Below are positions 1 through 24,913 of a stretch of 24,913 nucleotides of DNA, piece after piece. Source of the DNA: a virus. The DNA is taken from the IMG/VR virus record IMGVR_UViG_3300035703_001781, positions 1-24,913 of that record, one strand, 5' to 3'. A model generated the notes under the pieces. That model ran no database searches, was not told the origin of the DNA, and saw only the letters and a program-made list of their open reading frames with translations. Position 1 is the first letter of the stretch, and every line of letters begins with the position of its first letter. Made by a program: the position numbers and the translations under genes.

Positions 1-52
1 AGTTACAAATTTAATAATTTCTTCAGCAGTGTTACGATATGAACACAAAAAG

Positions 53-97
53 TTGACTTTGAAATACCTGTGATTAGTATATAATAGTATCACAGGG
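53..97 (+). promoter_or_regulatory. Candidate promoter with operator-like dyad upstream of the first gene
   Basis: A TATAAT hexamer lies at 80-85. Possible -35 elements are TTGAAA at 59-64 (15-bp spacer) or TTGACT at 53-58 (21-bp spacer, too long for a normal sigma-70 site). The -10 is flanked by a perfect 8-bp inverted repeat, CCTGTGAT at 67-74 and ATCACAGG at 89-96. Bases 1-52 hold no gene I can define; an upstream reading frame may end at 42 or 73. Confidence 0.4.
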
Positions 98-105
98 ATA
101 AACCT

Positions 106-255
106 ATGGATCAGCACACCTATGATAATTGGGTGAAGATCAAGGCAACATTTGAAGCTTCTGGCAACACCGATAACATGTTTTATTATCGAGCATGTGA
201 GATTGTAAAAACCAAAAGAGATCCTCTTGCAAAGTTTCTTGGAGATGAGAAATGA
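106..255 (+). CDS. Small hypothetical protein, 49 aa
   Basis: ATG at 106 opens a 49-codon frame ending in TGA at 253-255. The product starts MDQHTYDNWVKIKATFEASG and is soluble-looking, mixed charge, with no membrane segment. Its stop overlaps the ATGATG start of the next gene, the translational coupling seen through this part of the window. It lies about 20 bases downstream of a TATAAT element. I do not recognise a family. The start has no strong Shine-Dalgarno sequence (a weak AGGG lies at 94-97), but the promoter position and the coupling make it likely to be a real small phage gene of unknown role. Confidence 0.6.
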   Translation: MDQHTYDNWVKIKATFEASGNTDNMFYYRACEIVKTKRDPLAKFLGDEK

Positions 256-455
256 TGCACGAACAAGAAGAATTTATTACACGTTCCGAAGTTCAGGAGA
301 TGATCGATGCAGCAATACGACGACACAACCGTAATGCTTCTATCATTAGCATGTGCGTTGGTTGGGTGGTTCTTGCTTTATTTGCTGAGGGACTTTTGAG
401 ATTGGTTGGGGTTATTCCACCATTACTACCATGGCTCAAAATTACTCTGAACTAA
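252..455 (+). CDS. Small single-pass membrane protein, 67 aa
   Basis: The start is ATG 252 or the adjacent ATG 255; both sit inside the overlap with the upstream stop. The N-terminal 30 residues are charged and probably helical (EEFITRSEVQEMIDAAIRRH). A hydrophobic segment follows at about residues 32-58 (IISMCVGWVVLALFAEGLL and on), so the charged part should face the cytoplasm by the positive-inside rule. The 3' end overlaps the next gene by 25 bases. No family is recognised. Small inner-membrane proteins like this are common in cyanophage accessory regions; the role is unknown. Confidence 0.6.
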   Translation: MMHEQEEFITRSEVQEMIDAAIRRHNRNASIISMCVGWVVLALFAEGLLRLVGVIPPLLPWLKITLN

Positions 456-721
456 TTTTCTTAGTTCCTTGGTTTGTTCTTGTGGTGATTGCACTTACAA
501 TGTTTGTGCAAGGTTGGATGATTATGAATGCTCACCATGGGTATTCAAAAAGTCCAAAGGTAAAACATCCAGAATTAAACGACGTTAAAGCAGGAGACCC
601 TTTACTAGTGGTTAGATTCACCGAAGAAGATTTGCAGGAATTGCACCAGAGAATTCTCCAACAGAAAATGGATGAACTCTTTGAAGAACCATCAACTTAC
701 GAGGACGAAGAAGATGACTAA
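431..721 (+). CDS. Single-pass membrane protein with acidic C-terminal tail, 96 aa
   Basis: ATG 431 starts inside the upstream gene. Residues 8-32 form a strong hydrophobic segment (LIFLVPWFVLVVIALTMFVQ). The rest is hydrophilic and ends in a run of acidic residues (YEDEEDD). A helical stretch at about residues 64-84 (FTEEDLQELHQRILQQKMDE) could mediate oligomerisation. The family is not recognised. The stop at 719-721 overlaps the start of the next gene by eight bases, so it belongs to the same chain of coupled small genes. Confidence 0.65.
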   Translation: MAQNYSELIFLVPWFVLVVIALTMFVQGWMIMNAHHGYSKSPKVKHPELNDVKAGDPLLVVRFTEEDLQELHQRILQQKMDELFEEPSTYEDEEDD

Positions 722-806
722 AACACTTTTAGCACTAACGCTCATTTATGGGTCAACTATCAGTTTGTGGATTTATTGGGGATTGACTCATGCATATCCA
801 CAATAA
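714..806 (+). CDS. Membrane mini-protein, 30 aa
   Basis: A 30-codon frame from ATG 714 to TAA 804-806 encodes MTKTLLALTLIYGSTISLWI and ten more residues. Nearly the whole product is one hydrophobic helix. It fills the gap between its neighbours exactly: the start overlaps the upstream stop by eight bases and the 3' end overlaps the next start by 17. Short single-helix proteins of this kind are easily missed by gene callers. The function is unknown. The tiling of the frames argues for a real gene, but nothing else confirms it. Confidence 0.5.
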   Translation: MTKTLLALTLIYGSTISLWIYWGLTHAYPQ

Positions 807-990
807 ACAAAGATATGGATTTGCAATGTCTGCTTTTGTGAGAATGTATGGTCACTCCATTGCAAACAATATAGATATTAAACAGTTTTGCAAAGAATGG
901 TCCACTGGGACAGATAATGCACCTTTACAAGGACTTGACGAAGTGGACCAATACCTGTATTATGAATACAAGAACTGGAGAGGTAGATGA
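790..990 (+). CDS. Hypothetical protein, 66 aa
   Basis: ATG 790 to TGA 988-990 encodes a soluble-looking protein rich in aromatic residues (MHIHNKQRYGFAMSAFVRMY at the N-terminus, QYLYYEYKNWRGR at the C-terminus). No membrane segment or known motif is visible. It overlaps the preceding mini-protein by 17 bases and its stop overlaps the start of the following one by four bases. The opposite-strand frame over the same stretch has no supporting signal. The function is not recognised. Confidence 0.6.
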   Translation: MHIHNKQRYGFAMSAFVRMYGHSIANNIDIKQFCKEWSTGTDNAPLQGLDEVDQYLYYEYKNWRGR

Positions 991-1103
991 TTTTCCACTT
1001 GGTTGAAATACTGGCGGCAAGTCCTTTCTTTCTTTTTCTTTGTGGAATGGGATTGACAGTTGTACCATTTGCTGGTATTATGTTTATACATAGAAACAAA
1101 TAA
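987..1103 (+). CDS. Membrane mini-protein, 38 aa
   Basis: ATG 987 (ATGA overlap with the upstream stop) opens a 38-codon frame ending TAA 1101-1103, one base before the tRNA-Pro gene. The product (MIFHLVEILAASPFFLFLCG and on) is almost entirely hydrophobic, with a kink-prone Pro near the middle and a positively charged end (HRNK). It could be a hairpin or a single helix. The family is not recognised. Its support is the ATGA coupling and the exact fit between the flanking features. Confidence 0.5.
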   Translation: MIFHLVEILAASPFFLFLCGMGLTVVPFAGIMFIHRNK

Positions 1104-1179
1104 CGGAGTATCGCCTAACTTGGTCATGGCACCTGCTTTGGGAGCAGGAATAATTTCGGTTCAAATCCGAATACTCCGA
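1104..1179 (+). tRNA. tRNA-Pro (anticodon UGG)
   Basis: A full cloverleaf can be drawn. The acceptor is CGGAGTA/TACTCCG with C1-G72, as usual for bacterial tRNA-Pro. The D stem is GCC/GGC. The anticodon stem is CCTGC/GCAGG around loop TTTGGGA, giving TGG at 1139-1141. The T arm is TTCGG-TTCAAAT-CCGAA and the discriminator is A. No CCA is encoded, so host CCA-adding enzyme would be needed. UGG reads CCA/CCG-type proline codons and would supplement the host supply for the phage's AT-richer codon use. Confidence 0.93.
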
Positions 1180-1196
1180 TCATAAAACTTCACTTT

Positions 1197-1427
1197 ATGA
1201 AAATGTATACAGAACTTTCAGATCTCCAAAGATTTACAGTTGAAGAGTTTCAAGAAGATTTTGACAACTTAATAGAAAGGGTGGAGAATGGTGAATCATT
1301 TATCATTACTGATGGAGAAAGAAACGCAGTGATAGTTCCATATAACGAAACAATAAATTTTGCATTAGAACCAAACGTAGATGACGATGTGATACGAATA
1401 CACACCGACCACGAAGAGGGTTCTTGA
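1197..1427 (+). CDS. Phd/YefM-like antitoxin-fold protein, 76 aa
   Basis: Residues 13-50 (FTVEEFQEDFDNLIERVENG, then ESFIITDGERNAVIVPYNE) match the Phd/YefM pattern: an amphipathic helix, the VxxGexfiIT turn, then G/D-ER-NAV-IVPY. In that family the N-terminal part dimerises and binds operator DNA while the C-terminal tail neutralises a toxin. Here the tail (about residues 55-76) is acidic. No toxin gene of the RelE/YoeB or Doc type lies beside it, so it is an orphan. Start ATG 1197 is used; ATG 1203 is an alternative. It sits between two tRNA genes, and its end overlaps the -35 box of the tRNA promoter. The family call is by pattern only. Confidence 0.6.
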   Translation: MKMYTELSDLQRFTVEEFQEDFDNLIERVENGESFIITDGERNAVIVPYNETINFALEPNVDDDVIRIHTDHEEGS

Positions 1428-1452
1428 CGCAGAGTTCCAGGTCCTCTATAAT
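1424..1452 (+). promoter_or_regulatory. Sigma-70-type promoter for two tRNA genes
   Basis: TTGACG at 1424-1429 and TATAAT at 1447-1452 are separated by exactly 17 bp. The first tRNA base is 15 bp past the -10. The -35 overlaps the 3' end of the antitoxin-like gene. Confidence 0.75.
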
Positions 1453-1466
1453 AGATCTGGTTTTAT

Positions 1467-1554
1467 GCGAGTGAGACTTGGTAGTCAGAGGAGTCTTATA
1501 AACTCTTTCCGCCAGATTAGCGGCTTTGAGGTGGTTCGAATCCACCCACTCGTA
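1467..1554 (+). tRNA. Class II-shaped tRNA with apparent UAU anticodon (identity uncertain)
   Basis: The acceptor is GCGAGTG/CACTCGT (G1-U72 wobble) and the T arm is GGTGG-TTCGAAT-CCACC; both are sound. The anticodon stem GGAGT/ACTCT encloses CTTATAA, which reads TAT at 1497-1499 (Ile codon AUA). The variable region (1507-1529) is long and carries the hairpin CCGC/GCGG, a class II feature normally found in Leu, Ser or Tyr tRNAs. The D region (1474-1489) is about four bases short and hard to fold. The discriminator is A. It could be a functional unusual tRNA, a Leu-like tRNA with altered anticodon, or a decaying gene. Confidence 0.65.
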
Positions 1555-1558
1555 CCTT

Positions 1559-1632
1559 GCAGGTTTAGCTCTCTGGTCGAAAGCACCGAACTCATAATTC
1601 GGCTAAGGTGGGTTCGATCCCCACAACCTGCA
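1559..1632 (+). tRNA. tRNA with anticodon CAU (Met, or Ile2 after lysidine modification)
   Basis: The cloverleaf is complete: acceptor GCAGGTT/AACCTGC, D stem GCT/AGC, anticodon stem CCGAA/TTCGG with loop CTCATAA (CAT at 1593-1595), five-base variable loop, T arm GTGGG-TTCGATC-CCCAC, discriminator A, no encoded CCA. The G1-C72 pair argues against initiator tRNA, which has C1xA72. A CAU tRNA in a phage is either elongator Met or Ile2 reading AUA after host TilS modification; sequence alone does not settle this. It is co-transcribed with the tRNA four bases upstream. Confidence 0.92.
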
Positions 1633-1634
1633 TA

Positions 1635-1654
1635 GGACAGAAACTCTTCTGTCC
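1635..1654 (+). terminator. Hairpin after the tRNA pair (terminator or processing signal)
   Basis: GGACAGAA at 1635-1642 and TTCTGTCC at 1647-1654 form a perfect 8-bp stem with a four-base loop. It begins two bases after the CAU tRNA. No strong T-run follows, so it may stabilise or process the tRNA transcript rather than terminate it. Confidence 0.45.
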
Positions 1655-1657
1655 ATC

Positions 1658-1686
1658 TTGACTTCTCCAAGTCAAACCCTTATAAT
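1658..1686 (+). promoter_or_regulatory. Sigma-70-type promoter
   Basis: TTGACT at 1658-1663 and TATAAT at 1681-1686 are spaced by 17 bp. A transcript would begin near 1693, just ahead of the ATG at 1709. This is why the longer frame with a TTG start at 1658 is not used as the gene start. Confidence 0.75.
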
Positions 1687-1708
1687 ACTAAGGTCAACAT
1701 TCAAAACA

Positions 1709-1924
1709 ATGACTCTCACAGCAAAATTCAAGAAAGACGTTCAAACCCTTCGTGGTGCAGCAAACGGTGACTTCTACCTTGATGTAAAGAATCCGAAACT
1801 CTACAAAAAGGTTCGTCGTTTCTATGAGAACGAAGGTGTAGTGTTCTCTGGTGATCCTCTGGATGATTATGAAATGCTTATGGAATACGTTCTTGCTGAT
1901 CTTGAATCCGTTGAGGTTGCATGA
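1709..1924 (+). CDS. Hypothetical protein, 71 aa
   Basis: ATG 1709 lies about 22 bp after a strong -10 box. The product begins MTLTAKFKKDVQTLRGAANG and then DFYLDVKNPKLYKKVRRFYE. It has a basic N-terminal half, probably helical, and an acidic C-terminal third (DPLDDYEMLMEYVLADLESV). It has no membrane segment. The stop overlaps the next start by four bases (ATGA), so the two genes form one early unit. I do not recognise a named family. Its own promoter suggests expression soon after infection. Confidence 0.7.
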   Translation: MTLTAKFKKDVQTLRGAANGDFYLDVKNPKLYKKVRRFYENEGVVFSGDPLDDYEMLMEYVLADLESVEVA

Positions 1925-2160
1925 CAACACGACTTCCTAAAGTTCTTTTGGAACGTGAAGGATATCGCTTTGTAGAAGTTGGTATCCTTGAGATCAACGG
2001 TAAACCTGATTATCGTTTGCAAAAGCAAAACGAATATACAAAACGCTGGAATGACATTTATCTTTTTGATAATGTTCTTCAATGCTCTACTGCAATGGAG
2101 GATATTGAGTATGCGAAGTGGTTAGACCCTGATAGAGTCCCTTGTTATGTTAAAGATTAA
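1921..2160 (+). CDS. Hypothetical protein, 79 aa
   Basis: ATG 1921 (ATGA overlap) to TAA 2158-2160. The product (MTTRLPKVLLEREGYRFVEV at the N-terminus) is soluble, of mixed charge and rich in aromatic residues (YRLQKQNEYTKRWNDIYLF), with no known motif. It is the second gene of the unit driven from 1658-1686. The last codons are followed by an AT-rich stretch carrying a late-promoter-like CTAAATA, so this is probably the end of the unit, although no clear terminator hairpin is visible. The function is unknown. Confidence 0.65.
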   Translation: MTTRLPKVLLEREGYRFVEVGILEINGKPDYRLQKQNEYTKRWNDIYLFDNVLQCSTAMEDIEYAKWLDPDRVPCYVKD

Positions 2161-2163
2161 AAA

Positions 2164-2171
2164 CTAAATAT
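2164..2171 (+). promoter_or_regulatory. Candidate late promoter (CTAAATA type)
   Basis: CTAAATAT at 2164-2171 resembles the T4 late promoter TATAAATA and the CTAAATA variant repeated elsewhere in this window (12535, 23904 minus strand). It lies 24 bp upstream of an ATG, suitable for a late transcript. Confidence 0.5.
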
Positions 2172-2194
2172 TTTAGAGTTATTCAAAAAAAAAA

Positions 2195-2341
2195 ATGTCA
2201 AAAAAACCTTCTACAAATTCAAACGCTGATAAAATTTCTACATCAAAACCTGAAGTTCAAGAAGAAAAAAATATATTGCAACAATCAGTAGAAGAACAAA
2301 AAGCAAGACCTGGTAGTTTTGCTGAACTTATTTCTAAATAG
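2195..2341 (+). CDS. Small disordered hydrophilic protein, 48 aa
   Basis: ATG 2195 to TAG 2339-2341 encodes a Ser/Lys/Glu/Gln-rich product without hydrophobic core (MSKKPSTNSNADKISTSKPE, then a short helix-prone Gln/Glu stretch). The start follows an unbroken run of A residues and lies 24 bp downstream of a late-promoter-like box, so it may be a late gene. Low-complexity proteins of this kind can be virion-internal or adaptor peptides, but nothing here proves that. The frame is short enough to be missed in routine annotation. Confidence 0.45.
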   Translation: MSKKPSTNSNADKISTSKPEVQEEKNILQQSVEEQKARPGSFAELISK

Positions 2342-2346
2342 CATAT

Positions 2347-2390
2347 TAGTCTCGGGAAGACTATAAAAGCGCACTGGTCGGGAGCAACCC
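2347..2390 (+). other. Structured leader (hairpin) before the 75-aa membrane protein
   Basis: TAGTCT at 2347-2352 pairs perfectly with AGACTA at 2358-2363 around loop CGGGA. A second CGGGA at 2379-2383 sits between GGT and ACC arms just before the ATG at 2395 and may overlap the Shine-Dalgarno GGGAG. It could be an RNA control element or simply a weak transcription block. Confidence 0.3.
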
Positions 2391-2394
2391 CTTT

Positions 2395-2622
2395 ATGTCA
2401 AAATCTAATGTATTTCGATACATTGGCAATATTCTTCTCTTATCTGGATATTTTTTCTTGCTATGGGGAGATCCGAAAATTGGATTATTTATAAAATGTA
2501 TTGGAAATGCCTTTGTAGTTCCTTTTGCAATCAAATATAAATTTTGGGATATTTTATTTTTATGTGGATTTTATGCCGCAATTGAAATACCAAAATTAAT
2601 CCAACTTTTCCTAGTTAGTTAA
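2395..2622 (+). CDS. Small multi-pass membrane protein, 75 aa
   Basis: ATG 2395 follows GGGAG at 2380-2384, a plausible ribosome binding site at slightly long spacing. The product is very hydrophobic: segments at about residues 8-24 (YIGNILLLSGYFFLLWG), 28-46 (IGLFIKCIGNAFVVPFAIKY) and 49-72 (FWDILFLCGFYAAIEIPKLI), i.e. two or three transmembrane helices. The family is not recognised. It sits at the end of the accessory block before the glycan module. Holin or transporter-like roles are possible, with no motif to choose between them. Confidence 0.65.
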   Translation: MSKSNVFRYIGNILLLSGYFFLLWGDPKIGLFIKCIGNAFVVPFAIKYKFWDILFLCGFYAAIEIPKLIQLFLVS

Positions 2623-2641
2623 AACTAGGTGGTGGAGTCAA

Positions 2642-2773
2642 ATGACCCCTTATGAGTTTCTTTCTTCTCTCAAAAGCAAGTGGTGCGGATGGGGAATTCT
2701 TTCTCCGCCTGGTTTCCAATTTCCAGCCAAAGAATTGGTGGCGAGCCTGAATTTCAAAAGAGGAGTTGCATAA
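2642..2773 (+). CDS. Small protein, 43 aa, ending inside a terminator
   Basis: ATG 2642 is preceded by GGTGGAG at 2631-2637, a good ribosome binding site five bases before the start. The frame (MTPYEFLSSLKSKWCGWGIL, then SPPGFQFPAKELVASLNFKR) runs to TAA 2771-2773. That stop lies in the loop of the transcription terminator at 2759-2781. Such an arrangement couples the end of translation to terminator folding: a ribosome finishing here would cover the hairpin. The family is not recognised. The strong ribosome binding site is the main reason for calling it. Confidence 0.5.
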   Translation: MTPYEFLSSLKSKWCGWGILSPPGFQFPAKELVASLNFKRGVA

Positions 2774-2788
2774 ACTCCTCTTTTTTTG
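2756..2788 (+). terminator. Rho-independent terminator before the glycan module
   Basis: AGAGGAGTT at 2759-2767 pairs perfectly with AACTCCTCT at 2773-2781 around loop GCATA, followed by a run of T to 2787. The loop also carries most of the -35 box of the next promoter. Confidence 0.9.
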
Positions 2789-2794
2789 TATAAT
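2766..2794 (+). promoter_or_regulatory. Sigma-70-type promoter of the glycan module, inside the terminator
   Basis: TTGCAT at 2766-2771 and TATAAT at 2789-2794 are spaced by 17 bp. The -35 lies in the terminator hairpin and the -10 directly follows its T-tract. The first downstream gene starts at 2821. No other clear promoter is visible before 12508. Confidence 0.7.
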
Positions 2795-2820
2795 ATATAC
2801 TAAGAGAAATTTATTAATCT

Positions 2821-3870
2821 ATGAGTGATTATAAAAAAACAGCACTTGTTCTTGGTGCTGGTGGTTTCATTGGAAGTCACATGGTAAGGAGATTGAAAAA
2901 AGAAGGATACTGGGTTCGTGGAGTGGACGTAAAGTATCCAGAATACTCTCAAACTCAAGCAGACGAATTTATCATGGGGGACTTGACTGATCAAGTCTTT
3001 GCGAAAAAAGTCGTGCAATTTGTGGGTTATGGAAATAACTTTCATAAAACAATTCCTTCAGAATATATTGAACCTTTTGATGAAATCTATCAGTTTGCTG
3101 CTGATATGGGCGGTGCGGGATATATCTTTACTGGAGATCATGATGCAGACGTTATGAATAACTCCGCAAGTATTAATCTCAATATTCTTCGTTCTGTAAA
3201 AAATCTTAACGACAAAACAAAAACAAATAAAACTAGAATTTTCTATTCTTCATCTGCTTGTGCCTATCCAGAACATATTCAACTTGATCCAAATAATCCT
3301 GGATTGAAAGAAGAAGATGCATATCCTGCTGCACCTGATAGTGAATATGGTTGGGAAAAACTTTTTTCGGAACGTCTTTACTTTGCTTATTATCGCAACT
3401 ATGGTATTCCTGTACGTGTCGCTAGATACCATAATATATTCGGACCAGAAGGGACTTGGAAAGGTGGAAGAGAAAAGTCACCAGCAGCTATTTGTAGAAA
3501 AGTAGCAGAACTTTCATCAACTGGTGGAGAAGTTGAAATTTGGGGAGATGGTGAGCAAACACGCTCATTCCTTTATGTCGATGAGTGTGTAGAAGCAACT
3601 TATCGTCTTGTTCAGTCGGACTTTATGGGACCAGTAAATATTGGTTCTGAAGAAATGGTTACGATTAATCAATTGGCAGATATCGCTGCAAAAGTAGCAA
3701 ACAAAACGATTATAAAAAACCATATTGACGGACCACTTGGAGTTCGTGGTCGTAACTCAAATAATGATTTGATTCGTGAAAAACTTCAATGGGATTATTC
3801 TATGACTCTTGAAGATGGAATATCGAGAACTTATGAATGGATTAATAATCAACTTAAATCTATGGAGTGA
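2821..3870 (+). CDS. gme: GDP-mannose 3,5-epimerase homologue (SDR family), 349 aa
   Basis: An extended short-chain dehydrogenase/reductase. The NAD-binding GAGGFIG is at residues 12-18. The active-site stretch SSSACAYPE carries Cys147, the YGWEK motif gives Tyr176 and Lys180, and TWKGGREKSPAA gives Lys219. These match the Cys/Lys acid-base pair and Tyr-x3-Lys of plant GDP-mannose 3,5-epimerase, as do WGDGEQTRSFLYVDEC and the VRGRNSNN tail motif. The known enzyme turns GDP-D-mannose into GDP-L-galactose (and GDP-L-gulose). Length is close to the family (about 370 aa). It is the first gene of the glycan module, followed by two GT11 genes three bases downstream. The family assignment is strong; the product sugar in this host is inferred. 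Confidence 0.88.
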   Translation: MSDYKKTALVLGAGGFIGSHMVRRLKKEGYWVRGVDVKYPEYSQTQADEFIMGDLTDQVFAKKVVQFVGYGNNFHKTIPSEYIEPFDEIYQFAADMGGAGYIFTGDHDADVMNNSASINLNILRSVKNLNDKTKTNKTRIFYSSSACAYPEHIQLDPNNPGLKEEDAYPAAPDSEYGWEKLFSERLYFAYYRNYGIPVRVARYHNIFGPEGTWKGGREKSPAAICRKVAELSSTGGEVEIWGDGEQTRSFLYVDECVEATYRLVQSDFMGPVNIGSEEMVTINQLADIAAKVANKTIIKNHIDGPLGVRGRNSNNDLIREKLQWDYSMTLEDGISRTYEWINNQLKSME

Positions 3871-3873
3871 TAT

Positions 3874-4731
3874 ATGATAGGATATAATCGTTTAGGATCT
3901 AATGGACGTTTGGGAAATCAAATGTTCCAATATGCAGCTCTTCGTGGGATTGCTGAAAAGCACAACTATGATTGGGTAGTGCCACCTCCAACAGATTACT
4001 ATGAAGCAAACTATGGATTATTTGATTGCTTTAAAATGGAATCAGTTCAGGAAAAAAATTTTGGATTTATTCCTAGTCAATTTAAAACATTGAAGTCTAG
4101 AACATTTTCTTTTGATGCGGAATTTTTTGAAAATTGTCCCGATGACTCTAATCTTGATGACTATTTTCAAACAGAAAAATATTTTCAAAATGTAAGAGAT
4201 CAGATTAGGAATGATTTTCAATTTAAAGATGAGCACTTAGAACCTTGCAAAGAGTTCATCAGTCAATTCAATGGAAAAGTAATTTTTCTTCATGTTCGTA
4301 GAACAGACTATCTAAACTTACAATCTTATCATTTATCATGCTCTCTTGATTATTATAAGAATGCATTAACTGAGTTTTCAGACGAAGTTCCAGTTTTAGT
4401 TTTTTCTGATGATATTGAGTGGTGCAAGACACAAGATATCTTTTCGGAAGATAGATTTTATTTTTCAGAGAACAACCAAAAGTACTCTCATGCACATAAA
4501 GATGCTGATGGTCAACTTAGAAAATCTTTAGTTCCGTACACAGATCTCTGTTTGATGTCTTTGTGCTCTGATGCTATTGTTGCTAATAGTTCTTTTAGTT
4601 GGTGGGGTGCTTGGTTAATATCCAACCCAAATAAAAAAGTGATCGCTCCATCTGCGTGGTTTGGTCCAGATGCAAACGATATTGATAGTTCAGATATTGT
4701 TCCTAGTGAATGGATTCGTAAACAAATATGA
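3874..4731 (+). CDS. GT11 (alpha-1,2-fucosyltransferase family) glycosyltransferase, copy 1, 285 aa
   Basis: N-terminal GRLGNQMFQYA (residues 11-21), central HVRRTDY (140-146) and C-terminal SSFSWWGAWL are the signature blocks of family GT11, whose members use GDP-L-fucose; the HxRRxD arginine binds the nucleotide sugar. Length 285 matches the bacterial family. ATG 3874 follows GGAG in the end of the epimerase gene. The 3' end overlaps the second GT11 gene by four bases (ATGA). Because the upstream enzyme is predicted to make GDP-L-galactose, a close analogue of GDP-L-fucose, the true donor may be L-galactose; that is inference. Confidence 0.85.
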   Translation: MIGYNRLGSNGRLGNQMFQYAALRGIAEKHNYDWVVPPPTDYYEANYGLFDCFKMESVQEKNFGFIPSQFKTLKSRTFSFDAEFFENCPDDSNLDDYFQTEKYFQNVRDQIRNDFQFKDEHLEPCKEFISQFNGKVIFLHVRRTDYLNLQSYHLSCSLDYYKNALTEFSDEVPVLVFSDDIEWCKTQDIFSEDRFYFSENNQKYSHAHKDADGQLRKSLVPYTDLCLMSLCSDAIVANSSFSWWGAWLISNPNKKVIAPSAWFGPDANDIDSSDIVPSEWIRKQI

Positions 4732-5534
4732 TTTACTTAAACTATTTGGGCAAAATGGGGCAGTTGGGAAATCAATTGTTTCAATATGCGTCACTAAAAG
4801 GAATTGCAAAACACAATGGTTATGATTTTGCAATTCCTAATCACAACGAATTAATTGTTGATGCTCTTGGCAATAAACTGAGGATAGAACTTTTCTTTCC
4901 TTTCAAGTTGAAAAATCTTTCTGAGAAAAATATAGGCGCAGCAGAAAAACCAGTCATTCAAGAACGCCATTTTCATTTTGATGAAGAACTCTTTAATGTC
5001 TGCCCAGATGAATGTTGTATAGTTGGATATTTTCAAACTGAAAAATACTTTTCACATATTAGAGATGAACTATTAGAAGATTTTGAATTTATTGATGATA
5101 TTCAAACTTCTTGCAGAGAAATGATAAGTCAAGTAGAAAAACCTATCGCATTACATATTCGTAGAGGAGACTTTCTTAGAAACAGTGGTAATCACTATAA
5201 TTTGGATCTAAGTTATTATGAAAGTGCTCTGTCCCAGTACGAAAATGATAGACAAGTTGTAATTTTTTCCGATGATCCTGTATGGTGCAAAAAACAGTCT
5301 CTCTTCAAGGATGATCGTTTTTTGGTCTCTGAAAGTGATAATCCATATGTTGACTTGTGTTTGATGAGTATGTGCTCAGATTTTATTATTGCAAATAGCA
5401 CCTTTAGTTGGTGGGGTGCTTGGCTATCTACTAATCCAAATAAAAAAATAATCGCACCAACAAAATGGTTTGGACCAAATAATCAACATCACAATACAAA
5501 AGATTTATTCCCAGATGAATGGGTAGTGCTATGA
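4728..5534 (+). CDS. GT11 (alpha-1,2-fucosyltransferase family) glycosyltransferase, copy 2, 268 aa
   Basis: It carries the same signature blocks as its upstream neighbour: GQLGNQLFQYA near the N-terminus, HIRRGDF (residues 143-149) and STFSWWGAWL. The genes share a 21-base identical stretch over the WWGAW motif (4594-4614 and 5403-5423), but the middle parts diverge strongly, so the duplication is old or one copy was acquired separately. Starting inside the stop of copy 1 (ATGA) implies coupled translation. Two GT11 enzymes in tandem suggest two different linkages or acceptors on one glycan. Confidence 0.85.
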   Translation: MIYLNYLGKMGQLGNQLFQYASLKGIAKHNGYDFAIPNHNELIVDALGNKLRIELFFPFKLKNLSEKNIGAAEKPVIQERHFHFDEELFNVCPDECCIVGYFQTEKYFSHIRDELLEDFEFIDDIQTSCREMISQVEKPIALHIRRGDFLRNSGNHYNLDLSYYESALSQYENDRQVVIFSDDPVWCKKQSLFKDDRFLVSESDNPYVDLCLMSMCSDFIIANSTFSWWGAWLSTNPNKKIIAPTKWFGPNNQHHNTKDLFPDEWVVL

Positions 5535-6406
5535 AACAAGATTTATCTAACGTTACTTTTATTATTCCACTCAGGATTGATACTGATGATCGTCTTCGTA
5601 ATATTATTTTATCAACATCTTTTTTGTTGAATAGGTTTGATTGTAAAATTATCATTAAGGAATCGGATGAAATGTCCAAGTTTACTACCTGGGCTCTTCC
5701 TTTGATTGAAAAGATTTCTGATACTAAAAACCTGACTTATATTTTTGAAGAAAACTATGATGATCATTTTCATAGAACACGTTTGTTAAATGAAATGATC
5801 ATGCAAACCACAACAGATATTGTGGTAAATTATGATTCTGATATTATTCTTCCAATTGAATCTTACATAAAAGCAAAAGAAATGTTGGATTCTAAAAAGT
5901 ATGATGTTGTTTATCCATATCGATTTGGGGAAAAAGGTGAACGTAAAGTTGTTCTTGAAACTAAGGTGGAAGACGAAAATGATTTAAGTCGTCTTTTGGA
6001 CTTCCCGCTCATCAAAGAATTTATTGGTGAATATAACCCAGACGTTTTAGATAAGTCCTTTGGATATGCTCAACACATGAATGGACTTGGATGGTCTGAG
6101 TATGGAATGGTTCAGTTTTTCAATACTCAGGTTTATAAGGATGGATATTTGGAAAATGAAAACTTCATTGCATATGCTCCAGAAGATGTTGAGCGACATC
6201 ATCGATGGAATATTCTAGGATATGCGATTGGTAGAGTTGATAATCATGCATATCATCTAGAACATAAAAGAACTCAAAACTCTTGGTTCAATAATCCATT
6301 CATGCAAAAGAATAATCAACTTTGGGAATATATAAAAGGACTTTCCAAAGATCAAGTTATAGAGTATTATGAGAATCAAGAGTATGTGAAGGAGAAACTA
6401 AAATGA
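5531..6406 (+). CDS. GT-A fold glycosyltransferase (GT2/galactosyltransferase-like), 291 aa
   Basis: ATG 5531 is chosen because it overlaps the upstream stop (ATGA); ATG 5519 would add four residues. The N-terminal strand NVTFIIPLRID, the metal-binding DSD at residues 102-104 (VNYDSDIILP) and the later acidic block PEDVERHHRW (about 217-226) followed by His-rich NHAYHLEHKR resemble GT-A enzymes with a C-terminal galactosyltransferase-type domain. The donor would be a UDP- or GDP-sugar with Mn2+. There is no signal peptide or membrane helix, so it is cytoplasmic. The exact family and sugar are not determined. Confidence 0.7.
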   Translation: MKQDLSNVTFIIPLRIDTDDRLRNIILSTSFLLNRFDCKIIIKESDEMSKFTTWALPLIEKISDTKNLTYIFEENYDDHFHRTRLLNEMIMQTTTDIVVNYDSDIILPIESYIKAKEMLDSKKYDVVYPYRFGEKGERKVVLETKVEDENDLSRLLDFPLIKEFIGEYNPDVLDKSFGYAQHMNGLGWSEYGMVQFFNTQVYKDGYLENENFIAYAPEDVERHHRWNILGYAIGRVDNHAYHLEHKRTQNSWFNNPFMQKNNQLWEYIKGLSKDQVIEYYENQEYVKEKLK

Positions 6407-7140
6407 GTTGGTATCTAGTAAATTATGCAGATAAAAAGTTTCGAGATGAGCAATCTTTTATAGAAAGAGTTCACTCTAAAAACTTCAATGTTATTTCTTA
6501 TAATAGAGATTGGTTGATTTCTACTGATTTTTATAAGGATAATCAAAGTCTTCTTGATGAAGAAACTGGTGGAGGTTGGTGGGTTTGGAAACCTTATGTT
6601 ATTCTTGATGCTCTCTCAAAGGTTGATGAAAATGACTATGTAATCTACTGTGATTGTGGAGACATGATCTCACCAAACATAAAATCATATGTGGAGAATA
6701 CTTTGTCTGAGGATGAGTTCTGTCTTCTTCTTCTAGGAAACAATAGGAATAGTGATTACACAAAAAGAGATTGTTTCATTTTGATGGATTGTGATGAAGA
6801 AGATTATTGGAACTCAAATCAATTGGAAGCAGGAGTTCAAGTTTGGAAGAAAACTGAACAGTCTATCAATGTTATTTCTGATTGGATGAAGTTTTGTTTA
6901 GATTCTAGGATCATTAAAAATGATCCTAGTACTCTAGGTGAAGAACTATCCACATTCAAAGAACATCGTAATGATCAAAGTGTATTGACGAACATTGCGA
7001 TAAGAGAAGGTCTGAGTGTTAGTAATCAACAATTTAGGAACTTCATTGAATGTGATTATGACTACTGGTATGAAAGATATCCAGGTTCTAATCTTGGAAG
7101 AGATATTGATAGATTTCTAGTGGAGATTAAAAATGCATAG
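6403..7140 (+). CDS. Putative GT-A glycosyltransferase, 245 aa
   Basis: ATG 6403 overlaps the upstream stop (ATGA) and follows AAGGAG. The motif GGGWWVWKPYVI (residues 57-68) followed by an acidic metal site YCDCGD (about 82-87) and EHRNDQSVL (187-195) is typical of capsule/lipopolysaccharide glycosyltransferases with a GT-A fold, in which WxWKP lies before the DxD. No membrane segment is seen. I cannot give the CAZy family or the sugar. It overlaps the next gene by eight bases, as part of the glycan chain. Confidence 0.6.
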   Translation: MSWYLVNYADKKFRDEQSFIERVHSKNFNVISYNRDWLISTDFYKDNQSLLDEETGGGWWVWKPYVILDALSKVDENDYVIYCDCGDMISPNIKSYVENTLSEDEFCLLLLGNNRNSDYTKRDCFILMDCDEEDYWNSNQLEAGVQVWKKTEQSINVISDWMKFCLDSRIIKNDPSTLGEELSTFKEHRNDQSVLTNIAIREGLSVSNQQFRNFIECDYDYWYERYPGSNLGRDIDRFLVEIKNA

Positions 7141-7948
7141 TATTATCTTAACCATTCACAATAAAGAGTGGTTAGTTCAACAAGTTCTTGATGGTATTGT
7201 AAAAAATACTAAAGGTGACTATGAACTGATTATAGTTCTTGATGGATGCACTGATAAATCTTTTAATGTAGTTGAAGATTATTTTTATGGAAAAAATCAT
7301 AACGTAACCATAGCAACTACTCCAGATGTATACGAGACCAAGGCAAATAATGTTGGACTAAAAAATGCATCTGGTGAATATGTGATAATCGTTCAAGATG
7401 ACATGATTATCAAAGAGGATGGATGGAATCTTAGAATGCAAAAACCATTCGATGCTTTTGATGATGTGTTTGCAGTTACTTCCAGAACCGCACATGGTTG
7501 GGAGTTTAATCCAACTACAAAACACCTGGGGATGAAAGAAGATCTCGATGACTGTTGGTGTGATATTTGCATACATACTAATCATGCGGATAGAACAAAT
7601 ATCTCAAGAGATACTTTTGCTGTTCGTGCCTCAGTAAATAGAGGTCCTTTGATGATTAATCATGAAGACTTAAAGAAGTTAAATTATCTTGATGAAGAAT
7701 TTTCTCCACAAGATATGGACGATCATGATTTGATGTATAGAATGCATAAAGAACTGGACAAAGTTTGTGGTTGTTATTGGATTGATTTTGAGTCAAAAGA
7801 TGAGTGGGGTGGAACTAGAGTATCTGGTTCTCCAGCTCCTTGGTTACTTAAATCAAATCATAAGAATATGAAAATATTCTATGAACGTCACAAAGATCTT
7901 ATTAATCTGGAGTATCAAAACGAAGACAGGAGGTTACTAGATGATTGA
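7133..7948 (+). CDS. Family 2 glycosyltransferase, 271 aa
   Basis: A classic GT2 layout: SIILTIHNKEW at the N-terminus, LIIVLDGCTD (about residues 33-41), the ETKANNVGLKNASGEY donor-site block, and the metal-binding QDD at residues 88-90 (VIIVQDDMII). The acidic SPQDMDDHDLMYR stretch near residue 195 is at the usual place of the catalytic ED. It is a soluble inverting enzyme; the donor is unknown. It starts within the upstream gene and overlaps the methyltransferase gene by eight bases. Confidence 0.82.
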   Translation: MHSIILTIHNKEWLVQQVLDGIVKNTKGDYELIIVLDGCTDKSFNVVEDYFYGKNHNVTIATTPDVYETKANNVGLKNASGEYVIIVQDDMIIKEDGWNLRMQKPFDAFDDVFAVTSRTAHGWEFNPTTKHLGMKEDLDDCWCDICIHTNHADRTNISRDTFAVRASVNRGPLMINHEDLKKLNYLDEEFSPQDMDDHDLMYRMHKELDKVCGCYWIDFESKDEWGGTRVSGSPAPWLLKSNHKNMKIFYERHKDLINLEYQNEDRRLLDD

Positions 7949-8561
7949 AGTTATCAGTCAAGAAAGATGGGAACAAGCTCAATCTAAAGAAATTAATCAT
8001 TATGACTATAATAATGAAGAGAACTACAAGAACTCTGCATATATTATTTTGAGGGATCATTTTAATATTGACCCTGAGAATGATCTTGTTGGCAAAAAGA
8101 TTTTGGAATCAGGTGGTGGTTGTCATCCATCAACTTCTTTTTGTAAAGGTTTAAAGAGAGCTGTTAATGTTGAACCACTTTATGATAAATTCCCTGACAA
8201 TATAAAATCTAGACTTAGTAATGCAAACGTAGAATGCGTCTCTACTTCATTTGAAGATTATAAAGGACGTTCAAAATTTGATGAAGTGTGGTTTTTCAAT
8301 GTTCTTCAACATGTGAGGGATCCCTATCTACAGATCGAGAATGCAAAACGAATTGCAAATGTAGTAAGGGTTTTTGAACCCATTGATACTGCAATCAATG
8401 ATGAACACCCACACAGTTTTAACATGCAATTCTTTAAAGAACAGTTTCCAGATGCTGAAGTTAAGATGTATCAAGGTGGTTCTGTTGCAAGATTTCATGG
8501 AGCAAACTGTGCATATTTGACGTGGACTAAAAATGACAAAAAGAAAACTACTAAATCTTGA
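7941..8561 (+). CDS. SAM-dependent methyltransferase (class I), 206 aa
   Basis: ATG 7941 is preceded by AGGAGG. Motif I of class I methyltransferases is present as KKILESGGGCHPST (ESGGG at residues 56-60), the acidic ribose-binding residue follows as NVEP (Glu78), and DEVWFFNVLQHVRDP gives the motif IV region. In a glycosyltransferase cluster the likely substrate is a sugar hydroxyl, carboxyl or amino group, capping or modifying the glycan; that is inferred from context. The C-terminus is Lys/Thr-rich and overlaps the following gene by 29 bases. Confidence 0.75.
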   Translation: MIEVISQERWEQAQSKEINHYDYNNEENYKNSAYIILRDHFNIDPENDLVGKKILESGGGCHPSTSFCKGLKRAVNVEPLYDKFPDNIKSRLSNANVECVSTSFEDYKGRSKFDEVWFFNVLQHVRDPYLQIENAKRIANVVRVFEPIDTAINDEHPHSFNMQFFKEQFPDAEVKMYQGGSVARFHGANCAYLTWTKNDKKKTTKS

Positions 8562-9240
8562 TCTAATTTCCATCAATTGTGTAGATCCTTATCAATCTGC
8601 TGCTGCAATAAATTATTGTCAAAAGTATTTTGAGTTTGGAAAAAGTATTCTAGTTACACATCAGGATATTGATGTACATGATATTGAACTACACATCATT
8701 GACAAACTGGATTGGTATCAATATAATGATCATGTACTTAATTTAATTGAACACACGGATAATGACTATGTGATGTTGATTCAGGATGATGGTCATCCAA
8801 TCAATCCAGAACTTTGGGATGATGAATATCTAGAATATGATTACATTGGAGCTCCATGGCCTGGTGAAGAGAGTTGGATTAGTCTTCAACATAAAGATCA
8901 ACAAGACTACATTAGAAAAAACTTTCCAAAGAACAGAGTTGGTAATGGTGGATTTTGTATAAGAAGTAGAAAGTTCTTAGAATTTTCTGCACAATATGAT
9001 TCTTGTAATGGTCTTGGAGAAGATAGTTTTCTTTGTACTCGAAAATATGAAGAAGCAATTGCATATGGAATCAAATTTGCTCCTCTTGAATTAGCTTCTA
9101 AATTTTCATATGAGAATCCATGCATAGAATTTGGTACGTCATGGAATCAACAAGTAGTTCTTGATAAATCAAAACACTTTGGATGGCATGGTAAAAACTT
9201 TTTAAACACTCAAGAATTAATGTCTTTAAAATATACGTGA
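8533..9240 (+). CDS. DUF5672-type putative glycosyltransferase, 235 aa
   Basis: The ordered motifs fit DUF5672 proteins found in LPS/capsule loci: MLIQDDGHP (QDD at 84-86), YDYIGAPWP (about 102-110), RVGNGGFCIRSRKF (135-148), GLGEDSF near 160-166, FAPLELASKFSYE, and a C-terminal FGWHGKNF. QDD is the probable metal site and the GNGGF block contributes to the acceptor/donor pocket in GT-A enzymes. It starts within the methyltransferase gene (29-base overlap); a short gap of one base separates it from the next epimerase. Confidence 0.75.
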   Translation: MTKRKLLNLDLISINCVDPYQSAAAINYCQKYFEFGKSILVTHQDIDVHDIELHIIDKLDWYQYNDHVLNLIEHTDNDYVMLIQDDGHPINPELWDDEYLEYDYIGAPWPGEESWISLQHKDQQDYIRKNFPKNRVGNGGFCIRSRKFLEFSAQYDSCNGLGEDSFLCTRKYEEAIAYGIKFAPLELASKFSYENPCIEFGTSWNQQVVLDKSKHFGWHGKNFLNTQELMSLKYT

Positions 9241-9241
9241 T

Positions 9242-10231
9242 ATGAAAGTACTTGTAACTGGAACTGCGGGTCTACTTGGAGCAAATTACTCTAGGCACCT
9301 TCTTGCAAATGGACATACTGTAATTGGTATTGATAATTTCTCTGGAGGATATAAAGCCTTTCTTCCCAAGAATGATAACTTAAAATTTTACAAAGTTAAT
9401 CTGGAGAATAGGAAAAAAGTAAAAGATATATTTGAAGTTGAAAAACCTGATGTGGTATATCACTTTGCTGCGTATGCTGCTGAAGGTTTGTCACCATTTA
9501 TTCGTAACTACAACTACAGAAATAATGTAATTTGTTCTGCAAATATTATTAATGAGTGTATTAACTATAATAGTAAACTGGTCTTTACCTCAAGTATGGC
9601 TGTTTATGGAGAACAACAACCTCCATTTACAGAGGACTTGAGACCTATGCCTGTGGACCCATATGGTATTGCAAAGTATTCTGTTGAGGTAGATATTAAA
9701 CTTGCTGGAGAACAATTTGGTCTCTCTTACAATATTATCAGACCACATAATGTCTTAGGTAAGTATCAAAATATCTGGGACAGATATCGTAATGTGATTG
9801 GTATTTTCATTCGTAAAGCAATTACTGGACAACCTCTTCTGGTTTACGGAGATGGAGAACAAACCAGAGCATTCTCCGACATCAAGTATTACATGGAACC
9901 GTTTGATAAACTTCTCACTGATTATAGTGGAGAGTTGTTTAATATTGGTGCTGACAAATACTTTACCATCAATGAAGCTGCAGAGACTGTAAAGAAAGTT
10001 GCATCTAAGTATGGATATAATGCGACTATTGAACATGGAGAACCAAGACATGAAGTTAAACATGCATACTGTGATCATACAAAGGCAAAAACTTTGCTGA
10101 ACTTTGTTGATGGAACTGAGTTGGAACCCCTGATTGATAGTATGTTTGAATGGGCAGTTAAACAACCAAACAGAAAAGTGAAAGATATGGAATATGAAGT
10201 AACAAAAGACATTTACGATTATTGGAAATGA
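9242..10231 (+). CDS. NAD-dependent sugar-nucleotide epimerase/dehydratase (GalE-like), 329 aa
   Basis: An extended SDR enzyme: TGTAGLLG (nucleotide-binding GxxGxxG, residues 6-13), DNFSGG (31-36), HFAAYAA, the catalytic TSSMAVYG (116-123) and YGIAK (Tyr141, Lys145), then RPHNVLGKYQ and YGDGEQTRAFSDI (substrate-binding region). Length fits UDP-glucose 4-epimerase relatives. The substrate nucleotide cannot be read from the sequence. It is not close to the epimerase at 2821, so the cluster makes two sugar donors. It overlaps the next gene by four bases. Confidence 0.82.
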   Translation: MKVLVTGTAGLLGANYSRHLLANGHTVIGIDNFSGGYKAFLPKNDNLKFYKVNLENRKKVKDIFEVEKPDVVYHFAAYAAEGLSPFIRNYNYRNNVICSANIINECINYNSKLVFTSSMAVYGEQQPPFTEDLRPMPVDPYGIAKYSVEVDIKLAGEQFGLSYNIIRPHNVLGKYQNIWDRYRNVIGIFIRKAITGQPLLVYGDGEQTRAFSDIKYYMEPFDKLLTDYSGELFNIGADKYFTINEAAETVKKVASKYGYNATIEHGEPRHEVKHAYCDHTKAKTLLNFVDGTELEPLIDSMFEWAVKQPNRKVKDMEYEVTKDIYDYWK

Positions 10232-10932
10232 AACCCATTCAAGTATTCATGAGACACTGTTATTATTCTCCAAACAGTGCTCTCCCAAATAGACATAGAC
10301 CAGAGTGGTTTGATAAGATTAAACTCTTTGAAAACTTTAAGAGAACAATTAATCCTGAACTTGCTGATTATACTATTGTGTATGATGAAAAGTTTGGACC
10401 AATCTCCGATACTTTTTTAAAGGATGAGGAGAATGTTGAGATTATCAATTTTGGGTATGAAGCAGGAAGTTTTTCTCGTACATTAGATATTGCATTAGAA
10501 AAAAACTTTTCTGATGATACAATCATTTATTTTCTTGAAGATGATTATTTACATCATCCTGGATGGTGTGAAATTCTTTTAGAAGGGTTTACTCTTCCCA
10601 CGCACTACATCTCATTATATGATCATCTAGACAAGTATATTGATTCTGGATATGATAATCTCGTGTCAAAGGTAATGGTAAGTGATTCAGTTCATTGGAG
10701 AACTGTACCATCAACTTGTAACACATATGCTGCAAGAGTTGGAGATCTAAAAGAAGACTATAATATTCATAAACATTATAGTGATGCATCTCCTGATGGA
10801 ATTTCAATGGATCATGCAAAGTTTGTACATCTTGGTAATATTGGAAAGAGACTAATTACTTCAATTCCTGGATATGCAACTCACTGCGATCATCTCCAGT
10901 CCCCAGTAGTTGATTGGAAAAAGTATCTATGA
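10228..10932 (+). CDS. Putative GT-A glycosyltransferase, 234 aa
   Basis: ATG 10228 overlaps the upstream stop (ATGA) and is preferred to a TTG at 10222. A probable metal site YFLEDDYLH lies at residues 102-110, after the predicted donor region FGYEAGSFSRTLDIAL. HWRTVPSTCNTYAAR and DGISMDHAKF follow. The pattern (EDD preceded by hydrophobic strand, then HHPGW) is that of GT-A enzymes, but no CAZy family can be fixed. No membrane segment is present. Its 3' end overlaps the GT15-like gene by four bases. Confidence 0.6.
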   Translation: MKPIQVFMRHCYYSPNSALPNRHRPEWFDKIKLFENFKRTINPELADYTIVYDEKFGPISDTFLKDEENVEIINFGYEAGSFSRTLDIALEKNFSDDTIIYFLEDDYLHHPGWCEILLEGFTLPTHYISLYDHLDKYIDSGYDNLVSKVMVSDSVHWRTVPSTCNTYAARVGDLKEDYNIHKHYSDASPDGISMDHAKFVHLGNIGKRLITSIPGYATHCDHLQSPVVDWKKYL

Positions 10933-11714
10933 ACTGCATACTATATCTCGTCAGATCCTCTGAAGAAGACTTGAATGATTTTAATAACTCTTTGTCTTTA
11001 CTAGAAACCAACCTCATTCCATTTACTAAAGATGTTGATCTAGTAGTTTTTTGTGAAGAATCATTCGAAGAGTATAAGTCAAAAGTAAAAACTCAACTTA
11101 ACATAAAGTATCAATTAATTGAATTTGATCTTCCCGATTATCCAAAAGAAATTGTAGATAACATACCAGAATTTTTTCCACATCCAACTCATGGAAATGG
11201 TCCAGTTGCCTGGGGGCATCCTGGATTTTCTATGGGATATCGACATATGTGCAGATTTTTTTCTGGACAGATGTATAAGTTTGATATTCTCAAACAGTAT
11301 GACTATTACTTAAGACTAGATACAGATTCTTTTATCCATACTCCACTTAACTATGATATTTTTGAGTGGGCTAAAACCAATAATTGTTATTATGGATTTA
11401 TTGCACCAGCAGTTCAACAAGATAATGAAAAAGTAGTCGAGGGATTATGGGATCATGTAAACGAGGTATATCCAAATAATATTCCGGATAGGTTAATGTT
11501 TTATACAAACTTTGAGTTGGGTAAAACATCTTGGTTCTTGACAAGTGAGTATATGAACTTCTATAATTATATAGACAAATGTGGTGGAATTTATACTAAG
11601 AGGTGGGGAGATGCTCCTATTAAGTTTCTTGGTATTAATTTATTCATGAATCAAAAGAATATAATTCCAGTTCAAGGATTTACATATCAACATGGAGCAA
11701 TCTATACAGTATAA
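10929..11714 (+). CDS. GT15-like alpha-1,2-mannosyltransferase (KRE2/MNT1 family), 261 aa
   Basis: ATG 10929 (ATGA overlap) is chosen over a TTG at 10914. The blocks GYRHMCRFFSG (103-113), YDYYLRLDTDS (124-134, containing the DxD-like metal site), YTNFE (192-196) and GGIYTKRWGDAP (219-230) are, in order and spacing, the signature of CAZy family GT15, known mostly from fungal Golgi enzymes that move mannose from GDP-mannose. The fungal N-terminal membrane anchor is missing; this protein is a bare catalytic domain. GDP-mannose use would fit the GDP-mannose 3,5-epimerase in the same module. Confidence 0.8.
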   Translation: MNCILYLVRSSEEDLNDFNNSLSLLETNLIPFTKDVDLVVFCEESFEEYKSKVKTQLNIKYQLIEFDLPDYPKEIVDNIPEFFPHPTHGNGPVAWGHPGFSMGYRHMCRFFSGQMYKFDILKQYDYYLRLDTDSFIHTPLNYDIFEWAKTNNCYYGFIAPAVQQDNEKVVEGLWDHVNEVYPNNIPDRLMFYTNFELGKTSWFLTSEYMNFYNYIDKCGGIYTKRWGDAPIKFLGINLFMNQKNIIPVQGFTYQHGAIYTV

Positions 11715-12511
11715 TGGATAAGAACAAGTCAACATATAAACTGAAAAACTTTGGGCCCATATACTACATCAATCTTGATGGACAACCAGAAAGAAAAGAG
11801 TATATGGAGAAGCAGTTTAAGTATTGGGATATTGAAAACTATACTCGCGTCTCTGCATATGATGGTAGAGATGATGATCTGAGTAACATTATCAAAGGTA
11901 GATACCCTGAGATGATGACTTCTGGTGAGATTGGATGTGTAACTTCCCACCTTAAGGCAATCAAACATTGGTATGAAACATCTGATAGTCCTTATGCAGT
12001 TATCATGGAAGATGATTGTAACTTAGATTTGGTAAAGTATTGGAACTTTACTTGGGATGACTTTTACTGTAGAATTCCTTATGATTGGGATGTTGTACAA
12101 ATTGCAATCATTTGCACTGGAGACATTCATATTAAGATTCACAAAAGATTTGTCAATGAATTTTCTACTGCATGTTATATCATTACACGACATCATGCAG
12201 AAAAACTTTTGAAACTTCATGTACGTGATGATAAGTATAAGCTAGATAATGGTGTAAGACCTAGACCAGTTGCCGATGATTTAATCTATAACGCAGGTAA
12301 CACTTATAGTGTTCCTCTTCTTCTTTATAGAATTGAACTTGGATCTTCTATTCATCCTGACCATATTGATGCATTTCACCGTGGAAACCACGATGGTCAA
12401 ATGAACTTTTGGAGTCAAAAAGGTGCTCAATTGAGTGTTGATGAACTGACTGACTATGATCCATATCTTGGGAGAATAATTGAAAGTTCATCAACCCAAC
12501 CAAATGCTTGA
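11714..12511 (+). CDS. GT25 family (LPS-type) glycosyltransferase, 265 aa
   Basis: The N-terminal YYINLDGQPERKEY (17-30), RVSAYDGR (45-52), GEIGCVTSHLKAI (71-83) and YAVIMEDD (94-101) are the four hallmark blocks of glycosyltransferase family 25, which includes LgtB-type galactosyltransferases of lipo-oligosaccharide synthesis. Length 265 is normal. The start codon overlaps the previous stop by one base. It is the last gene of the glycan module; its stop codon lies inside the -35 box of the porin promoter, so the module ends here. Confidence 0.85.
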   Translation: MDKNKSTYKLKNFGPIYYINLDGQPERKEYMEKQFKYWDIENYTRVSAYDGRDDDLSNIIKGRYPEMMTSGEIGCVTSHLKAIKHWYETSDSPYAVIMEDDCNLDLVKYWNFTWDDFYCRIPYDWDVVQIAIICTGDIHIKIHKRFVNEFSTACYIITRHHAEKLLKLHVRDDKYKLDNGVRPRPVADDLIYNAGNTYSVPLLLYRIELGSSIHPDHIDAFHRGNHDGQMNFWSQKGAQLSVDELTDYDPYLGRIIESSSTQPNA

Positions 12512-12542
12512 CATGTCTCTAGTGATCCCTTATACTAAATAA
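12508..12542 (+). promoter_or_regulatory. Strong composite promoter of the porin gene
   Basis: A perfect TTGACA (12508-12513) and TATACT (12531-12536) are spaced by 17 bp. The -10 runs into CTAAATAA (12535-12542), the late-promoter-like motif of this phage. The gene could thus be read both by host sigma-70 polymerase and by the late-modified polymerase. Confidence 0.75.
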
Positions 12543-12546
12543 GTAC

Positions 12547-12571
12547 TTAAGAATTCTGTTGTAATTCTTAA
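12547..12571 (+). other. Hairpin in the porin mRNA leader
   Basis: TTAAGAATT at 12547-12555 pairs perfectly with AATTCTTAA at 12563-12571 (9 bp, loop CTGTTGT). It lies near the predicted transcript start and would cap the 5' end of the porin mRNA. No T-run follows, so it is not a terminator; mRNA stabilisation is plausible. Confidence 0.5.
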
Positions 12572-12602
12572 TCTTTGTCCTATAGTACATAAAAATAATT
12601 TT

Positions 12603-14090
12603 ATGAAACTCAAACAACTGATGCTTGCACCCGTTGCTCTGGGAATGGTTGCTCCTGTTGCTGCGAATGCCGCAGACCTTAACATGGCAGCAGTCAACCA
12701 ATATGCTACCTCTGAGCAGGTTACAAGTGTCACTCAACTCTCTGATGTGCAACCCACCGACTGGGCGTATCAAGCACTCAGCAATCTCGTAGAGCGTTAT
12801 GGTTGCGTTGCAGGTTATCCTAACGGCACCTTTGGTGGTGGTCGTGCTATGACTCGTTATGAGGCAGCTGCTCTACTTAACGCTTGCCTTGATCGTGTTA
12901 CTGAAGTTACTGATGAACTCCAGCGTCTTGCTAATGAGTTTCGTGATGAACTGACCGTTATCCAAGGTAAAGTTGCAAGTCTTGAGACCAAAGTTGGCCA
13001 ACTCCAGGCAACACAATTCTCTACCACTACCAAACTCAAAGGTGAAGTAAACTTCGTTCTCGGTAGTGTTGCTGGTGCTCGTCTTGCTAATAACACTAAT
13101 GTTGGTAATGCAGCATTTAACTATGATGCTCGTCTGAGTTTTGATACTTCCTTTACTGGTAAGGATCTTCTCAAGACTCGTTTGCGTTCTGGTAACTTCT
13201 CCAGTCAACCTTTTGGTTCTTCCTCTTCCCTATTCAAACTGGACAAGGCAGAATCTCTTTCCAATCAGGTAACTTTAGATCGTTTGTACTATAGTTTCCC
13301 TGCTCTGGCAAAGGGTGTAACTCTTACTGCTGGTGCTCTGGTTCGTAACACTGAGATGACTTGGATTCCTTCCGTTTATCGTTCGGAAATCCTTGACTTC
13401 TTCACCACTGCTGGTGTTCCTGGTGTTTATAACAAGGCAACTGGTGCTGGTTTTGGTGCTCAGTATGTTCAACCTACCAAAAAAGGCAAGGGTGGATTTG
13501 TTGCTGGTCTGAACTATGTTGCTCAAAATGGTGATAGTTCTACCACTGGTGTGTTTAATGAATCTGGTGCTCTGAATGCTCTGGCACAGGTTGGTTATCG
13601 TGCTCCTCAGTTTGGTGCTGCTTTCGGTTACCGTTATGGTACTGCAGGAACTCGTGTTCGTAACTACAACGGTGTTGCTGGTAATGGTGGTACTCTTGCT
13701 GCTAATCAGACCTCTAATGGTTATGCTCTGAACGCATATTGGCAACCCAAGACTTCTGGTATTGTTCCTTCTGTCTCCGCTGGTTATGGTTGGAACACTG
13801 TGAGTGGTCCTGTGACTCCTCGTGCAGCAACCGATTCCCAGACCTGGTTTGCTGGTCTTCAGTGGAGCGATGTGTTTACTAAGGGTAATGCTGCTGGTGT
13901 TGCTTTTGGTCAACCTGGCAATGCTGAGCGACTCTCTGAGAAGGCTCAAATGCTTGAGATCTTCTATCGTTACAAAGTTAGCGATAACATCAGTGTGACT
14001 CCTGCACTGCTTTACGTCACCAACAATCAGGCATTCAAGAATGCCTCTGATAACTGGGGTGGCGTAATTCAGACGAAGTTCACCTTCTGA
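12603..14090 (+). CDS. Cyanobacterial-type porin with SLH domain (Som/OprB-like), 495 aa
   Basis: The order is: signal peptide (residues 1-23, cleavage after VAANA); SLH domain about 45-100 (LSDVQPTDWAYQALSNLVER, GYPNGTF, MTRYEAAALL), which binds peptidoglycan-linked polysaccharide; a coiled-coil about 101-138; then an OprB-like beta-barrel with alternating strands ending in TKFTF, the terminal Phe needed for Bam-mediated insertion. This is the architecture of the major outer-membrane porins of cyanobacteria. It has a near-perfect promoter and richer G+C than the glycan genes, as if taken from a host. It would change outer-membrane permeability of the infected cell. A structural role in the virion is an alternative but less likely. 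Confidence 0.88.
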   Translation: MKLKQLMLAPVALGMVAPVAANAADLNMAAVNQYATSEQVTSVTQLSDVQPTDWAYQALSNLVERYGCVAGYPNGTFGGGRAMTRYEAAALLNACLDRVTEVTDELQRLANEFRDELTVIQGKVASLETKVGQLQATQFSTTTKLKGEVNFVLGSVAGARLANNTNVGNAAFNYDARLSFDTSFTGKDLLKTRLRSGNFSSQPFGSSSSLFKLDKAESLSNQVTLDRLYYSFPALAKGVTLTAGALVRNTEMTWIPSVYRSEILDFFTTAGVPGVYNKATGAGFGAQYVQPTKKGKGGFVAGLNYVAQNGDSSTTGVFNESGALNALAQVGYRAPQFGAAFGYRYGTAGTRVRNYNGVAGNGGTLAANQTSNGYALNAYWQPKTSGIVPSVSAGYGWNTVSGPVTPRAATDSQTWFAGLQWSDVFTKGNAAGVAFGQPGNAERLSEKAQMLEIFYRYKVSDNISVTPALLYVTNNQAFKNASDNWGGVIQTKFTF

Positions 14091-14092
14091 TA

Positions 14093-14452
14093 ATGAAACA
14101 TTCAATCATTTTTTCTTCTGCTTTGATGGTTGCTGGTCCTGCTTTTGCGGGACCTTTTGTAAATATTGAAGCAAATGCTGGTCTTGCTGGTTCCAATTAT
14201 GTTGGAACAGTTACTGAGGCACATGCTGGATATGAAGGTACTTCTGGTAATTTTTCTTATTATGGACAACTTGGACCTGCTTTAGTAACTCCTGAAAGTG
14301 GTGATTCTACTGTCCAGTTGTCTGGAAAAGTTGGTGCTGGTGTAGATGTAACTGATAAACTTAATGTTTATGGTGAATACTGGGCACTAACTGGAGGTGA
14401 GGTAGAAAATTTAACTTCTAATTTTAAATTAGGTGTTAAATATAACTTCTGA
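14093..14452 (+). CDS. Small secreted beta-barrel-like outer-membrane protein, 119 aa
   Basis: A signal peptide (MKHSIIFSSALMVAGPAFA, cleavage before GP) is followed by about eight short amphipathic beta strands (for example NFSYYGQLGPALV, VQLSGKVGAGVDV, LNVYGEYWALTG) and a C-terminal KLGVKYNF. The alternating pattern and terminal Phe suggest a small 6-8-strand outer-membrane barrel. It starts three bases after the porin stop, so it is co-transcribed with it, and is followed by a terminator. No named family is recognised. Confidence 0.7.
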   Translation: MKHSIIFSSALMVAGPAFAGPFVNIEANAGLAGSNYVGTVTEAHAGYEGTSGNFSYYGQLGPALVTPESGDSTVQLSGKVGAGVDVTDKLNVYGEYWALTGGEVENLTSNFKLGVKYNF

Positions 14453-14474
14453 TAAGATACTCATAAGTTGAGTG

Positions 14475-14503
14475 AAAGCACCTCTTTATGGGGTGCTTTT
14501 TTA
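14475..14503 (+). terminator. Rho-independent terminator of the porin unit
   Basis: AAAGCACC at 14475-14482 pairs with GGTGCTTT at 14492-14499 around a nine-base loop, followed by a T-run. It separates the porin/barrel unit from pstS. Confidence 0.85.
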
Positions 14504-14514
14504 TTAGGTAATGA

Positions 14515-14563
14515 AAACCTTAACCAAATCTTAGTGGACTTTAAGGTTTGCTTCTAGTATCAT
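14515..14563 (+). promoter_or_regulatory. Candidate Pho box and -10 element upstream of pstS
   Basis: CTTAACCA (14519-14526), CTTAGTGG (14530-14537) and TTAAGGTT (14541-14548) recur at 11-bp intervals. This resembles the cyanobacterial PhoB box of direct repeats of the CTTAACCT type with 3-bp spacers. The same stretch forms a 9-bp inverted repeat (AAACCTTAA 14515-14523, TTAAGGTTT 14541-14549). TATCAT at 14558-14563 could be the -10; no good -35 is present, as expected for an activator-dependent promoter. Confidence 0.55.
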
Positions 14564-14598
14564 TACTTACGAAGTCAATTCACTTCTAAAAACTTTTT

Positions 14599-15561
14599 AT
14601 GAAACTCAAAAACTTTATTGCTGTTGGTCTAGTTGCCGCTCCTGTTGCTGCATTTGCTGGACCTGCTTTGAATGGTGCAGGTGCTACTTTTCCTGCCCCA
14701 ATTTATCAGCGATGGTTCCAAGACTATGCTGCGTCTACTGGAAATCGTGTTAATTACCAATCTGTTGGTTCTGGTGCTGGTGTTCGTCAGTTCATCGCTG
14801 GGACCGTCGATTTTGGTGCGTCTGATGAACCTATCAAGGCATCGGAAGCAAAGCAAGTAAAGCGTGGCGTTGTTCAAATCCCTATGGTTGGTGGAACGAT
14901 TGCTGTTGCTTATAACAAACCTGGGTGCAATTTGAAACTCACTCAGAAGCAAACTGTAGATATTTTTGCTGGTCGCATTAAGGATTGGAAAGCACTTGGA
15001 TGTGCTGCTAGTCCTATCACTACTGTGTATCGTTCTGATGGTTCTGGAACTACTTATGCATTTACCAACTCTCTTGATGCTTTTGGTGGATGGGGTCCTG
15101 GTGTAGGTAAGGCAGTTAAATGGCCTACTGGTGTTGGTGCAAAAGGTAATGAAGGTGTTTCTGGTCGCATCCGTCAAACCCCTGGTTCTATCGGTTATGT
15201 GAATACTGGATTTGTAAAGGCAAATCGTATTCAAGCAGCAGCAATTCAAAACAAGGCAGGTAAGTTTGTTCTTCCTACCGCTGCATCTGGTGCCGCTGCT
15301 CTGAATAACATCAAACTGGATGCAAACCTTGCTGGTGAAAACCCAAATCCTGCTGGTGCAAATGCATATCCCATTTCTACTTTGACCTGGATTCTTGCAT
15401 ATAAAACTGGTAATGGTGCAAAAACAAGTGATATTCGTGCCGCTCTGAACTATGCTCTGAGTTCTAAGGCACAACTAATTGCAGATGACCTTGGTTATGT
15501 TCCTCTTGCGGGTTCGGTTCTCAACAAAGCAAGAATTGCTGTTGGTCGTATTGGTCAGTAA
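14599..15561 (+). CDS. pstS: Phosphate ABC transporter periplasmic binding protein PstS, 320 aa
   Basis: A signal peptide (about residues 1-20, cleavage after AAFA) is followed by PstS signatures: NGAGATFPAPIYQRW, YQSVGSGAGVRQF, VDFGASDEPI and YRSDGSGTTYAF, all of which contribute hydrogen bonds to bound phosphate. It binds phosphate in the periplasm and delivers it to the host PstCAB transporter; no pstC, pstA or pstB is present, so it depends on host partners. Length is normal. It is a monocistronic gene between two terminators with a Pho-box-like region upstream. Phage pstS is known in marine T4-like cyanophages. Confidence 0.95.
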   Translation: MKLKNFIAVGLVAAPVAAFAGPALNGAGATFPAPIYQRWFQDYAASTGNRVNYQSVGSGAGVRQFIAGTVDFGASDEPIKASEAKQVKRGVVQIPMVGGTIAVAYNKPGCNLKLTQKQTVDIFAGRIKDWKALGCAASPITTVYRSDGSGTTYAFTNSLDAFGGWGPGVGKAVKWPTGVGAKGNEGVSGRIRQTPGSIGYVNTGFVKANRIQAAAIQNKAGKFVLPTAASGAAALNNIKLDANLAGENPNPAGANAYPISTLTWILAYKTGNGAKTSDIRAALNYALSSKAQLIADDLGYVPLAGSVLNKARIAVGRIGQ

Positions 15562-15592
15562 ATCCTAACGAAATTAAGTATAAATGACTACG

Positions 15593-15617
15593 AGAGGGGC
15601 TTGACCCCTCTTTATTT
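15593..15617 (+). terminator. Rho-independent terminator of pstS
   Basis: AGAGGGG (15593-15599) pairs with CCCCTCT (15605-15611) around loop CTTGA, followed by a T-rich run. The loop and 3' arm contain the -35 hexamer of the hli promoter. A TATAAATG at 15579-15586 just upstream is a weak late-promoter candidate. Confidence 0.85.
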
Positions 15618-15629
15618 TTCCTATATAAT
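15601..15629 (+). promoter_or_regulatory. Sigma-70-type promoter of the hli/ferredoxin unit
   Basis: TTGACC at 15601-15606 and TATAAT at 15624-15629 are spaced by 17 bp. The -35 lies in the pstS terminator hairpin. It starts the hli, mini-protein and ferredoxin genes. Confidence 0.8.
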
Positions 15630-15655
15630 TGTGTTGTAAATCTTTACAAAAGATA

Positions 15656-15865
15656 ATGACTGTTACAAAAAATGAGTTTGGGCAAATGAATATGTTTGCC
15701 AAAGAACCATCGATGTATATGACCAAGGAAGACCTTGAGCGTTATGGCATCGAACCCTATGCAGAAAAAGCGGAGAAAATGAATGGACGCTGGGCTATGG
15801 TCGGTATTGTTGCTGGCGCTATTTCTTATGCTCTCACTGGCAACCTCTTCTTTGGAGTAGTTTGA
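15656..15865 (+). CDS. hli: High-light-inducible protein (Hli), 69 aa
   Basis: ATG 15656 is used rather than an upstream TTG inside the promoter. The C-terminal half has the chlorophyll a/b-binding-like motif [24 protein letters not shown] split over residues about 41-64, with the ExxNGRxAM chlorophyll-binding core and one transmembrane helix. Hli proteins dimerise in the thylakoid membrane, bind chlorophyll and carotenoid, and dissipate excess energy or protect newly made photosystem II. The N-terminal 35 residues are phage-type and variable. It is the first gene of the photosynthesis/redox unit. Confidence 0.93.
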
Positions 15866-15874
15866 CACTTGACA

Positions 15875-15961
15875 ATGACTTCAATTATCTTTACAATAAC
15901 AAGCGTTGCCTTTTTCGTACTACTGGCAGCATCCGTAGAAAAAATTTGCGAGACTTATTGA
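15875..15961 (+). CDS. Single-helix membrane mini-protein, 28 aa
   Basis: ATG 15875 to TGA 15959-15961 encodes [20 protein letters not shown] plus a short polar tail (VEKICETY). Its stop shares its last base with the ATG of the ferredoxin gene, the tight tiling typical of real genes here. One hydrophobic helix of about 20 residues and a tiny tail is the size and form of small photosystem or cytochrome b6f subunits, but the sequence does not match any one I can name (PsbT, PsbM, PetN and others were considered). The role is unknown. Confidence 0.5.
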
Positions 15962-16254
15962 TGACTACTTTTAATGTTACTCTTCAATCACCTGATGGCA
16001 CCGAAACTACAATTGAATGTCAAGATGACCAATACATTCTTGAAGCAGCAGAAGAGGCAGGTGTTGACCTTCCTTCTTCGTGTAAAGCAGGTGCTTGCTC
16101 GGCTTGTGCAGGAAAACTCATCTCTGGCACCGTAGATAATGAGGAACAATCGTTTCTGGATGACGATCAGATTGCTGATGGTTGGGTACTTACCTGCGTG
16201 GCATATCCCACTAGTGATTGTGTAATTCTTACTGAGCAGGAAGAAAATCTGTGA
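15961..16254 (+). CDS. petF: Plant-type [2Fe-2S] ferredoxin, 97 aa
   Basis: The four cluster ligands are in the exact family spacing C-x4-C-x2-C-x29-C: Cys41, Cys46, Cys49 and Cys79 ([15 protein letters not shown], then LTCVAYP). The length of 97 aa is standard. It accepts electrons from photosystem I and passes them to reductases, for example phage-specified bilin reductases or ribonucleotide reductase, in the cyanobacterial cytosol. ATG 15961 is chosen: an upstream TTG would add an unlike N-terminus that belongs to the 28-aa mini-protein in another frame. It follows hli in one unit. Ferredoxin is a known cyanophage auxiliary metabolic gene. Confidence 0.95.
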
Positions 16255-16529
16255 GTGCTGATATGCTTGGGCAATTTGCAATTGCTCTTGAAACACTTGG
16301 ATGGGACAAAGATGATGACATCTCAGTTGAAATTGGTGGTGTAGCAGTCACAGGAACTGCTACTAGTCCAAACGCAAACCCAAAATGGGCAAAACCTTTT
16401 GGAACAGTCACTTATCAAAACGATGCTTTCATCGTAATTAAAAACAAGTCAAGGAACCCAGTTGTTCCTTCACAACCAAATCCTGAACTTAAACAACAAC
16501 ACCCTTATAATGGAACACTCTCTAATTGA
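16251..16529 (+). CDS. Hypothetical protein, 92 aa
   Basis: GTG 16251 overlaps the ferredoxin stop (GTGA) and has AGGA about ten bases upstream; ATG 16263 is an alternative start. The product ([20 protein letters not shown], then [20 protein letters not shown]) looks like a small soluble alpha/beta protein with a disordered Pro/Asn/Gln-rich tail. No motif is recognised. Its tail overlaps the following membrane-protein gene by 20 bases. It shares the unit with ferredoxin, which may mean it is expressed early with the photosynthesis genes. Confidence 0.6.
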
Positions 16530-16695
16530 ACTGCTGACTTATTATGTGATTGTTGCTGCTTTGTTTATTGGAGCACCAGCAGTATTCTTCACAATCGTTT
16601 TTATGCCTGCACTTATGAATACTAAGGGTGCGGTTGTTGGTTATAAAATTCGCCGTGATTATGGTGAAACATCTATCTATTCTAAAGTAAAATAA
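16510..16695 (+). CDS. Small membrane protein, 61 aa
   Basis: ATG 16510 is preferred to an earlier TTG that would add residues overlapping the upstream gene. There is a long hydrophobic stretch at about residues 8-36 (LLTYYVIVAALFIGAPAVFF, then TIVFMPALM), one long or two short helices, followed by a basic, probably cytoplasmic/stromal tail (GYKIRRDYGETSIYSKVK). The family is not recognised. It sits between ferredoxin and the second hli, so a thylakoid location is possible but unproven. Confidence 0.55.
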   Translation: MEHSLIELLTYYVIVAALFIGAPAVFFTIVFMPALMNTKGAVVGYKIRRDYGETSIYSKVK

Positions 16696-16707
16696 AGGAG
16701 AAAAACA

Positions 16708-16815
16708 ATGAACGAACGCGCAGAACGTATTAATGGTTGGGCAGCAATGATTGGCATTGTTGCTGCAATGGGTAGTTATGCCTTTACTGGACAAATTATT
16801 CCTGGTATTTGGTGA
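16708..16815 (+). CDS. hli: Minimal high-light-inducible protein, 35 aa
   Basis: ATG 16708 follows a good AAAGGAG. The whole protein is the Hli core: RAERINGWAAMIGIVAAMGS then YAFTGQIIPGIW. The ExxNGxxAM chlorophyll-binding motif is present, although the usual Arg after NG is Trp (NGWAAM instead of NGRWAM). It has one transmembrane helix and no N-terminal extension, making it close to the shortest functional Hli. The TGQIIPGIW ending is that of host multicopy hli genes. The peroxiredoxin start follows 13 bases after its stop. Confidence 0.9.
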   Translation: MNERAERINGWAAMIGIVAAMGSYAFTGQIIPGIW

Positions 16816-16828
16816 TATGGAGGTTAAA

Positions 16829-17356
16829 ATGCGTAAAGAAGGTTATCAAGTTCCTCAAGTAGAATTTGTGTTTCGTGAGAATGGTGAGTTTGTAACTCGT
16901 ACTACTTCAGAACTCTTCGATGGAAAGCGTGTGGTCATTTTTAGTCTGCCTGGTGCTTTCACTCCTACTTGCAGTGCCTATCAGCTTCCTGGATTCGAAG
17001 AGAAATTTGACGACTTTATTGGTAGTGGCATCGACGATATTTACTGCATCTCTGTTAATGATGGGTTTGTGATAAATGCTTGGGCACAAGACCAGAATAT
17101 CAAGAATGTAAAACTCATTCCAGACGGCAATGCATATTTTACACGCTCTATGGGAATGCTTGTCACTAAGTCCAACCTTGGTTTCGGTGATCGGTCTTGG
17201 CGTTATGCTGCGGTCGTAGATAACGGAATCATCGAAAAACTATTCGTTGAGGATGGGCAGCGGGACAATGCAGAAACCGACCCTTACGAGGCGACTACTC
17301 CAGAAGTGGTTCTTGATTATGTGAAATCTACAGTACGAGAAACTGTTACTGCTTGA
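16829..17356 (+). CDS. Peroxiredoxin of the Prx5/type II kind, 175 aa
   Basis: ATG 16829 is chosen for its strong GGAGG at 16819-16823; ATG 16817 would add four residues. The active-site block SLPGAFTPTCSAYQLPGF contains the peroxidatic Cys48 (PxxxTxxC) and a second Cys73. Further Prx5 features are LIPDGNAYFTRSMGM and RSWRYAAVVDNGIIEKLFVE. The enzyme reduces hydrogen peroxide and organic peroxides with thiol donors in the cytosol. In this unit it would limit oxidative damage while photosynthesis goes on during infection. It ends before a strong terminator. Confidence 0.9.
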   Translation: MRKEGYQVPQVEFVFRENGEFVTRTTSELFDGKRVVIFSLPGAFTPTCSAYQLPGFEEKFDDFIGSGIDDIYCISVNDGFVINAWAQDQNIKNVKLIPDGNAYFTRSMGMLVTKSNLGFGDRSWRYAAVVDNGIIEKLFVEDGQRDNAETDPYEATTPEVVLDYVKSTVRETVTA

Positions 17357-17364
17357 AAATAATC

Positions 17365-17390
17365 AAAGCGCCTAAAAGGGCGCTTTTTTT
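17365..17390 (+). terminator. Rho-independent terminator of the photosynthesis/redox unit
   Basis: AAAGCGCC at 17365-17372 pairs with GGCGCTTT at 17379-17386 around loop TAAAAG and is followed by a T-run to 17390, whose last T is the first base of the late promoter. Confidence 0.92.
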
Positions 17391-17397
17391 ATAAATA
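17390..17397 (+). promoter_or_regulatory. T4-type late promoter (perfect TATAAATA)
   Basis: TATAAATA at 17390-17397 is the exact T4 late consensus and lies 25 bp before the first lysis-region gene, directly fused to the T-tract of the preceding terminator. It would need the phage gp55/gp33-type late factors. Confidence 0.82.
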
Positions 17398-17422
17398 TCT
17401 TCAGTGTTTATAGAGATAATCC

Positions 17423-18094
17423 ATGACCCTAGATCTTCATAACTTTTTTAAGTTTTATGATGATAGCAATTCAAATCATGTTGCAGCGGTCCAGTGGTTA
17501 GAAGACAATCTTCCTGCTCAGTTTCTTGATGATTCTGAGACCGATTGGATAGGAATTTTTAGAACTAAACCCCCTACACCAGCAGTTCTAGCAGTTCCTT
17601 ATTTTAATCAAGTAGACAACTACAGAGATGCACATAGAACTTGCAACTCTTCATCGTGCGCTATGTGTCTTGCGTTCCTCAAGCCAGGAAGCATCAAAGG
17701 TGATGATGAATACGTCAAGAAAGTATTTGCGATTGGCGATACAACTGACCATGCCGTACAGACGAAGGTTCTGGCAGGTTATGGCGTTAAGTCACACTTT
17801 AGTTACAATTTATCTTTTGCTGATATCGATAAAAGTTTGGACGCTGGGAAACCCGTTGTTATTGGCATACTCCATAGGGGTTCTCTTTCTGCACCTACTG
17901 GTGGGCATATGTGTGTTGTGATTGGCAAGACTCCAGATGGAAAGGGATACTATGTCAATGATCCATATGGTTCATTGAATGATAATTACACTGGTCCTGT
18001 AACTAACGGTAAGAAAACAATTTACACCAAAGCAGTTCTTAAGCACCGTTGGTGTCCAGGAGGCAACGATGGATGGGGCAGAATCTTCGACTAG
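17423..18094 (+). CDS. C39-like cysteine peptidase with shared N-terminal module, 223 aa
   Basis: Residues 1-45 form a module (LHNFFKFYDDSNSNHVAAVQ, WLEDNLP) shared with the lysozyme encoded downstream. After a Pro-rich linker, residues about 56-190 fit the C39-like papain fold: PYFNQVDNYRDAHRTCNSSS with probable catalytic Cys74, GGHMCVVIG with His162 and YVNDPYG with Asp180. A cysteine peptidase in a phage lysis region probably cuts peptide cross-links of peptidoglycan, or serves in virion entry. It is the first gene after the late promoter. No signal peptide is seen. Confidence 0.78.
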   Translation: MTLDLHNFFKFYDDSNSNHVAAVQWLEDNLPAQFLDDSETDWIGIFRTKPPTPAVLAVPYFNQVDNYRDAHRTCNSSSCAMCLAFLKPGSIKGDDEYVKKVFAIGDTTDHAVQTKVLAGYGVKSHFSYNLSFADIDKSLDAGKPVVIGILHRGSLSAPTGGHMCVVIGKTPDGKGYYVNDPYGSLNDNYTGPVTNGKKTIYTKAVLKHRWCPGGNDGWGRIFD

Positions 18095-18215
18095 ATTTAA
18101 AGCAAAAATGCTTAAAGTGATAAAAGACCTTACAAATAATGGTAAGCATATAGAAGCAAACGAACTTTATCAACGTTATTTCGGAGACAACAATGGCAAG
18201 AATCGATCTACATAA
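18069..18215 (+). CDS. Small overlapping gene between the two wall hydrolases, 48 aa
   Basis: ATG 18069 has one of the strongest ribosome binding sites in the window (AGGAGG at 18058-18063, five bases upstream), although it lies inside the end of the peptidase gene. The product (MDGAESSTRFKAKMLKVIKD, then LTNNGKHIEANELYQRYFGD) is basic and helix-rich, without membrane segment. The 3' end overlaps the lysozyme start by 23 bases. The opposite strand holds nothing convincing. The function is unknown; it could modulate the adjacent hydrolases. Confidence 0.5.
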   Translation: MDGAESSTRFKAKMLKVIKDLTNNGKHIEANELYQRYFGDNNGKNRST

Positions 18216-18864
18216 CTTCTTCAAGTTTTATGACGAGAAGAACCCCAATCACGTCAAAGCAGTCCAGTGGTTGGAAGATAACCTCCCAGTTAAGTATCTA
18301 GAAGATAATATTGATTGGGCGGAGATTTATAGAGGAAAAAAGACTAGTGCTGCACCAGCATCCGCACCCGCTGCTGCAGCTCCTGTAACAGGTGGTGATG
18401 ATGTTCCTCAAATGGGTATTAAATTGATCAAGGAGTTTGAAGGATGTCACCTTAAGGCATATCCAGATCCTCTTTCTGGTGGACTTCCAATCACTATTGG
18501 TTGGGGTTCAACTCGCAAGAAGGATGGATCACCATTCAAAATGGGCGATACAATCACCCAACAGGAAGCAGATGAGTTATTGATTACTCAGTGTAAGAAT
18601 CAGTTTCTTCCTGCACTTCGTAAAATCCCACATTGGAATGAAATGTCAGATGGAAAAAGAGGCGCTCTGCTCAGCTTTGCTTATAATCTTGGTGCCGGTT
18701 TTTACGGTGGTGATAACTTTAATACTATTACTAAACGCCTGAAGAATAAAGAGTGGGATTTAGTTCCCGATGCGCTTTACCTCTACAGAAATCCTGGTTC
18801 AAATGTAGAAGCAGGTTTAGCACGTAGAAGAAAAGCAGAAGGTGAAGCTTGGAAAAAAGGTTAA
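18193..18864 (+). CDS. T4-type lysozyme/endolysin (GH24) with shared N-terminal module, 223 aa
   Basis: Residues 1-45 repeat the module of the C39 peptidase (DLHNFFKFYDEKNPNHVKAV, QWLEDNLP). An Ala/Pro-rich linker (about 51-68) follows. The rest is a GH24 lysozyme: IKEFEG with catalytic Glu83, AYPDP with Asp92 and ITIGWG with Thr101, equivalent to Glu11-Asp20-Thr26 of T4 lysozyme. GALLSFAYNLG and GLARRRKAEGEAW complete the fold. It cleaves the MurNAc-GlcNAc bond of peptidoglycan. There is no signal peptide, so a holin is needed. ATG 18193 follows GGAG. Confidence 0.9.
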   Translation: MARIDLHNFFKFYDEKNPNHVKAVQWLEDNLPVKYLEDNIDWAEIYRGKKTSAAPASAPAAAAPVTGGDDVPQMGIKLIKEFEGCHLKAYPDPLSGGLPITIGWGSTRKKDGSPFKMGDTITQQEADELLITQCKNQFLPALRKIPHWNEMSDGKRGALLSFAYNLGAGFYGGDNFNTITKRLKNKEWDLVPDALYLYRNPGSNVEAGLARRRKAEGEAWKKG

Positions 18865-18882
18865 CCTCAAACTAAGGAACAA

Positions 18883-19230
18883 ATGGAAACGCCAAACAAA
18901 AAGGAAAAGTGTATGAGTACTGTTATACGCATTGCGATTTTGGGTTGGTCTGCTGCTCTCCTCACTGCTAGCTATGCTGGTGCTCTATCTAAGATGGACC
19001 CAACATTCATTGCAACTGTCTTCACAGCATCTGCTGCTACCTTTGGTATTAATACTATGAAGAAAGGTGGAGATGATGATGAGAAGAAAGAAGAAGAACC
19101 ACGTAAAGAAGTGGTAGTAGAACCTACTCCAGAACCACCAGCACCAGAAGTTGTTGCTGATGAACCAACTCTTGAAGAGAGAGTTGAGGTATTAGAAGGT
19201 CAAGTACAACCCCGCACAGGTGGAGCATAA
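18883..19230 (+). CDS. Holin-like protein with two membrane segments and charged tail, 115 aa
   Basis: ATG 18883 follows AAGGA; ATG 18913 would give a 105-aa product. Two hydrophobic helices, at about residues 13-34 (VIRIAILGWSAALLTASYAG) and 41-61 (TFIATVFTASAATFGINTM), are joined by a short polar turn. A highly charged tail follows (DDDEKKEEEPRKE, then a Pro/Glu-rich part). Two helices plus a hydrophilic C-terminus directly after the endolysin is the layout of class II holins. No sequence family is recognised; a virion or tail role is possible. Confidence 0.6.
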   Translation: METPNKKEKCMSTVIRIAILGWSAALLTASYAGALSKMDPTFIATVFTASAATFGINTMKKGGDDDEKKEEEPRKEVVVEPTPEPPAPEVVADEPTLEERVEVLEGQVQPRTGGA

Positions 19231-19346
19231 TGTCTAAGTCGGCAAACAAAGGTAAAAAGGGTAGTGCAGGTTCTGCCAATAATAAAAAGCAGAATTCTGG
19301 TAATGCCAATGCCAAAAAGGCAAAGAATGGTGGTAAGAAAAAGTGA
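19230..19346 (+). CDS. Lysine-rich low-complexity peptide, 38 aa
   Basis: ATG 19230 overlaps the previous stop by one base. The product, made almost only of Lys, Ala, Asn, Gly and Ser (MSKSANKGKKGSAGSANNKK and on), holds 12 lysines in 38 residues and no acidic residue. It is predicted to be disordered and strongly cationic. Such peptides bind nucleic acids or anionic envelopes, or act as membrane-active agents. Its place right after the holin-like gene in the late unit suggests a role late in infection. There is no known family. Confidence 0.5.
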   Translation: MSKSANKGKKGSAGSANNKKQNSGNANAKKAKNGGKKK

Positions 19347-19363
19347 TAAATTTTATCGCTTTT

Positions 19364-19522
19364 ATGATCGTTGGTTATAGTGAGATTAGTCCTGGCAGTT
19401 GTCAGTTGGAATACCTTCGTTATAATGAAGTTCACTCGCTTGTAATTCCGTGCCAAGAGAATGGAACACCCCTAAAAGGGAATGTTGGAATGCTCCCATC
19501 CACAAAATACTCCAAGCAATAG
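19364..19522 (+). CDS. Doubtful small ORF, 52 aa
   Basis: ATG 19364 opens a frame MIVGYSEISPGSCQLEYLRY and on, ending TAG 19520-19522. It follows a weak hairpin with T-run (19342-19364) and lacks a ribosome binding site. It overlaps by 73 bases the following frame at 19450, which looks more protein-like. Both may be expressed, or this one may be chance. No motif is seen. It is listed because otherwise 19347-19449 would have no assigned content. Confidence 0.3.
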   Translation: MIVGYSEISPGSCQLEYLRYNEVHSLVIPCQENGTPLKGNVGMLPSTKYSKQ

Positions 19523-19650
19523 ATAATCACACCCGTCTTTTTATAGAGACGGGTGATTTTTGGCATGAAGAACAGGCCCAGATCTTGAGAAAATATGTAA
19601 AAGATTTGAAAGTCTGGATACACAAAGAAGAAGGTTGGTGGAACGAATGA
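19450..19650 (+). CDS. Hypothetical protein, 66 aa, GTG start
   Basis: GTG 19450 is the only start codon after the in-frame stop at 19426. The product (MPREWNTPKRECWNAPIHKI, then LQAIDNHTRLFIETGDFWHE) is helix-rich with many Trp and His residues and ends WIHKEEGWWNE. It has no membrane segment. Its stop overlaps the start of the secreted HExxH protein by four bases. The composition and coupling look real; the family is not recognised. The weak start (no clear ribosome binding site) leaves the true N-terminus uncertain. Confidence 0.55.
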   Translation: MPREWNTPKRECWNAPIHKILQAIDNHTRLFIETGDFWHEEQAQILRKYVKDLKVWIHKEEGWWNE

Positions 19651-20393
19651 AAAAGTTATTCACCTCATTTGGTTTAGTTTTATCCTTAGCATTTCCTGCT
19701 ATAGCATCATCATTAGAACCAAAACAACCAACAGTAAGACCTTATAGTACAGAGGCAATGGGTTGTATGATTCTTTTAGAGTGTACTGAAGGTGTAGAGA
19801 AACTTACAGTAGATTCTGAACTATTAAAGAATCCAGACTTTGATCCATTTAGAGAAGAATTGAAAAGAATTATTATTGCCCTTGACAGTGTAAGTGTTCC
19901 TGTCTATGTGGCACCGGAAAGATATTTTACTCCAAGAACAGTAGGATTATATAAACCAAACTATAATCGTTTTTTTGTAAATGAAACTCTTCTGAAAGAC
20001 CCTAGAGAGTTTCTTGGAACAATGAGACATGAAGGATGGCACGTTGTTCAAGATTGTATGGGTGGTGGATTGAAAACATCATTTATGGCACAGGTCCATC
20101 AAGATAGTGAAATACCTGCTTGGGTAATGAAGCAAACTAGATTAACTTATGAATCAATGATGCAAAGTCGTGCTATTCCTTGGGAGGCAGATGCTAACTG
20201 GGCAGAAGAACAATCTAATGTAACTGCTGAAAAGATAGAGATGTGTGCAAAAGGTCCTCTGTGGGATCAAATTCGTCCTACATCAATGACTATGGATTGG
20301 TTGATTGGATGTGGATGGATGAAACCACAAGAGGGTAAGTATCCTTATTATCCAAATAAAAAAGTAGAGTATTGCACTGAGGGTAAGTATTAA
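19647..20393 (+). CDS. Secreted HExxH-type putative metallopeptidase, 248 aa
   Basis: ATG 19647 (ATGA overlap) is chosen instead of TTG 19635 because it gives a textbook signal peptide, MKKLFTSFGLVLSLAFPAIA, with cleavage near residue 20. The mature part carries FLGTMRHEGWHVVQDC, a zincin motif HExxH at His128-Glu129-x2-His132, and a later WEADANWAEE (Glu180) in the place of the third zinc ligand of gluzincins. Several Cys could form disulfides in the periplasm. The likely role is cutting a periplasmic or envelope protein during late infection. The peptidase call rests on motif only. Confidence 0.65.
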   Translation: MKKLFTSFGLVLSLAFPAIASSLEPKQPTVRPYSTEAMGCMILLECTEGVEKLTVDSELLKNPDFDPFREELKRIIIALDSVSVPVYVAPERYFTPRTVGLYKPNYNRFFVNETLLKDPREFLGTMRHEGWHVVQDCMGGGLKTSFMAQVHQDSEIPAWVMKQTRLTYESMMQSRAIPWEADANWAEEQSNVTAEKIEMCAKGPLWDQIRPTSMTMDWLIGCGWMKPQEGKYPYYPNKKVEYCTEGKY

Positions 20394-20542
20394 TGGATTT
20401 TCCCTGGGGAGTTGTTATAATTTTATCTTGTGGTCTTGCTTTTACCGCATACTGCATTTACTACATATTAAATTTAGCACATAAGGAGATGAACGATGAA
20501 GCATTTAAGTCTGATACTATCAATCACAAGTCTGAGCATTAG
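20393..20542 (+). CDS. Small membrane-anchored protein, 49 aa
   Basis: ATG 20393 shares its first base with the preceding stop. One N-terminal transmembrane helix (MDFPWGVVIILSCGLAFTAY, CIYYILNL) is followed by a short polar tail (AHKEMNDEAFKSDTINHKSE). The last 47 bases overlap the next gene in another frame. A small membrane-anchored protein whose gene is overlapped by a second membrane/secreted gene recalls spanin pairs of lysis regions, but the second gene has no visible lipobox, so this is only a suggestion. Confidence 0.5.
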   Translation: MDFPWGVVIILSCGLAFTAYCIYYILNLAHKEMNDEAFKSDTINHKSEH

Positions 20543-20708
20543 TGCTGCGATTGGTGTAGGTGCATATATCACTTATCAAAAAGCACAGAAGATTCTAGAC
20601 AATCCAGAAGAGTTTGTTGGTAAGGTTGTAGAAAACCAAGTCAATAAAGCATTTGAAAAACTACCCATTCCTAAACTAAATACTGAGAAGTTTAAATTAC
20701 CATTCTGA
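20496..20708 (+). CDS. Small membrane-anchored or secreted protein, 70 aa
   Basis: ATG 20496 is preceded by AAGGAG at 20482-20487. An N-terminal hydrophobic segment (about residues 5-26, LSLILSITSLSISAAIGVGA) is a membrane anchor or uncleaved signal. The remainder is an amphipathic, helix-prone domain (QKAQKILDNPEEFVGKVVEN) ending in a Pro/Lys-rich tail. It overlaps the upstream gene by 47 bases and the thermonuclease start by one base. The family is not recognised. Confidence 0.6.
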   Translation: MKHLSLILSITSLSISAAIGVGAYITYQKAQKILDNPEEFVGKVVENQVNKAFEKLPIPKLNTEKFKLPF

Positions 20709-21139
20709 TGGATAAGGACCCATACATTTATAGAATTAAATCAGTTCTTAAGGTTGTAGATGGCGATACTATTGATGCTGCTATTGACCTTGGGTTTGAT
20801 ATCTCCCTTACTAAGCGAATTCGTCTTGCTGGTGTCGATACCCCAGAGAGCAGAACAACTGATGCAAATGAAAAGAAACTTGGTCTTGAAGTTAAAGAAT
20901 GGCTCAAGAAAAAGTTAGAAGGACAAACAGACGTTATCGTTAAAACAGAACTCCCAGATTCGACCGAAAAATACGGAAGAATTCTGGGACATTTGTTTAT
21001 TGGTGATAAGGAAGTATCTGCAGTTAATAAAAAGAAATCAGTCAATCAGCAAATGATTGATGAAGGATATGCTTGGGAATATGATGGTGGGACTAAGAAG
21101 AAAGATTTTAATTTGCTTTTAGAAAGAAGACAGAAATGA
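20708..21139 (+). CDS. Thermonuclease (staphylococcal nuclease homologue), 143 aa
   Basis: The key SNase residues are present in order: VVDGDTIDA with the calcium-binding Asp (about 18-20), IRLAGVDTPES with Arg39, Asp44 and Glu47 (Arg35, Asp40 and Glu43 of SNase), and KYGRILG with Arg91 (Arg87). The C-terminal MIDEGYAWEYDGG also fits the fold. The enzyme hydrolyses DNA and RNA with Ca2+. No signal peptide is present, so it acts in the cytoplasm or after lysis. Possible roles are host nucleic-acid breakdown or competitor DNA removal. Confidence 0.9.
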   Translation: MDKDPYIYRIKSVLKVVDGDTIDAAIDLGFDISLTKRIRLAGVDTPESRTTDANEKKLGLEVKEWLKKKLEGQTDVIVKTELPDSTEKYGRILGHLFIGDKEVSAVNKKKSVNQQMIDEGYAWEYDGGTKKKDFNLLLERRQK

Positions 21140-21336
21140 TTTACTTTAATATTGTCAGATTGTTCATTATTATCTGGGCAGCACTTATGATTTCTGCTGT
21201 GGAATCAGTTGCCATCAAAACAGAAGGACAAGTAGAACTTGAAACTACAAGTATAGATGCATATGCAAAAGTACTTGTACTCGCAGTAGGTTCTTTTCTT
21301 GGTGATGCTGCTTTTAAACTAAAACAAAAGAAATGA
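21136..21336 (+). CDS. Small two-helix membrane protein, 66 aa
   Basis: ATG 21136 overlaps the thermonuclease stop (ATGA). Two hydrophobic helices, at about residues 3-23 (YFNIVRLFIIIWAALMISAV) and 42-60 (AYAKVLVLAVGSFLGDAAF), are separated by a polar segment rich in Glu and Thr, with a basic end (KLKQKK). The form is similar to small holins or antiholins. No sequence family is recognised. It is part of the late + strand chain; its stop overlaps the next gene by four bases. Confidence 0.6.
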   Translation: MIYFNIVRLFIIIWAALMISAVESVAIKTEGQVELETTSIDAYAKVLVLAVGSFLGDAAFKLKQKK

Positions 21337-21572
21337 AACTTCTCATCTTAGATGTTTTAATAGTTCTAAGATTACTTACAAACGACGGTATAATACTTGA
21401 GAATAGAAGACCTATTCCCAAGAGACAACCACCAGAGATTATTCGTTTTGTTAGGAGACCAGCACGAAGAGGACGCAAAAAATCTTTACAATTTGATACT
21501 ACTTTGTTAAATAGTAAAGATTTGTTTAAGGTGTTACAGAATGACCTCAGCACCAACAAAAAAGGAACGTAA
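21333..21572 (+). CDS. Basic hypothetical protein, 79 aa
   Basis: ATG 21333 (ATGA overlap). It has a short hydrophobic N-terminus (MKLLILDVLIVLRLL) and a strongly basic, Arg/Pro-rich middle (RRPIPKRQPPEIIRFVRRPA, RRGRKK). The basic part could bind nucleic acid or membrane phospholipid. No known motif is visible. The 3' end overlaps the next small gene by 32 bases. The function is unknown. Confidence 0.5.
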   Translation: MKLLILDVLIVLRLLTNDGIILENRRPIPKRQPPEIIRFVRRPARRGRKKSLQFDTTLLNSKDLFKVLQNDLSTNKKGT

Positions 21573-21672
21573 AGAAGAGAAAGATAATATTTTTCTTGAT
21601 ATGTTATATAATCTTGTAGTGTATATTCCAGTATTGATTATATCTTGGGTTGTGGATAAATTTTCAGATTGA
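21541..21672 (+). CDS. Small membrane protein, 43 aa
   Basis: ATG 21541 to TGA 21670-21672 encodes a charged N-terminus (MTSAPTKKERKEEKDNIFLD) and a C-terminal membrane helix (MLYNLVVYIPVLIISWVVD), a tail-anchored layout. It is the last gene of the late + strand unit. It converges with the minus-strand gene that ends at 21664, and the two coding regions overlap by nine bases without an obvious terminator. The function is unknown. Confidence 0.5.
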   Translation: MTSAPTKKERKEEKDNIFLDMLYNLVVYIPVLIISWVVDKFSD

Positions 21673-22548
21673 GAACTTTGCAGATAATTTTTTAGCAATT
21701 TTTTTAGCAGGGGCAAAGAGAGGTTTAAATCTCTGTTGTCCTTCTTTTGTAAACTTATCTGCTATTACGTCGTCAATAATAATTTTATTATCAATCTCAT
21801 AGAGAGAATTAATTTCTACTTGGTCACGAATATACTGCTCTACATTTTCCACTTGCTCTACAAGTCTCGTTCCTTCTGCGGAGTATTCGAAAATATCAAT
21901 ATGTCCACCCTCCGCAAGAACATAATGTAGAACAGGTTTAACTTGTTTAATTTTAATTTTAAACTTTTTCTTCGTTGCCTCTTTGATGATTGGTTCGGCA
22001 GCATTCTTTAGTGCATTAAGTGCCGTAGTAGCAACCATCGTAGATGCTGTGGTAACTACTGCGACAGCACCAGCCGTAGCAACAAGAGAAGGGTCAGGTA
22101 AATTAATATTGATTCCACCGACAGTAAAGGTAGGTTGAGGTTTATCTGCTGGAACTTCTACAACTGGTGTAGGTGTGGAAGTTTGGATAGGGGGGGTTTG
22201 AACAACTTGAGGCAGTTGAGGTGGGGGGGTAGTATCAGGCAACCCCCTTGTTTTTTCCTGTTGTTCTTGTGCTTGTTTTTGACGTTCTGCATTTACTGCA
22301 GCATCAAACTCCGCTTGAGTTGGAACATTAATAACTGGATACTTAATTGCAGTATTTGGAACATCAATAATAGGAACTTCAAGACCACGAACAACTGGTT
22401 GTTCAACAGCACGAATTGTTGGTCTATCTATAGTTGAAATTACAGACGGACCATCAATTCTATTAATGTTTGCATTTGGTATGTTAATCGAATTATTTCC
22501 GTTTATTGGTCTTAGATTTGGATTATCAATTAGTTTTATTGGTTCCAT
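21664..22548 (-). CDS. Pro-rich putative envelope or virion protein, 294 aa
   Basis: The N-terminal 130 residues are low-complexity and Pro/Asn/Ile-rich, with repeated short strands (INIPNANINR, VPIIDVPNTAIKYPVINVP) and a Gln/Glu helix (about 84-100). TPPPQLPQVVQTPPIQTSTP is a Pro-rich linker. A small hydrophobic region about 155-185 (VATAGAVAVVTTASTMVATT) may span a membrane. The C-terminal 100 residues are a basic alpha/beta domain (KKKFKIKIKQVKPVLHYVLA). There is no signal peptide. It is the last of four genes on this strand; its start overlaps the upstream gene by 23 bases. No family is recognised. Confidence 0.7.
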   Translation of the reverse strand: MEPIKLIDNPNLRPINGNNSINIPNANINRIDGPSVISTIDRPTIRAVEQPVVRGLEVPIIDVPNTAIKYPVINVPTQAEFDAAVNAERQKQAQEQQEKTRGLPDTTPPPQLPQVVQTPPIQTSTPTPVVEVPADKPQPTFTVGGININLPDPSLVATAGAVAVVTTASTMVATTALNALKNAAEPIIKEATKKKFKIKIKQVKPVLHYVLAEGGHIDIFEYSAEGTRLVEQVENVEQYIRDQVEINSLYEIDNKIIIDDVIADKFTKEGQQRFKPLFAPAKKIAKKLSAKFSI

Positions 22549-23110
22549 TCACTACATCCTCAACTCTTGGGTATTTCACGACAACATCAGCACAAACTTT
22601 GTAATAAGGACTGTTCGAGTGGAACATCACTCCATTCTTATATGCTTCACCGCATTTTATTAATCTTACAAGTTCAAAATCTAATCTTGCTTTATCAGTT
22701 TCTACTTGTTGTCTAGCAATTTCAGTTTCTGCTCTTCTTTTGCATAAACTCATTAAATCACCATCTAATGGAATATTAAGACCAGCAGAAATGCCCCAGT
22801 TTCCGTTGCGAGATGCAAACGTTTCTGGGTCGTCACTATTGTTATTACTACTCATTAAAAATGGTGATACTGAAAAAGTTGCTCCCTGGCAACTTACTCC
22901 ACCACCATAAGTATTAAGTGCATACGGTCCTTGAAGGACCTGAACTGCTTGGTTAGTTACATTTCCTGTAGCACTTGCACTTGGTCCGGCAATATTAGTA
23001 TTACTAGGTGCAGGAGCACTTTGAGCGAATGCAGTCCCTGTTGAGATTATTGCGTAAAGACAGAGATTGATGTAGTGGTTGATTGGGTTTCTGTAGTGCG
23101 ATCTATCCAT
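22526..23110 (-). CDS. Secreted protein with Cys residues, 194 aa
   Basis: Only ATG 23110 is a usable start; the hydrophobic segment (about residues 14-30, LCLYAIISTGTAFAQ) ends in a signal-peptidase-like AFA-QS site, so the product is exported. The mature part has a Ser/Asn/Pro-rich start, a beta region (YGGGVSCQGATFSVSPFLMS), GNWGISAGLNIPLDGD and a helical stretch (RRAETEIARQQVETDKARLD), with four Cys that may form disulfides. The gene overlaps its upstream neighbour by 64 bases, a large overlap. The family is not recognised. Confidence 0.7.
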   Translation of the reverse strand: MDRSHYRNPINHYINLCLYAIISTGTAFAQSAPAPSNTNIAGPSASATGNVTNQAVQVLQGPYALNTYGGGVSCQGATFSVSPFLMSSNNNSDDPETFASRNGNWGISAGLNIPLDGDLMSLCKRRAETEIARQQVETDKARLDFELVRLIKCGEAYKNGVMFHSNSPYYKVCADVVVKYPRVEDVVNGTNKTN

Positions 23111-23412
23111 GTTTCTTTTGCCACTCCAGGGCCAAGATATGTCTCACTAAATTGAAATGGGGCACCTTGAGTCATGATCGAATAACCAGCACCCCTTTGA
23201 GGAATGCCAGGAATGTTGATATTAGTTCCTGTTACAGTATAGGATTCACCAGTTGTATATTCAACTTGACGAATAGTTTCTATAATTTTTGTTGTTGATT
23301 CTGTTGTTGCATTGATCGTACCCCTAGTAAAATTGGGCACAACACTATTAGCATAAGCAGGAGTACAAATGACTCCCGCTGCTAAAAGCAAAGCGGGAGT
23401 TAAATGCCTCAT
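23047..23412 (-). CDS. Secreted beta-rich protein, 121 aa, paralogue of the upstream gene
   Basis: A signal peptide (MRHLTPALLLAAGVICTPAY, cleavage after YA-NS) is followed by a Thr/Ser-rich beta protein. The stretch ESYTVTGTNINIPGIPQRGA and then GAPFQFSETYLGPGV matches the neighbour's ASYSASGTNI and GQAFSFSESI, so the two are diverged copies. The start overlaps the upstream stop by four bases (ATGA). Thr/Ser-rich exported proteins of this type may be surface adhesins or fibres; the role is unknown. Confidence 0.72.
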   Translation of the reverse strand: MRHLTPALLLAAGVICTPAYANSVVPNFTRGTINATTESTTKIIETIRQVEYTTGESYTVTGTNINIPGIPQRGAGYSIMTQGAPFQFSETYLGPGVAKETWIDRTTETQSTTTSISVFTQ

Positions 23413-23870
23413 TTGAATACGCTTAATTCAATAGATCTTTGGCCTGTAGCAGTGGTTCCTGCACCACCAGCAGTAACAGTAGGAACACCAGTTGGGGAAA
23501 GAGTTCCTGCAAGGGTCCCTTTTTCACCACCAACTTGAGTTACACTATCTCCATAGAGATTAGGTGTTCCAATCACACCATTAGTAACTGTTTGAGTGGT
23601 AACAGGAGTATCAGCAGCATTAATACTTTCCGAGAAACTAAATGCTTGTCCTGGAGTATTGATGTCATAAGTTCCAGCACCACCTACACCACCAAAAGAT
23701 GTAGATTGAATATTGGTTCCTGATGCTGAATAGGAAGCACCGATTCTGGTTGATTGAACAGCAGCACCATCAACTTTCAATTGAACGGAATCAGTGATTT
23801 TTGATGTAATTTCAGCAGCATTAACTGGGATAGCGAAGAATAACGAAAAGGCTAATAGGAGTCTTTTCAT
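23409..23870 (-). CDS. Secreted beta-rich protein, 153 aa
   Basis: ATG 23870 is chosen over a GTG at 23891 because it starts a clean signal peptide (MKRLLLAFSLFFAIPVNA, cleavage before AE). The mature protein is almost free of aromatic residues and rich in Gly, Ser and Thr, with short beta repeats (SKITDSVQLKVDGAAVQSTR, YSASGTNIQSTSFGGVGGAG). It ends VTAGGAGTTATGQRSIELSV. It is first in a four-gene minus-strand unit, 27 bp after a late-promoter-like box. There is no named family. Confidence 0.75.
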   Translation of the reverse strand: MKRLLLAFSLFFAIPVNAAEITSKITDSVQLKVDGAAVQSTRIGASYSASGTNIQSTSFGGVGGAGTYDINTPGQAFSFSESINAADTPVTTQTVTNGVIGTPNLYGDSVTQVGGEKGTLAGTLSPTGVPTVTAGGAGTTATGQRSIELSVFK

Positions 23871-23896
23871 TTTCTTATTGTGAATGAACACTAAAG

Positions 23897-23904
23897 TTAT
23901 TTAG
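23897..23904 (-). promoter_or_regulatory. Candidate late promoter on the minus strand (CTAAATAA)
   Basis: Read on the minus strand, CTAAATAA covers 23904-23897, matches the box before the porin gene, and lies 27 bp upstream of the ATG at 23870. It would drive the four minus-strand genes. Confidence 0.6.
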
Positions 23905-23926
23905 GAGACTGCTCCCATTTGGGGGG

Positions 23927-23960
23927 TTGACGTGGGAGGCAAACCATAGTATGATAAATA
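23927..23960 (+). promoter_or_regulatory. psbA promoter (sigma-70 type, with adjacent late-like box)
   Basis: TTGACG at 23927-23932 and TATGAT at 23950-23955 are spaced by 17 bp. GATAAATA at 23953-23960 overlaps the -10 and resembles a late promoter, as at the porin gene. It is divergent from the minus-strand unit. Confidence 0.65.
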
Positions 23961-23992
23961 GGTAAACAAATGTTACGAATCTCTCACAATTC

Positions 23993-24103
23993 TTAACATT
24001 GTTAAACTCCCACTAACCGAGACCTATGGGGAGTATAAACACGTCTCTCATATCCCCGCTGAGGGTGCGGGGAGCATAGTAACTCCACCATTTCCCTGAT
24101 GGT
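23993..24103 (+). promoter_or_regulatory. Structured psbA mRNA leader (possible PhotoRC-type RNA)
   Basis: ACTCCC (24006-24011) pairs with GGGAGT (24029-24034). GAGAC (24019-24023), inside that loop, can pair with GTCTC (24043-24047), making an H-type pseudoknot. Two hairpins follow: CCCCGC/GCGGGG (24054-24072) and ACCAT/ATGGT (24087-24103). A small palindrome TTAAC/GTTAA (23993-24005) precedes. From memory, the photoRC RNA motifs lie upstream of psbA in cyanobacteria and cyanophages; membership is not tested here. Confidence 0.55.
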
Positions 24104-24125
24104 CTTACTACTATTTTAAAAAACA

Positions 24126-24913
24126 ATGACTGCTTCAATTGCACAACAACAACGACAACTGAATACTTGGGAACAATTTTGCAACTGGATTACCAGCACC
24201 GACAACCGCCTCTATGTGGGTTGGTTCGGCGTTCTGATGATTCCTTGCCTTCTTGCCGCAACTATTTGCTTTATCGTTGCATTCATCGCTGCTCCTCCTG
24301 TGGACATCGATGGCATCCGTGAACCCGTTGCTGGTTCACTCATGTACGGAAACAACATCATCTCTGGTGCTGTTATCCCTTCGTCCAATGCTATTGGACT
24401 GCACTTTTACCCCATCTGGGAAGCTGCTTCCCTAGATGAGTGGCTCTACAACGGTGGACCTTTCCAACTGGTAGTGTTCCACTTCCTCATCGGCATCTAT
24501 GCTTACATGGGTCGTGAGTGGGAACTCTCCTACCGCTTGGGTATGCGTCCTTGGATCTGCGTTGCATACAGCGCACCTGTTGCTGCTGCTTCTGCTGTTT
24601 TCCTGGTCTATCCTTTCGGCCAAGGTTCTTTCTCTGATGCGATGCCTCTTGGTATCTCTGGTACTTTCAACTACATGCTTGTGTTCCAGGCAGAGCACAA
24701 CATCCTGATGCACCCCTTCCATATGCTTGGAGTTGCTGGTGTCTTCGGTGGTTCTCTGTTCAGTGCAATGCACGGTTCTCTGGTTACTTCCTCGCTGGTT
24801 CGTGAAACCACTGAGAACGAGTCACAGAACTATGGTTACAAGTTTGGTCAAGAAGAAGAGACCTATAACATCGTTGCTGCTCATGGATACTTCGGTCGTC
24901 TGATCTTCCAATA
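24126..24913 (+). CDS. psbA: Photosystem II reaction-centre protein D1 (partial, 262 codons)
   Basis: The frame is open from ATG 24126 to the window edge, so the last quarter (quinone-binding end and C-terminus) is missing. The sequence is D1: [60 protein letters not shown], and [19 protein letters not shown]. Residues equal to Tyr161, Asp170, Glu189 and His190 are present (numbering here is +1). The GREWELS block has Glu at canonical position 130, the form linked to high-light D1. No clear Shine-Dalgarno lies before the ATG; the leader is structured. Phage D1 replaces damaged host D1 during infection. Confidence 0.97.

Follow-up and report, generated by a model that had tools for sequence, protein, structure and literature searches.

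The 5′ leader of a viral psbA gene (photosystem II D1) is, on comparative sequence grounds, a genuine new member of the PhotoRC-II RNA family (RF01717), and its core is an H-type pseudoknot, both helices of which covary among related leaders. The structure of the leader is better supported than its function, which we infer. The gene lies at the end of a 24,913-base virus contig, referred to here as the window. Rfam has listed PhotoRC-II since 2010, and the gene behind it is among the best-known photosynthesis genes of ocean viruses.

Family membership and layout of the leader

Membership of the photoRC-I or photoRC-II motifs had been proposed by a sequence-only reading of the window, and a covariance-model search against Rfam bears this out for the second family but not for the first. 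The PhotoRC-II model covers positions 23994 to 24087 of the plus strand from end to end (model positions 1–96 of 96) with 81 bits, compared with a gathering score of 39. PhotoRC-I (RF01716), which also precedes psbA-type genes, but in cyanobacteria, and is found in host genomes, has no match in the window, and none in 23700–24500 even at E-values up to 10, so that membership of this family was rejected. Alignment to the PhotoRC-II model recovers the same two hairpins, both of which covary, together with the conserved linker and loops, and the leader stands 5′ of psbA in marine phage sequence, as indicated by the virus record and the late promoter motif. The relatives of this psbA reach at most 99% identity, the nearest being cyanophage genes. 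Whereas the Rfam search structure of PhotoRC-II consists of two nested hairpins only, a pseudoknot helix (S2) and a third hairpin (H3) are supported here as well (Table 1). PhotoRC-II was described by Weinberg et al. (2010), in the main text of which no pseudoknot is named (PMC2864571), and the CaCoFold structure-prediction paper places it among the families with covarying pairs absent from Rfam (PMC7657543); the pseudoknot may be among these additional pairs and hence may have an earlier record. A literature search, thin on subscription journals, returned no paper on a PhotoRC-II pseudoknot, H3, function or experiment.

Upstream of the leader, a sigma70-like and a late promoter overlap, for the latter of which the consensus NATAAATA has been published (PMC2984593), and a dual promoter has been described for cyanomyoviral psbA (PMC5931967). 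With a transcript start near 23962 the leader would be ~164 nt long, in agreement with the distance of about 165 bases between promoter and start codon that had been pointed out beforehand. The 5′ hairpin H0, located between the promoter and S1, corresponds in position to the inverted-repeat hairpin published for phage S-PM2d (PMC5931967); its occurrence in relatives rests on the sequences themselves and on the S-PM2 report, as the regions were cut inconsistently for automatic scoring. No intrinsic terminator was found in the leader, and attenuation is therefore unlikely.

Table 1. Features of the psbA leader and its surroundings in the window.
Feature	Positions	Strand	Sequence	Remarks
Sigma70-like promoter	23927–23955	+	TTGACG-17-TATGAT	10/12 consensus matches; same layout 5′ of related psbA genes
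Late (gp55-type) promoter motif	23953–23960	+	GATAAATA	Overlaps −10 box; kept in relatives
H0, 5′ hairpin	23969–24000	+	AATGTTAcGAAT/ATTCtTAACATT	11 pairs and one mismatch; paired in computed ensemble
S1 of pseudoknot	24006–24011 with 24029–24034	+	ACTCCC/GGGAGT	Both sides changed in 6/6 pairs; paired cells 87.6%
S2, pseudoknot helix	24019–24023 (S1 loop) with 24043–24047	+	GAGAC/GTCTC	Covariation
Pseudoknot loops	L1 24012–24018; L2 24024–24028; L3 24035–24042	+		
H2	24053–24073	+	TCCCCGC/GCGGGGA, loop TGAGGGT	Both sides changed in 5/6 pairs
H3	24087–24103	+	ACCATT/GATGGT, loop TCCCT	Beyond Rfam model; stem varies in relatives
Predicted ribosome landing stretch	24104–24125	+		A/U-rich, unstructured, without Shine-Dalgarno
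psbA (photosystem II D1)	24126–24913	+		ATG at 24126; record end cuts gene after 262 codons

Pseudoknot core, downstream hairpins and start region

The sequence-only reading had drawn a stem whose loop motif GAGAC pairs with a downstream GTCTC, followed by two more hairpins and an ATG, and each of these elements was located in the sequence. In ~13% of letter shuffles the S1 loop finds a five-nucleotide complement within the 26 nt that follow, and the nested fold of the leader has modest stability (z of −1.95), hence the single sequence proves little and the decision falls to covariation in related leaders. For this purpose psbA loci were gathered by protein similarity, independently of the RNA, and searched with a covariance model that held the two nested hairpins only, the pseudoknot being left out, which yielded 84 leaders.

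Within this alignment, built without S2, the S2 arms are fully complementary in 83 of the 84 leaders and occur in eight versions, namely GAGAC/GTCTC (64 leaders), GAGAT/ATCTC (5), AAGAC/GTCTT (4), AGGAC/GTCCT (3), GGGAC/GTCTC (2, with a G-U pair), GAGGC/GCCTC (2), GGGGC/GCCCC (2) and GGGAT/ATCCC (1); the arms of the 84th leader (L067), which are shifted by an alignment slip, form AGGA/TCCT. S2 cells are paired in 99.5% of cases, as opposed to 30–76% when the partner is slid by one to three columns, and compensatory changes occur in four of the five pairs, amounting to 22 cells compared with 1.9 in shuffles. Arms switch type 15 times or more on a psbA tree and 16 times on a leader tree built without the arms, and because the changes recur on both trees the variation does not go back to one inherited event. 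That GAGAC/GTCTC is a chance complement, as its frequency in shuffles would allow, is refuted by the 22 compensatory cells, the eight arm versions and the 15 or more switches on the psbA tree, and is scarcely credible. The pseudoknot suggested beforehand thus passes the covariation test, and the leader core is, on these alignments, an H-type pseudoknot. An alternative pairing of AGACC with GGTCT of H3, replacing the pseudoknot, can form in the window but, as judged by eye, is lost in relatives and was rejected.

The wobble pairs of H2, found in 26 sequences, are U-G on the psbA strand, which argues that PhotoRC-II acts as a psbA-sense-strand RNA and not as a DNA cruciform. H3 is present in almost every relative, where its stem letters change entirely (CCATT/GATGG, GTTCG/CGAAC, TCCAG/CTGGA, GTTCAA/TTGAAC and AGTAC/GTACT, among others) and its loop is always C-rich. 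The hairpin ends 22 nt 5′ of the psbA start codon here; in nearly all relatives this distance, counted to the match end, is ~23–28 nt. Among 78 distinct leaders, GGG in the H2 loop (24063–24065) is invariant (100%) and CCC in the H3 loop reaches 94–97%. Complementarity between these loops extends over three or more pairs in 91 of 91 leaders, above letter-shuffled loops, and over five pairs in some (AAGGG/CCCTT, TAGGG/CCCTA, GGAGG/CCTCC). No covariation supports an H2–H3 kissing loop in these 91 leaders, however, as loops re-paired between leaders score equally (0.85), so that a GGG-CCC contact is suggested as a possibility by invariance without covariation. Further unpaired letters are invariant in the 78 distinct leaders besides the GGG (among them ACC 24016–24018, A24038, U24048, U24051 and A24076), and such letters suggest that the leader has a tertiary core or is bound by a partner. 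The UACU at 24106–24109, 3′ of H3 and ahead of the start codon, is 86–96% conserved in the same set and predicted to be mostly unpaired; it is a putative binding site. The ATG that follows the two later hairpins does lack a Shine-Dalgarno sequence, as had been noted, but this does not set the leader apart, since such a sequence is present in only 4 of the 136 viral and 2 of the 62 host psbA genes compared and its absence is ordinary for both.

Distribution and variants

Wherever enough downstream DNA is available, psbA lies 3′ of PhotoRC-II (76 of 76 pattern matches, including one gene automatically classed as ‘other’ that was read as a divergent PsbA). Isolates that carry it belong to several cyanomyovirus genera (Syn9, S-CAM1, S-SM2, S-TIM4, S-TIM66, ACG-2014f and P-SSM7), while no match was obtained in three podoviruses (P-SSP7, S-CBP3 and S-RIP1), nor in S-CRM01, S-CBWM1 and S-PM2. 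Since some phage psbA leaders thus do without it, PhotoRC-II is not essential for psbA expression. On the host side, it was detected in none of 41 cyanobacterial psbA loci and in a single one of the 400 genomes searched from one cyanobacterial family. The sole positive (G440:C3, locus L347) is a 189-kb contig with phoH, thymidylate synthase and exonuclease genes next to a PhotoRC-II psbA, and is most likely a phage contig inside a cyanobacterial assembly bin. As this lone match in a host assembly has phage-type genes, presence in hosts was rejected, and PhotoRC-II is, across the sequences compared, both psbA-specific and phage-specific. The idea that PhotoRC-II and the psbA group I intron are mutually exclusive, alternative modes of control was likewise dropped, because two loci (L002 and L006) carry both.

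Six leaders (L018, L025, L038, L060, L214 and L360) represent a variant with an insertion after the 5′ strand of S1, ahead of the conserved ACC, which is probably a small added hairpin (GGAG...CTCC in L018 and L025). Two leaders fall below the PhotoRC-II cut-off, namely L025 (GAGGC/GCCTC) and L060 (GGGGC/GCCCC), and L018 is only just above it; a model that includes the pseudoknot and H3 should recover divergent members that the present model misses or scores near the limit.

Second copies of PhotoRC-II are found in two phages (L038:150–282 and L345:440–576), 1.2–1.4 kb 5′ of the psbA copy, which keep the promoter, H0, the pseudoknot arms and the H2 region and have lost H3. An endonuclease-like reading frame (L038) or a 388-aa gene of unknown function (L345) lies between the copies, and the psbA leader thus looks like a site at which genes are inserted along with a copy of the leader. 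For Syn9 (L349, NC_008296, position 165949), the annotation starts psbA at a GTG that falls within the PhotoRC-II H2 loop and lies in frame with the conserved ATG, 57 nt 5′ of it, and the annotated PsbA is probably too long at its N-terminus.

Possible roles of the leader RNA

The reading that we favor, with some reserve, is that PhotoRC-II is a cis-regulatory RNA in the psbA 5′ leader of T4-like cyanophages and acts in the post-transcriptional control of D1. A post-transcriptional RNA role is supported by the Rfam match far over the cut-off, the covariation, the position of H3 and the strict link to psbA. The predicted transcript would start a few nucleotides 5′ of H0, which would close its 5′ end; the middle of the leader would form a compact fold, and the open part would be the last ~22 nt before the AUG. 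Such a fold could set the yield of D1 from the phage message through access of the 30S subunit to the start without Shine-Dalgarno, and could shield the message against decay that depends on the 5′ end. The present data fit translation and stability, and constitutive and regulated action, alike. S2 and H3 provide exact positions to disrupt and restore, by which post-transcriptional control of D1 becomes testable. A more far-reaching version, unlikely as a whole, would have the full leader from H0 to H3 form a four-part tertiary fold (H0, the H-type pseudoknot, and H2 linked to H3 through a GGG-CCC loop contact), which gates the start without Shine-Dalgarno, occurs only with psbA and in phages, and makes D1 output independent of host control; if so, the shape of an RNA would set D1 output during infection.

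The nearest mechanistic parallel is the translational operator of T4 gene 32, where a 5′ pseudoknot before an open initiation region nucleates gp32 on the mRNA and represses translation (PMC535899), although this would be a likeness in working and not in membership. By analogy, gp32, S1 or a photosynthesis-linked regulator might nucleate on the psbA pseudoknot and block or help initiation. The layout is similar, in that the message of a T4-like phage bears an H-type pseudoknot at its 5′ end and an A/U-rich start region without Shine-Dalgarno downstream, and the many invariant unpaired letters would suit a protein. However, the sequence differs and the gene is psbA rather than gene 32, two hairpins that the T4 operator lacks stand between pseudoknot and start, and there is no known binding protein, hence a protein operator is improbable.

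The leader could also be purely a stabilizer, a structure that keeps RNase E from the 5′ end of the message without any regulation. H0 lies at the predicted 5′ end and is retained even in S-PM2, which has no PhotoRC-II, a structured 5′-UTR has been proposed to affect stability (Puxty et al., 2018; PMC5931967), and RNase E is upregulated during infection of Prochlorococcus by phage (PMC9692554). For this task H0 alone would be enough, however, and the invariant loops and the position of H3 would be left unexplained, which makes a stabilizer alone doubtful. Rather unlikely is a riboswitch with its ligand pocket in the pseudoknot, responding to an ion or small molecule connected with photosynthesis or with infection: the H-type pseudoknot, the third loop of which contains A, and the invariant unpaired letters would be in keeping with it, and cyanophages do carry such elements (wcaG RNA in the window, glutamine-II RNA by other phage psbA genes), but PhotoRC-II was marked as probably not a riboswitch in the entry of Weinberg et al. 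(‘n’; PMC2864571), and the leader controls a single gene and shows neither a terminator nor a sequestered Shine-Dalgarno. The displaced second copies adjoin inserted genes in two phages, from which it follows that the leader stretch takes part in recombination, yet a DNA-level operator or recombination site in place of an RNA is very improbable, as the compensatory pseudoknot changes and strand-specific U-G pairs are signs of RNA and neither promoter nor strand varies in relation to psbA.

Light had been named beforehand, alongside host translation factors, as a possible input to the control of D1. A light response of cyanophage psbA has been published for S-PM2d (PMC5931967), but the S-PM2 psbA leader consists of a promoter and the 5′ hairpin H0 only, and since a light-responsive psbA thus lacks PhotoRC-II, light control by the cis-regulatory RNA proposed here is without support. 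The 5′-UTR of S-PM2d psbA resembles the present leader in its overlapping sigma70 and gp55 promoters and in H0 (Puxty et al., 2018; PMC5931967), and differs from it not only in the missing PhotoRC-II but also in the CfrI antisense RNA and in a psbA that contains a group I intron.

Other structured RNAs were encountered in the same sequences. S-PM2 has a match to the selenocysteine tRNA model (L364:2853–2938; 49.7 bits compared with a cut-off of 47), which may be an odd tRNA or chance. Glutamine-II riboswitch aptamers lie 3′ of psbA at seven loci (L046, L047, L051, L054, L057, L061 and L063), where psbA is without PhotoRC-II. The window itself carries a wcaG RNA (RF01761; 2652–2752, 91.7 bits) ~70 bases 5′ of a sugar-nucleotide epimerase-like gene (2821–3870).
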